The notes under the pieces are model-generated. The model saw only the letters and a list, made by a program, of their open reading frames with translations, had not been told where the DNA came from and ran no database searches. Positions 1 to 64,000 of a stretch of DNA of 64,000 bases are shown here, one piece after another. The DNA is taken from contig NZ_CP114903.1 in the NCBI RefSeq assembly GCF_027497255.1, positions 5,952,001 to 6,016,000 of the forward strand, in the 5' to 3' direction. This stretch comes from Micromonospora sp. WMMD882. Its GTDB lineage: Bacteria > Actinomycetota > Actinomycetes > Mycobacteriales > Micromonosporaceae. Position 1 is the first letter of the stretch; each line of letters begins with the position of its first letter. The translations under genes and the position numbers were made by a program.

Positions 1-325
1 TTTCGACAGGTCTCCGACGTGCCCGGGACGAAGGGATCGACAGGTGACGGTCCGGCAGCACGGGTATTCGAGTTTTCAAAATACCCGTAACGGGATGATT
101 CCGGCGCGGAACGCGTACCCGGTCCGGTCGGGGCGGGACGTCCGGGTACCTTCGTCCACCGTGGAGATACCGCCTCGAACGTGAGCGGACGGAACGGACG
201 GTAGTGCAACACGCCACGATTACGTATCCTGCCCAAGGCGCTCGTACCGGTGCCTGGCGTGCCGGGCGGGGCGCTGTCCGGCCGGCGCCGGCGCCACCCC
301 TGCCACACCTTCCGGGCGAGGTCTG
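1..325. promoter_or_regulatory. Upstream region of conservon operon with inverted repeat
   Basis: No convincing gene is seen here. The region is less GC-rich than its surroundings around 60-90, where a perfect 9-base inverted repeat (ACGGGTATT at 60-68, AATACCCGT at 80-88) could be an operator or the terminator of a gene left of the window. It presumably holds the promoter of the kinase gene that starts at 326, but I cannot place -35 and -10 boxes with confidence. Two overlapping open frames that run into the kinase gene are shadows. Confidence 0.5.
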
Positions 326-2716
326 ATGAACTCCCGCGACTGGCCGCTCCGCTCGAAGCTGACCGCGCTGGTCGTCGCCCCGGTGGCCGCCCTGCTGGCC
401 CTCTGGATCTTCGCCACCACGCTCGCTCTCGGCCCCGCCCTCGACCTGCTCGCCGGCCGTACGCTGCTCACCGGGCTCGGCCTGCCCGGCGACCGGCTGG
501 TGCTCGACCTGCAACAGGAACGACGACTCTCGGTGGCCCAGCTCGCCGGCGAGCGGGAGCTGCCGGCGCTGCGCGACCAGCGGCTGCGGACCGACCGGGC
601 GGTGACCGAGCTGCGCCGCCGGGCCGGCCTGCGGGACCTGCGGGACGCCACCGACGACCTGCTCGACGCCCGCCTCGACCGGCTCCTCACCGCCCTGGAA
701 GCGCTGCCCGCCGGCCGGCGTTTCATCGACCAGCGGCAGGTGGACCGGGCCGGCGGGCACGGCCTCTACACCGGCATGCTCGACGCGGCCTTCCAGACCT
801 TCGCCGCGATGTCCGTGGCGCCCGACGTCGACCTCACCCGGCAGGCCCGCGCGTTGAACCTGCTCGGCCAGTCCCGGGAGCTGCTCAGCCAGGCCGACGC
901 GCTGGTGGCCGGGGCGCTCGCCGCCGGCCGGTTCGCCCCGGGCGAGCACGCCCGGCTCGTCCAGACCGTCGGCAACCAGCGGTACGCGGCCACGCTGGCC
1001 GTCACCGACCTGCCGTACCTGGTCCGCAGCAACTTCCAGCAGCTCAGTGAGGGGCCGGACTTCGTCCGGTTGCGCCGGCTCCAGGAGGAGCTGATGGTCG
1101 CCGACCGGTCCGGCCGGCCCCCGGTGGACGAGACGGCCTGGCGGTCCACCCACGACGCCGTCCAGCGACAGCTACGGGACTTCGAACTGGCCGAGGCGGC
1201 GGCGTTGACCGACCGCTCCGTGCCGGTGGCCGTCGGCATCCTGGTCCGGCTCGCCGCCGCCGGACTGCTCGGCCTGGTCGCGGTGGTGATCTCCCTGACC
1301 GTGGCGTGGCGGGTCGGGCGCTCCCTGGTCCAGCGGCTGACCGGGGTCCGGACGGCCGCGCTCGACCTGGCCGAACGCCGACTGCCCGACGTGGTGGCGC
1401 GGCTGCGCCGGGGCGAGCCGGTCGACGTGGCCCGGGAGGCCCCGCCGCTGGAGTTCGGCGCCGACGAGATCGGTCAGGTCGGGCACGCGTTCAGCGTCGC
1501 CCAGGCCACCGCCGTCCGGTCGGCGGTGGACGAGGCGGCCCTGCGGCACGGGCTGAACGAGGTCTTCCTCAACATCGCCCGACGCAGCCAGGGGCTGGTG
1601 CACCGGCAACTCGCCCTGCTCGACCGGATGGAACGGCGCACCGAGGACCCGGCGGAGCTGGCCGAGCTGTTCCAGGTCGACCATCTGGCCACCCGGATGC
1701 GACGCCATGCCGAGGACCTGGTCATCCTCGCCGGCGCCACCCCGGGCCGCGGCTGGCGCAACCCGGTCGCCGTGCTCGACGTGATCCGGGGCGCGATCTC
1801 CGAGGTGGAGTCGTACGCCCGGGTCGACATCGTCGCCGTGCAGCCCGCCGCCGTGGTGGGCCGGGCCGTCGGCGACGTGATCCACCTGCTCTCCGAGCTG
1901 ATCGAGAACGCGACCTCGTTCTCCCCGCCGCACACCCGGGTGCAGGTGCGTGGCGAGCGGGTGCCGAACGGGTACGTCGTCGAGGTCACCGACCAGTGCC
2001 TCGGAATGACCCCGGAGGCGATCGAGGAGACCAACCGGCGGCTGGCCAGCGCGCCGGAGTTCGACCCGTCGGAGAGCGCCCGCCTCGGCCACTTCGTGGT
2101 GGCCCGGCTGGCCGCCCGGCACGGGGTGCGGACGCAGGTGCGCGCCTCCGCCCAGGGCGGGTTGACCGCGGTGGTCCTGCTGCCGGTCGCGGTGGTGACC
2201 GCCCAGCCGGCCCGGCCGCCGACCCGGGGCGTCGACGGCGTCGGGGCGGGCCGGATGGCCAAGGTGACGAAGCTGAACACCGCGCCCCGGTCCCGGCCGG
2301 CCGGGCGTGGCGTCCGGGAGCCGAACGCCGCGCCGTCGGTGGTGCCGTTGTCGTCGGCGCGGCCGGCCCCGACCGAGGCGCCGATCGGCCCGGACGGCCT
2401 GCCGCGCCGGATCCGCCAGCGCGGCCCGGTCCGACCGGTCCGTCGGTCGACGCCCGGTGAGCCCTCGGCCCGTACCCCGGAGCAGGTCCGGGCCGCGATG
2501 GCGGCGCTCCAGGCCGGCACCGCCCGGGGCCGGCAGGCCGCCACCCGCCCGCCGCAGCAGCCCACCGCCCGGCCGCCCGGCGGGCCGGCGGGGGCGGTGG
2601 ACGCGCCCACGCTGCCCACCGGGTCGCCGGTGGACGAGCCGACGACGGAGCTACCCCGGCTGTCGCCGGTGGAGACGACCGTCGAAACTGTCACCGGAAC
2701 GGGAAAGGACGCGTAG
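326..2716 (+). CDS. cvnA: Conservon sensor histidine kinase (CvnA type, nitrate-sensor-like ectodomain)
   Basis: Membrane sensor kinase of 796 residues, first gene of a four-gene conservon. A transmembrane helix lies near residues 14-36, followed by a helical extracytoplasmic sensor of the NIT type, a second helix near 301-325, a HAMP-like linker to about 390, a dimerisation region near 415 (RRSQGLVHRQLALLDRM) and a HATPase domain with the N box ENATSFSPP near 527. From about residue 625 the tail is proline- and arginine-rich and likely disordered, as is usual in the family. The ATG at 326 has GCGAGG six bases upstream. Its stop overlaps the next start by one base. In Streptomyces such kinases act with the B, C and D partners at the membrane as a G-protein-like switch; the signal here is unknown. 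Confidence 0.9.
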   Translation: MNSRDWPLRSKLTALVVAPVAALLALWIFATTLALGPALDLLAGRTLLTGLGLPGDRLVLDLQQERRLSVAQLAGERELPALRDQRLRTDRAVTELRRRAGLRDLRDATDDLLDARLDRLLTALEALPAGRRFIDQRQVDRAGGHGLYTGMLDAAFQTFAAMSVAPDVDLTRQARALNLLGQSRELLSQADALVAGALAAGRFAPGEHARLVQTVGNQRYAATLAVTDLPYLVRSNFQQLSEGPDFVRLRRLQEELMVADRSGRPPVDETAWRSTHDAVQRQLRDFELAEAAALTDRSVPVAVGILVRLAAAGLLGLVAVVISLTVAWRVGRSLVQRLTGVRTAALDLAERRLPDVVARLRRGEPVDVAREAPPLEFGADEIGQVGHAFSVAQATAVRSAVDEAALRHGLNEVFLNIARRSQGLVHRQLALLDRMERRTEDPAELAELFQVDHLATRMRRHAEDLVILAGATPGRGWRNPVAVLDVIRGAISEVESYARVDIVAVQPAAVVGRAVGDVIHLLSELIENATSFSPPHTRVQVRGERVPNGYVVEVTDQCLGMTPEAIEETNRRLASAPEFDPSESARLGHFVVARLAARHGVRTQVRASAQGGLTAVVLLPVAVVTAQPARPPTRGVDGVGAGRMAKVTKLNTAPRSRPAGRGVREPNAAPSVVPLSSARPAPTEAPIGPDGLPRRIRQRGPVRPVRRSTPGEPSARTPEQVRAAMAALQAGTARGRQAATRPPQQPTARPPGGPAGAVDAPTLPTGSPVDEPTTELPRLSPVETTVETVTGTGKDA

Positions 2717-3138
2717 TGGTGCAACCCACGAGGCAGGCCACGGATCTCGACTGGCTGCTCGACGAACTGGTCGACCGGGTGCCGGCCGCCCGCCAGGCGG
2801 TGGTGCTCTCCGCCGACGGGTTGCTGATGGGTACCTCCAGCGGGCTGGACCGGGACGACGCCGAGCACTTCTGCGCGATGGCCTCGGGGTTCGCCAGCCT
2901 CGCGAAGGGCGCCAGCCGCCACTTCGCCGCCGGCCCGGTCCGCCAGACGGTGGTGGAGATGGAGTCGGCGTACCTCTTCGTCACCGCCGCCGGGCAGGGC
3001 GCGTGCCTGGCGGTGCTCAGCGACGCCGAGGCGGACATCGGCCTGGTCGCGTACGAGATGGCGATGCTGGTGACCCGGGTCGGCGAGACCCTCGCCGTCG
3101 GGTCGCGGGCCTCGACGGTCGTGACCGATGCGCGCTGA
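2716..3138 (+). CDS. cvnB: Roadblock/LC7 domain protein (CvnB type)
   Basis: 140-residue protein with a single roadblock/LC7 fold, the family that serves as regulator of small Ras-like GTPases (MglB type). It begins with TDLDWLLDELVDRVP and has the typical VVLSADGLLMG strand. It starts at the GTG whose first base is the last base of the kinase stop; a second GTG three bases on is equally possible. It overlaps the next gene by 11 bases. By analogy with other conservons it is expected to bind the downstream GTPase (3498-4094) as a GAP-like or scaffold partner under the kinase. That role is inferred from family and context. Confidence 0.9.
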   Translation: MVQPTRQATDLDWLLDELVDRVPAARQAVVLSADGLLMGTSSGLDRDDAEHFCAMASGFASLAKGASRHFAAGPVRQTVVEMESAYLFVTAAGQGACLAVLSDAEADIGLVAYEMAMLVTRVGETLAVGSRASTVVTDAR

Positions 3139-3517
3139 GCCGCCGGGGCGGCCACACGTCTGGCTGGACGACGACGCCGGCCCGGTGGTGCGCCCCTACA
3201 CCGTCACCGGCGGCCGGGTCGCCCCGGTGACCGGTGACTTCGACCTGGTCGCCTTCGTGCTGGCCAGCCCGGACGCCGAGCCGGACGACCACCCCCACCT
3301 GCACCCGGAGCACCGGCAGCTCGTCGAGCTGGCCGGCGAGCCGATGTCGGTGGCGGAACTCGCCGCGCACCTCAACCTCGCCGTCGGCGTGGTCCGGGTG
3401 CTGGTCGGCGACCTGCTCGCCGGTGGGCTCGTCGACGTGCACGAGCCGCCGACCACTGCGTACCTGCCCGACGACAACATCCTCAAGGCGGTGGCCAATG
3501 GACTTCGTGCGCTCTGA
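3128..3517 (+). CDS. cvnC: DUF742 family protein (CvnC type)
   Basis: 129-residue DUF742 protein, the third conservon component. The N-terminal part carries the family pattern WLDDDAGPVVRPYTVTGGR and the C-terminal half looks like a winged helix (LAAHLNLAVGVVRVLVGDL). The ATG lies inside the end of the roadblock gene, and its own end overlaps the GTPase start by 20 bases, so all four cistrons are translationally coupled. DUF742 proteins are membrane-associated partners of conservon GTPases; some may contact DNA, but no biochemical role can be read from this sequence. Confidence 0.9.
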   Translation: MRAEPPGRPHVWLDDDAGPVVRPYTVTGGRVAPVTGDFDLVAFVLASPDAEPDDHPHLHPEHRQLVELAGEPMSVAELAAHLNLAVGVVRVLVGDLLAGGLVDVHEPPTTAYLPDDNILKAVANGLRAL

Positions 3518-4094
3518 CCGGAACGGAGCCGGCCAGCGGGTCCCGCTGGCCCTGAAGATCCTCATCGCCGGAGGCTTCGGGGCCGGCAAGACCACCCTGG
3601 TGAGCGCGCTCAGCGAGGTCCGGCCGTTGCAGACCGAGGAGGTGCTCACCGACGCCGGGATCGGCACCGACGACACCTTCGGCGTGGAGGGGAAGTCCAC
3701 CACCACGGTGGCCATGGACTTCGGCCGGATCACCATCAACGAGGACCTCCAGGTCTACCTGTTCGGCACCCCCGGCCAGGACCGCTTCTGGTTCCTCTGG
3801 GACGAGCTGGCCTTCGGCGCGCTCGGCGCGGTGGTGCTCGCCGACACCCGGCGGCTGGCCGACTGTTTCCCGTCGGTCGACTACTTCGAGCAGCGGGGCA
3901 TCCCGTTCGTGGTCGGGGTGAACTGCTTCGACGGCTCGCGGCGGTTCAGCCTCGACTCGGTGCGCCGGGCGCTCGATCTCGACCCGGACGTGCCGTTGGT
4001 GCTCTGCGACGCCCGGGACCGCCAGTCCGGCAAGCTGGTGCTGGTGGCGCTGGTCGAGCACGTCGCCGCGATGCGGGGCGAGCCGGCCGCCTGA
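3498..4094 (+). CDS. cvnD: Conservon GTP-binding protein (CvnD type, ATP/GTP-binding)
   Basis: 198-residue small GTPase-like protein. The P-loop GGFGAGKTT lies at residues 25-33, a switch I threonine stretch (KSTTTVAMDFG) follows, and the G3-like motif FGTPGQDRF is near residue 90, with TPG in place of the usual DxxG aspartate as in MglA and conservon GTPases. I chose the ATG at 3498, which gives the family N-terminus and a 20-base overlap with the preceding gene; a longer in-frame extension from 3234 is a shadow of DUF742. It is the output switch of the module with the roadblock protein. Confidence 0.9.
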   Translation: MDFVRSDRNGAGQRVPLALKILIAGGFGAGKTTLVSALSEVRPLQTEEVLTDAGIGTDDTFGVEGKSTTTVAMDFGRITINEDLQVYLFGTPGQDRFWFLWDELAFGALGAVVLADTRRLADCFPSVDYFEQRGIPFVVGVNCFDGSRRFSLDSVRRALDLDPDVPLVLCDARDRQSGKLVLVALVEHVAAMRGEPAA

Positions 4095-4245
4095 TCCTCG
4101 GCCGGGCGCGGCGCGTGGACGATTTTCCGCGGGAAACCGGTTCGTCGGCCGGTGATCCCGGGAAGGCTCAGGAGTGATCTCGACAGCCAGTGATCTCGGC
4201 AGTCCCGGGGGCGGCGACCCCCGGGCAGGGCGGAAGGCGGTACCG

Positions 4246-5283
4246 GTGACCGACGAGGGTGGCATCGTCCACATCGGTGGCTACACGGCGGAGGGCGACG
4301 GCAAGGGCGAGGGCATCGTCGCCGCCCGACGGGACCCCGGCACGGGGGAGCTGACCCCGCTCGGCACGGCGGCGGTCACCCCGTCCCCGTCGTTCCTGGC
4401 GCGGCACCCCACCCTGCCCGTGCTGTACGCGGCGCACGAGCTGCCGGAAGGGCAGGTCAGCGCCTGGCGGATCGGTTCGGACGGCGACCTGACCCGGCTC
4501 GGCGGCGGGCCCACCGGCGGGCCCGAGCCGTGTCACCTGGCGGTCACCCCGGACGGGCGGCACCTGGTGGTGGCCAACTACGGCGGCGGCAGCGTGGCGG
4601 TCTTCCCGCTCGACGGGACGGGCACGCCGGGTGAGCGCAGCGACCTGGTCGTGCACTCCGGGCACGGCCCGGACCCGGAGCGCCAGGAGCAGGCGCACGC
4701 GCACATGGTCTCGCCGGATGCGGCGGGCGGCCCGCTGTACGCGGTCGACCTCGGCACCGACTCGGTGTACCGGTACGACCTGGACCAGGCGACCGGGCGG
4801 CTGGTGCCGCGCGCGCCCCGGGTCCACGTCCACGCCGGCTCCGGGCCCCGGCACCTGGCCCGGCACCCCGACGGGCGGCGGGTGTACCTGGTCGGCGAGC
4901 TGGACGCCACGGTGACCGCGTACGACCGGGGCGCCGACGGGGCGCTGCGGGAGCGGGGCCGGGTGCCGGCCAGCGGCCGGGCCGGGCACGTCCAGCCGTC
5001 GGAGATCGCGGTCGGACCGCAGGGACGGGTGCTCTACGTCGCCAACCGGGGGGTGGGCACGCTCGCGGTCTTCGCCCTCGACGGTGACCTGCCGGAACTC
5101 GTCGACGAGGTGGAGACCGGCGGGGAGTGGCCCCGGCACTTCGCCTGGGCGGGCCGCGACCTCTACCTGGCGGACCAGCGGGCCGACATGATCCGGCAGT
5201 TCCGCATCGACCCGGCCTCCGGAGTGCCGACGGCGGTGGGGGAGCCGGTCCCGGTGCCGAGCCCGAGCTGCGTCCTGCTCTGA
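4246..5283 (+). CDS. Lactonase family protein (6-phosphogluconolactonase/YbhE-like beta-propeller)
   Basis: About 345 residues of repeating beta-propeller blades of the cycloisomerase 2/YbhE lactonase family, which hydrolyses 6-phosphogluconolactone or related sugar lactones. Blade motifs such as HLVVANYGGGSVAVFPLD, HPDGRRVYLVGELD and LYVANRGVGTLAVF recur, and the PEPCHLAVTPDG region and the catalytic-type histidine and arginine strands are present. I prefer the GTG at 4246 with GGAAGG about eight bases upstream; an in-frame GTG at 4174 would add 24 residues without family similarity. It stands alone between the conservon and the VWA gene. The exact lactone is not determined by the sequence. 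Confidence 0.8.
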   Translation: MTDEGGIVHIGGYTAEGDGKGEGIVAARRDPGTGELTPLGTAAVTPSPSFLARHPTLPVLYAAHELPEGQVSAWRIGSDGDLTRLGGGPTGGPEPCHLAVTPDGRHLVVANYGGGSVAVFPLDGTGTPGERSDLVVHSGHGPDPERQEQAHAHMVSPDAAGGPLYAVDLGTDSVYRYDLDQATGRLVPRAPRVHVHAGSGPRHLARHPDGRRVYLVGELDATVTAYDRGADGALRERGRVPASGRAGHVQPSEIAVGPQGRVLYVANRGVGTLAVFALDGDLPELVDEVETGGEWPRHFAWAGRDLYLADQRADMIRQFRIDPASGVPTAVGEPVPVPSPSCVLL

Positions 5284-5402
5284 GCCAGCCGTGCCGATTC
5301 AGTCACCCAACGTGACATGCGGCGGGTTTTCGCAGGTCGACTGTTCATCCTGAGTAACTTTCGTCCGAACGGTTGTGGCAGCAACGTTCACCGGTCCGCA
5401 AG

Positions 5403-7166
5403 ATGGTCACTGTGTCGGGCCGCCATCGCATGCGTTCGAAGATTCGTGGAGCGGGCGCCGTCGCCTCGGCGACGGCGCTCGTTGTCGTCGTCACCGGGTC
5501 CTGGTTCGGGTACCAACGACTGGTCGGGCCGGCCTGCTCGGGTCAGGTCGAGCTGACCGTCGCCGCGGCGCCCGAGGTCGCCCCGGCGGTGCAGGCGGCG
5601 GCCGCGAAGTGGATGGACGACGGCGCGGCGGTCGGCGGCGCCTGCATCGCGGTGAACGTCTCCGCCCAGGAGCCGGTCGACGTCGCGGCGGCGGTCGCCG
5701 GCAAGCACGGCGTCACCCTGGCCGGCGTGGGGCAGGCCAGCGGCACGGCCGTCACCCCGGACGTGTGGGTGCCGGACTCCTCCACCTGGTTGTCCCGGCT
5801 GAAGGAGGGCGGCGCCGCGGCGTTCGACCCGGCCAACGGCGACTCGATCGCCCGCAGCCCGGTGGTGGTGGCCATGCCGGAGCCGGTGGCCACCCGACTC
5901 GGCTGGCCGCAGAAGAAACTCACCTGGTCCGACCTGCTGAAACAGATGAACACCGGGACGAACCTGCGGACCGGCATCGTCGAGCCGACCCGGGACGCCG
6001 CCGGCCTCGCCGGGCTGCTGTCGTTGACCGCCGCGGCCAGCGCGGCCGGTGGCGACGTCCAGCAGGCGAAGACGGGCGCGCTGCGGGCGTTGGCGACCGG
6101 CCGCTCCGCGCTGCGGCAGGACCTGCTGGCCCGCTTCCCGCGCGCCACCGACCCCGCGGCCGTGGCCGGCGGGCTGGGCGCGGCGCCGCTGTCCGAGGAG
6201 GACGTCGTCGCGTACAACAGCACCAAGCCGCCGGTGCCGCTCGCCGCGCTCTACCTGGAGCCCGCGCCGATGCCGTTGGACTACCCGTACGCGGTGCTGC
6301 CGGGCATCGAGCCGGCCCGGGCGTCCGCCGCGAGCGTGCTGTTCGAGGCGCTCACCACGGCGTCCTTCCGGGACCGGTTGGCCGCCCAGGGGCTGCGGGC
6401 CCCGGACGGCAGCGCCGGCGCCGCGTTCCAGGCGCCCAGGGGCGCGCCGGACGCCGCCGGGGCGCCCGCCCCGGGCGACGGCGGCACGGCGGCGGGCGGG
6501 CTGGACCCGTCGGCGATCGAGGCCGCCGTGTCGGGCTGGTCGATCGCCACCCAGTCCGGCCGGATGCTCTGTGTCATCGACGTGTCCGGCTCGATGAAGG
6601 CGCCGGTGCCGACCGCCGACAACGCCTCCCGCGAACAGGTCACGGTCGCCGCGGCGAGCCGGGGGCTGGGGCTCTTCGACGACTCGTGGGCGATCGGGCT
6701 GTGGACCTTCTCCACCCAGTTGGTCGGCAGGCGGGACTACCGCGAGCTGGTCCCGATCGGCCCGCTCTCCACCCAGCGCCGTCAGTTGGAGGCGGCCCTG
6801 GGCACGGTACGGCCGAAGGACAACGGCGACACCGGCCTGTACGACACGGTGCTGGCCGCCTACCGGACGGTGCAGGACGACTGGGAGCCCGGCCGGGTCA
6901 ACTCGGTCGTGCTCTTCACCGACGGCAAGAACGAGGACGACGACGGGATCAGCCAGGACGCGCTGCTCGGCGAGCTGACCCGGATCGCCGACCCGGAACG
7001 ACCCGTCCAGGTCGTGATCATCGGTATCGGGCAGGACGTCAGCCGTACCGAGCTGGAGGCGATCACCAAGGTCACCGGGGGCGGGGTCTTCGTCACCGAG
7101 GACCCCACCAAGATCGGTGACATCTTCCTGAAGGCGATCGCGCTGCGCCCCAACGCGCCACGCTGA
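5403..7166 (+). CDS. Membrane-anchored VWA domain protein with substrate-binding-like N-terminal domain
   Basis: About 587 residues. A signal anchor (near residues 12-35) is followed by a region that resembles extracellular solute-binding proteins of the molybdate/phosphate type (residues about 40-330), a low-complexity Ala/Gly linker, and a C-terminal von Willebrand A domain. The metal-binding MIDAS starts DVSGS near residue 390, with the FTDGKNEDDDG strand near 503. Such proteins are exported and may bind ligands or matrix in a divalent-metal-dependent way; the role is unknown. The start is uncertain: ATG 5403 is used, GTG 5412 or TTG 5373 are possible, and no strong ribosome site is seen. 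Confidence 0.75.
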   Translation: MVTVSGRHRMRSKIRGAGAVASATALVVVVTGSWFGYQRLVGPACSGQVELTVAAAPEVAPAVQAAAAKWMDDGAAVGGACIAVNVSAQEPVDVAAAVAGKHGVTLAGVGQASGTAVTPDVWVPDSSTWLSRLKEGGAAAFDPANGDSIARSPVVVAMPEPVATRLGWPQKKLTWSDLLKQMNTGTNLRTGIVEPTRDAAGLAGLLSLTAAASAAGGDVQQAKTGALRALATGRSALRQDLLARFPRATDPAAVAGGLGAAPLSEEDVVAYNSTKPPVPLAALYLEPAPMPLDYPYAVLPGIEPARASAASVLFEALTTASFRDRLAAQGLRAPDGSAGAAFQAPRGAPDAAGAPAPGDGGTAAGGLDPSAIEAAVSGWSIATQSGRMLCVIDVSGSMKAPVPTADNASREQVTVAAASRGLGLFDDSWAIGLWTFSTQLVGRRDYRELVPIGPLSTQRRQLEAALGTVRPKDNGDTGLYDTVLAAYRTVQDDWEPGRVNSVVLFTDGKNEDDDGISQDALLGELTRIADPERPVQVVIIGIGQDVSRTELEAITKVTGGGVFVTEDPTKIGDIFLKAIALRPNAPR

Positions 7167-7369
7167 CCGACCGGACAGTCAACGACGGCTGATCGTACGA
7201 GGCAAGGGTTGCGCGAATCCGTCCACAACGGAATCAGCAAGTGACGGTATTCCGTCGGTGGCTTCCGAGGGGACGATTATCAGGGGAAGATGTCCGGGTG
7301 CTCGCGCGGCACCGGCGACCGGGGATGCCGACGCCGTCCCGGCACCACCGACGCTAGTGGGGAGGGTCG

Positions 7370-8851
7370 TTGACCTCGGCGCTGCTGACCCCTGCCTCGA
7401 CCTCGGCGCCGTCCGGCGCGCACCGGCCGACACGTACGGGCCGGGCCGAGGAACGAGCCTACGTTCGTACCCTGGTGGTGCTGGACACCGCCGTGCTCGG
7501 CGTGGCCGTGCTGATCGGCTACGTGACCCGCTTCGGTGACCACGAGCCCCGTGGCTCGGACGTGCCCTACGTCCTGGTGGCGCCCGGGCTGGTGATCGCC
7601 TGGCTGCTCTCGCTGAAGATGCTGCGCTGCTACGACGACCGGGTGCTGGGCTACGGGGCGGACGAGTACCGCCGCGTCACCTCGGCGAGCCTGCGGCTGG
7701 CCGCGACCATCGCGATCACCGGCTACATCCTGGACGTGGGCGTGTCCCGGGGCTTCCTGGCGATCGCCCTGCTGGCCGGCACGCTCGGGCTGGTGGCGGC
7801 CCGGTTCGCGGCCCGCAAACGACTGCACCTGGCCCGCTGCCGGGGCGCCGGCTGGTCCCGGCGGGTGCTGGCGGTGGGGGACACGCCGCACGTCCTCGAG
7901 CTCGTGCACACCCTGCGCCGCGAGCCGTACGCCGGCTACCAGGTGGTGGGGGCGTGCATCCCGGACGCGTTGCTCGCCCCGGTGCCGCAGCGGCTGGGTG
8001 ACGTGCCGGTGGTCGGCTCGTTCCGGGGCATCCCGGAGGCGGCCGAGGCGATCGGCGCGGACACCGTGGCGATCACCACCTCCAGCGAGCTGACCGCGAC
8101 CCGGCTGCGCCGGCTCGGCTGGCAGTTGGAGGGGACGGGGATCGACCTGGTGCTGGCCCCGGCCCTGACCGACGTGGCCGGCCCGCGGATCCACACCCGC
8201 CCGGTCGCCGGGCTGCCGTTGATCCACGTGGAGGCCCCCGAGTTCCGGGGCGCCCGCAAGCTGATCAAGGGACTGGTCGACCGGTCGCTGTCCCTGCTGG
8301 CCCTGGCGGCGCTGTCCCCGCTGCTGTTGCTGATCGCGCTGGCGGTCCGCCTCGACAGTCGTGGCCCGGTGCTGTTCCGGCAGACCCGGGTCGGTCAGGG
8401 CGGGCGCGAGTTCGGTGTGTTCAAGTTCCGCACCATGGTGGTCGACGCCGACGCGATGCTCGCCGAGCTGACCGCCCGCAACGAGACCGACGGGCTGCTG
8501 TTCAAGATGCGCGACGACCCCCGGGTGACCCGGGTCGGTCGGCTGCTGCGCAAGTGGTCACTGGACGAGCTGCCACAACTCGTCAACGTGCTGATCGGGC
8601 AGATGAGCCTGGTCGGCCCGCGCCCGCCGCTGCCGTCGGAGGTGGCCCGCTACGACGGCGACGTGGCCCGCCGGCTGCTGGTCAAGCCGGGCATGACCGG
8701 TCTCTGGCAGGTCAGTGGCCGGTCCGACCTGAGCTGGGAGGACGGCATCCGGCTCGACCTGTACTACGTGGAGAACTGGTCGCTGGCCGCCGACCTGACC
8801 ATCCTGTGGAAGACCTTCGGCGCGGTGGTCAACAGCCGGGGCGCGTACTGA
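7370..8851 (+). CDS. Exopolysaccharide polyprenyl glycosylphosphotransferase (sugar transferase)
   Basis: 493-residue integral membrane enzyme of the WbaP/CpsE type that transfers a sugar-1-phosphate from a nucleotide sugar to undecaprenyl phosphate, the first step in exopolysaccharide repeat-unit assembly. Several N-terminal helices (residues about 30-145) and a Rossmann-like CoA-binding region (VLAVGDTPHVLELV) precede the bacterial sugar transferase domain from about 297, with the membrane hairpin, FKFRTMVVDAD, the KWSLDELPQL segment and the LVGPRPPLPSEV motif. The TTG start has GGAGGG three bases upstream. No glycosyltransferases or Wzx/Wzy genes are adjacent, so it appears as an orphan initiating enzyme. 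It ends seven bases from the converging phosphatase gene. Confidence 0.92.
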   Translation: MTSALLTPASTSAPSGAHRPTRTGRAEERAYVRTLVVLDTAVLGVAVLIGYVTRFGDHEPRGSDVPYVLVAPGLVIAWLLSLKMLRCYDDRVLGYGADEYRRVTSASLRLAATIAITGYILDVGVSRGFLAIALLAGTLGLVAARFAARKRLHLARCRGAGWSRRVLAVGDTPHVLELVHTLRREPYAGYQVVGACIPDALLAPVPQRLGDVPVVGSFRGIPEAAEAIGADTVAITTSSELTATRLRRLGWQLEGTGIDLVLAPALTDVAGPRIHTRPVAGLPLIHVEAPEFRGARKLIKGLVDRSLSLLALAALSPLLLLIALAVRLDSRGPVLFRQTRVGQGGREFGVFKFRTMVVDADAMLAELTARNETDGLLFKMRDDPRVTRVGRLLRKWSLDELPQLVNVLIGQMSLVGPRPPLPSEVARYDGDVARRLLVKPGMTGLWQVSGRSDLSWEDGIRLDLYYVENWSLAADLTILWKTFGAVVNSRGAY

Positions 8852-8858
8852 CCGGCGG

Positions 8859-9989
8859 TCAGGGCCGCGGGCCGTGCCAGTCCAGGCACACCACGACCGC
8901 GTCGTCGACCAGGTCGCCCGCGACGAAGGCGCGCAGGTCACCGATGAGGGACCGGACGGCGTCCAGGGGCGCCACCGGCCCGGTCCGGCGCACGAACCGC
9001 TCCAGGGCGGTCTCGCCGTACCGCACGTTCTGGCCGGTGGCCTCGACGACCCCGTCGCTGACCACGAAGAGCCGGTCATCGGGGCGCAGCGGGAACGTCT
9101 GGGGCCGGTAGTCCGTCCCCTCGAACATGCCGAGCGGAAACTGCGCCTCCAGCGGCTGCTCGTGGACCGCGCCGTCGCGCAGCAGCACCAGCCGGGGCGA
9201 CCCGGCGTCGACCACGGTCGTCACCCCGTCGGCCAGGTCGAGTTCCAGCAGCAACGCGGAGACGTGCCGGTCACCCTGGTAGGCCGAGTAGATCGCCTGG
9301 TCGGCCAGGGCCGCCTGGTCGGCCAGGGAGATCCCGGCCCGGCGGGCGTTGCGCAGCGCGTACACGGCCAGCGAGGTGAGCATCGAGGCCTCGACGCCTT
9401 CGCCCATGCCGTTGACCACCGACAGCCACAGCCGGGCGCCGTCGTCGGACCAGTCGAAGCTGTCGCCGCGCACCGCGTACGCGGGTTCGAGCTGACCGGC
9501 CAGGCTGAACGACGGTCGCTCCCGGCTGCGGCCGGGCAGCAGCTCCCACTGCATCTCGGCGGCCAGGGTGAGGCGTCGGCTGCGTCGGGCGGTCCGGTAC
9601 ACGTCCGTGCCGGCGGCGACGGCGGCCAGCTCGTGACCGAGGACGGTGGCGATCTCGGTGAGCTCGGTCAGCACGGTGGGGTCCGTGGGCGCCGGGGCGA
9701 ACCGGAGCACGCCGCGGCGTTCGCCGCGCATGCCGACCGGCAGGTATCCGGCCCCGTCGGCGAGCACCGGCTCCTGGTGGTCGAAGCACCGCCAGGCCGG
9801 GTGACCGGGAGTGGTAAGCGCTTCCCCGTCCCGCAGCGGCAACAGCGCTGACAGCCGGTAGTCGACCTGGAGCAGCTCGACGTCGGTGATCCCGTACGAC
9901 CGGGCGAGCTCGTCGGAGATCCGGTCCAGGAGGAGGTCCGCGGGCGCTGCGGTCAGCGCCCGACGGGCCCGGTTGACCGGCACGCTCAT
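8859..9989 (-). CDS. PP2C (SpoIIE-type) serine/threonine phosphatase
   Basis: 376-residue cytoplasmic protein. Residues 1-150 resemble a GAF-like sensor (ISDELARSYGITDVELLQVDYRL), and the rest is a SpoIIE/RsbU-type PP2M phosphatase with the metal motif GDSFDWSDDG, the GMGEGVEASM helix and the terminal VSDGVVEATG and DDAVVVCLDW motifs. Such enzymes dephosphorylate anti-sigma-factor antagonists. The ATG at 9989 has AGAAGGAG upstream; a longer open frame to 10070 overlaps the divergent regulator and is rejected. It is divergent from the MarR gene (57 bases between starts), which suggests shared control, but no antagonist or anti-sigma gene is adjacent. Confidence 0.85.
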   Translation of the reverse strand: MSVPVNRARRALTAAPADLLLDRISDELARSYGITDVELLQVDYRLSALLPLRDGEALTTPGHPAWRCFDHQEPVLADGAGYLPVGMRGERRGVLRFAPAPTDPTVLTELTEIATVLGHELAAVAAGTDVYRTARRSRRLTLAAEMQWELLPGRSRERPSFSLAGQLEPAYAVRGDSFDWSDDGARLWLSVVNGMGEGVEASMLTSLAVYALRNARRAGISLADQAALADQAIYSAYQGDRHVSALLLELDLADGVTTVVDAGSPRLVLLRDGAVHEQPLEAQFPLGMFEGTDYRPQTFPLRPDDRLFVVSDGVVEATGQNVRYGETALERFVRRTGPVAPLDAVRSLIGDLRAFVAGDLVDDAVVVCLDWHGPRP

Positions 9990-10046
9990 GAGCACTCCTT
10001 CTGGTAGCCCGACCAGCAGCGGGTCAGGGGTAGTCTCGGGCACACG

Positions 10047-10685
10047 ATGGCCGAGCAACAGCGTCCACACGGACCGGAAGCGAGTATGGCTGGGGTGCTC
10101 GACGACGCGGCAGCCAGCCTGCTCGCGGTGTGGGAGCAGTCCCGGGAGCGGACCACGAGTCAGCTGTCCGGCGTCCAGTTACGCGTGGTGATGGCAGTGG
10201 CCGAGCACGACGGGATCAACCTGCGGCGGCTCGCCGGCATGCTCGGCATGCTGTTGTCGTCGGCCAGCCGGCTCTGTGACCGGTTGGTCGCCGCCGGCAT
10301 GCTGGAACGGGAACCGGGTCGGCTCGATCGTCGCGAGATCTCCCTGCACCTGACCCCGGAGGCCGTCCGGCTCCTGGCCGACCTGCGCGCCGACCGTCGG
10401 GCCAGGCTGGCCCGGGTGCTCGCCCGGATGACGCCCGCCGGCCGGGAGGCTCTGGTCCGGGGGCTCGTGGAGTTCGACGCGGTGGCCCGCCGCCTGGCCA
10501 CGTCGGCCGACCCGGCCGAACCCACCGACCTGACGGACCCGGCCGAACCCACCGACCTGACGGACCCGGCCGAATCCACCGACCTGACCGGCCCCACCGA
10601 TCTGGCTGACCCGGCCCACCTGGCTGGCCCGGCCGAGCAGCGGGAACCGACGCCCGGACCGCAGCCGTTCCGGCGCACCGCCTGA
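10047..10685 (+). CDS. MarR family transcriptional regulator with repetitive tail
   Basis: 212 residues. The first 150 form a MarR winged-helix regulator: LRRLAGMLGMLLSSASRL is the recognition helix-turn-helix and REPGRLDRREISLHLT the wing. The tail, residues about 155-210, is an acidic low-complexity stretch made of nine-residue repeats (DPAEPTDLT) encoded by a 27-base tandem repeat. The ATG at 10047 or the ATG at 10086 could be the start. It is divergent from the PP2C gene, an arrangement that often indicates that the regulator acts on its neighbour. Ligand unknown. Confidence 0.85.
   Translation: MAEQQRPHGPEASMAGVLDDAAASLLAVWEQSRERTTSQLSGVQLRVVMAVAEHDGINLRRLAGMLGMLLSSASRLCDRLVAAGMLEREPGRLDRREISLHLTPEAVRLLADLRADRRARLARVLARMTPAGREALVRGLVEFDAVARRLATSADPAEPTDLTDPAEPTDLTDPAESTDLTGPTDLADPAHLAGPAEQREPTPGPQPFRRTA
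10509..10589 (+). repeat. 27-base in-frame tandem repeat (three copies) in the MarR gene
   Basis: Three copies at 10509-10535, 10536-10562 and 10563-10589; the first two are identical and the third differs at two bases. Each copy encodes a nine-residue acidic unit, and further degenerate units follow to about 10630. Because the unit is a multiple of three, copy-number change would lengthen or shorten the tail without frameshift. Confidence 0.9.
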
Positions 10686-11221
10686 GCTCCGTCCGCCTCC
10701 GGCGCGCGGGTGTTTCGCGTTCCGTGGCTGCTCGCGGCGGAGAGGCGATCGGATCGGCGTCTCGGGGTGCGGTGGCCCGAGACGCCGGTACCTCGCGTTC
10801 ACTACCCGTAGTTACTCTCCGGCTCGCTTGTCGCTTCGTGACGCAGTGTGACGTCATAGGTGACGGCTGCCACCCGGTCGCAGACTTTGCTCTGCACCCG
10901 TATCGGCACCACTCGTATGAGCAGGAGAAACCTCAACAGGATGGGTGACGCTGTCTTGAGTTCCTGATCACCATGTGTGGCTGGCGCGTATCAGGGTGCA
11001 GAGCAAAGGGCGCAACGAGATCCGTAGGCCTACGACAGAACATCACTGGAAGTGAGGCCGGCGGCACTGCGTCGTGCGACGACGTGAGGGCACGCCGAGC
11101 GGATCGTGTGGTGATCCAGCGCGGACGGCCGGGTAGGCGGAAGCGGGTCGGGCGAGGGCGGGCGGGGGACCCGGACTGACCGCGGGGGACCCGGGCTGAC
11201 CGCGGGGGACCCGGACTGGCC
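10686..11221. other. Long convergent intergenic region with inverted repeat
   Basis: 536 bases between two converging genes without a convincing coding sequence. It holds a perfect 14-base inverted repeat: TTTGCTCTGCACCC at 10886-10899 and its complement at 10994-11007, 94 bases apart. An internal smaller hairpin (CCTGAT at 10963, ATCAGG at 10990) lies inside. The left and right parts show weaker similarity past the arms (GTATC beside both). This could be a MITE-like remnant or a structured RNA. The short frames at 10724 and 10973 lack ribosome sites and read through the repeat. Confidence 0.5.
11162..11220. repeat. 20-base tandem repeat (three copies) at the 3' end of the B12-binding gene
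   Basis: Three consecutive copies of a 20-base unit beginning GCGGGGGACCCGG, at 11162-11181, 11182-11201 and 11202-11220, the middle one with one substitution. The repeat abuts the stop codon of the B12-binding protein gene on the minus strand. Confidence 0.9.
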
Positions 11222-12256
11222 TCAGCCGGGAAGGCGGGCCTGGCGGAGGTACCGGGCGGCGCGGGGATGCTCGGTGAGGGCGTCGGCGCAGGCGACCAGC
11301 AGGGCGTCGTACGACGGCTGCCGGGGACCGGACGTGACGACCTGGCGCTGCCATCGGACGAACCCGGCGACCAGCTCCGGATCGTCGACCCGGAGCGCGG
11401 CGGCGAGCGAGTCCAGCAGTTGGGCGACGGCGGTTTCGAGCTGCTCACCGTCGCCCTCGGCGGTCGCCGCCGTCCGGGCGACCGACTGCACCACCTCGCG
11501 GCGGCGGCGCAGGACGGCGACGTGTTCGTCGTCCTGCGGGCGCGGCACGGGATCCCCTGGCGCGGTGCGCTGGTGGCGACGTTCCAGCAGGTCGAGCGCG
11601 TCCCGCGCGGACGCGCCCCAGGCGGCGGCGCCCACCGCCGCGGCCCAGCGGCCGTCCGCGCCGAAGCCCGGTCCGCCGGCGACCACCGGCACGCCGGCGG
11701 ACCGGCACGCCTCGATCATCCGGGCCGCCCGGATCAACCGGCTCGGCTGCACGCAGCTCAGCAGGACCGCGTCCGGCCCGGTCTGGTGCAGGTAGCTGAC
11801 CAGGTGCCGGGGCGGGACGCTGGCCCCGAGGAACGTCACCCGCCAGCCGCCGGCCCGGACCACCTCGGCGACGATCCGCGCGGCCAGCGCGTGCCACTCG
11901 CCCTCCACGCAGGCCAGCACCACGTGACCGCGTCGCCCCGGGTCGGTGAGCCGGCGGCCCACCGCGGCCACCACCTCCTCGCCGACGTGTGTCGCGGCGT
12001 GCTCCCGGGCGACGCTCCACCGCCCGGTCAACCAGCGCCGACCGATCTCCCGCTGGGCCACGGCCACCAGGTCGACCAGCACGTCCGGGACCGACCAGCC
12101 GTCGTCGAGCAGGCCCAGCACGAGCCGGGTGGCGGCGACGGTGGGCTCCGCCCCGTCCAGGCAGGCGAGGTACGCGTGCACGGCCGACGCCCTCGTCTCG
12201 ACGGTCGGGCCGGCGCCGGCCGCGCCGTCGGTGGGGTCCCGGGGCGGGCCGTTCAC
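11222..12256 (-). CDS. Cobalamin (B12)-binding domain protein, CarH-like architecture without DNA-binding domain
   Basis: 344 residues. After a short linker, residues about 22-110 form the helical B12-binding-2 cap with Trp80 and the Glu85-His86 pair in RWSVAREHAAT, which matches the WxxxEH pattern of light-sensing adenosylcobalamin proteins. The Rossmann B12 domain follows, with EGEWHALA carrying the likely lower axial ligand His122, then FLGASVPPRHLV and VVAGGPGFG. No MerR DNA-binding domain is present; the C-terminal 100 residues are a helical region of unknown function. The GTG start overlaps the stop of the preceding phosphatase gene by four bases (GTGA), so both are translated together. 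I infer a B12-based light or redox sensor working with that phosphatase. Confidence 0.8.
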   Translation of the reverse strand: MNGPPRDPTDGAAGAGPTVETRASAVHAYLACLDGAEPTVAATRLVLGLLDDGWSVPDVLVDLVAVAQREIGRRWLTGRWSVAREHAATHVGEEVVAAVGRRLTDPGRRGHVVLACVEGEWHALAARIVAEVVRAGGWRVTFLGASVPPRHLVSYLHQTGPDAVLLSCVQPSRLIRAARMIEACRSAGVPVVAGGPGFGADGRWAAAVGAAAWGASARDALDLLERRHQRTAPGDPVPRPQDDEHVAVLRRRREVVQSVARTAATAEGDGEQLETAVAQLLDSLAAALRVDDPELVAGFVRWQRQVVTSGPRQPSYDALLVACADALTEHPRAARYLRQARLPG

Positions 12257-13974
12257 CCCCCGGGCGCTGCCGCGATGGCCAACATGGCGATGTCGTCGTG
12301 GCCCTGCCCGTCGAGCCACTCGTCGACGAGTTGCAGCAGCCGGTCCACCATGGCCCGGGGTGGCAGGCCGGCCCCGGAGGCGAGCGCCCGACGCAGCCGT
12401 CCCGCACCGAACATCTCGATCGCGCCCGGTCCGCCCCGCGCCTCGGTCACCCCGTCGGTGTAGGCGAGCAGCAGCTCACCGGGAGCGAGGCGGAGCTCGA
12501 CCTCGACGAACCGCGCGTCGCTGAGCGCGCCCACCGGCATCCCGCCGACGGTCGCCGTCCGGACCGCGCCGGCGGCCGTCACCACCAGCGGGGACGGGTG
12601 GCCGCCGCCGGCGACCCGCAGCGTGACGCCGCCGTCCGGCCCGGCGGCGAAGGCGCCCAGCAGCAGGGTGGTGAACTGGTTGCGCCGGGTGGCTTCCGGC
12701 GCGTCGAACAGCGCCCGGTTGAGCAGGGCCATCAGCTCCAGCGGGCGCTGCTCCACCAACCGCAGCGTCTGGATCGACTGGCGAACCCGGCCGGTGAGCA
12801 CGGCCGCCCCGACACCCTTGCCGCAGACGTCACCGAGCGCGAACGTGCCCCCGTCGCCGGTGGCGGAGACGTCGTAGAAGTCCCCACCGATGCGCAGGCT
12901 GTCGCCGGCCGCCCGGTAGCCGCCGGCCAGGGCCACCCCGGGAATCTCGGGCAACCTGGGCGGGAGGAGGCTGGCCTGGAGCACCCGGGCCAGGTGGGTC
13001 TGCTCGCCGTACAGCTCGGCGGTGGCCAGCGCCGCGCCCGCCCGCGCCGCGAACTCCCGGGCCACGTCGGTGTCCCGCTCGTCGAAGCCCGTCCGCCCGG
13101 CCCGGCGTACCAGGATCAACGCGCCGGTCGGGCCGCCGGCCCCGAGCACCGGGGTGACCAGGACGGTGCCGGGGCGACCGAACCCGTCCGGCAGCAGCCG
13201 ACCGAGGTCGGCGAGCTCGGCGTCCAGCCAGGGGCGGGCGTCGGTGCGGTCGCCGTCGAGCGCCTCGGCGAGCCCGGGGACCGAGTCGGCCAACTCGGCC
13301 GGGCCGGTCCCGACGAGCGGACCCGGATCGCCGTCGGCGAAGCGTACCCAGACCGGCTCGGCGTCGGCCGGGGCCGGCGGCGGCGCTCGGTGCACCAGCA
13401 GCGCGGCGTCGGCCAGGTACGGCACCGGCAGGGTGACCGTGGTGCGCTGGGTCTGCTCGCGGTGCAGGGAGACCCCGAGCCGGCTGCCGGCCCGGGCCAG
13501 GAAAGCCGTCCGGGAACGCTCCGCCAGCAGCGCGTCGGTGCGGGCACGTTCCTCGGTGACGTCCCGGACGTACCAGGCGTGACCTGGCCCTTTGAGCGTT
13601 CGGCGGACGCCGCGCAACCGGCGCCCCCGGTGCTCGGTCTCGAAGACGTCGGCTCCGGCGCGGGCCGCCCCGGCCAGCGCCGGCATCGGAGCCCCGGCCA
13701 GCGGCGTGCCCGGCGTGACCTCGGGGAGCAGCTCCACGGCCATGGCGTTGACCAGGGTCACCACGCCCTGGGCGTCGGCGGTGACGACCGCCTCGGCCAA
13801 CCCGTCGAGCAGCTCACGGGCGAGCGTGGCATCGGTCGGGGCGGCGCCGGCCGGGGTGGGCCGGGAACGCTCGCGGGTGGCGTGACCATCACCGCTGACC
13901 GGACCGGTCACCCCGCCCTCCCGGGTGGTGGTCACCGTCGCTCGCCGGGTGCCCCGGGCGGTTGACCTGTGCAC
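12253..13974 (-). CDS. PAS-GAF-PP2C (SpoIIE) phosphatase
   Basis: 573 residues. A PAS domain (near residues 48-150, LLDGLAEAVVTADAQGVVTLVNAMA), a GAF-like region (about 190-330, ending TDVAREFAARAGAALATA) and a SpoIIE-type PP2C domain (about 345-570, with GGDFYDVSATGDG, LGDVCGKGVGAAVLT and AYTDGVTEARG). These enzymes dephosphorylate partner-switching antagonists in response to sensed signals. The GTG at 13974 is the outermost start; a GTG at 13935 is an alternative, neither with a well-spaced ribosome site. The stop overlaps the start of the B12-binding gene, so the two form a coupled pair. No STAS or RsbW-like gene is nearby. Confidence 0.88.
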   Translation of the reverse strand: MHRSTARGTRRATVTTTREGGVTGPVSGDGHATRERSRPTPAGAAPTDATLARELLDGLAEAVVTADAQGVVTLVNAMAVELLPEVTPGTPLAGAPMPALAGAARAGADVFETEHRGRRLRGVRRTLKGPGHAWYVRDVTEERARTDALLAERSRTAFLARAGSRLGVSLHREQTQRTTVTLPVPYLADAALLVHRAPPPAPADAEPVWVRFADGDPGPLVGTGPAELADSVPGLAEALDGDRTDARPWLDAELADLGRLLPDGFGRPGTVLVTPVLGAGGPTGALILVRRAGRTGFDERDTDVAREFAARAGAALATAELYGEQTHLARVLQASLLPPRLPEIPGVALAGGYRAAGDSLRIGGDFYDVSATGDGGTFALGDVCGKGVGAAVLTGRVRQSIQTLRLVEQRPLELMALLNRALFDAPEATRRNQFTTLLLGAFAAGPDGGVTLRVAGGGHPSPLVVTAAGAVRTATVGGMPVGALSDARFVEVELRLAPGELLLAYTDGVTEARGGPGAIEMFGAGRLRRALASGAGLPPRAMVDRLLQLVDEWLDGQGHDDIAMLAIAAAPGG

Positions 13975-14065
13975 ATGGCGCGGCGGAACTCCTCGGTCCG
14001 GATTGCTTGCTTCCCGGCAAGGGTAACGGGACTGTCGACCGGTCGACCATCCGCCGGCGCGGCGC

Positions 14066-15304
14066 TCACCCGCAGCGGGCCAGCCAGGCGTGCGGCCGGG
14101 CGATGATCCGGCGGACCACCGAGCCGGCCGCGCCGACCGCGGCGGCGTCCGCGCCGAGCACCGCCGGCCGGATGGTGACCGGCGCCCAGGCCGCGGTGAG
14201 CACCCGGCGGGAGACCTCGGCGGTCACCGGCGGGCTCAGCCACCGGGCCAGCGGCGCGTAGCCGCCACCGAGGACGACGGTGTCGAGATCCAGCAGGTTG
14301 ACCACCCCGGCCACCGCGACGCCGAGCGCCGTGCCGGCTTCGGCGAGCGCGGCCAGCGTGGCCGGATCACCCTCGTCGGCCAGTCGGTGCAGCCGGGCGG
14401 CGTGCGCGGGCAGGTCGTCACCGCCCAGGCCGGCGGCGCCGATGATCGCTTCCTGGCCGGCGTACTGCTCCAGGCAGCCCCGCCCGCCGCACCGGCAGGG
14501 CCGCCCCTCGGGGTGCACGGGCAGGTGGCCGATCTCGCCGCTCCATCCGCGCCCACCCCGGTAGAGCGTGCCGTCCAGCACGATCCCGGCGCCGATGCCC
14601 ACCTCGCCGGAGATGTAGAGGAAGTCGGTGACCCCGGCCCGGCCGGCGTGCAGCTCACCCAGGGCCGCCAGGTTGGCCTCGTTGTCGACCACCAGCGCCG
14701 GCAGGCCGGGAACGGCTTCGGTGAGCGGGGGGCGGGTGGCCAGCAGCGCCGGCACGTCGACCTCACGCCAGCCCAGGTTGGGCGCGAGCCGGACCACGCC
14801 GCCCGCGCCGACCAGGCCGGGCACCGCGAGCGCCGCCCCGGCCAGGGTGAGGCCCTGGTCGTCGGCGTCGGCGCGGGCCCGCGCGGCCAGCTCGGCGACC
14901 AGGCCCAGGGTCTCGCCCGGGGAGAGCAGGCGCAGGTCGACCCGGCGCACGGTGCGGTGCCGGACCGCCCCGGCGAGGTCGAGCACGCAGGCGGCCAGGT
15001 AGTCGACGTTGACCTCCAGGCCGAGACCGGCCGGGCCGTGCCCGGCCAGCAGCAGACCCCGGGCGGGCCGCCCGGCCCGGGCCCGGGGCGTCGGGTCGAC
15101 CTCGGTGACCAGCCCACCGCCGATCAGGTCGTCGACCACCGCGGAGACGGTCGCCCGGGTGAGGCCGGTGTCGGCGGCCAGATCGGCCCGGGACGGCGGG
15201 CGGGGCGCGGCGGCGATCCGGCCGAGCAGCAGCGCGAGGTTGATCTCACGGAGGCTGGTCTGGCGGACCGCTCCGGCCGGGGTCGAGACGACGGAGCTGG
15301 ACAC
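14066..15304 (-). CDS. ROK family transcriptional repressor (XylR type)
   Basis: 412 residues. An N-terminal winged helix ([12 protein letters not shown]...[24 protein letters not shown]) is followed by a ROK sugar-kinase-fold domain with the zinc-type cluster [14 protein letters not shown]. The kinase phosphate-binding aspartate region is not the enzymatic DxGxT form, which agrees with a regulator. It diverges from xylA with 111 bases between starts, and the region holds a promoter and palindrome (15309-15350), so it is most likely the xylose-responsive repressor of xylAB and of itself. Start GTG at 15304, with AAGGGC just upstream on the minus strand. Confidence 0.88.
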
Positions 15305-15308
15305 GCCC

Positions 15309-15350
15309 TTGACAGTGCCACACCGTCGCCAAATAATTCAACCGCTGAAC
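15309..15350 (+). promoter_or_regulatory. xylAB promoter with overlapping operator
   Basis: A -35 box TTGACA at 15309-15314, a 17-base spacer and a -10 box AATAAT at 15332-15337 form a near-consensus promoter reading toward xylA; transcription would start near 15344. The dyad TTCAACCGCTGAA (15337-15349) overlaps the -10 box and the start site and is the best candidate for the ROK repressor operator. The AT-rich run is striking against the GC background. Positions are seen; function is inferred. Confidence 0.7.
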
Positions 15351-15415
15351 AAATGGGCTCCGGCGCGGTCGTGCCGCGTCCGTACGACAGCCCCGTCACC
15401 CACCCGGAGGTCTGC

Positions 15416-16603
15416 ATGGCACCCCGTCCCACTCCCGCCGACAAGTTCTCCTTCGGGCTCTGGACGGTGGGCTGGCAGGGCCGCGACCCGTTCGGTGACG
15501 CCAGCCGCCCCGAGCTCGACGCCGTCGAGGCGGTGCACAAGCTCGCCGAGCTCGGCGCGTACGGGATCACCTTCCACGACGACGACCTGATCCCGTTCGG
15601 GGCCGACGCCGCCACCCGCGACCACCACATCGCCCGGTTCCGCAAGGCGCTCGCCGACACCGGCCTGGTGGTGCCGATGGTCACCACCAACCTCTTCACC
15701 CACCCGATCTTCAAGGACGGCGGCTTCACCAGCAACGACCGGCAGGTCCGGCGGTTCGCGCTGCGCAAGGTGCTACGCAACGTCGACCTCGCCGCCGAGC
15801 TGGGCGCGAAGACCTTCGTCATGTGGGGTGGCCGGGAGGGCGGCGAGTACGACGTCGCCAAGGACGTCCGGGCCGCGCTCGACCGCTACCGCGAGGGCGT
15901 CGACCTGCTCACCCAGTACGTCATCGACCAGGGCTACGACCTGCGCTTCGCCCTGGAGCCCAAGCCGAACGAGCCGCGCGGCGACATCCTGCTCCCCACC
16001 GTCGGCCACGCGATGGCGTTCATCTCCACCCTCCAGCACCCCGACCTGGTGGGCCTCAACCCCGAGGTCGGGCACGAGCAGATGGCCGGCCTGAACTTCG
16101 TGCACGCCATCGCCCAGGCGCTCTGGCAGGGCAAGCTGTTCCACATCGACCTCAACGGCCAGCGCGGCGTCAAGTACGACCAGGACCTGGTCTTCGGCCA
16201 CGGTGACCTGCTCAACTCGTTCGCCCTGGTCGACCTGCTGGAGCACGGCGGCATCACCGGCGCCCCCGGCTACGACGGCCCCCGGCACTTCGACTACAAG
16301 CCCTCCCGCACCGAGGACAGCACCGGCGTCTGGGCGTCGGCCGAGGCGAACATGGCCACGTACCTGCTGCTCAAGGAGCGGGCGGCGGCGTTCCGGGCCG
16401 ACCCGGAGGTGGCCGAGGCGCTGGCCGCCAGCAAGGTCGCCGAGCTGGCCGAGCCCACCCTCGCGCCCGGGGAGAGCACCGCCGACCTGCTCGCCGACCG
16501 GTCCGCCTTCGAGGAGCTGGACGTCGACGCGGTCTCCGCGAAGGGCTTCGGTTTCGTCCGGCTCAACCAGCTCGCCGTCGAGCACCTGCTCGGCGCGCGC
16601 TGA
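15416..16603 (+). CDS. xylA: Xylose isomerase
   Basis: 395-residue xylose isomerase of the actinomycete class, converting D-xylose to D-xylulose in the cytoplasm. The catalytic His54-Asp57 pair lies in [10 protein letters not shown], and the metal ligands are in [33 protein letters not shown] and the C-terminal [11 protein letters not shown]. Length matches the family. The ATG at 15416 has CGGAGG five bases upstream; an open frame that begins much earlier is a shadow of the divergent repressor gene. xylB follows after ten bases, so the two form an operon under the promoter at 15309. Confidence 0.97.
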
Positions 16604-16613
16604 GGAGGGCGTC

Positions 16614-18032
16614 ATGCCGCTCGTCGCGGGCGTCGACTCGTCGACGCAGTCCTGCAAGATCGTGGTCCGGGACGCGGAGACCGGCGCGCTGGTCCGGCAG
16701 GCCCGCGCGCCGCACCCGGACGGCACCGAGGTCGACCCGGCGGCGTGGTGGCACGCCCTCACCACGTCCCTCGACGCCCTCGGCGGGCTGGCCGACGTGG
16801 CCGCCGTGTCGGTCGCCGGCCAGCAGCACGGCATGGTCTGCCTGGACGACGACGGCCAGGTGATCCGGCCGGCGCTGCTGTGGAACGACACCCGGTCCGC
16901 CGGGGCCGCCTCCGACCTGGTCACCGAGGCCGGAACGGGGGAGGCGGGCCGGCGGTTCTGGGCGGACGCGGTGGGCAGCGTGCCGGTGGCCAGTTTCACC
17001 GTGACGAAGTTGCGGTGGCTGGCCCGGCACGAGCCGGAGCACGCCGCGCGGGTCGCGGCGGTCTGCCTGCCGCACGACTGGCTGACCTGGCGGCTCGGCG
17101 GCAGCGGCGACCTGGCCGCGCTGCGCACCGACCGCAGCGACGCCAGCGGCACCGGCTACTGGTCGCCGGCCACCGGCGACTACCGGCTGGACCTGCTGGA
17201 GCAGGCGCTCGGCCGGCGACCGGTGGTGCCGACGGTGCTCGGTCCGGCCGAGGCGGCCGGCACGGTCGGCGGCGGCGGGGCGCTGCTCGGCCCCGGGGCC
17301 GGGGACAACGCCGGGGCGGCGCTCGGGGTCGGGGCGCGCCCCGGCGACGTGGTGATCTCCATCGGCACGTCCGGCACCGTGTTCAGCGTCGCCGACGCGC
17401 CGGCCGCCGATCCCAGCGGCACGGTCGCCGGGTTCGCCGACGCCACCGGGCGGTACCTCCCCCTGGTCTGCACGCTCAACGCGGCCCGGGTGCTGGACGC
17501 CGCCGCCGCCCTGCTCCGGGTCGACCTGACCGAGCTGGCCGAGCTGGCGCTGTCCGCGCCGCCCGGCGCGGACGGGCTGACCCTGGTGCCGTACCTGGAA
17601 GGGGAGCGCACCCCGAACCGGCCGGACGCCACCGGGGCGGTGCACGGGTTGACCCTGCGCACCTCCACCCCGGCGCACCTGGCCCGGGCCGCCGTCGAGG
17701 GGATGCTCTGCGCCCTCGCCGACGGTCTGGACGCGCTGCTGGCGCACGGGGCCCGGGTCGACCGGGTGATCCTGGTCGGCGGGGGCGCGCGGTCGGCGGC
17801 CGTCCGTCGGATCGCGCCGCAGGTCTTCGGTTGCCCGGTGCTGGTCCCGCCGCCCGGCGAGTACGTCGCCGACGGCGCGGCCCGCCAGGCCGCCTGGGTC
17901 GCCCTCGGCGGCGCGCAGGCGCCGCGGTGGTCGGTCGGCGAGACGGAGGAGTACGCGGCCGAGCCGGTGGCCGAGATCCGGGCCCGGTACGCCGAGGCCC
18001 GGGACCGGGTCGTGGACGCGCGACGGGACTGA
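16614..18032 (+). CDS. xylB: Xylulokinase
   Basis: 472-residue FGGY-family kinase that phosphorylates D-xylulose to xylulose 5-phosphate for the pentose phosphate pathway. It has the N-terminal phosphate loop [10 protein letters not shown], the substrate segment [13 protein letters not shown] with LLWNDTRS, and the C-terminal ATPase motifs [11 protein letters not shown] and [22 protein letters not shown] of the xylA stop region provides the ribosome site for the ATG at 16614. A strong hairpin terminator follows the stop. Confidence 0.96.
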
Positions 18033-18040
18033 CAGTCGGT

Positions 18041-18075
18041 GAACGGCCCCCGGGCGCGCGTCCCGGGGGCCGTTC
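18041..18075 (+). terminator. Terminator of xylAB
   Basis: Perfect 14-base inverted repeat, GAACGGCCCCCGGG at 18041-18054 and its complement at 18062-18075, with a seven-base loop, nine bases after the xylB stop. No U-run, as usual in this GC range. Confidence 0.85.
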
Positions 18076-18124
18076 GCGGGCGTCTGTCACCGCCGCGTGA
18101 CCTGCTCGTGGTTTGCTGCCCGAC

Positions 18125-19549
18125 GTGACCACCACCAGTGACGCCGGTCGGCCCACCCGGGGCGGCACGCGGGCGCACCGGCTCTACAGCGTCGTCGTGT
18201 TCGTGCTGCTCGCCTCGCTGGACAACGTGGCGATCGGTCTGGTGCCGCCGCTGTACGGGCCGATCGCCGACTCGTTCGCCGTGCCGCAGCGCCTGGTCGG
18301 CCTGGTCACGGCGGTGAGTTTCCTGGTCAGCGCGGTGGCCGCGGTGGGCTGGGCGTACGTCGGCGACCGGACCAACCGCAAGCCGCTGCTGATGGTCGGC
18401 ACCCTGCTCTGGGCGGCGGGCACGGCGGGCAGCGCCCTGGTGGCGGACTACCCGGCGTTCCTGGCCGCGCAACTGGTGGCGGCGGTCGGGCTCGGCGCGG
18501 TCGGCTCGGTCGGGTTCTCGGTGGTCACCGACCTGATCTCGCCCCGCCGCCGGGGGCTGGTGATGAGTTTCTGGGGGCTGTCCCAGGGCGTCGGCACGCT
18601 CGCCGGCACCCTGCTCGGCGGGATCCTCGGCGCGGTCGACTGGCGGCGGCCGTTCCTGCTGCTCAGCGTGGTCGGCCTGGCCGCCACGGCGGCGTACCTG
18701 TTCACCTACGACGTCCGGCGCGGACAGAGCGAACCCGAGCTGGCCGCCGCGCTCGCCCACGGCGCCGAGTACGACTACCGGATCAGTCACGCCGACCTGC
18801 CCCGGATCCTGCGTCGGCGGACCAACCGCTGGCTGGTGCTCCAGGGGCTCACCGCGCAGGCGGCGTTCGGCTCCCTGGTCTGGCTGCCGGTGCTGTTCAG
18901 CGAGCGGGCGCGGGAGCAGGGCTACTCGGCGGCCACCGCGATCGTGGTGGGCAGCGTCTTCGCCACCCTGTTCCAGTTGGGTGGGGTGTTCTCCATCGTC
19001 GGTGGACTCGTCGGCGACGCGCTGCAACGGCGTACCCCGCGGGGCCGGGCCATGGTCGCCGCGGTGGGCATCCTCGCGGCGGTGCCGTTCTACCTGGCGC
19101 TGTTCTTCGTGCCGATCCGGATCGACGTGCCGGACGGGGCCGGCGCGGGGGCGGTGACCGGCGCGGTGCTGACCAGCGTGTTCACCGAGCCCACGGTCGG
19201 CTTCAGCCTGCTCGCCGCCGTCCTGGCGTTGGCGTTGACCTCGGCGAACTCGCCGAACTGGTTCGCCCTGATCGCCGACGTGAACCCGCCCGAGCACCGG
19301 GGCACCGTCTACAGCCTCGGCAACCTGGTCAACGGGGTCGGTCGGGCGACCGGCAACGGGCTGGTGGGGGTGGTCTTCCACGCGCTGCGTGGGGCCTTCC
19401 CGCCACCGCTGAACTACGCGGTCGGGCTGGCCGCCTTCCAGCTCTTCTTCGTGCCGACCGGGGTGATGTACTGGCTCGCCTCGCGTACCTCGCCCCGGGA
19501 CATCGCCGCCGTGCGCGACCTGCTGCACCGCCGCGCCGAGCGGCTGTGA
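18125..19549 (+). CDS. MFS transporter
   Basis: About 474 residues with twelve predicted helices. The first half shows the MFS A-like motif in GWAYVGDRTNRKPLLM and a second copy region in ISPRRRGLVMSFWGLSQG; helices run from SVVVFVLLASLDNVAIGLV to the C-terminal VGLAAFQLFFVPTGVMYWL. The loop near residues 200-235 is long and charged. The family resembles spinster-like and sugar/organic-solute MFS carriers but the substrate cannot be read. The GTG at 18125 is preferred over the TTG at 18113. It is a single-gene unit between the xylAB terminator and its own terminator. Confidence 0.85.
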   Translation: MTTTSDAGRPTRGGTRAHRLYSVVVFVLLASLDNVAIGLVPPLYGPIADSFAVPQRLVGLVTAVSFLVSAVAAVGWAYVGDRTNRKPLLMVGTLLWAAGTAGSALVADYPAFLAAQLVAAVGLGAVGSVGFSVVTDLISPRRRGLVMSFWGLSQGVGTLAGTLLGGILGAVDWRRPFLLLSVVGLAATAAYLFTYDVRRGQSEPELAAALAHGAEYDYRISHADLPRILRRRTNRWLVLQGLTAQAAFGSLVWLPVLFSERAREQGYSAATAIVVGSVFATLFQLGGVFSIVGGLVGDALQRRTPRGRAMVAAVGILAAVPFYLALFFVPIRIDVPDGAGAGAVTGAVLTSVFTEPTVGFSLLAAVLALALTSANSPNWFALIADVNPPEHRGTVYSLGNLVNGVGRATGNGLVGVVFHALRGAFPPPLNYAVGLAAFQLFFVPTGVMYWLASRTSPRDIAAVRDLLHRRAERL

Positions 19550-19552
19550 GCC

Positions 19553-19594
19553 GTCAGGAAGGGCCCCTTCCGGTGCGGAGGGGCCCTTCCTGAC
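19553..19594. terminator. Bidirectional hairpin terminator
   Basis: Near-perfect inverted repeat, arms GTCAGGAAGGGCCCCTTCC (19553-19571) and the complement ending at 19594, with one bulged base and a short loop. It separates the converging transporter and glucosidase genes and can serve both. The AAGGGCCCCTT core looks like a repeated Micromonosporaceae terminator type, from memory only. Confidence 0.85.
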
Positions 19595-19598
19595 CCGG

Positions 19599-21269
19599 TC
19601 AGGGGCGGTACCAGGCGGTGGCGTCGGTGGGGACCAGGCCGTCGTCGAGGGGGCAGCTCGCGTGCAGCAGCTCCGCGCCCTCGGGCAGCGGCACGGCCGC
19701 CGCGCCGAAGTTGGTCAGCACGCCGACCTCGCCGGTACGGAAGTGCAGCACCTCGTCGCCGGAGGCCAACCAGCGCAGGGCGCCCCGGCCCAGGTCGTGT
19801 TCCCGGCGCAGCCGCAACACGGTCCGGTACATCTCGTACGTGGAGCCGGGCGTCCCGGCCTGCCGGTCCCGGGCGTACTCGGCCCAGCTCGCCGGCTGCG
19901 GCAGCCAGCTCGCGTCGGTCGGGCCGAAGCCGTACGAGGGGGCGTCGGCCTCCCAGGGGATCGGCACCCGGCAGCCGTCCCGGCCCCGTTCGGTGTGCCC
20001 GCTGCGCTCCCAGGTCGGGTCCTGCCGGGCCTCGTCGGGCAGCGCCGTGTGCTCCGGCAGGCCGAGCTCCTCGCCCTGGTAGAGGTACGCCGAGCCGGGC
20101 AGGGCCAGCATCAGCAGGGTGGCCGCCCGGGCCCGGCGCAGGCCCAGCGCGGCGTCCGGCTGCGGGTCGCCGACACCGATGCCGTTGGGGCGGGGGACGC
20201 CGATCGGCAGCCCCAGCCGGGAGGCGTGCCGGACGACGTCGTGGTTGGACAGCACCCAGGTGGTCGGCGCGCCGACCGCGTCGGTGGCCTCCAGGGAGCG
20301 GGTGATCACCGCGTACTGGGCGGGCGCGGTCCACGCGGCCAGCAGGTACTCGAAGTTGAACGCCTGGTGCATCTCGTCGGGGCGGACGTAGCGGGCGAGC
20401 CGCTCGGCGGGCTCCACCCACGCCTCGGCGACCAGGATCCGTTGGCCGTCGTAGCTGTCCAGCAGGCGACGCCACTCCCGGTAGATCTCGTGCACCCCGT
20501 CCTGGTCCCACATCGGCGGACGGGGCCGTTGGGCGTCGGAGCCGGAGAGGATCTCCTGCGGCTCCTGCCAGTCCGCCAGGTCGGCCTGTTTGATCAACCC
20601 GTGCGCCACGTCGACCCGGAAACCGTCGACGCCCCGGTCCAGCCAGAACCGCAGCACGTCCAGGAACTCGGCCCGGACTTCGGGACTGTCCCAGTTGAGG
20701 TCGGGCTGGGCGGTGTCGAACAGGTGCAGGTACCACTGGCCGGGGCGGCCGTCCGGGTCGGTCACCCGGGTCCAGGCCGGTCCGCCGAAGACGCTGCGCC
20801 AGTCGTTCGGCGGCTCGGCCCCGTCCGGCCCCCGGCCGTCCCGGAAGACGTACCGGCCGCGTTCCGGGCTGCCCGGCGCGGCGGCCAGCGCGGCCCGGAA
20901 CCAGGCGTGCGCCGACGAGGTGTGGTTGGGCACCAGGTCGACGATCACCCGCAGGCCGTGGGCGTGCGCGTCGGCGATCAGCTTGTCGGCGTCGTCCAGG
21001 GTGCCGAACAGCGGCTCGACGCCCCGGTAGTCGGCCACGTCGTAGCCGGCGTCGGCCTGCGGCGACGGGTAGAACGGCGACAGCCAGACCGCGTCCACCC
21101 CGAGGTCGGCGAGCTGGCCGAGCCGGGCGGTGATGCCGGGCAGGTCGCCGATGCCGTCGCCGTCGGAGTCGGCGAACGAGCGGGGGTAGATCTGGTAGAT
21201 GACGGCTTCGGTCCACCACCCGGTCGCCGGGCCGGTGGCGCTTTCCTGGTCGGTGTGCTGGGTGTTCAG
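19599..21269 (-). CDS. Glycoside hydrolase family 13 alpha-glucosidase (oligo-1,6-glucosidase type)
   Basis: 556 residues if started at CTG 21269. It hydrolyses alpha-glucosidic bonds of imported maltodextrin- or isomaltose-type sugars. GH13 regions are all visible: YQIYPRSFADSDGDGIGD, DLVPNHTS, nucleophile Asp near 218 in GFRVDVAHG, acid/base Glu near 280 in VAEAWVEP and the stabilising Asp in VLSNHDVVRH. The N-terminal WWTEAVIYQIYPRSF sequence is essential to the barrel, yet no ATG, GTG or TTG lies between the in-frame stop (TAG at 21275) and a GTG at 21098 that would delete strand 1. The CTG at 21269 has CGGGAG seven bases before it and is the only plausible start. It is the last gene of the importer operon. 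Confidence 0.9.
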   Translation of the reverse strand: MNTQHTDQESATGPATGWWTEAVIYQIYPRSFADSDGDGIGDLPGITARLGQLADLGVDAVWLSPFYPSPQADAGYDVADYRGVEPLFGTLDDADKLIADAHAHGLRVIVDLVPNHTSSAHAWFRAALAAAPGSPERGRYVFRDGRGPDGAEPPNDWRSVFGGPAWTRVTDPDGRPGQWYLHLFDTAQPDLNWDSPEVRAEFLDVLRFWLDRGVDGFRVDVAHGLIKQADLADWQEPQEILSGSDAQRPRPPMWDQDGVHEIYREWRRLLDSYDGQRILVAEAWVEPAERLARYVRPDEMHQAFNFEYLLAAWTAPAQYAVITRSLEATDAVGAPTTWVLSNHDVVRHASRLGLPIGVPRPNGIGVGDPQPDAALGLRRARAATLLMLALPGSAYLYQGEELGLPEHTALPDEARQDPTWERSGHTERGRDGCRVPIPWEADAPSYGFGPTDASWLPQPASWAEYARDRQAGTPGSTYEMYRTVLRLRREHDLGRGALRWLASGDEVLHFRTGEVGVLTNFGAAAVPLPEGAELLHASCPLDDGLVPTDATAWYRP

Positions 21270-21356
21270 GGCCTACTCCCGAGTGTCGAACGGCTGGTCG
21301 GGCGGGTACCGGCGGCTGGTCGGACCGGTCCGACCGGCTCCGGCGGTCGAATCCGT

Positions 21357-22382
21357 TCAGTTTGCCCGGGGCGGGGCGGTCGAATCCCGTACGACCAGCC
21401 GAGTGGGGAGAATCACCGGGGCGGTGGACCGGGCCTGCCCCGCCGCGCCGACCAGCGGGTCGAGCAGGACCCGGGCGGCGAGCCGGCCCTGTTCGGCGGC
21501 GGGCTGGGCCACCGTGCTCAGCCCCAGCACCACCGACAGGTCGTGGTCGTCGATGCCGATGACGCTGACGTCCTGCGGCACCCGCAGTCCGGCGGCCCGC
21601 AGCGCGCTCAGCGCGCCCATCGCCATCTCGTCGCAGGCGGCGAAGATGGCCGTCGGTGGCTCGCCGCGGCGCAGCAGCTCCACGGTGGCCTGGTGGCCGC
21701 CGTCGATGGTGAACCGGGACTCCACGTCCAGTCGCGGGTCCGGCTGGACGCCGGCCGCCCGCAGCGCCTGCTGGTAGCCGCGCCGCCGGTCGAGGTGGGT
21801 GGTGTAGGCGAGCTCGTCCTCCGGGTCGCCGGAGAGGTGCGCGATCCGCCGGTGGCCGAGGGCGAGCAGGTGCCCGGTGGCGGTGCGCGCGGCGGCCACG
21901 TCGTCGATCCGCACGCACGGCCAGCCGGGTACGACGCTGCCGGAGCTGATGATCGCGCCGGGCAGGTCGAGGGCGGTGAGCGCGGTCAGGTCGGCGGGCC
22001 GCAGCGGGGTGGCGACCAGCAGGATCGCGTCCGACCGTTTGTGCAGGTTGGCGGTGCGCAGCACGCGTCGCCGGGTCTGCTCCCGGCCGCCGAGGTTGTG
22101 CAGCAGCAGGTCGTACCCGCCGGTGTGGAAGACCTCCTCGGCGGCTTCGACGACCGTGGCGAAGAACCAGCGGGTGATCCGGGGGACCACCACGGCCACG
22201 GTGCCGGTGCGCCCGCCCGCCAGTCGGGACGCGCTCGGCGACACGGCGTAGTCGAGTTGCTCGGCGGCGGCCAGCACCCGTCGGCGGGTGGCCGCCGAGA
22301 CGGTCGGCAGTCCGCGCAGCGCCCGCGAGACGGTGGCGGTGGAGACGCCCGCGAGCCGCGCGACGTCATCGATCTTCGTCAC
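21357..22382 (-). CDS. LacI family transcriptional repressor
   Basis: 341 residues. The N-terminal helix-turn-helix and hinge read IDDVARLAGVSTATVSRAL, followed by the periplasmic-binding-protein-like effector domain (GTVAVVVPRITRWFF, TAIFAACDEMAMGALSALR, VSVIGIDDHD). The GTG at 22382 is fixed by a TGA two codons upstream. It lies inside the alpha-glucoside importer operon, after a hairpin that may lower its expression. The likely operator is the palindrome at 25952-25967 ahead of the binding protein gene, the usual LacI-family AAGCGCTT core. Effector presumably maltose, trehalose or isomaltose-like sugar, not resolved. Confidence 0.9.
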   Translation of the reverse strand: MTKIDDVARLAGVSTATVSRALRGLPTVSAATRRRVLAAAEQLDYAVSPSASRLAGGRTGTVAVVVPRITRWFFATVVEAAEEVFHTGGYDLLLHNLGGREQTRRRVLRTANLHKRSDAILLVATPLRPADLTALTALDLPGAIISSGSVVPGWPCVRIDDVAAARTATGHLLALGHRRIAHLSGDPEDELAYTTHLDRRRGYQQALRAAGVQPDPRLDVESRFTIDGGHQATVELLRRGEPPTAIFAACDEMAMGALSALRAAGLRVPQDVSVIGIDDHDLSVVLGLSTVAQPAAEQGRLAARVLLDPLVGAAGQARSTAPVILPTRLVVRDSTAPPRAN

Positions 22383-22405
22383 GGTTCATCCGATCCGGTC
22401 GGCCC

Positions 22406-22436
22406 GGCCGCCGCCCGCGTCCGGCGGGCGGCGGCC
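22406..22436 (-). terminator. Intra-operon hairpin before the repressor gene
   Basis: 13-base perfect inverted repeat (22406-22418 and 22424-22436) with a five-base loop, between the second permease gene and the LacI gene. It may attenuate readthrough or protect the upstream mRNA so that transporter transcripts exceed repressor transcripts. Confidence 0.65.
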
Positions 22437-22445
22437 AAGGTCGGA

Positions 22446-23411
22446 TCAACCCTTGACGCTGCCGGCGAGCAGTCCCCGCACGAAGTAGCGCTGCAGGGAC
22501 AGGAACACGATCAGCGGTACGACGATCGAGACGAACGCCCCGGCGGTGAGCCGTTGCCACTCGTTGCCCCGGGTGCCGGCGAGCTCGGCCAGCCGGACGG
22601 TGAGCGGCGCGGTCTCGTCACCGCCACCGGCGAAGATCAGCGCGACGAGCAGGTCGTTCCAGACCCAGAGGAACTGGAAGATGCCGAAGGCCGCCAGCGC
22701 CGGGGTGACCAGCGGCAGCACGATGGTGCGGAAGATCTTCGGGTGGGTCGCCCCGTCGACCCGGGCCGCCTCCATCAGGTCCTTCGGTAGCTGCGAGATG
22801 AAGTTGTGCAGCAGGAACACCGCCAGCGGCAACGCGAAGCAGGTGTGCGCGAACCAGACCTGGACGAACTTCTCCTCGTCGGCGAGGTCCCAGGCGGGCA
22901 TCAGGGTGACGCCGCCGACGCTGACCCCCGTGGAGAAGAAGCTGAGCAGGGGCACCAGGGCCATCTGCAGCGGCACGATCTGCAACGCGAAGATGCCGAT
23001 GTAGATCCAGTCCCGGCCGCGGAAGTTGATCCACGCCAACGCGTACGCGGCGAGCGCGGCGAAGGCGAGCGGGAACAGCACCGACGGCAGGGTGATCACC
23101 AGCGAGTTGACGAAGTAGCTCGCCAACTGCCCGGAGGACGCCGACCGGCCGAAGAGCACGTCCTGGTAGTTCTGCAGGGTGAACTGCGGGTCGGTGAAGA
23201 ACGTCCACCAACCGGTGGTCTTGATCTGGTCCTCGGGCCGGATGGAGGAGATGAACAGCCCGAAGGTGGGGATGGTCCAGACCACCGCGATGACGATCGA
23301 GACCAGGGTGGCGGTACGGCTGTTCAGCCGTTTCCGTACCCGGGCGGCGGCGGTCCTCGGCCGGGGTTCGGCCTGCGTGCCCGCGGCCACCGGGGGCGTG
23401 GTGGTGGTCAT
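22446..23411 (-). CDS. Carbohydrate ABC transporter permease (MalG type)
   Basis: 321 residues with six membrane helices, the second permease of a CUT1-type sugar importer. The cytoplasmic EAA loop reads EAARVDGATHPKIFRTIVLP, the contact site for the ATPase. A long extracytoplasmic or amphipathic stretch follows the first helix, as in MalG relatives. The ATG at 23411 is one base from the stop of the upstream permease gene, so they are coupled. No ATPase gene is present; such actinobacterial systems usually share a MsiK-like ATPase encoded elsewhere. Confidence 0.92.
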   Translation of the reverse strand: MTTTTPPVAAGTQAEPRPRTAAARVRKRLNSRTATLVSIVIAVVWTIPTFGLFISSIRPEDQIKTTGWWTFFTDPQFTLQNYQDVLFGRSASSGQLASYFVNSLVITLPSVLFPLAFAALAAYALAWINFRGRDWIYIGIFALQIVPLQMALVPLLSFFSTGVSVGGVTLMPAWDLADEEKFVQVWFAHTCFALPLAVFLLHNFISQLPKDLMEAARVDGATHPKIFRTIVLPLVTPALAAFGIFQFLWVWNDLLVALIFAGGGDETAPLTVRLAELAGTRGNEWQRLTAGAFVSIVVPLIVFLSLQRYFVRGLLAGSVKG

Positions 23412-23412
23412 C

Positions 23413-24465
23413 TCAGCCCTCCCGCTGCTGCCGCAGGTTGCGGATCTGGTAGATCACGATCGGGATGACCAGGACGAAGAGGAAGACGGCGAGCGCGGAA
23501 CCCTGTCCGGCCTGGCCGTACCGGAACGCCTGGTTGTACATCTCGTTGGCGATCACGTTGGTGGCGAAGTTGCCGTTGGTGGTGGTCCGGACGATGTCGA
23601 AGACCTTCAGCGTGGCGATCGAGATGGTCACCACCACCACGATCAGCGCCGGCCGGATGCTCGGCAGGGTGACCTGCCAGAACATCTGCCACGGGTTCAC
23701 CCCGTCGAGCCGGGCCGCCTCGACGATGTCGGCCGGGATGGCCTTGATCGCCGCGGAGAGCACCACCATCGCGAAACCGGCCTGGATCCACACCATGATG
23801 ACGATCAGCAGGACGGTGTTCAGCGGCGAGTCCAGCAGCCACTGCCTCGGCTCCCCGCCGAGGGACACCACGATCTGGTTGAGCAGACCGATCTGCTCCT
23901 GCTCCTCGCTCCGGAAGGCGTAGACGAACTTCCAGATGATGCTGGCCCCGACGAACGAGATGGCCATCGGCATGAAGATCAGCGACTTGGCCAGCGCCTC
24001 CATCCGGGCCTTGTCCACCAGCACCGCGTAGAGCAGGCCGATGGTGGTGGCGACCAGCGGAACGAGGGTCACCCAGACCAGGGTGTTGACCAGCACCCGG
24101 ACGATCTCGTCCTGGGAGAACAGCCAGCCGTAGTTCCGCAGCCCCACGAAGTTGTCGCTGCCCCTGTCCATGAACGACAGGAGCGTGGTGCGCAGGGCCG
24201 GGACGACCAGCCCGATGAGCAGCAGCAGCACCGCCGGCAGCAGGAAGAAGACCGCGAAGAGCCCCTCCCGTGGCTTGGCCCGGTGGGCGGGGGCCGGGGC
24301 GCCGCCGGCCGACGCCGCGACCAGGTGGGCCTCCCGCCGTCGGGCGAACCAGGCCGGGACCGCGTCGAGCAGCAGGAGCAGCCCACCCACCACCACGACG
24401 AAGGCCACCAGGCCGTACAGCAACATGACGAGCTTCGGTGACTCGTCGGCGAAGTCGAAGTTCAT
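23413..24465 (-). CDS. Carbohydrate ABC transporter permease (MalF type)
   Basis: 350 residues with an N-terminal helix, a charged linker and six core helices of a CUT1 permease. The EAA loop is EAARLDGVNPWQMFWQVTLP. The ATG at 24465 has GGGAG five bases upstream, and a GTG at 24471 would lie on top of that site. It follows the binding protein gene after about 70 bases that can form a hairpin, an arrangement that often lowers permease expression relative to the binding protein. Confidence 0.92.
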   Translation of the reverse strand: MNFDFADESPKLVMLLYGLVAFVVVVGGLLLLLDAVPAWFARRREAHLVAASAGGAPAPAHRAKPREGLFAVFFLLPAVLLLLIGLVVPALRTTLLSFMDRGSDNFVGLRNYGWLFSQDEIVRVLVNTLVWVTLVPLVATTIGLLYAVLVDKARMEALAKSLIFMPMAISFVGASIIWKFVYAFRSEEQEQIGLLNQIVVSLGGEPRQWLLDSPLNTVLLIVIMVWIQAGFAMVVLSAAIKAIPADIVEAARLDGVNPWQMFWQVTLPSIRPALIVVVVTISIATLKVFDIVRTTTNGNFATNVIANEMYNQAFRYGQAGQGSALAVFLFVLVIPIVIYQIRNLRQQREG

Positions 24466-24494
24466 CCGCACTCCCGGAGTTCTCGGCCCGGACG

Positions 24495-24533
24495 CCGGTG
24501 GCCCGGCCCGCGGGGCGCGGACCGGACCACCGG
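24495..24533 (-). terminator. Possible hairpin between binding protein and permease genes
   Basis: CCGGTGG at 24495-24501 pairs with CCACCGG at 24527-24533 around a G/C-rich loop with further internal pairing. It lies in the only sizable gap between the first two cistrons and could stabilise the upstream mRNA. Confidence 0.45.
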
Positions 24534-24538
24534 GCGAC

Positions 24539-25882
24539 TCACTTGGGCCAGCTGCTCTCGATGCTGCCGAGCACGGACGCGGTGTCCTTACCGTTGATCC
24601 ACTCGATCATCTGCTTCCAGAACGTCCCGGTGCCGACGGCGCCCGGCATCAGGTCGGAGCCGTCGAACCGGAAGACGGTCGCCTGGTCCTGGAAGATCTC
24701 GACGGAGAGCTTGTCGATCGGGTTGGCCACGTTCGCCACGTCGAGCTTGTTGTTCGCCGACGCCCAGTTGCCGAGCTTCGCCCGGGAGTTGGCGTACTCG
24801 CCGGAGGCGAGGTAGGTCTGCACCGCCTGCACCTCGGGGCGGTCGGCGAAGGCGACGGTGAACTCGCCGCCGCCGAGCACCGGCTTGCCCTGCGAGCCCT
24901 GCCGGGTCGGGAAGTAGAAGGCGAAGATGTCGCCGTCCTCGGCGACCTTGGTGCCCTCGGGCCACTGGTTGGCGTAGAACGAGCCCTGCCGGTGCATGGC
25001 GCACTTGTCCTGCAGGATCGGCGTGCCGGCCTCCTGGAAGGAGGTGGTGACGATGCTCTTCACCCCGCCGAAGCCGCCGTTGACGTACTTCTCGTTCTTG
25101 AGGATCGTGCCGGCCAGGTCGACCGCCTCGACGACCTTCGGGTCGTTGAACGGGATGCCGTGGGTGGTCCACTGGTCGTAGACCTCGGGGGTCTGGGTCC
25201 GGAGCATGAACTCCTCGATCCAGTCCGTGGCTGGCCAGCCGGTCGCCTCACCGGACTCGATCCCGACGCACCACGGCTTGGTGCCGTCGGCCGCGATCTT
25301 GTCGCTGAGCGTGACGAGCTGCTCCCAGGTGGTCGGGACCTCCCAGCCCTTGTCCTTGAAGGTCTTGGGGGAGTACCAGACAAACGACTTCACGTTCGAG
25401 CCGAGCGGGGCGCCGTAGAACTGACCGCCGACGGTGCTGTACTTCAGCCAGTCGGCCGAGTAGTTCTGCTCGGCCATCGCCTTGGTGTCGGCCGACGCGG
25501 GCTTGAGCTTGCCCGACTCCGCGAACCGGGCGAGCAGGCCGGGCTGCGGGATGAACGCGATGTCCGGGGCGTTGCCGCCGTCGACGCGCACCTGGAGCTG
25601 GGCCTCGAACTCGCCGCTGCCCTCGTAGTCGATCTCGATGCCGGTGCAGTCGACGAACTGCTCCCAGGACTGCTCCAGCAGGTCCGCCTCGGCGTCCCGG
25701 ATGGATGCGTAGATGGAGACCTTCTTGCCGTCGTTGCCCTGGTACTTCTCGTATGCTGTGCACTCCGCCGAGTCGGCGTTGGTGCCGCTGCTGTCGTCGC
25801 TGCCGCAGGCGGTGGCGGTGAACGCCAGTCCGAGCGCGCCGATGATCGCGATGGCCTGGCGTGGCCTGGCGGAGACCGCCAT
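24539..25882 (-). CDS. Extracellular alpha-glucoside-binding lipoprotein of ABC importer
   Basis: 447 residues. A signal peptide with lipobox TATAC makes Cys26 the likely lipidated residue, followed by a Gly/Ser/Asp-rich linker (GSDDSSGTNADS). The mature part is a family 1 solute-binding protein of the alpha-glucoside (AglE/ThuE-like) group, with ISIYASIRD-like first strand KVSIYASIRDAEADL and the C-terminal SSWPK. ATG 25882 has AGAAGGAGG upstream; the longer frame to 26053 runs into the operator region and is rejected. First gene of the operon with two permeases, repressor and glucosidase. Confidence 0.92.
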   Translation of the reverse strand: MAVSARPRQAIAIIGALGLAFTATACGSDDSSGTNADSAECTAYEKYQGNDGKKVSIYASIRDAEADLLEQSWEQFVDCTGIEIDYEGSGEFEAQLQVRVDGGNAPDIAFIPQPGLLARFAESGKLKPASADTKAMAEQNYSADWLKYSTVGGQFYGAPLGSNVKSFVWYSPKTFKDKGWEVPTTWEQLVTLSDKIAADGTKPWCVGIESGEATGWPATDWIEEFMLRTQTPEVYDQWTTHGIPFNDPKVVEAVDLAGTILKNEKYVNGGFGGVKSIVTTSFQEAGTPILQDKCAMHRQGSFYANQWPEGTKVAEDGDIFAFYFPTRQGSQGKPVLGGGEFTVAFADRPEVQAVQTYLASGEYANSRAKLGNWASANNKLDVANVANPIDKLSVEIFQDQATVFRFDGSDLMPGAVGTGTFWKQMIEWINGKDTASVLGSIESSWPK

Positions 25883-25951
25883 GCCGTCCTCCTTCTCTAG
25901 GCGGCGCGGTCGTCGTCTGGTGACCTCGCCGATCCGATTGGGCGTCTCCAC

Positions 25952-25967
25952 ATGTAAGCGCTTGCAT
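25952..25967. promoter_or_regulatory. LacI-type operator of the alpha-glucoside operon
   Basis: ATGTAAGCGCTTGCAT is a 16-base palindrome with one mismatched pair and the AAGCGCTT core typical of LacI-family operators. It sits about 70 bases upstream of the binding protein start, in the divergent region shared with the M23 peptidase gene, and is the best target for the LacI protein encoded at 21357-22382. Confidence 0.8.
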
Positions 25968-26115
25968 CCGGCTCGGTCCAGACCTCCCCGGACACGAGCG
26001 AGTAACAATCCAGAAACTCTCACGTTCGGATCAGGGTGGCCTGGGCTGCGCAAAGAGAGATCAGATCGATGCCTTTCGAACGGTGGAGTTTTCTGTCACG
26101 CTGACGAGTGACATC

Positions 26116-26125
26116 GAAAGCTTTC
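26116..26125. promoter_or_regulatory. Palindrome upstream of the M23 peptidase
   Basis: GAAAGCTTTC is a perfect ten-base palindrome 18 bases before the peptidase start. It resembles a shortened LacI-type site but may be chance. Confidence 0.3.
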
Positions 26126-26142
26126 AACATCGGAGGATGCCC

Positions 26143-26928
26143 GTGCGTAAGAAGCGGTTGTCAGGGATGGCGGTGGCGGCGGCGCTACTGGCCGCGGCGG
26201 CGCTGCTGCCGGCGGCCCCGGCGCTCGCCGCGCCGACGTTCAAGGTGCCGTTCCCCTGTGGACAGTCCTGGTCCGGTCAGACCCGGACCAACCACAGCCC
26301 GCCGTACTCGATCGACTTCAACCGCGCCGACGACCAGGGCGACCCGGTGGTGGCCAGCGCCCCCGGCACCGTGGACCGGGTCACCGACCTGGGCGGCACC
26401 AGCTACGGCAAGTACGTCCGGGTCGCGCACAGCGGCGGCTACCACACCTACTACGCCCACCTCAACGGCTTCGCCGGCGGTATCACCGTCGGCAAGAGCG
26501 TCGGGTACGGCACGGTGCTCGGGTACGTCGGCACCACCGGCGGCTCGACCGGCCCACACCTGCACTACGAGCAGCGGCTCGACGGCAGCGACATCCAGAT
26601 CCGGTTCAACGGCGCGCTGGCCCTCTACTGGGGCACCAGGACCTACACCAGCGACAACGGCTGCTCCGGCTCGACGGCCAGCGGGACGGTGAACACCAGC
26701 GGCACCCCGCTGACCGTCCGCTCCGGGCCGGGCACCGGCTACGCCGCGGTGGGCAGCCTCGCCGACGGCACGAAGGTCACCATCGGCTGCCAGACCACCG
26801 GCACCACCGTCACCGGCACCTACGGCACCAGCAACATCTGGGACCGGATCGGCTCCGGCCGGTTCATCGCCGACGCCTACGTCTACACCGGTCACGACGG
26901 TTTCATCCCGAACGTCCCGCGCTGCTGA
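26143..26928 (+). CDS. Secreted M23 family metallopeptidase with SH3-like tail
   Basis: 261 residues. A signal peptide (KKRLSGMAVAAALLAAAALL, cleavage after ALA) precedes a LytM-type peptidase domain. The zinc ligands are the His and Asp in TNHSPPYSIDFN and the His in GPHLHYE; HTYYAHLNGF and the VVASAPGTV strand complete the core. Residues about 190-261 form an SH3b-like wall-binding domain (GTPLTVRSGPGTGYAAVGSLADG). It likely cleaves peptide cross-links in peptidoglycan outside the cell. The GTG at 26143 has CGGAGG seven bases upstream; the ATG at 26137 would touch that site. Confidence 0.9.
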   Translation: MRKKRLSGMAVAAALLAAAALLPAAPALAAPTFKVPFPCGQSWSGQTRTNHSPPYSIDFNRADDQGDPVVASAPGTVDRVTDLGGTSYGKYVRVAHSGGYHTYYAHLNGFAGGITVGKSVGYGTVLGYVGTTGGSTGPHLHYEQRLDGSDIQIRFNGALALYWGTRTYTSDNGCSGSTASGTVNTSGTPLTVRSGPGTGYAAVGSLADGTKVTIGCQTTGTTVTGTYGTSNIWDRIGSGRFIADAYVYTGHDGFIPNVPRC

Positions 26929-26947
26929 GCGCCCGACGTGCGTACCC

Positions 26948-26978
26948 GCCGGCCCCGAGGCGTCCGCCCGGGGCCGGC
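26948..26978. terminator. Bidirectional terminator between M23 and tspO genes
   Basis: Ten-base perfect inverted repeat, GCCGGCCCCG at 26948-26957 and CGGGGCCGGC at 26969-26978, between two converging genes. Confidence 0.75.
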
Positions 26979-26998
26979 TCAGGCCCCCGGGTCCGCGC

Positions 26999-27490
26999 TC
27001 AGTTCATCCTCCAGATGGCCAGGTTGAGCGCGGCGGCGAAGCTCACCCAGGCCCAGTACGGCAGCATCAACGCCGCCGCCGGCCGGCTCAGCCGCCAGAA
27101 CAGCGCCACGGTCACCCCGATCAGCAGCCACAGCGCGACCACGACGAGGAAGGCCAACCCGTACCGGCCGGCGCCGAAGAAGACCGGCGTCCAGATCGCG
27201 TTGAGGACGAGCTGCGCGGTCCACGCCCACAGCGCCGGCCCGAATCCGCCCCGCCGCCAGGCCAGCCAGCCGGCCACCGCGATCAACGCGTACAGCAACG
27301 ACCAGACCGGGCCGAACACCTCAGACGGCGGCGCCCAGGAGGGCTGGCGCAGGTTGGCGTACTCGTCGGCGGTCTGCGGCACGCCGAGCACGCCGATGCC
27401 GGCCGCGACGACCACCGCCGACCCGAACCCGAGCAGCGCCCACCAGGTCCGCGCGCCGCGCGTCCGGCGCGCGCTCCGTGTCGTCGTCAT
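26999..27490 (-). CDS. tspO: TspO/MBR family membrane protein
   Basis: 163 residues with five membrane helices, matching the TspO/peripheral benzodiazepine receptor family that binds porphyrins and related tetrapyrroles. The family signature is present as LRQPSWAPPSEVFGPVWSLLYALIA and further on WTAQLVLNAIWTPVFFG and LMLPYWAWVSFAAALNLAIW. An additional basic N-terminal segment precedes the first helix. It is monocistronic; the GPGG peptide gene lies upstream in the same direction. Confidence 0.93.
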   Translation of the reverse strand: MTTTRSARRTRGARTWWALLGFGSAVVVAAGIGVLGVPQTADEYANLRQPSWAPPSEVFGPVWSLLYALIAVAGWLAWRRGGFGPALWAWTAQLVLNAIWTPVFFGAGRYGLAFLVVVALWLLIGVTVALFWRLSRPAAALMLPYWAWVSFAAALNLAIWRMN

Positions 27491-27560
27491 GTCGGAGGAA
27501 GTCCCCGGGCCACGGGGTGGGCAAACCGGCCCGGGGGAACCGGCCCGCGCACACGAGGAC

Positions 27561-27624
27561 GCCGGGGTCGTCGGCGCCGGTCTCGTGTCTGGGAGGACTG
27601 AGACGCGGAATCGACGACCCCGGC
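27561..27624. repeat. Long inverted repeat between tspO and the GPGG gene
   Basis: GCCGGGGTCGTCG at 27561-27573 and its exact complement at 27612-27624 form 13-base arms; an inner GTCTC/GAGAC pair (27580-27584, 27600-27604) continues the dyad. It lies 38 bases past the stop of the GPGG peptide gene in its direction of transcription, so it may be its terminator or a mobile palindrome. Confidence 0.6.
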
Positions 27625-27661
27625 GGGTCTTCGGGGGGTCGGGGGACGGGTAGTGCCGGCG

Positions 27662-27805
27662 TCAACTGAAGATGCTCACCCCACCGGGGCCGACGAGCAG
27701 GCCCACCACGATGAGCACGACGCCCCAGAGGATCTGCCGGCGGAACAGCGCCAGAATGCCGGCGACCACGAGGACTACTGCGAGAATCCAGAGAATCAGC
27801 TCCAT
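27662..27805 (-). CDS. GPGG-motif small membrane protein
   Basis: 47-residue protein too short for usual gene callers: MELILWILAVVLVVAG, a basic turn (LFRRQ), then a second hydrophobic segment that ends with GPGGVSIFS. Two short helices make a hairpin in the membrane, and the closing GPGG motif is the hallmark of a small conserved actinobacterial family of unknown function. No clear Shine-Dalgarno sequence is visible. The metallophosphoesterase gene begins its stop 40 bases upstream on the same strand. Confidence 0.85.
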   Translation of the reverse strand: MELILWILAVVLVVAGILALFRRQILWGVVLIVVGLLVGPGGVSIFS

Positions 27806-27845
27806 GGCTGCTGAATACCCGGCGCGTCGATTCGGGAAACCTGGC

Positions 27846-28568
27846 TCAGTCGGAGTGGTTGCCCAGGTGGAAGACGCTGTAGGCCTGTTTGATCACGGGG
27901 TGCGCGACGTTGCGGACGCGTACCCCGCCGGGGGTGGTGCCCCGTTCGCTGCCGGCGTGCGCGTGCCCGTGCAGGGCCAGCGCGGTGGGCGCCGAGTCGA
28001 TCGCCTGACCCAACTGGTACGCGCCGAGGAACGGGTAGATCTCCAGTGGCTCCCCGGCCAGGGTGTCCGGCACCGGGGCGTAGTGGGTGAGCGCCACCAG
28101 CACGTCGCACTCCAGGCCGCGCAGCGCCGCGCCCAGCCGGTCGGCGCTGTCGGTGGTGGTCCGGACGAACGCCTTCATCTCCGGCTCGCCGAAGTCGCTG
28201 GCGCACCGGCCGGCGAAACCGCCGCCGAAACCCTTCACCCCGGCCACGCCGAGCCGTTGGCCGTCGATCTCCAGCACCGTGCCGTCGCCCTCCAGCACCG
28301 TGATGCCCGCCTCCTGGAGCACCTTGACCACCTGCGGCACCTGGTCGCACTGGTGGTCGTGGTTGCCGAGCACGGTGATCACCGGGACGCCGAGCCCGCC
28401 GAACTCCTTGGCGACACAGCGCGCCTCGCTCTCCGTGCCGTGCCGGGTCAGGTCACCGGCGAGCAGCAGCACGTCGGCACAGTCCGGCAGCTCCTCCAGC
28501 GCCGGCCGGAACCGGCCCACCACGTCCTGGTCGACGTGCACGTCGCCGACGGCGGCGATCCGGATCAT
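27846..28568 (-). CDS. Calcineurin-like metallophosphoesterase
   Basis: 240 residues with all metal-binding motifs of the family in order: GDVHVDQ near residue 8, LAGDLTRHG near 41, LGNHDHQ near 68, ALTHYAPVPD near 160 and LHGHAHAG near 198. Likely a cytoplasmic phosphatase or phosphodiesterase; substrate unknown. It is the third gene of a run of nucleotidyltransferase, BON protein and phosphoesterase with spacings of -4 and 13 bases, so the three are co-expressed. Confidence 0.9.
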   Translation of the reverse strand: MIRIAAVGDVHVDQDVVGRFRPALEELPDCADVLLLAGDLTRHGTESEARCVAKEFGGLGVPVITVLGNHDHQCDQVPQVVKVLQEAGITVLEGDGTVLEIDGQRLGVAGVKGFGGGFAGRCASDFGEPEMKAFVRTTTDSADRLGAALRGLECDVLVALTHYAPVPDTLAGEPLEIYPFLGAYQLGQAIDSAPTALALHGHAHAGSERGTTPGGVRVRNVAHPVIKQAYSVFHLGNHSD

Positions 28569-28581
28569 GACGTAACCCCCT

Positions 28582-28857
28582 TCACGGCAGTTCCTCGAAG
28601 CCGGTCGGGGCCTGCGCCCGGGTCACCCCGATGTCGTTGATCACCGCTACGTCCGGGAAGCTCTCGCTCACCCGGCGCAGGATCTCGTCCCGGCGGCGCG
28701 GGCTCTCCACCTCGCCGTACAGGACCAGGCCGTGCTCCCGGCGGGCCACGGTGATGCCCTGCTCGGCGACGGCCGGATCCTCGGTCAGCAGGCGCTGGAT
28801 CTCGGCCTCGACGTACTCGTCCGGTGGCCCGGTGGCCGCCCTGAGATGCTCGGTCAC
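28582..28857 (-). CDS. BON domain protein
   Basis: 91-residue soluble protein consisting of one BON domain: an amphipathic helix (VEAEIQRLLTED), the strand GLVLYGEVESPRRRDEI and the final VINDIGVTR strand. BON domains bind phospholipid or form oligomers, but a role for the stand-alone actinobacterial form is not established. The GTG start overlaps the nucleotidyltransferase stop (GTGA), so translation is coupled. Confidence 0.85.
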   Translation of the reverse strand: MTEHLRAATGPPDEYVEAEIQRLLTEDPAVAEQGITVARREHGLVLYGEVESPRRRDEILRRVSESFPDVAVINDIGVTRAQAPTGFEELP

Positions 28858-29438
28858 GGTTGCTCCCTTCCTTCCGGGGCGCCGGCGTACGGCACCACGT
28901 CGAGCCGGTCCAGCAGCACCAGGAACGCCTCGGCGTACGGCGAGTGCTGGGTCTCCTTCCGTACCCGTTCCCAGTCGATTTGCTCCCGCAGCGAGCGGGC
29001 CAGGGGCAGGCCCCGGGCGAAGTCGCAGTAGTGCTGGGAGAAGCTGAGCAGCTTGTGCACCATGAGCTGGGTGGCGGAGAGCACCGGCATGTGGATCGCG
29101 TCGACCGGACGGACCACGGTGTCGGCGAAGGTCTCCTGGGTCACCGGGGTCTCGATGGGGCGGTGGATGAGATCCACCATCCGGCCGTCGTCGTAGACCT
29201 TGACCAGCCAGTCCTCCGGGGGGCGCTCGGCGGTGAAGCCCTCCGCCACCAGGGCCTCCAGGGCGGCGTCGACGTCCTGGTGCCGGATCAGGAAGTCGAC
29301 GTCGTGCTCGCTGGAGTGCCCGCCGTGCGCGTAGACGGCGAAGCTGCCGCCCAGGGCGAAGGGGATGTCGGACTGTTTGAGCACGGCGGCGACCCGCTTC
29401 AACGTGTGCAACAGACTGGCGTCCCCGTTTTGGGCCAT
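28854..29438 (-). CDS. Nucleotidyltransferase fold protein
   Basis: 194 residues. FALGGSFAVYAHGG and EHDVDFLI give the GG and DxD pattern of minimal nucleotidyltransferases, with VDLIHRPIETP as the third acidic strand. The family includes tRNA-modifying, antibiotic-adenylating and toxin enzymes; the nature of the transfer is not evident here. ATG 29438 has GGGGAG eight bases upstream; the long frame to 29759 runs into the divergent kinase gene and is rejected. First gene of the operon with the BON protein and the phosphoesterase. Confidence 0.8.
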   Translation of the reverse strand: MAQNGDASLLHTLKRVAAVLKQSDIPFALGGSFAVYAHGGHSSEHDVDFLIRHQDVDAALEALVAEGFTAERPPEDWLVKVYDDGRMVDLIHRPIETPVTQETFADTVVRPVDAIHMPVLSATQLMVHKLLSFSQHYCDFARGLPLARSLREQIDWERVRKETQHSPYAEAFLVLLDRLDVVPYAGAPEGREQP

Positions 29439-29592
29439 CGGAGTCTCCCCTGGGTCGGTGGGCGGGACAGGAGGTCGCAGTGAAGTTGCGTACCCGGCAT
29501 TCCGATCCGCCACACCTGGCAACCGCCGTGGGGACTGCGGCCTACCGCAAATTTTAAGCGTTATGAGGCTTTTGGCAGTAGAGTGACTACCT

Positions 29593-30372
29593 ATGCGGCG
29601 CGCCTCCGATATCCTCGGGCGGGTGGCCAGATCACAGCGGGCACGGCGCGGCACGGCCCGGCTGCGCGCCGTCGCCCTGATCGGCATCGACGGCTCGGGC
29701 AAAACCACCCAGGCGCACCGGCTCGCCGACGCGCTCACCCGGGCCGGGCTGCCGGCCACCTACCACCGCAACGCCGGCGGACGGGCCTGGCTCGGCCACC
29801 TCGCCCAGCGGGTCGGCCGGCGCGACGCCCAGGCGCTGGTCGGCCGCCGGGGCATGTTGACCGTCGAGTCGGTGCTGCGCTGGCTCGCCATCACCCGGGC
29901 CCTGCTCACCGCGCTCGTCAGCGGCCGGACGGCGGTGATGGACCGCTACGCGGTCTGCCAGTACGCCAGCATCCGGGCGCACGGGGGCCGCCCGGGGACG
30001 GCGTCCGGGGGCAGCCCGGGGGAGCGGCTGGCCCGGCTCGCCTACCGGCTCTTCCCGGCGCCGCAGGTGACCATCCTGCTGACCGTCGACCCGGCGGAGG
30101 CGTACCGGCGGATCGAGCGGCGCGGCACCGACCACGAGCCGATCGGGTACCTCGCCGCGGCCGACGCCGCGTACCGGTCGCTGCCGGAGTTCCCGACGTT
30201 CGTGCTGGTCGACGCGAACGGGCCGCCCGACGAGGTGGCCCGACGCATCCACGCCCACCTGGCGGCGTGGCTGCCGGCCACCGGGGCGGGCGTGCCCACG
30301 CCCCGACCGCCGCTGCGTACCCCGCTGCCCGCCACCGCCGCCGTCCTGCCCGCCCCGACCGCCGCCCCCTGA
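29593..30372 (+). CDS. Thymidylate kinase-like P-loop NTPase
   Basis: 259 residues. The Walker A motif GIDGSGKTT lies at 31-39, the DR motif in MDRYAVCQY near 120, and the LID-like RRIERRGTDH near 180, all in the order of thymidylate/nucleoside monophosphate kinases. The length and weakly conserved base-binding parts suggest a relative of Tmk, not the housekeeping enzyme. The C-terminal 40 residues are proline-rich. It is divergent from the nucleotidyltransferase operon with 154 bases between starts, which contain an AT-rich stretch (29550-29580) suited to promoters in both directions. Confidence 0.8.
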   Translation: MRRASDILGRVARSQRARRGTARLRAVALIGIDGSGKTTQAHRLADALTRAGLPATYHRNAGGRAWLGHLAQRVGRRDAQALVGRRGMLTVESVLRWLAITRALLTALVSGRTAVMDRYAVCQYASIRAHGGRPGTASGGSPGERLARLAYRLFPAPQVTILLTVDPAEAYRRIERRGTDHEPIGYLAAADAAYRSLPEFPTFVLVDANGPPDEVARRIHAHLAAWLPATGAGVPTPRPPLRTPLPATAAVLPAPTAAP

Positions 30373-30459
30373 TCGACTGCCGCCCCCTGACCGGCCCACC
30401 CCCGGTCAGGTCGCGGAAGTCCGGTGCGGGAGCGGCTTGCGGACAGGTCGGCGCGGGGC

Positions 30460-31137
30460 TCAGGCCCGGCCGTAGACCGGCACGGCGGCGCCGCTGGTGG
30501 GGGCGGACTCGTCACCGGCCAGGAAACGCACCACCGGGGCGATCTCGGCCGGGGCGACCCAGCGCGAGTGGTCGGCGTCCGGCTGGGCGGCGCGGTTGGC
30601 CGGCGTGTCGATCACGCTCGGCAGCACCGTGTTGCACCGCACCCCGGCCGACCGGTACTCCACCGCGACCGCGTTGGCGAAGGCCAGCACCGCCGCCTTG
30701 GCCGTCACGTACCCGGCCACCCCGGGAAACGGCGCGAGCGCGGCCCGCGCCGCCACGCAGACCACCGCGCCCCCGCCGGCCGCCACCAGCGCCGGCAACG
30801 CCGCCCGGGTCACCAGGTGGGTGGGCCGGAGGTTGAGGGTGAGCATCCGGTCGAACTCCTCGACCGGCGTCTCGTGCACCAGCCCGCCACCGGCGTACCC
30901 GCCGACCAGGTTGACCACCGCCCGCAGCGGGGCCGCCGGGTCGCCCGCGGCGGCCTCGACGGCGTGGGCCGCGCCGGCCGGGTCGGTGAGGTCCGCGGCG
31001 ACGCCGGTCAGCCCCACGCCGTCGACAGGGCGCAGGTCGGCCACCACCACCCGCCAGCCGGCGGCGACGAACGCGGCGCTCACCGCCCCGCCCAGACCAC
31101 CCGTCCCACCGGTCACCAGCACGCTCCGCTCCACCAT
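30460..31137 (-). CDS. SDR family oxidoreductase (classical short chain)
   Basis: 225-residue NAD(P)-dependent short-chain dehydrogenase. The cofactor loop is VTGGTGGLGGAVSAAF and the NNAG-like region is NLVGGYAGGG. The catalytic motif is altered: the usual Ser-Tyr-Lys appears as CVAARAA then GYVTAKAA, which keeps the YxxxK tyrosine and lysine (Tyr in GYVTAK) but not a clear serine. Substrate unknown. Start ATG 31137; longer upstream frame is antisense to the next gene. Confidence 0.82.
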   Translation of the reverse strand: MVERSVLVTGGTGGLGGAVSAAFVAAGWRVVVADLRPVDGVGLTGVAADLTDPAGAAHAVEAAAGDPAAPLRAVVNLVGGYAGGGLVHETPVEEFDRMLTLNLRPTHLVTRAALPALVAAGGGAVVCVAARAALAPFPGVAGYVTAKAAVLAFANAVAVEYRSAGVRCNTVLPSVIDTPANRAAQPDADHSRWVAPAEIAPVVRFLAGDESAPTSGAAVPVYGRA

Positions 31138-31287
31138 GCGCCACAGGTTAGCGCCGCCGCCGCGCGGCCACGGGCGGCGGCCGGCGGCCCGGCTGTTCCG
31201 GCGGCCCGGCTGCGCTGCCGGCGTAACCGTTCTGCCCACGGCTAACCGGGCTGGTTCCGGGGCGCGGTCCGGTCCAGCATCGTGGCC

Positions 31288-32295
31288 ATGCGACTGCTCA
31301 TCCTCGGTGGTACCCAGTTCCTCGGCCGGGCGGTGGCCCGCCTGGCCCGTGCCCAGGGGCACGACGTCACCTGCGCCGCCCGGGGGGTCTCCGGCGCCCC
31401 CGTGCCGGGCGTCCGGTTCGTCGCCGTGGACCGCGACGACCCGGCCGGGCTCGCGCCGCTGGACGGCGACCGGTTCGACGCGGTGATCGACGTGACCCGA
31501 CGCCTCGACCACGCCCGGCACGCCGTCGCGGCCCTCGCCGACCGGGTCGACCACGTCACCTTCGTCTCCAGCATCTCGGCGTACGCGCAGCCCGTCCCGG
31601 TCGGCAGCGCCGTGGCGGACACCCCGCTGCTGCCGCCCGCCCCGGCCGACGTGCTGGCCCCCGGCCCGGATTTCGAGCACTACGGCGAGCTGAAGGTCAG
31701 TATCGAGCAGGAGTACGCGGCGGCGTTCCCGCGGCTCTTCGTCTGCCGGGCCGGCCTGATCATCGGGCCGGAGGACCCCACCGACCGGTTCCCGTACTGG
31801 GTGCGACGACTCGCCGCCGGTGGGGAGGTGCTCGCCCCCGCCCCGCCCGACGCCCCGGTGCAGTACGTCGACGTCGACGACCTGGCAGGCTGGCTGCTGA
31901 ACGCCGGCGCGACCGGGCTCACCGGCACGTACGACGGCATCGGCGCGCCGGTGCCCCGGGCGGAGGCGTTGCGCGCCGTCGCGGCCGGCGTCGGCGTGCC
32001 GGACGCGGAGCTGACCTGGGTGGATCCGGGTTTCCTCCAGGCGCGGGACGTCCGCCCGTGGTCGGGGGAGCGGTCCCTCCCGCTGTGGGTGCCCGACCCG
32101 GAGTGGGCCGGCTTCCTGGCCCGGGACGCCGGTCCTGCGCTCGCCGCCGGCCTGGTCACCCGCCCGGTCGCCGACACCGCCCGGGTGACCCTGGCCTGGA
32201 TGCGGGCCCATCCGCAGGACGTCCGGCAGGGTGGTCTCGAGCCGGCGGAGGAGGCGGGAATTCTCCGGGAATGGCACGCTGCGGAAATCGGGTAA
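31288..32295 (+). CDS. NAD-dependent epimerase/dehydratase family protein (extended SDR-like)
   Basis: About 335 residues. N-terminal Rossmann motif LILGGTQFLGRAVARLA, followed by VDRDDPAGL and the FVSSISAYAQP strand with YGELKVSIEQEY. The YxxxK motif of SDR catalysis is seen as YGELK. The family includes atypical SDRs related to chloroplast stem-loop-binding and isoflavone reductase-like proteins. ATG 31288 is preferred to the GTG at 31282. It is monocistronic, divergent from the SDR gene at 30460. Confidence 0.8.
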   Translation: MRLLILGGTQFLGRAVARLARAQGHDVTCAARGVSGAPVPGVRFVAVDRDDPAGLAPLDGDRFDAVIDVTRRLDHARHAVAALADRVDHVTFVSSISAYAQPVPVGSAVADTPLLPPAPADVLAPGPDFEHYGELKVSIEQEYAAAFPRLFVCRAGLIIGPEDPTDRFPYWVRRLAAGGEVLAPAPPDAPVQYVDVDDLAGWLLNAGATGLTGTYDGIGAPVPRAEALRAVAAGVGVPDAELTWVDPGFLQARDVRPWSGERSLPLWVPDPEWAGFLARDAGPALAAGLVTRPVADTARVTLAWMRAHPQDVRQGGLEPAEEAGILREWHAAEIG

Positions 32296-32334
32296 CCCGA
32301 TCGGGGATTGTTTTCCCGACAGGCTGGATCGTGG

Positions 32335-32367
32335 TTGACGCCCACGCCTGATGAAAGTAAGTTTCAT
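32335..32367 (+). promoter_or_regulatory. Promoter and RpiR-type operator of the murQ operon (leaderless)
   Basis: TTGACG (32335-32340), a 17-base spacer and TAAGTT (32358-32363) make a promoter that places the transcription start at or next to the GTG at 32370. The palindrome ATGAAA-GTAAG-TTTCAT (32351-32367) spans the -10 box and has the form known for MurR/RpiR regulators. Both the leaderless start and autorepression are inferred from these positions. Confidence 0.75.
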
Positions 32368-32369
32368 CC

Positions 32370-33338
32370 GTGGCGAAGAGTCCGAAGATTTCCGCGAGAG
32401 GTGAGTCCGCTGGCGCGGGCCGGACGGAGCCGGGCGGCCCCGCGGGCCAGAGCCACGAGCCCGGGGGGCTGATCGTCCACATCAGCGGCCTGCTCCCGTC
32501 GCTGTCTCCGGCCGAGCAGCGGGTCGCCCGGCTGGTCGTCGCGGACCCGGCCGACGCCGCCCGCCGGACCATCACCGACCTCGCCACCGCCGCCGAGACC
32601 TCGGAGGCGACCGTCATCCGGTTCTGTCGTTCGGTCGGCATGGACGGCTACCCGCAGTTGCGGATCCGGCTGGCCGCCGAGGCGGCCCGCCGGGTGGAGC
32701 CGCCGGACGCCCGGGTGGTCGGCGGGGACATCCCGCCCGGGGCGGACCTCGCGCAGATCATCGCCACCATCGCGTTCAACGACGCCCGGGCCGTGGAGGA
32801 GACGGCCGAGCAGCTCGACCCGGCCGTCTGCGAGCAGGTGGTGGAGGCCATCTCGCACGCCGGACGCATCGAGATCTACGGCGCCGGGGCCAGCGGCTTC
32901 GTCGCCTCCGACTTCCAGCAGAAGCTGCACCGCATCGGCCGCACCGCGTTCTACTTCCCGGACGTGCACACCGCGCTCACCTCGGCCGCGCTGCTGGGCC
33001 GGGGGGACGTGGCGGTGGGCATCTCGCACACCGGCACCACCTCCGACGTGATCGAGGTGCTGGAGCAGGCCCGCGCGCGGGGCGCGGTCACCGTGGCCCT
33101 GACCAACTTCCCCCGGTCACCGATCACCGAGGGGGCCGACTTCGTGCTCACCACGGCGGCCCGCGAGACGACCTACCGTTCGGGCGCGACGGCCAGCCGG
33201 CTCGCCCAGCTCACCGTGGTCGACTGCCTCTTCGTCGGGGTGGCCGCCCGCAACCGGGCCCGGGCCCGCAAGGCCCTGGAGGTCACCGCCGAGGCGGTCC
33301 GGTCGCACCGGGTCGGGTCGAGCCGGAGGAAGGCATGA
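32370..33338 (+). CDS. murR: MurR/RpiR family transcriptional regulator
   Basis: 322 residues. An RpiR helix-turn-helix domain (residues about 35-115, with LATAAETSEATVIRFCRSVG) is followed by a SIS phosphosugar-binding domain (IYGAGASGFVASDF, GISHTGTTSDVIEVL, VALTNFPRSPI). The ligand is expected to be MurNAc 6-phosphate by linkage to murQ, whose start overlaps this stop by four bases (ATGA). The GTG lies six bases after a -10 box, so the mRNA is probably leaderless. The N-terminal 30 residues are disordered. Confidence 0.9.
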   Translation: MAKSPKISARGESAGAGRTEPGGPAGQSHEPGGLIVHISGLLPSLSPAEQRVARLVVADPADAARRTITDLATAAETSEATVIRFCRSVGMDGYPQLRIRLAAEAARRVEPPDARVVGGDIPPGADLAQIIATIAFNDARAVEETAEQLDPAVCEQVVEAISHAGRIEIYGAGASGFVASDFQQKLHRIGRTAFYFPDVHTALTSAALLGRGDVAVGISHTGTTSDVIEVLEQARARGAVTVALTNFPRSPITEGADFVLTTAARETTYRSGATASRLAQLTVVDCLFVGVAARNRARARKALEVTAEAVRSHRVGSSRRKA

Positions 33339-34270
33339 CCACCGACCAGGCGCCGACCGGGGTCCGGCCGGCGGTCCGGGTGACCGCGCCGACCGAGCGG
33401 CGCAACCCGCTCAGCGCCGACCTCGACCTGATGTCGACCCGGGAGATGCTCGCCGTCATCAACGAGGCCGACCGCCGGGTGCCGACCGTGGTGGCCGGGG
33501 TGCTCGACGAGACCGCCGCCGCCGTGGACCTCGCGGTGACCGCGCTGCGGGCCGGGCGGCGGGTGCACTACTTCGGCGCGGGCACGTCCGGCCGGCTCGG
33601 CGTGCTCGACGCGGTCGAGTTGCTCCCCACCTTCAACTCGCCCCGGCACTGGTTCTGCGCCCACCTCGCCGGTGGACCGGACGCGATGTGGCAGGCGGTG
33701 GAGGACGCCGAGGACGACCGGCGGGCCGGGGCCGCCGAAGCCGACGAGTGCGTGGTCGCCGGGGACGTGGTGGTCGGCCTGGCCGCCAGCGGGCGCACGC
33801 CGTACGTTCTCGGGGCGCTGGCCGCGGCCCGGGACCGGCAGGCCCGTACGGTGCTGCTCTGCGCCAATCCGGAGGCCGAGTCCGCCGGGGACGTGGACGT
33901 CTTCATCGGGGTGGACACCGGCCCGGAGGTGATCACGGGGTCGACCCGGATGAAGGCGGGCACCGCGCAGAAGCTGGTGCTGAACGCGTTCTCCACGGCG
34001 GTGATGGTCCGACTCGGCCGGGTCTACTCGAACCTGATGATCGACGTCGTGGCGACCAACGCCAAACTCCGGGGCCGAATGATCACGATTCTGGTCGAGG
34101 CGACCGGGTGCAGCGAGGACGCCTCCCGGCAGGTGCTCCAGGAGGCCGACGGAGACCTGAAGACCGCCCTGGTCTCGCTGGTCTCCGGCGCGGGGGTCAC
34201 CGACGCGCGGGCCGCCCTCGCCCGCTCCGCCGACCAGGTGCGCGGCGCGCTCGCCCTGCTCGCCTCCTGA
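33335..34270 (+). CDS. murQ: N-acetylmuramic acid 6-phosphate etherase
   Basis: 311 residues of the MurQ family, which cleaves the lactyl ether of MurNAc 6-phosphate to give GlcNAc 6-phosphate and lactate in peptidoglycan recycling. The SIS domain motifs YFGAGTSGRLGVLDAVE, GLAASGRTPYVLGAL and the family signature ITGSTRMKAGTAQKLVLN are present. It is coupled to the regulator. No PTS transporter or AnmK kinase lies beside it, so the source of the substrate in this strain is outside the window. Confidence 0.95.
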   Translation: MTTDQAPTGVRPAVRVTAPTERRNPLSADLDLMSTREMLAVINEADRRVPTVVAGVLDETAAAVDLAVTALRAGRRVHYFGAGTSGRLGVLDAVELLPTFNSPRHWFCAHLAGGPDAMWQAVEDAEDDRRAGAAEADECVVAGDVVVGLAASGRTPYVLGALAAARDRQARTVLLCANPEAESAGDVDVFIGVDTGPEVITGSTRMKAGTAQKLVLNAFSTAVMVRLGRVYSNLMIDVVATNAKLRGRMITILVEATGCSEDASRQVLQEADGDLKTALVSLVSGAGVTDARAALARSADQVRGALALLAS

Positions 34271-34696
34271 CGCCCGGCCCGCTCGTGCCGACTGACCGAT
34301 CGGTCGGCGCCGCCGGCCACAGCCGACCTGTGGTCGGGCCGACCGGATACTTCCCGGCCCCCGGGGGTAATCCTGGACGGCATGGATGAACCGACGGCGC
34401 GCCGTACGCGTGTCTTCCAGTGACCAGGATCGCAGGCCGGCGGTGACGTGGATCGCTGTGCGTACGGGTACGTGATGGTGCGATACCCGTGGGCGGACGA
34501 CCGACCTGTCGCCATTGCGCGCTGCCCACCGGTCGTCATTTCGGTGGGGTGCTGACAGCAAACATCGATCGGGCTTTCAGCTAGCACTCAGACACTCGTG
34601 ACACTTTCGAACCATGACATGGAATCCCCGACGCTTCCCATCTGTTGTGTAGGTGTCAGCACCGGTGGGCACAGCGGAGATTACGGGGGAGGGCTG
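34271..34696 (+). promoter_or_regulatory. Long leader region of the sigma factor gene
   Basis: 426 bases without a supportable gene. An inverted repeat ACGGGTA (34464-34470) and TACCCGT (34484-34490) lies in the middle. The last 100 bases are less GC-rich, with GACACTTTCGAACCATGACATGG near 34600 and TTGTGTAGGTGTCAGCACC near 34645, the likely promoter zone of the sigma factor. I could not assign hexamers with confidence. Confidence 0.4.
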
Positions 34697-35698
34697 ATGG
34701 ACGTGGGGATGGCAAGGAACCGGGCGACCGGCGCGAGCGAGGGGACCGTGGGCAACGTGGACAAGAACATCGGCATGCGAACCGACGAGGTCGCCGAGGA
34801 GCGTGACCTGGTCGGAGTCTACCTTCACGAGATCTCCCGGACGCCGCTGCTGGACGCTGCCAAGGAGGTCGACCTCTCCAAGGCGATCGAGGCCGGCCTC
34901 TACGCCGAGCACCTGCTCGGCGAGGACCGGGTCCCCGACGGCGTGGACCGGGAGGACCTGGAGCGGCTGGTCGTCGAGGGGGAACGGGCCAAGGACCTGT
35001 TCATCCGGGCCAACCTTCGGCTGGTCGTGTCGATCGCCCGGCGCTACGTGCGTTCCGGGATGCCCATGCTGGACCTGATCCAGGAGGGCAACACCGGTCT
35101 CGTCCGGGCGGTCGAGAAGTTCGACTACGAACGGGGCTACAAGTTCTCCACCTACGCGACGTGGTGGATCCGGCAGGCGATCAGCCGGGCCATCGCCCAG
35201 CAGGAGCGCACCGTGCGACTGCCGGTGCACCTGGTCGAGGACGTCAACCGGATGCGCAACGTGGCCCGTCAGCTCACCCGTGAGCTGGGCAGCGACCCGG
35301 AGCCCGAGCAGATCGCCAAGGCCCTCGGCGTGACCGTCGAGCGGGTCAACGAGCTGGTCCGCTGGTCGCAGGACACCGTCTCGCTGGACACCCCGGTCGG
35401 GGACGACGGCGACACCAACCTCGGTGACCTGGTGGCCGACAGCGACGCCCCGTCGCCGGAGGAGATCGTCCTCACCGGCCTGGAGCGGCAGCGCATCGAG
35501 GGGCTGCTCAACCACCTGGACGACAGGTCCGCCGGCATCATGCGGGCCCGGTACGGCCTGGAGGACGGGCGGGAGCACTCGCTGACCGAGGTCGCGTCGC
35601 GCTTCTCGCTCTCCCGGGAGCGGATCCGGCAGTTGGAGATCCAGGCGCTCGGCCGGCTGCGTGAGCTGGCCCGCGCCGAGGGGCTCCAGGCCGCCTGA
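34697..35698 (+). CDS. RNA polymerase sigma factor, RpoD/SigA family group 2
   Basis: 333 residues, short for a primary sigma factor because region 1.1 is missing. Regions 1.2 (DLVGVYLHEISRTPLLDAAKE), 2 (LVVSIARRYVRSGMPMLDLIQEGNTGLVRAVEKFDY and TYATWWIRQAI), 3 (RMRNVARQLTRELG) and 4 (HSLTEVASRFSLSRERIRQLE) are complete. This fits the HrdD/SigB-like alternative factors of actinobacteria. The ATG at 34697 has GGGGGAGGG about five bases upstream; an in-frame ATG at 34598 is less likely. A strong terminator follows. Confidence 0.92.
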   Translation: MDVGMARNRATGASEGTVGNVDKNIGMRTDEVAEERDLVGVYLHEISRTPLLDAAKEVDLSKAIEAGLYAEHLLGEDRVPDGVDREDLERLVVEGERAKDLFIRANLRLVVSIARRYVRSGMPMLDLIQEGNTGLVRAVEKFDYERGYKFSTYATWWIRQAISRAIAQQERTVRLPVHLVEDVNRMRNVARQLTRELGSDPEPEQIAKALGVTVERVNELVRWSQDTVSLDTPVGDDGDTNLGDLVADSDAPSPEEIVLTGLERQRIEGLLNHLDDRSAGIMRARYGLEDGREHSLTEVASRFSLSRERIRQLEIQALGRLRELARAEGLQAA

Positions 35699-35715
35699 CC
35701 CGAACGGCCCGAACA

Positions 35716-35754
35716 CGTCCGGCCGGCGTCCGAAAGGGGGACGCCGGCCGGACG
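35716..35754. terminator. Bidirectional terminator after the sigma factor gene
   Basis: Perfect 16-base inverted repeat (35716-35731 and 35739-35754) with the loop GAAAGGG, between the converging sigma factor and NlpC/P60 genes. Confidence 0.88.
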
Positions 35755-35769
35755 CGTTCGTCGGGCCGC

Positions 35770-36747
35770 TCACCGTACCCGGCCGTACCCGTACGGGGGC
35801 ATCAGGTCGACGTCGCGGATCTCGACGTTACGGCCGAAGGTCGGCGCGTGGATCACCTTCCCGTCGCCGACGTAGAGCGCCACGTGCCCGAGACTGCGGT
35901 AGAAGACCAGGTCACCGGGGCGCAGCTCGGCACGGCGGATGTGCGCCACCACGTTCCACTGCATCGCGGTGTTGTGCGGCAGGGACTTCCCGGCCGCCCG
36001 CCACGCCGCCGAGGTCAGACCCGAGCAGTCGTACCCGCCGGGGCCGTCCTCGCCCCACCGGTACGGCTTGCCCAGCGCGCCGTACGCGTACCGCACCGCG
36101 GTCCCGGCCCGGCCGGAGGCGGCGGGCGTCTTCGTCTTCGGGGCGGCGACCGGCTTCGCCGCCGGTTTCTCGGTGGCCGACCCGTACGCCCGGCGGCGCA
36201 GCTCGTAGAGCCGGCTCAGGTCCGCCTCGATCTTCTTCCGGCCGGTGGCCAGCTCCCGGGACTGGGCGGCCTGCCGGGCCAGGGTGGCCTCCAGGCGGGT
36301 CTTCTGGTCGAGGAGCTGCCGCTGGGTCGCGCCGAGGCCGGCGACCTGCCGGTCCCGGTCCCGGGCGAGCTGGTCGAGGGTGCTCAGCCGGACGAGCAGC
36401 TCGTCCCGGTCGGCGGTCTGCAACAACACCTCGGCGGTGCCCAGCCCACCGGTCTTGTACGCGGTCACCGCGTACCGGCCGACGTCGGCGCGGCCCTGTG
36501 CCACCTGCTGCTCCAGGGGGCCGATGCGGGCCGTCAGCTTCGCCACCGCCGCCTGGTTGGCCTTGATGCCCTCGTTGAGCCTGTTCCACGACTCGACGAC
36601 CCGTTCCAGCTTCGTCGAGTTCTGCTCGATCTGACGGGTCAGCTCCGCCGGTGTCGGCTCCGCGCGGGCCCCCGCCCCCGGGGCGAGCAGGGCGGCGGTC
36701 AGACCACCGACCAGCAGGGACCGCGACAGGATCCGTAGCGACGACAC
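35770..36747 (-). CDS. Secreted NlpC/P60 (C40) peptidoglycan hydrolase with coiled coil
   Basis: About 325 residues. A signal peptide (SLLVGGLTAALLAPGAGARA) is followed by a long coiled coil (about 30-190, heptads with LTRQIEQNSTKLERVV and LEATLARQAAQ), a Lys/Pro/Ala linker and the NlpC/P60 domain. The catalytic Cys is in YDCSGLTSAAW, His in SLGHVALYVG and the third polar residue in VIHAPTFG. RipA-like enzymes of this form cleave peptidoglycan stem peptides and act in cell separation. GTG 36747 is used; the frame extends to 36780. Confidence 0.9.
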   Translation of the reverse strand: MSSLRILSRSLLVGGLTAALLAPGAGARAEPTPAELTRQIEQNSTKLERVVESWNRLNEGIKANQAAVAKLTARIGPLEQQVAQGRADVGRYAVTAYKTGGLGTAEVLLQTADRDELLVRLSTLDQLARDRDRQVAGLGATQRQLLDQKTRLEATLARQAAQSRELATGRKKIEADLSRLYELRRRAYGSATEKPAAKPVAAPKTKTPAASGRAGTAVRYAYGALGKPYRWGEDGPGGYDCSGLTSAAWRAAGKSLPHNTAMQWNVVAHIRRAELRPGDLVFYRSLGHVALYVGDGKVIHAPTFGRNVEIRDVDLMPPYGYGRVR

Positions 36748-36912
36748 GAGTGGCGGGCTCCTCTCCCCAGGGCGCGCCACCGGATGCGCGCCCGGCGGCC
36801 CGGAGGCCGGCGGTCACCGGCGGCGTCGGCCGGTCGACCGCGACCGGCGTCCCAACCTAACCCGTGACGCCAGTGACGGACAGGGCAGCCGGGACGGATG
36901 GGGCGACCGGGT

Positions 36913-37239
36913 TCAGCCGGCGACCGGCTCGGGGACGCGGTCCCGGCCGGCGGTCACCCAGCGGCTCACCCGGCGCTCGGCGTAGAAGGAGACGAACGGC
37001 ACGGTGCCGGCGAGCATCACCAACGCCATCCGCCTCAGCGACCACTCGGCCCGACGGGCCAGGTCGAACGCGGCGACCAGGTACACCATGTAGAGGAAGC
37101 CGTGCGCCGGCCCGATCGTCTCGACCACCACCGGCTCGTCGAACCCGTACTTCAGCGGCATCCCGATCACCACGAGCAGGATCAGCACCACGCCGACGAT
37201 CCAGGCGATCACGCGGTACCGGGTAAGGGCTGCGCCCAC
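36913..37239 (-). CDS. DUF3817 domain membrane protein
   Basis: 108 residues with three hydrophobic helices: RVIAWIVGVVLILLVVIGMPL, a region with GPAHGFLYMVYLVAAFDLARR and a third (MALVMLAGTVPFVSFYAERR). The HGxLYMxYL segment is typical of DUF3817, an uncharacterised actinobacterial inner membrane family. The next gene upstream on the same strand ends 29 bases away, so both are probably one unit. Confidence 0.85.
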   Translation of the reverse strand: MGAALTRYRVIAWIVGVVLILLVVIGMPLKYGFDEPVVVETIGPAHGFLYMVYLVAAFDLARRAEWSLRRMALVMLAGTVPFVSFYAERRVSRWVTAGRDRVPEPVAG

Positions 37240-37268
37240 GGTCGTTCCGTCCTTCCGCTCCGGCCGGC

Positions 37269-37760
37269 TCAGCCGGGGTAGTCACCGGGCCGGGCGCCCG
37301 GATTGGCGTTCAACCAGGCCAGGTAACGGTTGTACGCGGCGAGGTCGGCGTCGCCGCCGTCCCCGGGCGGCACGCTGGCCCGCGCCACCCGCACCGGCCG
37401 ACGTACCGGCGGGACGCCGGACCGGTTCGGCCCGCGCCCGCCGGTCGGTGCCGTCCCGTCCGGCGCGTCCGTCCCGCCGGCGGAATCCCTCCCGCCGGTC
37501 GGGTGTGCCCCGTTCCGGGCGGCCGCCGTCGTGGCCGGCGGTGCGTCCGGGCCGCGCAGGGCGTGCCGGACCTCCCGCCACCAGACGAAGACGACGAAGG
37601 CCGCGAAGATCGGCCACTCCACCGCGTACGCCCAGCTCGACGAGTTCCCGCCGGCGACGGCCCGGTCGATCTGCCACCAGCCCAGCGCGCAGAACCCGAC
37701 GACGAGCACGACCATGGCCACGTGGCGGGCGATCCACCCCGGTGTCCAGAGCCGCTTCAT
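37269..37760 (-). CDS. Two-helix membrane protein with disordered middle, actinobacterial
   Basis: 163 residues. Two helices ([21 protein letters not shown] and [16 protein letters not shown]) are followed by a Gly/Pro/Asp-rich disordered stretch (about 75-130) and a short conserved C-terminal block, [20 protein letters not shown] know this type only as a hypothetical membrane protein that often stands beside DUF3817 genes. ATG 37760 has no strong ribosome site. No function can be assigned. Confidence 0.7.
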
Positions 37761-37887
37761 GGCATCGAGCGTACCGGGACCGTCAGGCGTCTCCGACGCG
37801 GTGTCGTAGCGGGGCCCGGTGGTTTGCCGCCGCGCGTCCTGGGCACCCGTATAGCTGCCAGCCCACACGAGACCAGGGGGGCGAACA

Positions 37888-38232
37888 ATGACCGGACCGG
37901 TACGACAGGACGGCTTCCCGCCGCGCGACGCGGCGGTCGACGCCAGCCCGGAGCAGCGGCTACCCGAATGGGACGGCGACCACCTGCACGACATGGCCGC
38001 CACCGGCCCGGACCCGGAGGGCGACCTGCCCGGCGTCGACCCCGCCGAGCTGGCCGACGAGGACCTGATCCGTGAGTTGCGCAGCCTGCACCGCACCCGC
38101 CTGGACACGCTGCGGCACGCGGCGGACTCCGCGCTCGCCAACCATCTGCGCCGCACCGCCGAGCTGGAGACGGAGTACCTGGCCCGCCATCCGGGCCGGG
38201 AGGTCGACCCGAGCCGGCTGCGGGACGCCTGA
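37888..38232 (+). CDS. Small conserved protein, DUF6158-like
   Basis: 114 residues. The C-terminal half is well conserved in actinobacteria ([21 protein letters not shown] then [21 protein letters not shown]) and forms two charged helices; the N-terminal half is acidic and variable. The family assignment to DUF6158 is from memory. Its stop shares bases with the next start (TGATG), so it is coupled to the SRPBCC-like gene. GGGGGG near 37876 provides a ribosome site. Confidence 0.7.
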
Positions 38233-38573
38233 TGGCCGCGTACGGCGAGCGGGGCATGTCCGCCCCGCCGGAGGTGGTGTTCAACACCGCCACCGACCCG
38301 GACCGGGCGTCGGCCTGGCTGCCGGAGCCGCTGCTCGCCGACGGCGCCCAGCGCCCGGAGCTGCTGTCGGACGGGCTGCGGGCCCGGTGGCGCGGCCCGG
38401 ACCCGCCGGGGCTGACGGCGGAGATCCGGGTCGAGCCGGCGGACGCCGGGGGCGCCCGGGTCCGGTTGGACCTGGCCGGCGACGACGCCGACCGGTCCTC
38501 CGACGACACGCTCGCCGACCGGATCCTGGCCAACCTCGCCCGTGAGGTGGCCGAGAACCTCACCGCGGGCTGA
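38232..38573 (+). CDS. SRPBCC-like small protein
   Basis: 113 residues. [25 protein letters not shown] fits the start of a START/SRPBCC ligand-binding fold, and the C-terminal helix ([16 protein letters not shown]) matches the long cap helix of that fold, but the middle is shorter than in typical polyketide-cyclase relatives. The ligand is not known. It is coupled to the preceding gene and followed by the DUF1360 gene after 37 bases. Confidence 0.6.
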
Positions 38574-38610
38574 GCCTGGCCCGCGTACCCCTACGCAAGG
38601 AGAGACGCTG

Positions 38611-39165
38611 GTGTCGCAGAGCGGTCTGAAGGACAGGGTGGCGCGGCTGCGCCGGGCGTACGCGCCGCACGAGCACCGACCGCTGGACGGCTATCTGGCG
38701 GCGATGGGCACCTACGCCGGCGTGACGGTGGCGATCGCCGGGCTGGTCAAGGCCACCGGACGACCGGTGCCGGAGCGTCCCGCGCCGGCCGACGTGGTGC
38801 TGCTGTCCATCGCCACGCACAAACTGAGCCGGCTGCTCACCAAGGACGCGGTGACCAGCCCGCTGCGGGCCCCGTTCACCCGCTACGACAAGCCGATCGG
38901 CAGCGGCGAGGTGATGGAGCAGGTCCGCGACTCCGGCAGCACCACCCGGCACGCGATCGGTGAGCTGCTGAGCTGCCCGTTCTGCCTGGCGGTCTGGGTG
39001 GCCACCGGGCTCACCGGCGGCCTCGTGCTCGCCCCCCGGCTGACCCGCCTGGTCGCCACCGCGTTGACCGCGGTGGCCGCCTCCGACTTCCTCCAGATGG
39101 CGTACGCCGTCTCCCAGCAGGCCGCCGAGGGCGGCGGACCGGGGCAGGACGACGACCGGGACTGA
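38611..39165 (+). CDS. DUF1360 domain membrane protein
   Basis: 184 residues. The family block [22 protein letters not shown] and the cysteine motif [13 protein letters not shown] identify DUF1360, membrane proteins found in spore-forming and filamentous bacteria. Two or three helices are predicted ([37 protein letters not shown] and [13 protein letters not shown]). The GTG at 38611 has AAGGAGAG seven bases upstream; the frame open from 38542 overlaps the previous gene. A long palindromic terminator follows. Confidence 0.85.
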
Positions 39166-39186
39166 GCGCCCGGCGACGACCGACGA

Positions 39187-39224
39187 CGAAGGGGGAGGAC
39201 GCCCGCGGGCGTCCTCCCCCTTCG
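39187..39224. terminator. Bidirectional terminator, perfect 38-base palindrome
   Basis: A 19-base arm beginning CGAAGGGGGAGG is followed directly by its exact complement. The position between converging genes suits a two-way terminator. The C/T-rich end of each arm provides a partial pyrimidine tract. Confidence 0.85.
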
Positions 39225-39239
39225 CGTGCCGCGTCCCGG

Positions 39240-39434
39240 TCAGCGCTGCATACCGGACCAGCCGCGCGGCGACTCGCTCTCCCGTTCCTCCTTGTCCTCG
39301 CCGGTGATGATGTCCCGGTCGACGGCGGTCTCCTCGTGCTCGTTCGCGAAGTCCGGCTCGGGAAGGGTGTCGGCGCCCTCCGGAGGCTGCCCGAGGGCGG
39401 GGATCCGCTCGTGCCGCTCGTCCCGATCAGTCAT
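39240..39434 (-). CDS. Small acidic hydrophilic protein of unknown function
   Basis: 64 residues, very rich in Glu, Asp and Arg with no hydrophobic core (TDRDERHERIPALGQPPEG). The codon pattern fits the neighbours, and a similar kind of charged small protein is encoded at 42634. I recognise no family. The next gene upstream (39497-39706) runs in the same direction. Confidence 0.5.
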   Translation of the reverse strand: MTDRDERHERIPALGQPPEGADTLPEPDFANEHEETAVDRDIITGEDKEERESESPRGWSGMQR

Positions 39435-39496
39435 GTCCCTGTCCTCTCCGTCGTCCGGGTCCCCGGCCGGCAGGCCGGTCAGCGTCTGACCCCGGG

Positions 39497-39706
39497 TCAG
39501 ACCGACGAGCCGCCGAGCAGGTCGGCGACCTCGTCCATCGCGTACTCGCCCTGCGGCAGGGCGGAGATCCGGGTGAGCAGCTCCGCGGGCAGCTCGGCGG
39601 CCACCGCCCGGCGCTGGATCTCGGCCTGACTCACCCGCTCCTGCCCGTGGTAGATGTCGTCGAGCAGGTCGTCGAGCATCATCCGGTTGGCTGGTTCGTC
39701 GGTCAC
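39497..39706 (-). CDS. Small protein of unknown function
   Basis: 69 residues. It has a helical N-terminal half (MMLDDLLDDIYHGQERVSQAEIQRR) and a C-terminal helix pair (ELPAELLTRISALPQGEYAMDEVADLLGG) that recalls DUF2795-type small regulators, but I cannot confirm a family. Good third-position GC and a plausible ATG support coding. It may be co-transcribed with the acidic protein at 39240. Confidence 0.55.
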   Translation of the reverse strand: MTDEPANRMMLDDLLDDIYHGQERVSQAEIQRRAVAAELPAELLTRISALPQGEYAMDEVADLLGGSSV

Positions 39707-40021
39707 GGTGATCAGCTACCCGCGCCGGAATCGGTCAAACGTCGCCCCGACCGCCCGGAAGACAGGTGACAGTCGTCACCGTCGGGCCCGGAACACCGGG
39801 CGCCCCGGGCCGGTTGTGTGAGGTGTCGGTGTGACCAGTGTCCCCGGGCCTCACCAACATGCCTTCGCGGAATACCGTTCGGCTGGAGCCGCGTCGTGCC
39901 ACTCGCCGAGAGGCGACCTGCACACCGACGCCAGCGCCGCCCCGGGTCAGCCCGGGGCGGCGCTGTTGCTGTGCGCGTGACGTCAGGCCGCAGCGGCGCT
40001 TCCCCGGCGCGGCGCCGGCGG
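39707..40021. other. Intergenic region with dyads
   Basis: 315 bases with no supportable gene. A short dyad GGTGAC-AGTC-GTCACC at 39765-39780 is operator-like and lies about 60 bases upstream of the small gene at 39706. A strong hairpin lies at 39932-39965. An open frame from ATG 39859 reads through the hairpin into antisense of the DAHP synthase gene, so it is not listed as a gene. Confidence 0.5.
39932..39965. terminator. Hairpin terminator of the DAHP synthase gene
   Basis: Perfect 15-base inverted repeat, CAGCGCCGCCCCGGG at 39932-39946 and its complement at 39951-39965 with a four-base loop. On the minus strand it follows the DAHP synthase stop by about 57 bases. On the plus strand it is followed by TTGCTGT. 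Confidence 0.8.
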
Positions 40022-41113
40022 TCAGGCCGGGGCGGGGGTGTGGGCGTGGGCGCGACGGGCGCGGACGGCGGTGGCGAGGTCGTCGAGGACCTGGGCGGTG
40101 TCGGGCCAGCCGAGGCAGGCGTCGGTGACCGACTGACCGTAGGTCAGCTCCCGGGTCGGGTCCAGATCCTGCCGGCCGGGCTCCAGGAAGCTCTCCAGCA
40201 TGATGCCGACGATGCCGCGCTGCCCGGCGGCGAGCTGCCCGGCCACGTCCGCCGCGACCACCGGCTGACGGCGGTGGTCCTTGCCGCTGTTGTCGTGGCT
40301 GGCGTCGATCACCAGCCGCTCGGGCAGGTTCGCCGCCCGGAGCTGGGCCAACGAGTCCGCCACCGAGTCGGCGTCGTAGTTGGGCAGGCCCCGGCCGCCG
40401 CGCAGCACCAGGTGCCCGTCCGCGTTGCCCCGGGTGTGCAGGATCGCCGGGGTGCCGGAGACGTCGATGCCGGGGAAGACGTGCGGCACGCCGGCGGCCC
40501 GGATCGCGTCCACGGCGGTGCCGATGCTGCCGTCCGGGCGGTTCTTCATGCCGATCGGCATGGACAGCCCGGAGGCGAGCTGCCGGTGCACCTGGCTCTC
40601 CACCGTCCGGGCGCCGATCGCGCCCCAGGCCACGGTGTCGGCGATGTACTGCGGGGTGATCGGGTCGAGGAACTCGCAGCCCACCGGGAGGCCGAGGCGC
40701 AGCACGTCGAGCAGGAGCGCCCGGGCCAGCCGCAGGCCGGTGTTGACGTCACCGGAGCCGTCCAGCCCCGGGTCGTTGATCAGGCCCTTCCAGCCCACGG
40801 TGGAGCGGGGCTTCTCGAAGTAGACCCGCATGACCACCAGCAGGTCGTCGGCGTGCCGCGCGGCGGCTGCCCGGAGCCCGCGCGCGTACTCCAGGGCCGC
40901 GGCCGGGTCGTGCACCGAGCACGGGCCGACCACCACCAGCAGCCGGTCGTCGGTACGGTCCAGCACCCGGCTGACCGCCCGCCGGCCGGCGAGCACGGCC
41001 GAGGTGAGGGTGGTGTCCAGGGGGAGTTCGTGGTGCAGCAGGGCCGGGGTGGTCAGCGGCACGATCCGCTCGATCCGCTGATCGATGACCTGGTCGGACT
41101 CCGGGGTCGTCAC
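40022..41113 (-). CDS. 3-deoxy-7-phosphoheptulonate (DAHP) synthase, class I
   Basis: 363 residues of the AroF/AroG/AroH (type I alpha) family, which condenses phosphoenolpyruvate and erythrose 4-phosphate, the first step of the shikimate pathway. Signature segments are VVGPCSVHDPAAALEYA, MRVYFEKPRSTVGWKGLI, GCEFLDPITPQYIAD, GMKNRPDGS and VIDASHDNSGKDHRRQ (metal-binding His and Asp). The GTG at 41113 has GGAAGG about nine bases upstream; the ATG at 41137 would remove that site. A leader peptide and alternative pairing segments precede it (41136-41299), so aromatic amino acids probably control it. Many actinomycetes use a class II enzyme for primary metabolism, so this class I copy may be secondary. 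Confidence 0.95.
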   Translation of the reverse strand: MTTPESDQVIDQRIERIVPLTTPALLHHELPLDTTLTSAVLAGRRAVSRVLDRTDDRLLVVVGPCSVHDPAAALEYARGLRAAAARHADDLLVVMRVYFEKPRSTVGWKGLINDPGLDGSGDVNTGLRLARALLLDVLRLGLPVGCEFLDPITPQYIADTVAWGAIGARTVESQVHRQLASGLSMPIGMKNRPDGSIGTAVDAIRAAGVPHVFPGIDVSGTPAILHTRGNADGHLVLRGGRGLPNYDADSVADSLAQLRAANLPERLVIDASHDNSGKDHRRQPVVAADVAGQLAAGQRGIVGIMLESFLEPGRQDLDPTRELTYGQSVTDACLGWPDTAQVLDDLATAVRARRAHAHTPAPA

Positions 41114-41135
41114 GGTGGGTTTCCTTCCGCCGACC

Positions 41136-41270
41136 ATCCCCGGGGCCGGCGCCCGGGATCGAGCCGGCTGCTCGTTAGCAGAAGACGGCAGGGGACCGCC
41201 TGATCCCCGCCTGGCCGGCTCGAAGAGTGGTGACGTCAGCTCAAGGTCGAGTCACCGGCTGCGAGCCGGC
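41136..41270 (-). promoter_or_regulatory. Candidate aromatic amino acid attenuator of DAHP synthase
   Basis: On the transcript strand three 9-base segments occur in order: GCCGGCTCG (41270-41262, inside the leader ORF after the Tyr/Trp/Phe codons), CGAGCCGGC (41222-41214) and GCCGGCTCG again (41168-41160). Segment 2 can pair perfectly with 1 or with 3, but not both. A further hairpin, ATCCCGGG (41159-41152) with CCCGGGGAT (41144-41136), lies directly before the ribosome site of the synthase. This is the arrangement of ribosome-mediated attenuation; which pairing stops expression is inferred. Confidence 0.7.
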
Positions 41271-41299
41271 TGGCTAAACCATCGATACGAGCGCGTCAC
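41252..41299 (-). CDS. Putative aromatic leader peptide of DAHP synthase
   Basis: A 15-codon frame, MTRSYRWFSQPARSR, with Tyr-Arg-Trp-Phe codons (41287-41276) in its middle, all three aromatic amino acids within four codons. It ends with TGA 138 bases before the DAHP synthase start. The GTG lies seven bases after TACGCT, a -10-like hexamer, so it probably starts a leaderless transcript. Tyr plus Trp plus Phe adjacency is unlikely by chance in such GC-rich DNA, where these codons are rare. Peptide sequence and position are seen; function as a stalling sensor is inferred. Confidence 0.7.
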   Translation of the reverse strand: MTRSYRWFSQPARSR

Positions 41300-41431
41300 G
41301 CCGGCCAGCGTACCCGACCGGAGCGCCGAGAGCTCATCCCGATGTCGGAGAACAGACCCGTGGCGTTCACGAAAGTCGATGAACCGGGCCGTAGCTTCAT
41401 CGACCGTCGTCCTCGTTTACGGGAGGTTTCA

Positions 41432-42580
41432 GTGGAGCGTCGCACCCTGTTGCGTGGCACCGTGGCCGGTGCTGTCGCCGTCGCCGGCAGTCTCTGGTCG
41501 GGGGTCGCGTCGGCCGCCCCGGCCCAGCCCGGCACCAGCCCGTACGGGCCGCTCGGCGCGGCCGACGGCAACGGGATCCTGCTGCCGGCCGGCTTCACCA
41601 GCCGGGTGGTCGCCCGCTCCCGGCAGGCGGTCGCCGGCACCGGGTACGGCTGGCACGACGCGCCCGACGGCGGGGCCTGTTTCGTCGCCGGAACCGGCTG
41701 GATCTACGTCTCGAACTCTGAGATCTCGACGACCGGCGGGGCCTCTGCGGTGCGCTTCGACGCCAACGGGAACATCGTCTCGGCGTACCGGATCCTGGGA
41801 AACACGAACCGCAACTGTGCCGGTGGGGCGACCCCGTGGGGCACCTGGCTCTCCGGCGAGGAGGTCAGCCGGGGCTACGTCTACGAGACGTACCCGGAGG
41901 GCGGGAAGGCCGCCGTCCGGCGGGCCGCCCTGGGCCGGTTCACCCACGAGGCCGCCGCCTGCGACCCGGTCCGCAAGGTCATCTACCTGACCGAGGACGA
42001 GACGACCGGCTGCTTCTACCGGTTCCGCCCGACGGTCTGGGGCGACCTGTCCGCAGGCGTCCTGGAGGTGCTGGTCGCCGGCACCGCGACCAGCGGCCCG
42101 GTGAGCTGGGCCCGGGTGCCCGACCCGGACGGCTCCCCGACCCTCACCCGCAACCAGGTCTCCGGCGCGAAGCGGTTCAACGGCGGCGAGGGCTGCTGGT
42201 ACGCCGACGGCACCTGCTGGTTCACCACCAAGGGCGACAACCGGGTCTGGGCGTACGACGCGGTCAACCAACGCATCGACCTGGCGTACGACGACTCGCT
42301 GGTCTCCGGCACGCCGCCGCTGACCGGGGTGGACAACATCGTCGGCACCCGGGGCGGGGACCTCTACGTCGCCGAGGACGGCGGCAACATGGAGATCAAC
42401 ATCATCACGCCGGCCGGCGTGGTGGCGCCCTTCCTGCGGATCAGCGGGCAGTCCTCGTCGGAGATCTGCGGCCCGGCGTTCTCCCCGGACGGCAGCCGCC
42501 TCTACTTCTCCTCGCAGCGCGGCACCTCCGGATCCTCCTCCGGCGGCATCACCTACGAGGTCCGCGGCCCGTTCCGCTGA
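41432..42580 (+). CDS. Tat-exported PhoX-like/DUF839 family protein
   Basis: 382 residues. A twin-arginine signal (ERRTLLRGTVAGAVAVAGS) is followed by an Ala-rich cleavage zone and a beta-propeller of the PhoX/DUF839 type, with GTWLSGEEVSRGYVYE, FTHEAAACDPVRKVIYLTED, FYRFRP and EICGPAFSPDGSRLYFSSQ. PhoX relatives are calcium-dependent alkaline phosphatases, but this shorter relative could be another cofactor-dependent secreted hydrolase. The GTG at 41432 has GGGAGG five bases upstream; the open frame from 41342 is an upstream extension without support. Confidence 0.85.
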   Translation: MERRTLLRGTVAGAVAVAGSLWSGVASAAPAQPGTSPYGPLGAADGNGILLPAGFTSRVVARSRQAVAGTGYGWHDAPDGGACFVAGTGWIYVSNSEISTTGGASAVRFDANGNIVSAYRILGNTNRNCAGGATPWGTWLSGEEVSRGYVYETYPEGGKAAVRRAALGRFTHEAAACDPVRKVIYLTEDETTGCFYRFRPTVWGDLSAGVLEVLVAGTATSGPVSWARVPDPDGSPTLTRNQVSGAKRFNGGEGCWYADGTCWFTTKGDNRVWAYDAVNQRIDLAYDDSLVSGTPPLTGVDNIVGTRGGDLYVAEDGGNMEINIITPAGVVAPFLRISGQSSSEICGPAFSPDGSRLYFSSQRGTSGSSSGGITYEVRGPFR

Positions 42581-42633
42581 CGAGGGCACGGCGGCGGGCG
42601 TAGCGGCGACGCGGCCGGGGTATCAGGGCGGCC

Positions 42634-42852
42634 ATGAGTGACGATCGGAGTGAACAGGACCGGGTGAGCTCCCGCGCCGAGCACCTCCTGCCGGAGGAGC
42701 GGGCGGCCGGCAGCGACGACCCGCAGGCCCAGGCGTCGGCCATCCTCGCCGAGTCGGACCGTCGGGAGGAGGACCGCAACGCCGCCCCGGACACCGTGCT
42801 GGAACGGCGTACCTCGGATCAGACTGTCGTCGCGGTCGAGCCGCCCGACTGA
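42634..42852 (+). CDS. Small acidic protein of unknown function
   Basis: 72 residues, Glu/Asp/Arg-rich, soluble and probably disordered at the ends, with a central helix (QAQASAILAESDRREEDRN). Starts at ATG 42634. It converges with and overlaps the end of the next gene by 34 bases. I recognise no family beyond similar charged small proteins in related bacteria. Confidence 0.6.
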   Translation: MSDDRSEQDRVSSRAEHLLPEERAAGSDDPQAQASAILAESDRREEDRNAAPDTVLERRTSDQTVVAVEPPD

Positions 42853-43634
42853 GCGTTCGCGCCCCGGGCCCGCCGCGACCCCCGGTAGCTGCGGGCCCGC
42901 AGGCGGGCCAGCGGGCCCACCGCGCGCAGCCCGGCCGGCAGGTTGCCGACCGGGTCGAAGGCCAGGGCGGCGTCCGCCGCGGCGTCGAGCGAGTCGCCGA
43001 GCCGGACCTCGCCGAACGGCCGCCACGGCCCGAACGCGGACGCCACCGCCAGCACCAGGCGGACGGCGCCGGTACGGGCCACGGCGGTCACCTGCGCCAG
43101 CCGGTCACCGGGGTCGGCCGAGCCGGGGGCCGGCAGGGCGGCCAGCCAGAGCCGCCGCCGACCCGCCCGCAACGGCATGATCGTGCTGTACGGGCCGGCG
43201 AAGCGTCGCCGGGGCAGCGGCAGGCACCGCAGCACCGGGGCGGCGCCGCTGGAGCTGACCAGCAGGTCGAACGTCCACCGCTGGCCGTCGCCCGGGGCGT
43301 CGCCGCAGCGGGGGTCGGCGTCGGCGTCGCCGCCGTCGGTGTCGGCGGCGCGACCGGCCCGGTCACCGACGGTCGGGTCGGACGGGACGTGCACCCGTAC
43401 ACCGAGGCCGAGCACGTCCGGCCAGCCCGTCGGCGTGGGGACGCCCTTCGAGAACCGGACGGTGGCCCGGTACCGGCCCGGCCGGTCGAGCAGCGGCACG
43501 CCGGTGGCCGCGCCGGTGACGCCCCGGATCGTCACCTCGCCGTCGAAGGAGCGACCGGCGGGGTGCAGCAGCCGGGCGTCACGCCACCGGGCGAGCACGG
43601 CGGCCACCTGTTCGACACCTGACGCGACGGGCAT
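42819..43634 (-). CDS. Catalase-superfamily-like protein of unknown activity
   Basis: 271 residues. The pattern of DGEVTIRGVTGAATGVPLLDRPGRYRATVRFSKGVPTP, then WTFDLLVSSSGA and FGPWRPFGEVRLGD, resembles heme-catalase-fold proteins of the short, non-classical type, but I see no proximal heme motif and the ligand tyrosine region is unclear. It is often annotated as phosphodiesterase in actinobacteria. ATG 43634 is chosen because of GAGCAGG upstream; longer open frames are antisense to the M16 gene. Confidence 0.55.
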   Translation of the reverse strand: MPVASGVEQVAAVLARWRDARLLHPAGRSFDGEVTIRGVTGAATGVPLLDRPGRYRATVRFSKGVPTPTGWPDVLGLGVRVHVPSDPTVGDRAGRAADTDGGDADADPRCGDAPGDGQRWTFDLLVSSSGAAPVLRCLPLPRRRFAGPYSTIMPLRAGRRRLWLAALPAPGSADPGDRLAQVTAVARTGAVRLVLAVASAFGPWRPFGEVRLGDSLDAAADAALAFDPVGNLPAGLRAVGPLARLRARSYRGSRRARGANAQSGGSTATTV

Positions 43635-43718
43635 GTCCTGCTCGTACCCGACGACGCGCGATTGAAGCGTCGACCGGGCGGCACGGCGCGGGCGGCGTGA
43701 TCGGATAGCGTCGTGCCC

Positions 43719-45130
43719 ATGCCCGACAGCGGTTACCCCTGGCCGATCGAGACGACCCGCCTGGACAACGGTCTGCGCGTGGTGGTGAGCGAGGACCGCA
43801 CCGCCCCGGCGGTCGCGGTGAATCTCTGGTACGACGTCGGTTCCCGGCACGAGCCGGCCGGACAGACGGGCTTCGCCCACCTCTTCGAGCACCTGATGTT
43901 CGAGGGCTCGACGCACGTCGCCAAGACCGAGCACATGAAGCTGGTCCAGGGCGCGGGTGGGTCGCTGAACGCCACCACCAACCCGGACCGGACCAACTAC
44001 TTCGAGACCGTGCCCGCCGAGCACCTGGAGCTGGCGCTCTGGCTGGAGGCCGACCGGATGGGCGGCCTGGTGCCCGCGCTGACCCAGGAGACGCTGGACA
44101 ACCAGCGTGACGTGGTCAAGAACGAGCGCCGCCAGCGCTACGAGAACGTCCCGTACGGCGACGCCTGGCTGCGGCTGCTGCCGATGCTCTACCCGCCCGG
44201 TCATCCGTACCACCACGCGACGATCGGCTCGATGGCCGACCTGAACGCCGCCGACCTGGCCACCTTCCAGAGCTTCCACCGCACGTACTACGCGCCGAAC
44301 AACGCCGTGCTGACCGTGGTCGGCGACGCCCGCGCGGAGCAGGTGTTCGCGCTCGCGCAGCGGTACTTCGGCGGCATCCCGCCGCGGCCGGACATCCCGG
44401 CCGCGCCGGACGGCCGCACGGTCGCCGCGACCGGCACGCCGGTCCGCGAGACGGTCGTCGCCGACGTGCCCGCGCCCCGCGTCTACCTCGGGCACCGCAC
44501 CCACCCCTTCGGCACCCCCGGGTACGACGTGGTCACGGTGCTCGCCACCGTCCTGGGCAGCGGCCGGGGCAGCCGGCTCTACCAGCGGCTCGCCGACGGC
44601 GAGCGGATCGCCCAGCCGGATCTGGTCGGCGCGTACGGGGTGGACCTGGCGCACGCCCCCGCGCCGCTGATCGCCACCGCCACCGCCCGGCCCGGGGTGA
44701 GCGCCGAGCGGCTGGCGGCCGGCCTGGCCGAGGTGGTCGACGAGCTGGTCACCGTGCCGGTCACCGCCGCCGAGCTGGACCGGGCCAGGGCGCTGCTCAC
44801 CACCGCCTGGTGGCGGCAGACGGCCACCGTGGACGGCCGGGCCGACCTGCTCAGCCGGTACGCCACCCAGTTCGGTGACCCGGCCCGGGTCGCCGACCGG
44901 CTGCCGGCGTGGCTGGCGGTCACCGCCGAGCAGATCGCCGAGGTGGCCGCCGAGGTGCTCGCCCCGCAGGACCGGGCGGTCCTCAGCTACCACCCCGAGG
45001 CAGCCGCCGCCGGGGCCGCTCCCGAGGTCGCCGCCGCCGGGGCCGATGCCGCCCCGGCGGGCGCCCCCGAGGCCGGTGGCCCCGAGGCGGGCGGCCCGAG
45101 TGTCGTGACCGAGACCGGAAGGAAGCCCCG

Positions 45131-45134
<4 letters not shown>
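43719..45134 (+). CDS. M16 family zinc metallopeptidase (catalytic subunit)
   Basis: 471 residues of the pitrilysin/insulinase family. The inverted zinc motif HLFEH (His54, Glu57, His58) is intact, with the third ligand Glu near 136 in VVKNERRQ, followed by TYYAPNNAVLTVVGD. The second half repeats the fold without a zinc site. The C-terminal 35 residues are a disordered Ala/Gly/Pro stretch. It overlaps the following M16 gene (ATGA), and such pairs assemble as a clamshell heterodimer in which only this subunit is catalytic. Confidence 0.93.
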
Positions 45135-47586
<2,452 letters not shown>

Positions 47587-47766
47587 CAGCCGGCCACCTC
47601 CGCCGACGTGGCGGGGGCGGTCATCTCCGCCGGCGTGGCGGGGCTGGTCACCTCCGGGAGGTGGCGGGCCGGTCGGCGACGCGCCCGGTCTCCTCCGGCG
47701 GGCCGCGAGGTCGATGCGGTTGGATGGACGCGACCACCGGTCCGACCCGACGTGGAGGGGACAACC

Positions 47767-48207
47767 GTGCCGGACACCGAGTACCAGGACGCCCTGCTCG
47801 CCCTGATCGCCGACCGCCGGATGGGGGTGCTCGCCACCATCCGGCGGGACGGCCGGCCGCAGCAGTCCACCGTCATGCACGGCTTCGACCGGGAGGCCCG
47901 GGTGATCCGGGTCTCGGTGACCGACGGGCGGGCCAAGACGAAGAACCTGCTCCGGGACCCGCGCGCCAGCTACCACGTCAGCAGCGCGGACGGCTGGGCG
48001 TACGCGGTGGCCGAGGCGCGGGCCGAGCTGACCCCGGTCGCCGGCGACCCGCACGACGCGGTCGTCGAGGAGCTCGTCGAGCTCTACCGGTCCCTGTCCG
48101 GCGAGCACCCCGACTGGGACGACTACCGGCGGGCCATGGTCGAACAACGGCGGATGGTGCTGCGGCTGCACGTCGAACGGGTCGTCGGCATCCCCCCGCG
48201 CGGCTGA
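47767..48207 (+). CDS. PPOX class F420-dependent flavoprotein-fold oxidoreductase
   Basis: 146 residues with a split-barrel FMN/F420-binding fold: MGVLATIRRDGRPQQSTVMHGFD, then RAKTKNLLRDPRASYHV and LYRSLSGEHPDWDDYRRAM. The family includes F420-dependent reductases of the PPOX group in actinobacteria. The GTG at 47767 has GGAGGGG upstream. The interval from asd (about 180 bases) holds two imperfect 27-base tandem repeats around 47600-47655. Substrate unknown. Confidence 0.85.
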   Translation: MPDTEYQDALLALIADRRMGVLATIRRDGRPQQSTVMHGFDREARVIRVSVTDGRAKTKNLLRDPRASYHVSSADGWAYAVAEARAELTPVAGDPHDAVVEELVELYRSLSGEHPDWDDYRRAMVEQRRMVLRLHVERVVGIPPRG

Positions 48208-48224
48208 GCCCGGCGGTCGACCCG

Positions 48225-51200
48225 TCACCCGCCCACGTGCAGCAGCCCCGCCCACGTCGACGGCAGGTTGGGGTACCTGTCCCGCAGTCGACGGGTCGTC
48301 CGGTGCACCGCGTACGCCGCCCGCGCCGGGTCGGGCTCCCCGGCCAGCAGCAGGTCGTAGATCGATCGACACTGGTCGATCGACACCTGGTCGTCGGTCT
48401 GCCACAGAGTGCCGACTACCTGCGGAAAACCGGCCTGTTGGAAGGCCGACGCCGGATGGATCGCCTCGTCGGACAGGCCCGGGGCGGTCCGTGCGGTGTC
48501 GCACGCCGACAGGTACGCGAACGCCGCGTCGGTCAGCCGTAACCGGGCCACGTCGGGCACCCGCAGCGGCGCGTCGGCGTGGTCGGCGAGCAGGAGCCGG
48601 CTCTCCGACGGGTCCTGCGGATCGTGGTGGCCGTGGCAGGCGAAGTGCGCCCAGGTGGCCGTCGGCAGGGCCGCGAGCACGGCCGACCGGACGGCGTCCG
48701 CGCCGACCAGGAGCATTGCCCCCGGCAGCCGGTCCCGTAGCAGGGCGGCCTCGGCGTCGGCGCCGGGCAGGTCCGGCGCGTCCGGGGTGTGCGGCATGGC
48801 CACCACCAACGGGCGCACCGGCGGGGAGCCACCGCGGCCCCGGCGGGCCCGGGACCGGGCGTGGCCGAGCGCCCGCACCGTCGGGACGACCGACGAGACC
48901 ACCCGGTCCAGCGCGTTCGCCCCGGCGGGGTGGTGCCGACCCGCGGCGGCGAGCGGAAGCAGACCGAGGGACCCGACCGGCACCCACCAGACCCGGGGCC
49001 ACGGGCGCTCCGGCGACGGCGCCCCGGTGTGGCCCAGACCGTCCAGGACCGGGCCGACCACCGCGTCCCAGAGCCAGGTGAGGGTATCCCGCACCACCCG
49101 CTCGGTCGCCGGACCGGGGCCGTCGGCCAGCGCGGAGTGGAACCGGGTGACGCGGTCCCGTACCGCCCCGGCGGTGAGGCCCGGCAGTCGCTGCGCGCGT
49201 AGCCCGTCCGCGGTGAGCAGCAGCGCGTCGCACCGGTACCGACTGACGTTGATCAGCACGACCGGCCCGTCAGCGGCCTGCCCGGTCAGCTCGGCCAGCG
49301 ACGGCGGGTCCAGCACGTCCGTCCCGCCCGGCAACGCCCGGAGCTGCCCGAGCACCGTGTCGAGTTCGGCCGCCAGGGCGAGCCGGTCCCGGACGGTGGC
49401 CTCCGCGTCGAGCTCGGCGGCGAGCGCGGTGAACCGGTCGACCAGGTCGGGGGCGACCGCCGCCAGGTCGGTCAGGTCGGTGCGGGTGTCCAGCGCCTGG
49501 GCGAGCAGCACCCCACGGCCCAGTTCCAGCAGGGTCACCGCGGCGACCTCGTCGCCCACGGTCAACGCCCAGGCCGCGGCGTCGGCGGCGAGCCCACCGA
49601 ACCGGGCCAGCCAGTGCTGGGCGTCCGGTCGGCTCAGGTGTCGACCGGCCAGCCGGGGGAGCAGCCGTACGGCGGTGGCGAAACCCTCGGCCGCCGCCTG
49701 CGCGCCGCCGGCGCCGACCCGGTCCGCGTCGGCGGCGAGCATGCCCCACGCGTTGGCGGCGGCCACCCGGGTGAGCAGGGGCGCGGTCCGTGCCGCCACC
49801 GCCCGCCGGTACGCCGCCAACGCCCCGTCGAGGTCCGCTTCGTCGCCGCTGTGCCGGAACCGGGCGCCCAGGGCGTCCCCGAGGGCGCTCAGCCCCCGCG
49901 CCGTCGTCGGGGTGTCGGCCGGCAGCCGGTCCACCGCCGCGCGGGCGAGCGTGACCGCCTCGTCCAGCAGCGCCGGGCCGGCGTCGACCGGACGACCCGG
50001 TCCGCCGGCCGTCGTCGTGTCGTCGGTCGTCGTGTCGTCGGTCGTCGTGTCGTCGGTCGTCGGGCCGTCGGTCGTCGGGCCGTCGGTCGTCGGGCCGTCG
50101 GTCGGCGGGGCGGAGCCGACCGGCCCTCCGCCGCCCGCCGCGGACTGCGACTCGACGAGCGCGCCCGCGAGGGCGATCATGGCGTGGGCCCGTTCCGGGG
50201 AGTCGGCCGGGGCCGCCGCCAGCGCGGCGCGGTGCGCCACCACGCACCGGTACAGGTCGGCCGGGTCGCCGGCGCGTTCGTAACGCAGCAGCAGCGCGCC
50301 CCCCAGGTTGCTCAGCCGCAGCGCGCGGTCGGGATGCCGCTCGCCGCTCGCCGCCACCGCCGCCTCGTGGACGCGCACCGCCTCCTCGAGAGCGCCCGAC
50401 CGCCCGGTGTGCCGGGACCAGTCGACCAGCGCCGCCCCCAGGTTCGACAGGTGGCTGCCGTGCCGCGCGCTGCGGTCCGCGCCGAGGCGGGCCGCCGCCC
50501 GACCGGCGTCGACCGCCTGGGCCAGCAACCCGACCTCGCCGACGGCCAGGTACCTGCGGTGCAACGCGGCGCACAGGTTGGACAGGTGCACGGCCTGCTC
50601 ACCCGGATCGTCGGCGGTCTCCGCCGCCCGTCGGCCCACCGACACCGCCTCCTCCAGCAGCGCCTCGTCGCGGGTCTGGGCGAAGAGACCGTGCAGCGCG
50701 GCGGCGAGGTTGCCGAGACGCCTGGCGAGATGCGGATGGTCGGGCGCAGTGGCGGCCACCACCCGACGGTGGACCGCGACGGCGTCCACGAGCACCGCCG
50801 GATCGCCGGTCGCCCCGCCCAGCTCTCCCAACGCGACGCCCAGATTGTCCAGCCGGCGGGCCTGGTCGGGGTGACCGGGCGGGGTGGCCGCCACCGCCTC
50901 CCGGCCCGCCGCGACGGCCCGCTCGATCTCGGACAGGTCACGGGTGTGCTGGAACACCGCCGTCCGGTAGCCGCAGATGTCGGCGAGGAGCCCCGCCCGG
51001 TCGGTGGCGTCCGTGGCGTCGGCGGCGGGCTCGGCCCGCCCGGTCGTCAGCCGGGCCAACGCCTCGCGGCCGGCACGCAGGCGCTCCCTGTTGTCGAAGT
51101 AGGCCGGATGCCCCGGCGGGGTGATCGCCTCCGCCGCCGCGGCCACCGAGACCTGTTCCGCCAGGTCCGCCCGGGCGCCGGTCACCGCGAACCGGTCGCC

Positions 51201-51962
51201 CAGCGCCGCGTGCAGGACCGTCATCCGGTCGAGCCGACCCGGCTCGTGCGACGGGGTGGCCGCGACGGCCCGGCGGGCCGCCTCGATCGCCTCGTCCAGC
51301 GCCCACCGGGCGCCGGTTGTCCGGTGCCGGCGTCTCAGGCAGAAAGCGAGATAGTGCAGACAGCGGGCCGCCGTCGGCTGGTCCCCGTCCGGCCCGTCGC
51401 ACTCGGCCACGGCCGCGCGGGCCACGTCGACGGCCTCGTCCAGCGCCGCCAGGTCGCCGGTCTGCTGGTGCGCCTCCGCCAACGCGACCACCAGGTTGCA
51501 CCGACGGTCGGCCCGGACCGGGCCGTGGCTGCCCTCGGCGACCACCGCCGCCCGGCTCGCCTCGATCGCCGCGGTCAGCGTGGCCCGGTCGGACGTGTGC
51601 TGGAACCGGCTGAACAACAGGGTGCCCAGGTTGTCCAGGAGACGGGCCCGGTCCGGGCCGTCGGCCGGCACCAGCGCGCTCGCCCGGCGCACCCCGGTGA
51701 TCGCCTCGTCCAGGTAGCGCAGGTCACCGGTCAGGGCGAAGGCCGCCCGCAACACCCCGCCCAGGTTGCCCAACGCCCAGGCCCGGTCGGGGCCGTCCTC
51801 GGCCGCCGCCCGTCGGCCCGCCTCGATCGCCGCCTGGACGGTGTCCGTCGTCGGGACGTGCCGCATCACGGCCAGCGCCTCGTCGAAGCGGGCGACGGCC
51901 GATTCCGCGAGCTGCCCGGTGTCCTCGGATGGCGCCGGGTCCCGCCGACGCCGCCAGGGCAT
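48225..51962 (-). CDS. CHAT domain protease-like protein with TPR repeats
   Basis: 1245 residues. The first 900 or so are tandem helical TPR-like units with the pattern RxLDNLGxxLxxxFxxTGDxxxLxEAV, each about 45 residues. The C-terminal CHAT domain, a caspase-like peptidase, has catalytic-type His near 1104 in WAHFACHGHHD and Cys near 1153 in YLSACDTAR, so it is probably active. A 15-base repeat region codes for acidic pentapeptides near residues 620-650. The start at 51962 is two bases after the stop of a small gene and forms an operon with it and with a DUF6338 membrane protein gene. CHAT-TPR proteins act in bacterial immunity in other contexts. Confidence 0.9.
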   Translation of the reverse strand: MPWRRRRDPAPSEDTGQLAESAVARFDEALAVMRHVPTTDTVQAAIEAGRRAAAEDGPDRAWALGNLGGVLRAAFALTGDLRYLDEAITGVRRASALVPADGPDRARLLDNLGTLLFSRFQHTSDRATLTAAIEASRAAVVAEGSHGPVRADRRCNLVVALAEAHQQTGDLAALDEAVDVARAAVAECDGPDGDQPTAARCLHYLAFCLRRRHRTTGARWALDEAIEAARRAVAATPSHEPGRLDRMTVLHAALGDRFAVTGARADLAEQVSVAAAAEAITPPGHPAYFDNRERLRAGREALARLTTGRAEPAADATDATDRAGLLADICGYRTAVFQHTRDLSEIERAVAAGREAVAATPPGHPDQARRLDNLGVALGELGGATGDPAVLVDAVAVHRRVVAATAPDHPHLARRLGNLAAALHGLFAQTRDEALLEEAVSVGRRAAETADDPGEQAVHLSNLCAALHRRYLAVGEVGLLAQAVDAGRAAARLGADRSARHGSHLSNLGAALVDWSRHTGRSGALEEAVRVHEAAVAASGERHPDRALRLSNLGGALLLRYERAGDPADLYRCVVAHRAALAAAPADSPERAHAMIALAGALVESQSAAGGGGPVGSAPPTDGPTTDGPTTDGPTTDDTTTDDTTTDDTTTAGGPGRPVDAGPALLDEAVTLARAAVDRLPADTPTTARGLSALGDALGARFRHSGDEADLDGALAAYRRAVAARTAPLLTRVAAANAWGMLAADADRVGAGGAQAAAEGFATAVRLLPRLAGRHLSRPDAQHWLARFGGLAADAAAWALTVGDEVAAVTLLELGRGVLLAQALDTRTDLTDLAAVAPDLVDRFTALAAELDAEATVRDRLALAAELDTVLGQLRALPGGTDVLDPPSLAELTGQAADGPVVLINVSRYRCDALLLTADGLRAQRLPGLTAGAVRDRVTRFHSALADGPGPATERVVRDTLTWLWDAVVGPVLDGLGHTGAPSPERPWPRVWWVPVGSLGLLPLAAAGRHHPAGANALDRVVSSVVPTVRALGHARSRARRGRGGSPPVRPLVVAMPHTPDAPDLPGADAEAALLRDRLPGAMLLVGADAVRSAVLAALPTATWAHFACHGHHDPQDPSESRLLLADHADAPLRVPDVARLRLTDAAFAYLSACDTARTAPGLSDEAIHPASAFQQAGFPQVVGTLWQTDDQVSIDQCRSIYDLLLAGEPDPARAAYAVHRTTRRLRDRYPNLPSTWAGLLHVGG
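50011..50100 (-). repeat. Six 15-base in-frame repeats in the CHAT gene
   Basis: Six copies at 50011-50025, 50026-50040, 50041-50055, 50056-50070, 50071-50085 and 50086-50100; the first three differ from the last three at two positions. They encode pentapeptide units of Thr, Asp, Gly and Pro between TPR units. The unit length keeps frame. Confidence 0.9.
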
Positions 51963-51964
51963 CG

Positions 51965-52123
51965 TCAGTCCTCGTCGACGGGCTGGCGGGAGGTCCCGGC
52001 CGGCCCGGACGGGGGCAGCTCAGGCTCCTTCCGCGGGTTCTTCGGCGAGTATCCCCGGCTGCGCGCGTTGGCGAGCAGGGCCTGCTCCTCGGGCGACAGC
52101 TCCGGATCCGGGGTCTGTTCCAC
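51965..52123 (-). CDS. Small protein between DUF6338 and CHAT genes
   Basis: 52 residues from the GTG at 52123 (or 75 from ATG 52192). ELSPEEQALLANARSRGYSP is followed by a basic and proline-rich tail (KNPRKEPELPPSG). The GYxP and final PPSG pattern resembles small proteins I have seen beside DUF6338 genes in actinobacteria, from memory. GGAAGG about nine bases upstream of the GTG supports translation. Its first 104 bases lie inside the DUF6338 gene in another frame; the CHAT gene starts two bases after its stop. Confidence 0.6.
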   Translation of the reverse strand: MEQTPDPELSPEEQALLANARSRGYSPKNPRKEPELPPSGPAGTSRQPVDED

Positions 52124-52778
52124 CGTTGTCCGCCTTCCTGGGGTCCGCTCCCGCCACCGGCGGGACGAGGAATTCGAGAACGTCGAAGTCATCCGCGCGC
52201 AACAGGAGCCCGCCCGTCCCGTCCACCCGGGTCCCGAACCGGCCGTCCCGGTCCACCGTCCACGCCGACTCCAGGAAGAGCTCGGCCGGGTGCGGGAACG
52301 AGGAGGCGTACGAGCTGGCCCCGTACCAGCCCCCGGCCCAGTTGCCGTCGGTCAGCCGGACCCGGACGAAGCACGACTCACGATCGTGGAAGGCGTGGTC
52401 CCAGGCGGTCGGCACGGGCCGGTAGCTGGCCCTGCGCCGACGGGACTCCCACCAGGAGACCGACGCCGCCATTGCGGCGGGGACGACCAGGAAGAGCAGG
52501 GCGGTCACCGCGCCGACCAGGCGGGGCCGTTCCAGGAGACCGGTCCAGTCGCCCGGCCCGGCGCCCCGGGCCAGCCGCACCAGGTGCGGACCGGCGGCGA
52601 GCAGGTACGCGGCGTCCAGCACGATCGAGGCCACGACCGCCCGGAGGAGGCGCTCCCCGAGCACCCGTTCCCCGGCGACCGGCCCGCGCCAGCGCTCCCG
52701 CAGGAACTGGTACGTGGCTCCGGGCAGCACCAGCAGGATCAGGAGCGCGACCTGCATGACCGTCGATGGCGCCTGCAC
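52020..52778 (-). CDS. DUF6338 family membrane protein
   Basis: 252 residues. A first helix (MQVALLILLVLPGATYQFL) with the RERWRGP turn, then a hydrophobic region with ALLFLVVPAAMAASVSWWE, and a cytosolic part with AWDHAFHDRESCFVRVRLTDG, GGWYGASSYASSFPHPAELFLE and DDFDVLEFL that forms a small beta-barrel-like domain. The GTG at 52778 has AGGAGGG four bases upstream. It is the first gene of the operon with the small protein and CHAT protein. The C-terminal tail (from about residue 220) overlaps the small gene in another frame and is low-complexity. Function unknown. Confidence 0.75.
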   Translation of the reverse strand: MQAPSTVMQVALLILLVLPGATYQFLRERWRGPVAGERVLGERLLRAVVASIVLDAAYLLAAGPHLVRLARGAGPGDWTGLLERPRLVGAVTALLFLVVPAAMAASVSWWESRRRRASYRPVPTAWDHAFHDRESCFVRVRLTDGNWAGGWYGASSYASSFPHPAELFLESAWTVDRDGRFGTRVDGTGGLLLRADDFDVLEFLVPPVAGADPRKADNGGTDPGSGAVARGAGPARQRAQPGILAEEPAEGA

Positions 52779-52922
52779 CCGTCCGTCCCTCCTGTCGGGG
52801 TTCGACCTCCCGGCACTGTGCCACACCGTAGCCACCCCGGTTACCCACGGCGATCCGGGCGGCCCCGGCATGCGGCGCGGGCGGACGGGTAGACCGTGGG
52901 ACCACACCGAGAGGGGATCGAG

Positions 52923-53339
52923 ATGACGACGGTCGGAGAGTTCATGACGACCCGGCTGGTGACCATGGACGCCAACGACACCCTCACCGCCGCCGCCCAG
53001 CAGATGCGGGACAGCGCCATCGGGGACGTGGTGGTGACCGACGGTGACGGCGTGGTCGGCATCGTCACGGACCGGGACATCACCGTGCGGGGCGTGGCCG
53101 AGCGGCGCGACCCGGACACCACCACCCTGCGGCAGGTCACCAGCACCGAGCTGATCACGGTCAGCCAGCACGACGACGCGGTGTCCGCCGCCGACCTGAT
53201 GCGGACGTACGCCGTACGCCGGCTGCCGGTGATGGACGACGGCCGGCTGGTCGGCCTGGTCTCCATCGGCGATCTCGCGGTGGAACGCGAGCCACAGTCG
53301 GTGCTGGCGGACATCAGCGCGGACGAGCCGAACAACTGA
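52923..53339 (+). CDS. CBS domain pair protein
   Basis: 138 residues, two CBS domains (TVGEFMTTRLVTMDANDTL to DRDITVR; STELITVSQHDDAV to SIGDLAVE). CBS pairs bind adenosine nucleotides and often sense energy state. Stand-alone proteins of this kind are common in actinobacteria, associated with hypoxic or dormancy responses. ATG 52923 has GAGGGG upstream. A terminator follows at 53388. Confidence 0.9.
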   Translation: MTTVGEFMTTRLVTMDANDTLTAAAQQMRDSAIGDVVVTDGDGVVGIVTDRDITVRGVAERRDPDTTTLRQVTSTELITVSQHDDAVSAADLMRTYAVRRLPVMDDGRLVGLVSIGDLAVEREPQSVLADISADEPNN

Positions 53340-53387
53340 CCCGCGCCGCACGTCCGACCCGAGCCGCACGTTCCATCCACCCGGGCA

Positions 53388-53417
53388 CGCCGGTCTCCGC
53401 CGCGACGGAGACCGGCG
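53388..53417 (+). terminator. Terminator after the CBS gene
   Basis: 12-base perfect inverted repeat, CGCCGGTCTCCG at 53388-53399 and CGGAGACCGGCG at 53406-53417, loop of six bases. Confidence 0.85.
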
Positions 53418-53622
53418 CGCTTGCCTGCCCGGGGTCCTCGCCGCCGTCCGGACGGATCCTGCCCGGGCGCACGCTCTCGGGCGCTTGCCGCCGGCGACTC
53501 ACCCGGACCGGGTGAGATTGACCGCCGCGCGACCGGGGACCCTGCACCGGCGGTGACCGCGTCACCGGCCGGGGCGGCAGCCACGGTCGGCGCGCGGGAC
53601 GAACGACGGGGAGGGCGACCGG

Positions 53623-53994
53623 ATGGTGGACGCGACCACACGGTACTTCGAGGAGCTGAACCGGCGGGGCTTCGAGCCGACGCTGGCGAAGACGTCCGGA
53701 ACGCTGCGGATCGACCTGAACGAGGGCGCGCGGACCACGCACTGGCTGCTGGCCATCGACCGGGGGCGGCTGCGGGTGAGCCAGGAGGACCGGGAGGCGG
53801 ACACCGTCGTCGCCGTCGACCCGGGGCTCTTCGAGAAGATCGTCACCGGTCGGGAGAACGGGCTCGCGGCGCTGCTGCGCGGCGACATGACGATCACCGG
53901 GAACGCGCGGCTGCTCGTCCAGGTGGAACGGGTCTTTCCCGGCCCGCCGGACGCCCGTGGCCCGCGCCGGCCCGCCGGCAGGAGGGCGTGCTGA
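53623..53994 (+). CDS. SCP2 sterol-binding-like domain protein
   Basis: 123 residues. EELNRRGFEPTLAKTSGTLRID, then THWLLAIDRGRLRVSQ and VAVDPGLFEKIVTGRENGLAAL, followed by GDMTITGNARLLVQVERVF, correspond to the SCP2 fold, which carries lipids in a hydrophobic tunnel. The last residues ([10 protein letters not shown]) are basic and may be linker. The stop shares two bases with the following glycosidase start (TGATG), so they are coupled. Why a lipid-binding fold should be coupled to a debranching-type enzyme is unclear. Confidence 0.8.
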   Translation: MVDATTRYFEELNRRGFEPTLAKTSGTLRIDLNEGARTTHWLLAIDRGRLRVSQEDREADTVVAVDPGLFEKIVTGRENGLAALLRGDMTITGNARLLVQVERVFPGPPDARGPRRPAGRRAC

Positions 53995-56054
53995 TGGCCG
54001 AGAGCAACACGGTCCGGATCCTCGACGGGAACACCTTCGTGGTCTGCGAGAGCACCGGCGACATCGAGGCGACGCCGTCCGAGCCGAGCGGCCTGTTCTC
54101 CATCGACATGCGGTTCCTGTCGACCTGGGTGCTGACCCTCAACGGCGAGCGGCTCCACCCGCTGTCCTACGACGACCTCCAGTACTACGAGGCCCGGTTC
54201 TTCCTGGTGCCGGCGACGGCCACCCACTACACCGACGCGAAACTGTCGGTCATCCGCGAGCGGGCCGTCGGGGGCAGCTTCCGCGAGGAGCTGATCATCC
54301 TCAACCACGACGAGCAGCCGGTGGACCTGGAGGTCCGTATCGACGCGGCGGCCGACTTCGCCGACCTGTTCCAGGTCAAGGACGAGATCGTGAACAAGAA
54401 GGGCGAGTTCTACACCGACGTGCAACCGGACGCGCTCCGGCTCGGCTACCGGCGGGGCAACCTCGTCCGGGAGACCGTCGTCACGTCGTCCCGGCCGGCC
54501 CGGTTCGACGCCCAGGGACTGGCGTACACGGTGCGGCTGGAACCCAACGAGCAGTGGCGCACCGAGCTGGACGTCCGGACGGTCGCCCTCGGCCCCGGCG
54601 GCCGGGACCTGCGGATGGGGCTGCGGGCCCACGGCGTCGAACGCCAGGCGCTCCAGCACGACCTCCAGGACTGGCTGGCCGCCGCGCCGACGGTCAACTG
54701 CGAGTGGGAGACCCTCGACCGGACCTACCGGCGCAGCCTGGTGGACCTGGCCGCGCTGCGGTTCTCGCCGATCTCGCTGCCCGGCGCCACCCTGCCCGCC
54801 GCCGGTCTGCCCTGGTTCATGACCATGTTCGGCCGGGACAGCATCCTGACCTGTCTGCAGACGCTGCCGTTCACCCCGGAGCTGTCCCGGACCACGCTGC
54901 GGATCCTCGCCGCCCTCCAGGGCACCCGGTTCGACGACTTCCGCGAGGAGGACCCCGGGCGGATCCTGCACGAGATGCGGTACGGGGAGACGGCCGCCTT
55001 CGAGGAGCAGCCGCACTCGCCGTACTACGGCTCGGTGGACGCGACCCCGCTGTTCGTGGTGCTGCTCGACGAGTACGAGCGGTGGAGCGGGGACGCCGCG
55101 CTGGTCAAGGAGCTGGAACGGGAGAGCCGGGCCGCGCTGCGCTGGATCGACGAGTACGCCGACCTGGTCGGTAACGGCTACATCTGGTACGAACGCCGCA
55201 ACACCGACACCGGTCTGGAGAACCAGTGCTGGAAGGACTCCTGGGACTCCATTTCGTACCGGGACGGTCGACTGCCCGGGTTTCCCCGGGCCACCTGCGA
55301 GGTGCAGGGTTACGCGTACGACGCGAAGGTGCGCGCCGCCCGGCTGGCCCGGGAGTTCTGGGGCGACCCGGCGTACGCCGACCAGCTCGAACGGGAGGCC
55401 GCCGAGCTGAAGGAACGGTTCAACCGTGAGTGGTGGGTGGCCGACGGCGAGTACTACGCGATCGCCCTGGACCCGGACGGCCGGCAGGTCGACACGCTCA
55501 GCTCCAACATCGGGCACCTGCTGTGGAGCGGGATCGTCGACGAGTCGCGGGCGGCCAAGGTCGCCGCGCACCTGGTCGGCCCCCGGCTCTGGTCCGGCTG
55601 GGGGGTGCGCACCCTCGCCGAGGGGGAGGCTCGCTACAACCCGATCGGCTACCACAACGGGACGATCTGGCCGTTCGACAACTCGTTCATCGCCTGGGGT
55701 CTGCGCCGGTACGGCTTCGCCGAGGAGGCCGCCCAGATCGCCGACGGCATCATCGCCGCGTCCGCGTACTTCGACGGGCGGCTGCCCGAGGCGTTCGGCG
55801 GCTACCGGCGGGAGCTCACCAAGTTCCCGGTGGAGTACCCGACCGCGTGCACGCCGCAGGCCTGGTCGACGGGCGCGCCGCTGCTGCTGATCCGTACGAT
55901 GCTGGGCATCGAGCCGCACGAGGGGCACCTGGCGGTCGAGCCCCGGCTGCCGGTCGGCATGGGCCGGATCGAGGTGCTGGACATCCCGGGCCGGTGGGGC
56001 CGGGTGGACGCCTTCGCCCGGGGCCGCCTCGAACTCCACACCCCCGCCGACTGA
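53994..56054 (+). CDS. Glycogen debranching N-terminal domain protein/amylo-alpha-1,6-glucosidase
   Basis: 686 residues. Residues 1-200 match the glycogen-debranching N-terminal domain (TFVVCESTGDIEATPSEPSGLFSIDMRFLSTWVL), and the rest is an (alpha/alpha)6 barrel of the GH15/GH63-related type with LPWFMTMFGRDSILTCLQTL, GYIWYERRNTDTGLENQCWKDS and GTIWPFDNSFIAWGLRRYGF. It is expected to hydrolyse alpha-glucosidic branches or related glucosides; these cytosolic proteins are often annotated as amylo-alpha-1,6-glucosidase. GGAGGG sits seven bases ahead of ATG 53994. Confidence 0.9.
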   Translation: MAESNTVRILDGNTFVVCESTGDIEATPSEPSGLFSIDMRFLSTWVLTLNGERLHPLSYDDLQYYEARFFLVPATATHYTDAKLSVIRERAVGGSFREELIILNHDEQPVDLEVRIDAAADFADLFQVKDEIVNKKGEFYTDVQPDALRLGYRRGNLVRETVVTSSRPARFDAQGLAYTVRLEPNEQWRTELDVRTVALGPGGRDLRMGLRAHGVERQALQHDLQDWLAAAPTVNCEWETLDRTYRRSLVDLAALRFSPISLPGATLPAAGLPWFMTMFGRDSILTCLQTLPFTPELSRTTLRILAALQGTRFDDFREEDPGRILHEMRYGETAAFEEQPHSPYYGSVDATPLFVVLLDEYERWSGDAALVKELERESRAALRWIDEYADLVGNGYIWYERRNTDTGLENQCWKDSWDSISYRDGRLPGFPRATCEVQGYAYDAKVRAARLAREFWGDPAYADQLEREAAELKERFNREWWVADGEYYAIALDPDGRQVDTLSSNIGHLLWSGIVDESRAAKVAAHLVGPRLWSGWGVRTLAEGEARYNPIGYHNGTIWPFDNSFIAWGLRRYGFAEEAAQIADGIIAASAYFDGRLPEAFGGYRRELTKFPVEYPTACTPQAWSTGAPLLLIRTMLGIEPHEGHLAVEPRLPVGMGRIEVLDIPGRWGRVDAFARGRLELHTPAD

Positions 56055-56063
56055 CCCCTTCGC

Positions 56064-56212
56064 GCCCCCGTGATCGACCCCGCGCGCCCCGTGATCGACC
56101 CCGTAGCCGGCTCCGTATCGGGGAAACGGGGGTGTCCCGAGGCGGCGAAGGCCCTACTTCAGGGATGTGGAGTCGGCACTTCAGAGATGTGGAGTCGGCC
56201 GAGACTCACGCC
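56064..56212. repeat. Degenerate palindromic repeat element, left copy
   Basis: It starts with two tandem copies of a block with GTGATCGACCCCG (56064-56082 and 56086-56103). A stretch from 56118 follows that matches the right copy at 57301 (TCGGGGAAACGGGGGTGT... CGAAGGCC... GTGGAGTCG). It ends with a 21-base tandem repeat beginning CTTCAG (56158-56178 and 56179-56199, one mismatch). The whole begins ten bases after the glycosidase gene stop. Confidence 0.75.
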
Positions 56213-56757
56213 GCTCGTCCGGGCCGGTCGGCGGGCGACGAGCCGGTGAAGTAGGGCTCGGCGGCCTCAAGTCGGGGCGTCCGCACCCCCACTCGGCGTG
56301 CTTCCGCCAGGGTGTCGCGGCAGATCGCGCGCAGTTCCTCGGGGTTGGCGTGGGCCTCCGTCACGACACGCATCGGCGGGAAACGACCGAGCAGCCAGGC
56401 CAGTGCCGGCGCCGCCAGCCAGACGGGCGCGGTGAGGGGCAGCAGCTCGGCCCGGTGTCGCCGCAGGTCCACGCCCCGGGCCTCGACCAGCGGCAGCAGC
56501 TCGCGGGTGGCGAGGATCGCCTCGCGTACGTCGCGGGGCGACAGCCCGGCCAGGGAGCCCCGCCGCAGGGCCCGCGTGTGCAGACCCGCGTTCTGCACGA
56601 AATGGATCGACAGCCAGCCCCGGAAGTCGGAGTTCTCCTGAATCCTGAACCCGGCCTCGCGGAACACCTGCCGTACGGCCCGTTCGCGCCCGGTCGGCGG
56701 CTGGTCGAGAGTGCCGAGGAAGACCGCGGGCAGCAGGGCCGCACGCAGCACGCCGTC
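56206..56757 (-). pseudogene. Truncated ketopantoate reductase-like gene (C-terminal part)
   Basis: About 184 residues corresponding to the middle and C-terminal ApbA/PanE domain of a ketopantoate reductase-type oxidoreductase: DDGVLRAALLPAVFLGTLDQ, FREAGFRIQENSDFRGWLSIHFVQNAGLHTRALR and the helical HANPEELRAICRDTLAEARRVGVRTP. The N-terminal NADP-binding Rossmann domain (GxGxxG) is entirely missing; the frame continues upstream only as antisense of the TetR-like gene. The gene is therefore broken at about 56757-56765. Its end lies in the left repeat element. Confidence 0.8.
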
Positions 56758-56764
56758 GTCGCTG

Positions 56765-57289
56765 ATCGCCAAGGCCCGCGAACTCTTCGCCAGCGGCTGC
56801 TTCGACCTGCGTCTCGACGACTTCGCCAAGCTGGCCGGCGTGGGCACCGGCACGCTCTACCGCCATTTCCCCACCCGGGAAGCCCTCGCCGAGGCGGTCT
56901 ACCGTGAGGAGCTCACCGCCTTCGGCGACTGCCTCCGCGAGTTGCAGGCCACCCTCCCCGCCGACGAGGCGCTGGAATCCTTCCTGCGTGGCCTCGTGGA
57001 CCACCTGCACGCCAACGAGGGCCTCGCGCGCACCCTCGCGGGGCTCATGGCCGCCCGCTCGGGCACGCTGGCCGAGGGCGCCCAGGCCCTGGGCCAGGCC
57101 GTCGCCGACCTCCTGGCCGCCGCCGCCGAGGCCGGAACCGTCCGCGACGACGTCGGCGCCGGAGCCGTCATGATCGCTCTCCAGGGCATCTGCGCGACCT
57201 ACGGCCAACCGGCCCACCGGGCCGACGCGGACGGCATCATCACTCTCGTCCTCGCCGGCCTGCGCCACCCGTCCGACCTGTCGAATTGA
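56765..57289 (+). pseudogene. TetR family regulator missing its N-terminus
   Basis: From about 56765 the frame reads LIAKARELFASGCFDLRLDDFAKLAGVGTGTLYRHFPTREALAEAV, a TetR helix-turn-helix lacking the first residues of helix 1, then a C-terminal ligand domain (FLRGLVDHLHANEG, GAVMIALQGICATYGQP). The open frame extends upstream to an ATG at 56711, but those residues are antisense of the reductase remnant and do not belong to the family. The stop codon TGA is the first three bases of the right palindromic element. Expression of a chimeric protein from 56711 cannot be excluded. Confidence 0.7.
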
Positions 57290-57388
57290 TCGACTCCTTC
57301 TCGGGGAACCGGGGCTGTTCCATGGGGACGAAGGCCCCGTTTCCACGAAGTGCAGTCGATCAGGTTGGAGTCGTTCACGCGGCTGGGC
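57287..57388. repeat. Palindromic repeat element, right copy
   Basis: The 76-base core (57287-57362) starts TGATCGACT and ends with its exact complement AGTCGATCA (57354-57362). Inside, TCGGGGAACCGGGG pairs imperfectly with CCCCGTTTCCACGA, so it folds as one long hairpin. About 60 bases from 57301 are similar to the left copy from 56118, and the tail GGAGTCGTTCACGC matches the left copy tail around 56190-56210. Confidence 0.8.
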
Positions 57389-57459
57389 GCCGGAGGGGTG
57401 TCGGTCCGGGGCTGGTCCGGTCCGGTGTCGGGGTGTCGCCGGCAGGGTAGTCTCGGCCA

Positions 57460-58215
57460 ATGCCGGAACTCGTGTACCCGCCCGTGATCGCCGCCTGCAA
57501 GACCATGTTCCGGGTTCTCGACCTGAAGATCACCATCGAGGGCGCGCACCACGTGCCCCGGACGGGCGGGGCGGTCATGGCCGCCAACCACGTCAGCTAC
57601 CTCGACTTCATCTTCTGCGGCCTCGGCGCGCAGGAGTCCAGGCGGCTGGTCCGGTTCATGGCCAAGGAGTCCGTGTTCACGCACAAGGTGTCCGGCCCGC
57701 TGATGCGCGGCATGCGGCACATCTCGGTGGACCGGACGGCCGGCACCGACTCGTACAACGTGGCGGTCGACGCGCTGCGCCGGGGCGAGGTGGTCGGCGT
57801 CTTCCCCGAGGCCACGATCAGCCGCTCGTTCACCGTCAAGAGCCTCAAGAGCGGCACCGTCCGGATGGCCAAGGAGGCCGGCGTGCCGGTGCTGCCGGTG
57901 GCGCTGTGGGGCGGGCAGCGGCTCTGGACCAAGGGTCGCCCGCGCACCCTCACCCGCCGGCACGTGCCGATCACCATCCTGATCGGCGAGCCGATCGACC
58001 CGGCCGACTACGCGTACGCCGGTCGGATGAACGCCGAGCTGAAGTCACGGCTGATCGCGCTGGTCGACCGGGCGCAGCGGGAGTACCCGGACCAGCCGGC
58101 CGGCCCCGACGACACCTGGTGGCAGCCGGTCCACCTCGGCGGCACCGCCCCCACCCTGGAGGAGGCCGCCGCCCTGGAGGCCGCCCGCCTCCAGCGCGCC
58201 GCCGAGAAGGTGTGA
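57460..58215 (+). CDS. Lysophospholipid acyltransferase family protein (PlsC type)
   Basis: 251 residues. The acyltransferase motifs are ANHVSYLDF near residues 42-50 (NHxxxxD), a middle block with RHISVDRTAG, GVFPEATISRS near 113 and VPVLPVALWGG. It would transfer an acyl chain to a lyso-glycerolipid such as 1-acylglycerol 3-phosphate at the membrane. The ATG at 57460 begins 98 bases past the repeat core. It is monocistronic; no phospholipid gene is adjacent. Confidence 0.9.
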   Translation: MPELVYPPVIAACKTMFRVLDLKITIEGAHHVPRTGGAVMAANHVSYLDFIFCGLGAQESRRLVRFMAKESVFTHKVSGPLMRGMRHISVDRTAGTDSYNVAVDALRRGEVVGVFPEATISRSFTVKSLKSGTVRMAKEAGVPVLPVALWGGQRLWTKGRPRTLTRRHVPITILIGEPIDPADYAYAGRMNAELKSRLIALVDRAQREYPDQPAGPDDTWWQPVHLGGTAPTLEEAAALEAARLQRAAEKV

Positions 58216-58364
58216 GCCGCCCCCCGGCCCCGGCGGTTCGCCAACGCCGATCCGGCGTGAGACCGCGCCGACCGCCGACCGCCGGTCCGGCGTGACCGGA
58301 TCGGTCCGCAGCCGGACGTGATGGTGCCTGTCGTCGGCGCGCCACGGCGACCAGGATCGACGAC

Positions 58365-58970
58365 ATGAGCCGATCCGCACTCGTCGTCGTCGACGTCCAG
58401 GAGTCCTTCCGGCAGCGCCCGATCTGGGCGTACCGCTCGAATCCCGACCTGGCGCCCCGGGTCGCCCGGCTGGTCGCCGCCGCCCGGACGCGGGGTGACC
58501 TGGTGGTCTGGGTGCTGCACGCCGAACCGGGCAGCGGTGGCGTGTTCGACCCGGCCAGCGGGCACGTCCGGCTGCTCGACGGGCTCGCCCCGCGCGCCGA
58601 CGAGCCCCGGCTGACCAAGACCGCGCACAACGCGTTCACCACCACCAACCTGCAACACCTGCTCACCGTCCGGGGCGTCCGGGAGCTGGTGGTCTGCGGC
58701 ATCCGCACCGAGCAGTGCTGCGAGACCACCGCCCGGCTCGGCGCCGACCTCGGCTACCAGGTCACGTTCGTCACCGAGGCCACCACGACGTTCCCCACCC
58801 CGCACCGGGACCTGCCGGCCGACGCCACCGTCGAGGAGATCCTCGCCGACCCGCGCACGCTCTCCGCCGACGAGATGACCCAGCGCACCGAGTACGCGCT
58901 GGCCGGTCGGTTCGCCACCGTCCGTACCGTCGACGAGGTGGTCGCGCGCTACGCCGAGCCGGTCGGCTGA
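58365..58970 (+). CDS. Isochorismatase-like cysteine hydrolase
   Basis: 201 residues. The catalytic triad of the family is complete: Asp10 in VVVDVQESF, Lys85 in TKTAHNAF and Cys118 in RTEQCCETTARLG. Such enzymes hydrolyse amides or vinyl ethers (nicotinamidase, isochorismatase and others); the substrate is unknown. It precedes the GlxA/AraC regulator by three bases and is presumably its partner or target. Confidence 0.9.
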   Translation: MSRSALVVVDVQESFRQRPIWAYRSNPDLAPRVARLVAAARTRGDLVVWVLHAEPGSGGVFDPASGHVRLLDGLAPRADEPRLTKTAHNAFTTTNLQHLLTVRGVRELVVCGIRTEQCCETTARLGADLGYQVTFVTEATTTFPTPHRDLPADATVEEILADPRTLSADEMTQRTEYALAGRFATVRTVDEVVARYAEPVG

Positions 58971-58973
58971 CGC

Positions 58974-59897
58974 ATGCCCAGGGTGGTCTTCCTGCTGGTC
59001 CCGCAGGTGCACCTGCTGGACCTGGCCGGCCCGGCACAGGTCTTCTCCACCGCCGCCGACCTCGGGTACGACTACCGTCTGCACCACGTCGCCGAGCGGA
59101 GCCCGGTGCCGTCCGTCCAGGGCGTGCCGCTGGTGGCGGACGCCGACTGGCCGGAACTGACCCCGGACGACCTGGTGGTCGTACCCGGTTGGCGGGTCGC
59201 CGGGTACGGCCCGGCGGGCTGCCCCGACCCGGTCGGCCCGGCCGACCTGCGGCGGCTGGCCGACCACCACGCGGCCGGCGGCGTCGTCGCCAGCGTCTGC
59301 GCCGGCGCGTACGCGCTCGGCCGGGCCGGGCTGCTCGACGGTCGGCGCTGCACCACCCACCACGAGGTGCAGGACGAGCTGGCCCGCCGGCACCCGGCGG
59401 CCCGGGTGGTACGCGACGTGCTCTACGTGGTCGACGACCGGGTGGTGACGTCGGCCGGCATCGCCAGCGGCATCGACCTGGCGCTGCACCTGATCGCCAC
59501 CCGGCACGGGCCGGCGGTGGCCGCCCGGATCGCCCGCGCCCTGGTCGTGCCCACCCGACGCAACGGCCACGAGCGGCAGGAGAGCGCGATGCTGCGGCAC
59601 CGCGACCACCTCAGCGACGCCGCCCACCGGGCGCAGGACGTGATCGACGCCCGTTTCCCGGAACGGCTGCCGCTCGCCGAGCTGGCCGCCGCCGGCGGCG
59701 TCGCCGAACGTACCCTGACCAGGCTGTTCCGGCAGGCCACCGGGCTCACCCCGCTCGGCTACCAGAACCTGCTGCGGACCGAACGCGCCGAGCACCTGAT
59801 CGGGCACGGCGCGACCGTCGAGGCCGCCGCCCGCGCGGTCGGCTTCGCCGACGCCCGGATGCTCCGCCGCCTCCGCGCCCGAGGCGTCCGCCGCTGA
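58974..59897 (+). CDS. GlxA family transcriptional regulator (DJ-1/PfpI plus AraC)
   Basis: 307 residues. Residues 1-190 form a DJ-1/PfpI-like amidotransferase fold (VFLLVPQVHLLDLAGPAQVF, VASVCAGAYALGRAG with the nucleophile-elbow Cys), and the C-terminal part is an AraC helix-turn-helix (RFPERLPLAELAAAGGVAERTLTRLFRQATG, then AARAVGFADARMLRRL). The second motif is shortened, with the usual SxxxFxRxFR pattern replaced by the end RARGVRR. It is co-transcribed with the cysteine hydrolase. Confidence 0.88.
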   Translation: MPRVVFLLVPQVHLLDLAGPAQVFSTAADLGYDYRLHHVAERSPVPSVQGVPLVADADWPELTPDDLVVVPGWRVAGYGPAGCPDPVGPADLRRLADHHAAGGVVASVCAGAYALGRAGLLDGRRCTTHHEVQDELARRHPAARVVRDVLYVVDDRVVTSAGIASGIDLALHLIATRHGPAVAARIARALVVPTRRNGHERQESAMLRHRDHLSDAAHRAQDVIDARFPERLPLAELAAAGGVAERTLTRLFRQATGLTPLGYQNLLRTERAEHLIGHGATVEAAARAVGFADARMLRRLRARGVRR

Positions 59898-59957
59898 CTG
59901 ACCGACGCGAGCCCGGCCCGGTGGCTTCCGCAGGGGTGTCCGCCGGGGTCGGCGCGA

Positions 59958-60077
59958 TCATCGACGCCCGTCGCCGGCCCGCCGCGCGTGCTGAGGTGAC
60001 GAGCTGACCGCGAAGACCACGGCGCGGGTCACCACCGCCTTCGCCAACCCGGTCGCGGCGGTCTCGACCACCGGCAT
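59958..60077 (-). pseudogene. Short frame resembling the N-terminus of a longer protein
   Basis: 39 codons from ATG 60077, with GGAGGGGAG spaced about seven bases before it: MPVVETAATGLAKAVVTRAV is hydrophobic-amphipathic and resembles the start of large actinobacterial STAND/NACHT-type proteins in my memory, then the frame turns low-complexity (SSSPQHARRAG) and stops. It may be the remnant of a deleted gene. The region 59898-60167 holds nothing else that I can support. Confidence 0.35.
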
Positions 60078-60167
60078 GCGCGGCTCCCCTCCGTGGACGA
60101 CCGGCCCTGGTCGGGTGGGGAAGCCCTGGCGATCAGGGGTGTCCGGTCCACATCGGAACGGCGACGG

Positions 60168-60902
60168 TCAGCAGGCCGGGCCGGGTCCGCCGGCGGCCGG
60201 TCGGCGCACCGTCACCCGACGGGGCCGGCCCCCCGGCCGGTAGTAGTCGTCCCTGGTGAGGAACTCCAACGGCAGCGCGCCGGGCAGGGTGACCGGCACG
60301 CCCCGCACCACCGCGGCGGTGCCGGCCCGACGCAGCAGCACGTCCCGCTCGGCCGCCGACAGCTCCACCAGGGTCGGGTTCGCCAGCCGGAACGCGGCCA
60401 CGGACCGGCGCACCAGCCGGGCCAGCACCCCCAGCTCCCGCGCCGGCAGGCCACCGAGGGCCAGGGCGGGCTGCCGGAGCGTCCGCAGACTGTCGCAGAC
60501 GATCAGCAACTCGTCGGGACGGCTCGGGTCGCCGGCCCGCAACTCCAGCCGGGACGGCCACTGCCAACGGATCTGCCCGCTGACCGGGCGGGCCGGCCGG
60601 AGGCTGCGCCGGTGCCGGGGGCCGTCCCCGTCGACCGGGGCGAGGGTCAGGTCGTCGCAGACGTGCACGACGCGCCGGTCGGTGACGGTCACCGAGGCGG
60701 CCGGGCCGAGCGCCCACTGCCGGCGGTCACCGGCCGGGTCGAGCAGCTGACCGGAGAGGGCCAGCCGGTAGCGGGCCAGGACCCGTTCGCCCGGCTCCGG
60801 GACGGGAGCGTGCCGCCGGTCGAGGACGGGCTGGTCGGCGGTGTCGGTCGCGTCGAAGCGGTGCGGAGCGATGAAGAAAGGTGACCCGTCGTCGGGGGAC
60901 AT
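60168..60902 (-). CDS. Conserved hypothetical protein
   Basis: 244 residues, soluble, with no helix long enough for a membrane. The first part is strand-rich (LARYRLALSGQLLD, VTVTDRRVVHVCDDL, IRWQWPSRLELRA, ELLIVCDSL), which recalls a pleckstrin-homology-like or GRAM-type fold, and the C-terminal half is helical. I do not recognise a family. ATG 60902 has GGGAGG about five bases upstream. The response regulator gene upstream ends 81 bases away, so it may be in the same transcript. Confidence 0.6.
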   Translation of the reverse strand: MSPDDGSPFFIAPHRFDATDTADQPVLDRRHAPVPEPGERVLARYRLALSGQLLDPAGDRRQWALGPAASVTVTDRRVVHVCDDLTLAPVDGDGPRHRRSLRPARPVSGQIRWQWPSRLELRAGDPSRPDELLIVCDSLRTLRQPALALGGLPARELGVLARLVRRSVAAFRLANPTLVELSAAERDVLLRRAGTAAVVRGVPVTLPGALPLEFLTRDDYYRPGGRPRRVTVRRPAAGGPGPAC

Positions 60903-60983
60903 CAGCACCTCCCGGTGGCGCACGGTGACGGACGGTCGTCCGTCGAGCCTTGCGTGCCGGTCGGGCCGCTGTCATGACACCCG

Positions 60984-61667
60984 TTAGGGGGTCGGCCGGT
61001 CGGGCGCCGCGTACGACTGGTAGGTGCCTATCTCCTCGGGACGGACGAGGCCGTCCTCGATCGCCCGGGCGAGCAGCGCCGCCTTCGTGGCGGCCGGACG
61101 GCCCACCCGGCTGTACTTGATCCGCGCCCGGTCGACGTACTGCTTCACGGTGTGCTCGCTGATCCGCATCCGCCGGGCCACCGACGCCTTCGACATCGAC
61201 TGGAACCACAGCAGCAGCGCCTCGCGCTCCTTGTCGGACAGCGCCGGCCGGTCCGGGCGGGCGTCCCCGACCAGCGCCCCGGCCAGCGTCGGCGGCACGT
61301 ACGCGCGGTCGTCGGCGGCGGCCAGCACCGTCGCCACGCAGTGTTCACGCCCCTCGTGTTTGGCCAGGAACGCCACCGCGCCCGCCTCCACCACGGCCAG
61401 CATCGTCTCCGGGTCGGTGTGTTCGGAGTAGACCACCACCCGGCGGCCGTTCGCGGCCAGCCCGGCCACCCGGTCCACCATGGTCCGGCCGTGCAGCCGC
61501 AGGTCCAGCAGGAGCACGTCGGCTTCCGGGGCCGCGCGCAGCACCGCGTCCGGGTCGTCGCCGGTGGCCACCACGGTCAACCGGGGCTCGACGGCCAGCC
61601 ACGACCGGATCCCCTCGACCACCACCGGATGGTCGTCGACGATCGCCACCCGCACCGGCCTGCTCAC
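60984..61667 (-). CDS. LuxR/NarL family response regulator
   Basis: 227 residues. Receiver domain with the acidic pocket in VAIVDDHPVVVEGI, phosphoacceptor Asp in DVLLLDLRLHG and Lys in AFLAKHEG. The DNA-binding domain at the C-terminus shows LSDKEREALLLWFQSMSKASVARRM and SEHTVKQYVDRARIKY. I prefer the GTG at 61667, which overlaps the kinase-like stop by four bases (GTGA); an ATG at 61697 is possible. Partner of the kinase proteins upstream. Confidence 0.9.
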   Translation of the reverse strand: MSRPVRVAIVDDHPVVVEGIRSWLAVEPRLTVVATGDDPDAVLRAAPEADVLLLDLRLHGRTMVDRVAGLAANGRRVVVYSEHTDPETMLAVVEAGAVAFLAKHEGREHCVATVLAAADDRAYVPPTLAGALVGDARPDRPALSDKEREALLLWFQSMSKASVARRMRISEHTVKQYVDRARIKYSRVGRPAATKAALLARAIEDGLVRPEEIGTYQSYAAPDRPTP

Positions 61668-62902
61668 CGGGACGCCGTCCACCGGGTCCGGATCCATCTG
61701 ACCTCCCCGTCGCGTTCCTGCTCGTACTCGACCGGGCCGTCCCCCGACGCAGGGACGACCTCCTCAAGAGTGCCCCGGTCCGGAGTGACCAGACTGATCT
61801 CCACCGCGTCCGGGGTGGCCAGGACGGTCAACCGGGCCCGGTCGTCGGCCTGCGCCAGGGCCGCGGTGAGCGGGTCGACCAGCCGGCGACGCACCTCCAC
61901 CGGCAGCGGCGGCGGACCGCCCAGCGTGATCAGGTCCACCGCGACACCCCGCCGCTCGGCCAGGTCCGCGCCGGCCCGTAGCTCGTGCAACAGTGGGTCG
62001 GGCACGTCGTCGGACTCGGCGATCAGGCGGCGCAACCGGGCCGCGGCGAGCGCGCAACGCCGCTGCACCGCCGGGTCCGTCGGATCGGCGCGGCCGGCGG
62101 CCAGATCGGCGAGGACCGCGCCGGCCGCGGCGTCGACGAGCGCCAACCGGGCCAGCCGGTCCCGGTGGGCGTGCGCAGCGGCGAGCCGCTCGGCGGTCAC
62201 CGCCGCGCCGGCCGCGGCGGCGCGGGCCCGTTCGGCGGCCAGGGCGCGCAGGGTCGCCGCGCCGACGGCGAACGCGATCGGCAGCGCCGCCACCCCGTAC
62301 ACGTACATGGCGTAGCGGCTCAGGTCGGCGGCGTCCGCGCCCTGCCCGAGCACCGCGACCAGCGCGATCACCGCGCCCGCCGCGATCGTGGCGACCAGGT
62401 CCCGCAGCGGCCGTCCCCACAGGAACAGCACCGCGAACCAGCCGACCGTGCCCCACCCCCAGTTCGCCGAGTGGAACAGCAGCTCCGCGCCGCTGGCCGG
62501 GAAGACCACCGCGTCGACCAGCAGCAACCCCACCACCAGCGGCCACGCCGGCAGCGGCCCGCCACGCAGCAGCCGCCACCCGGCGAATCCGCCGGCCGCC
62601 GCCACCGCCAGCCAGCCGCCGCCGACCAGCCACGGCCACCGCAGCGCCGACCAGCTCAGCAGTACGGCAGGCAGGCTGATCAGCAGATGCCAGCCGTACG
62701 CGATCACCACCGCCGCGATCCGGGCCCCCCGGTCGGATGCGCTCACCACCGCGCCCGCGCCGCCCGCCGTCCCGCCCCGCGCGACAGCCGACGTGCTGCC
62801 CGGGGTCGTGCTGCCCGGGGTCGTGGTGGCAGCCGTCGTGCTGCCCGGGGTCGTGGTGGCAGCCGTCGCGCTGGCCGGCGGTCCGACCTGGTCAGCCGGC
62901 AT
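61664..62902 (-). CDS. Membrane histidine-kinase-like protein with degenerate catalytic core
   Basis: 412 residues. A Thr/Pro/Gly repeat tail at the N-terminus is followed by several helices (about 60-220, VVIAYGWHLLISLPAVLLS to LPIAFAVGAATLRALAAE). The C-terminal half is coiled-coil plus a domain with AAARLRRLIAESDDVPDPL and a shortened ATPase-like part (VEVRRRLVDPLTAALAQAD). The phosphoacceptor H box with its E/D neighbour and the ATPase N and G boxes are not visible. It lies between a bona fide kinase and a response regulator, so it may be a sensor or inhibitor subunit. ATG 62902 overlaps the kinase stop. Confidence 0.7.
   Translation of the reverse strand: MPADQVGPPASATAATTTPGSTTAATTTPGSTTPGSTSAVARGGTAGGAGAVVSASDRGARIAAVVIAYGWHLLISLPAVLLSWSALRWPWLVGGGWLAVAAAGGFAGWRLLRGGPLPAWPLVVGLLLVDAVVFPASGAELLFHSANWGWGTVGWFAVLFLWGRPLRDLVATIAAGAVIALVAVLGQGADAADLSRYAMYVYGVAALPIAFAVGAATLRALAAERARAAAAGAAVTAERLAAAHAHRDRLARLALVDAAAGAVLADLAAGRADPTDPAVQRRCALAAARLRRLIAESDDVPDPLLHELRAGADLAERRGVAVDLITLGGPPPLPVEVRRRLVDPLTAALAQADDRARLTVLATPDAVEISLVTPDRGTLEEVVPASGDGPVEYEQERDGEVRWIRTRWTASR
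62793..62867 (-). repeat. 15-base in-frame repeats in the kinase-like gene
   Basis: Five 15-base units at 62793-62807, 62808-62822, 62823-62837, 62838-62852 and 62853-62867. Units 1, 2 and 4 are identical (GTGCTGCCCGGGGTC), units 3 and 5 are identical (GTGGTGGCAGCCGTC). They encode the Thr/Pro/Gly and Ala/Thr pentapeptides at the N-terminus of the protein. Confidence 0.9.
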
Positions 62903-64000
62903 CCGGCCACTCCAGGATGATCCGGGCGCCCCGGCCGGGAGCGGAGTCCACGGTGGCCCGGCCACCGGCCGCCGCCATCCGGCCACCGATCGACTCACGC
63001 AGCCCGTACCGGTGGCCGGGGACCCGGGCCGGGTCGAAGCCCGGCCCGTCGTCGACCACCTCGACCACGACGGTCCCGGCGATCCCGGTCAGGCGCAGCC
63101 ACGCGGTCGCGCCCGGCGCGTGCCGTTGCACGTTCGCCAGCGCGGCGGCGGCGCTCTCGGCGATCGCCTCGGCCACCACCGCCGGCACCCGCACGCCTCC
63201 CGCCGGCCCGTCGGCTTCCGTCGGCCCGTCGGCCGCTGCCGATCCGCCTGCTTGCCGGTCCGCTGCCGTCGGGTCGTGGCGCACCGGGGGGCCGGCGGGC
63301 CGGCCGGTGGTCGTCGGCGGGTCCCCGGTCGTCTCGACGATCACCGGCAGGTCGGGGAAACGCGCGGCCACCTCGCGCAGACGCACGTCCAGCGGCGCCG
63401 GTCGACCGCCGGCCGGCGCGCCGGCCGCCGGGCTGACCGAGGGTGGCTCCGCCGACGCGCCGGCCGCGGAGAAGGCGAGCAGGTCACTCGCGGCCCGGTC
63501 CCGCAACGACGCCGAGCCGGAACGGACCGCGCCCAACCCCACCATGGTCAACGTGGACAGCGCCGTGTCGTGCAGGTCCCGGTTGTGTCGCCGCTCGGCC
63601 TCGCGGGCGGCCCGGGCGACCAGCGCGTCCCGGGCGACGCGCTGCCGTTCGGCGAAGGCCAGGTCCGCCCGCCGGCTGCTGCGCCGCAGCACGACGGCCA
63701 GCGCCGTCCCGGAGGCGGTCTGCACGACGAGGGTGGTCGCGTGCGCGACGGCCTCGGCGTCGTTGCCGGCCAGGTGCGCGCCGTACGCGTACGCGCCGGT
63801 GACCAGCAACCCGGCCGGCACCGCCCACCGTGGCCGCAGGGCGAGCTGGGCCACGATCACCGTCGTGCTGGCCAGGATCGCCACCCAACTCACCTCGCCG
63901 GGCAGCACCTCGGCGGCGACCAGCCGGGGAATCAGCAGACACGCGCCGACGGTCAGCGCGACGTCCACCGCGATCAGCGCGGGGGTGAGGCCGTGCCGGC
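62892..64000 (-). CDS. Sensor histidine kinase (NarL-type partner), 5' end outside window
   Basis: At least 369 residues; the frame stays open to the window edge, so the start lies outside. Hydrophobic segments (VALTVGACLLIPRLVAAEVL, VSWVAILASTTVIVAQLAL, WAVPAGLLVTGAYAYGA) precede a coiled coil and the DHp motif RRHNRDLHDTALSTLTMVG with phosphoacceptor His. The HATPase N box (ALANVQRHA) and G box (VVDDGPGFDP, GLRESIGGRM) are intact, as in NarX/DesK-type kinases. A Pro/Thr/Asp-rich insert lies between. First of the three signalling genes transcribed leftward. Confidence 0.88.
   Translation of the reverse strand, partial: RHGLTPALIAVDVALTVGACLLIPRLVAAEVLPGEVSWVAILASTTVIVAQLALRPRWAVPAGLLVTGAYAYGAHLAGNDAEAVAHATTLVVQTASGTALAVVLRRSSRRADLAFAERQRVARDALVARAAREAERRHNRDLHDTALSTLTMVGLGAVRSGSASLRDRAASDLLAFSAAGASAEPPSVSPAAGAPAGGRPAPLDVRLREVAARFPDLPVIVETTGDPPTTTGRPAGPPVRHDPTAADRQAGGSAAADGPTEADGPAGGVRVPAVVAEAIAESAAAALANVQRHAPGATAWLRLTGIAGTVVVEVVDDGPGFDPARVPGHRYGLRESIGGRMAAAGGRATVDSAPGRGARIILEWPDAG

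Follow-up and report, generated by a model that had tools for sequence, protein, structure and literature searches.

The class I DAHP synthase gene of Micromonospora sp. WMMD882, which lies in the 64,000-nucleotide stretch of DNA analysed here (the window), is preceded by a short reading frame with adjacent codons for Tyr, Arg, Trp and Phe and by three 9-nt segments that can pair in alternative ways, and the question raised by this locus is whether these elements together control the synthase by attenuation. DAHP synthase is the first enzyme on the route to the aromatic amino acids, and it is a target in the engineering of aromatic products. Our analyses indicate that the region likely acts on the synthase gene as a ribosome-mediated attenuator belonging to one family with aroR-aroF of Corynebacterium, and that the leader very probably raises the synthase when aromatic amino acids are scarce. 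The observed parts of this attenuator are a translated frame, its rare codons, the position of its promoter, the pairing arms, a covarying hairpin (T) and inner D hairpin, and an architecture common to other families. The positions that an earlier note, made from the letters alone, had given for the frame, the three 9-nt segments, the TACGCT box and the hairpin at the synthase ribosome site were all correct when the letters were read again, and the features are collected in Table 1.

Table 1. Features of the DAHP synthase gene and its leader region (positions are those of the window)
Feature	Position	Strand	Basis
Class I DAHP synthase (aroFGH), GTG start	40022–41113	minus	NCBIfam TIGR00034 equivalog
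Synthase Shine-Dalgarno GGAAGGA	41122–41128	minus	Letters read
Arm D: inner hairpin ATCCCGGG..CCCCGGGGAT plus outer GGTCGGC, directly before the synthase Shine-Dalgarno	41129–41159	minus	Covariation counts
Arm C, GCCGGCTCG; partner of B or of the outer part of D	41160–41168	minus	Letters, alignments
Hairpin T, between B and C	41187–41211	minus	Covariation in relatives
Arm B, CGAGCCGGC; partner of A or of C	41214–41222	minus	Letters, alignments, duplex scores
Leader peptide frame, 15 codons, MTRSYRWFSQPARSR	41252–41299	minus	Letters read; leader in 129/130 orthologues examined
Arm A', AGCCGG, local hairpin partner of arm A, end of frame	41255–41260	minus	Letters; conserved by eye, pairs uncounted
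Arm A, GCCGGCTCG, within leader frame	41262–41270	minus	Letters read; A:B pairing counted in alignments
Regulatory codons TAT CGA TGG TTT	41276–41287	minus	Last core codon TTT 129/129; Tyr codons TAT 128/128
-10-like box TACGCT, leaderless-type promoter of leader mRNA	41307–41312	minus	Letters read; TANNNT position in 121/129 family leaders

The identity of the downstream gene is clear from its match to TIGR00034 (465.9 bits against a cutoff of 173.2, run on the open reading frame 40022–41137). The list of open reading frames starts the synthase at an ATG at 41137, and the GTG at 41113, which stands behind GGAAGGA, is the more likely start. A synthase match is present in all 61 genomes of the genus sample and in 92 of the 121 genomes of the family sample, and it is absent from the other 29. 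Upstream of the gene, the letters read from 41299 to 41252 give the leader frame as GTG ACG CGC TCG TAT CGA TGG TTT AGC CAG CCG GCT CGC AGC CGG TGA, which is translated as VTRSYRWFSQPARSR followed by the stop. Arm B is a perfect 9-nt complement of arm A and arm C is a repeat of A; such direct-inverse-direct triples of 9-mers within 217 nt were found in 20 of 4254 overlapping windows of a scan of the 64 kb on both strands, at three places only. The folding z-score of the 200-nt leader RNA is -2.69, and none of 200 shuffles was equally stable.

Conservation of the leader was examined in the upstream DNA of 138 loci from the same family, viz. 130 orthologues (at least 60% identity) and 8 paralogues (51–58% identity). 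With leader-picking rules that were loosened stepwise after inspection, an aromatic leader starting 150–225 nt before the start of the match was found in 129 of the 130 orthologues, the sole exception being a locus without a leader (L067, 75% identical), and in none of the 8 paralogues. The shuffle controls apply only to a stricter definition, in which five residues must include three or more of W, Y and F. By this strict rule an aromatic frame precedes 120 of the 130 orthologues and none of the 8 paralogues; five rounds of dinucleotide shuffling gave 1.8 on average, and the reverse strand gave 1. Within the genus, the divergence among 55 leaders over the three codons that precede the core is 0.059, 0.024 and 0.404 at codon positions 1, 2 and 3, respectively, and its near restriction to third positions implies that the leader peptide is translated and selected. 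When the genome that contains the window was searched with the core pattern, the only exact match was the leader itself. The conservation of the YRWF codons and of the arm pairing was thus checked in relatives, and the claim of an aromatic leader was not refuted.

The codon content of the 129 family leaders is highly uniform in one respect and variable in another. The core is YRWF in 71 leaders and YWRF in 13, and other leaders carry variants such as FYWF, WYSWF, YQRF, YPWF and WYACF; nevertheless, its last codon is invariably TTT (129/129), and TAT stands three codons earlier in 115. Over all family leaders Tyr is encoded by TAT 128 times and never by TAC, and Phe by TTT 134 times and by TTC 6 times, whereas 57 synthase bodies from the same locus set use TAT 0, TAC 279, TTT 7 and TTC 245 times. 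This codon choice, opposite to that in the synthase genes, offers a clean system for asking whether invariant rare synonymous codons tune stalling. In 51 leaders from other families the counts are TAT 61, TAC 5, TTT 52 and TTC 18, a bias that is strong but not absolute. Phenylalanine is present in all 129 family leaders, tyrosine in 128 and tryptophan in 121. The earlier note had proposed that a single leader senses all three aromatic amino acids, and this proposal goes further than the evidence: Trp is absent from 8 of the 129 leaders and Tyr from 1, with TTT invariant.

The start of the leader mRNA can be approached through the signals that precede the frame. In 121 of the 129 family leaders the frame is preceded, at a distance of 6 or 7 nt, by a TANNNT box (background 0.1 per offset), the gap between TACGCT and GTG on the minus strand of the window being 7 nt, and a Shine-Dalgarno-like 4-mer ahead of the leader start is found in none of the 129. 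Together these observations point to, but do not prove, transcription starting at the start codon or next to it, and, on these sequence signals, the leader mRNA is probably leaderless. The leaderless-type promoter position suggested for TACGCT is in this way supported across the family. A sigma-70 scan found no promoter, and its consensus may not suit actinobacteria. In C. glutamicum, aroR is itself leaderless. The accompanying view of the earlier note, that leaderlessness is an unusual basis for attenuation, was not upheld, as leaderless leader peptides are already reported, in the accessible parts of the sources, for trpL, leuL and ilvL of S. lividans (PMC8079986) and, in C. diphtheriae, for that of ilvB (PMC5784534).

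RNAalifold recovered hardly any structure from 89 leaders aligned jointly, and two clades were then aligned separately, viz. type I, to which the window belongs (A1, 50 of 97 leaders), and type II (A2, 23 of 26 leaders); six g18 leaders are in neither alignment. Covariation is given below as counts of double-change cells against shuffled means, which are uncorrected for relatedness. In type I, A:B is 92% paired and B:C 93% paired, neither with covariation, a silence of the window's clade that is due to the fact that the arms hardly vary. In type II, A:B is 91% paired and has 9 double-change cells against 4.0, all of them in one pair that changes from C-G to U-A. Duplex scores, obtained in local windows with shuffles, fall below z -2 for A:B in 70 of 97 leaders of type I and 25 of 26 of type II, and for B:C in 58 of 97 and 9 of 26, respectively, B:C being weak in type II. 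Energies of arm A against the whole downstream region were dropped, being confounded by GC-rich palindromes. The two structures are mutually exclusive, as they have arm B in common. Of the claim that mutually exclusive arms are conserved, the part that stands is the pairing, as A:B and B:C are kept in relatives and are backed by the duplex scores and by one compensated A:B pair in type II; the 9-nt arms do not covary in the window's clade.

In the attenuator model that we favour, a leaderless mRNA would begin at or next to the GTG, and a scarcity of charged aromatic tRNA, that of Phe above all, would cause the ribosome to stall at the rare Tyr, Trp and Phe codons. The stalled ribosome would cover arm A, leaving B free to pair with C; C would then be kept off D and the synthase would be expressed. 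Translation of the leader to its stop codon would instead allow A:B and C:D to form beside the ribosome site, and expression would fall. The stalling, its direction, the exchange of B:C for C:D and the readout are the parts of this model that we infer, and candidates for the readout would be termination at T, termination at C:D or a block to the start of translation. The ribosome footprint extends about 15 nt ahead of the P-site codon, and a stall at Phe should therefore reach arm A while a stall at Tyr should not. The latter would fit the behaviour of C. glutamicum aroF, whose expression, according to the accessible part of a review, rises when Phe is limiting and is unaffected by Tyr (PMC11802643). 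Constrained folding of 124 of the 129 leaders with a ribosome over the codons, a mask that itself removes arm A, increased the mean number of B:C pairs from 6.9 to 9.9 in type I and from 1.7 to 6.3 in type II, and decreased that of C-D pairs from 11.4 to 8.6 and from 15.0 to 12.2, respectively. The window's own leader (L001) showed a small B:C shift on modelled stalling (1.43 to 1.89 pairs), and the six g18 leaders showed none (0.1 to 0.0).

The proposals for the readout are compatible with the main statement and do not exclude it. The one that fares best, which is possible but less likely than not, is that the regulated step of the same attenuator is intrinsic termination at hairpin T, presumably as in Corynebacterium, with C and D as accessories. 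Hairpin T shows strong covariation (48 double-change cells against 21.3 in A1 and 17 against 5.1 in A2), recurs in other families and is terminator-like in relatives, with a run of at least three T in 108 of the 123 leaders scored (the six g18 leaders left out) and a T6 run in C. pollutisoli (L225); attenuator transcripts are, moreover, reported at C. glutamicum aroF in the accessible part of PMC4046766. However, T of the window is imperfect and has no T run, and in g18 the hairpin is apparently missing by eye although the leader is kept. A scan for terminator-like sites found none in the leader RNA of the window, its one match (41373–41357) lying upstream of that RNA. It also speaks against this proposal that T is predicted in all modelled ribosome states, with mean probabilities of 0.99–1.00, and that no alternative pairing disrupting it was found. 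Simple competition thus cannot switch T, and T as a competition-switched terminator was set aside as a simple model.

A second proposal for the readout, which appears rather unlikely, places it at the start of translation or in RNA stability, with the D hairpin, with or without arm C, blocking 30S loading by the ribosome site. The D region of A1 has 18 double-change cells against 6.6 shuffled, 16 of them in the inner hairpin, which accordingly covaries, and 2 in the outer helix formed with arm C; sliding the whole D structure by one column gave 21 cells as against 18, but a covariation score of 0.141 as against 0.179. In type I, D lies immediately ahead of the Shine-Dalgarno sequence and has no T run, which favours such a block. 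On the other hand, modelled stalling does not make the Shine-Dalgarno sequence more accessible on average (0.62 to 0.55 in type I), and the C:D structure of type II, which has 7 double-change cells against 2.6 in A2, all in one pair, lies by eye farther from the start codon. We consider it unlikely, though conceivable, that the window's clade carries a rebuilt attenuator, in which T would now be a fixed spacer inside B:C, the switch would have moved to C/D at the ribosome site, and one leader would integrate Tyr, Trp and Phe through its invariantly rare codons; this suggestion draws on the lack of a T run in the window and the apparent absence of T in g18.

It is far less probable that the reading frame is fortuitous and that the region is a structured RNA responding to a signal unrelated to translation (a riboswitch or a protein site). 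The nucleotide invariance of the core and arms A–C is unusually high, as such an RNA would require, and a small helix, P0, pairs the aromatic codons with a region near the stop codon. In A1, P0 has 5 double-change cells against 0.6, though a three-column slide gave 9; its partner has also changed where TGG became TGC in four g31 leaders, and the type II alignment shows 98% pairing of P0 but no double change. A fortuitous frame is nevertheless difficult to reconcile with the third-position divergence ahead of the core, with Tyr and Phe codons that are invariantly rare and with cores that differ yet stay aromatic (YRWF, YWRF, FYWF, WYACF, YFWF, WYAYF). A further point against this reading is that Rfam has no match at the gathering score, either in the window or in 14 related loci. 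With the threshold relaxed to E of 1, Rfam returned two microRNA families and an sRNA from cyanobacteria; none of these reached the gathering score, and they were rejected.

To follow the attenuator beyond the family, the strict rule was applied to the upstream DNA of 67 loci from the same order or class. Leaders are present in 12 of 12 loci of family f7, 15 of 17 of f30, 2 of 2 of f3, 3 of 3 of f4 and the single loci of f16 and f44; in f13 they are present in 14 of 20, two of these (L185 and L217) with chance-like frames. The rule found none in 9 loci of f27, in 2 of f14 (2 of 31 f14 genomes with a synthase match being examined), and, among named records, none in 12 from Nocardiopsis, Thermobifida, Marinactinospora and one unplaced MAG. 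Two loci (L157 and L230) have an RFPF frame that falls outside the strict rule. Among named records the core is QRFYF in Corynebacterium ulceribovis and C. pollutisoli, YWRF in Tsukamurella and Tomitella, and YWRFF in Gordonia. As a side observation from g73 of f13 (L188, L190, L193 and L195), two genomes (G223 and G258) have several copies of the synthase, and in each one examined copy has a leader and another lacks it.

A covariance model, R1, was built from 23 of the 26 type II leaders (A3), and its E-values are rough. Full-length matches were obtained for the window (25.7 bits, E about 1e-5) and for C. ulceribovis (L224; 59.6 bits, E about 4e-16), and C. pollutisoli (L225) scored only 14.9 bits (E 0.034). 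Full-length matches on the gene strand at E below 0.001 were found in 39 of 84 loci, C. ulceribovis included. R1 matches all 27 type I leaders given to it (of 97), that of the window included, and leaves L067 unmatched; at E below 0.01 it matches none of the 8 paralogues and none of 14 Pseudomonadota loci. Leader-bearing loci missed at full length are L177, L178, L201, L204 and L218 in f7 and L191, L192, L194–L196, L198, L200 and L205 in f13, and its matches to g18 are weak (L094, L082 and L084, E 0.018 to 0.56). On the opposite strand R1 gave partial matches with scores reaching 35.5 bits, as well as a full-length match of 18.0 bits (L078), a level at which the 18.7 bits of L060 also lie; as palindromic arms produce such partial matches, weak scores mean little. 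Chance can be dismissed as an explanation, as can an artefact of palindromes in GC-rich DNA: GCCGGC-type palindromes are common at high GC and account for the partial opposite-strand matches to true elements, but the conservation of the leader, the shuffle, 9-mer and codon-position controls and the lack of R1 matches in paralogues and Pseudomonadota refute it.

Some further observations were made outside the actinobacteria. One locus in a record titled Acidobacteriaceae (L226, BOG_194) has an actinobacterial-type leader and synthase, perhaps owing to a misbinned contig or a transfer. In L226 and L241–L303, named records that by title lie outside the actinobacteria and are mostly from Pseudomonadota, upstream frames rich in F/Y/W (e.g. 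SARFYFYFFWHLRPLADREG, AYSYWYF and FAYFWFS) are found at 54 of 63 class I DAHP synthase loci; shuffled sequences gave 10.8 and the reverse strand 13. As R1 matches none of the 14 Pseudomonadota loci tested, the frames there may be independent attenuators.

A separate feature of the window is a block of about 110 nt (39818–39930, plus strand) that lies downstream of the synthase and convergent with it and is bounded by the terminal inverted repeat GTCGGTGTG/CACACCGAC. Each of the 12 other genomes of the genus that were searched carries 1–3 near-full copies, with 84–96% identity along most of the block, and a single match of 87% lies in another family; altogether the block is present in 14 of 21 genomes. 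A search of Rfam gave no sensible match for this block, which is a candidate for an unannotated RNA or a small mobile element.

The closest known system is that of C. glutamicum, in which Neshat et al. in 2014 reportedly described a leader peptide, aroR, ahead of aroF. The statement in the earlier note that an attenuator has been reported for a corynebacterial DAHP synthase is confirmed by the accessible text of three sources, which report aroR, a Phe-Tyr-Phe leader before aroF, as an attenuator (PMC4046766, PMC11802643, PMC7356990). Judged through the sequences of C. ulceribovis and C. pollutisoli, the element of the window belongs to the aroR-aroF family, an assignment that follows from the common architecture and the R1 matches: in both, the gene of a class I DAHP synthase is preceded by an aromatic leader peptide, and the A/B/T anatomy is recognizable by eye in these two Corynebacterium species as in the window. 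The core is Phe-Tyr-Phe in aroR and Tyr-Arg-Trp-Phe in the window, and since cores vary within the family, the absence of Phe-Tyr-Phe is taken as a lineage difference and not as a defining feature. The window differs further in its 3' module of arms C and D, which abuts the ribosome site, and in a hairpin T without a T run.

The trp attenuators of Corynebacterium and Streptomyces resemble the window in having a leader peptide with aromatic codons and alternative hairpins (PMC1262725, PMC8079986), which in S. lividans is leaderless (PMC8079986), but, in the accessible text of the same sources, they employ Trp codons and control another operon. Likewise, the pheA (pheL) attenuator of E. coli uses a leader peptide to place an aromatic gene under the control of Phe tRNA charging (PMC11802643), but that leader responds to Phe only and has another target gene. 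The available part of PMC1262725 reports conserved structures for Trp, Cys, Leu and ileS only, and none for other pathways, and in the open-licence literature, so far as its text is accessible, no description of such a DAHP synthase leader beyond Corynebacterium was found. What is new here is the spread of the leader over several actinobacterial families, its invariant rare codons and its lack of a match in Rfam. An attenuator reported in one industrial species is thereby extended to an RNA element common to several actinobacterial families, for which a working covariance model is now at hand.
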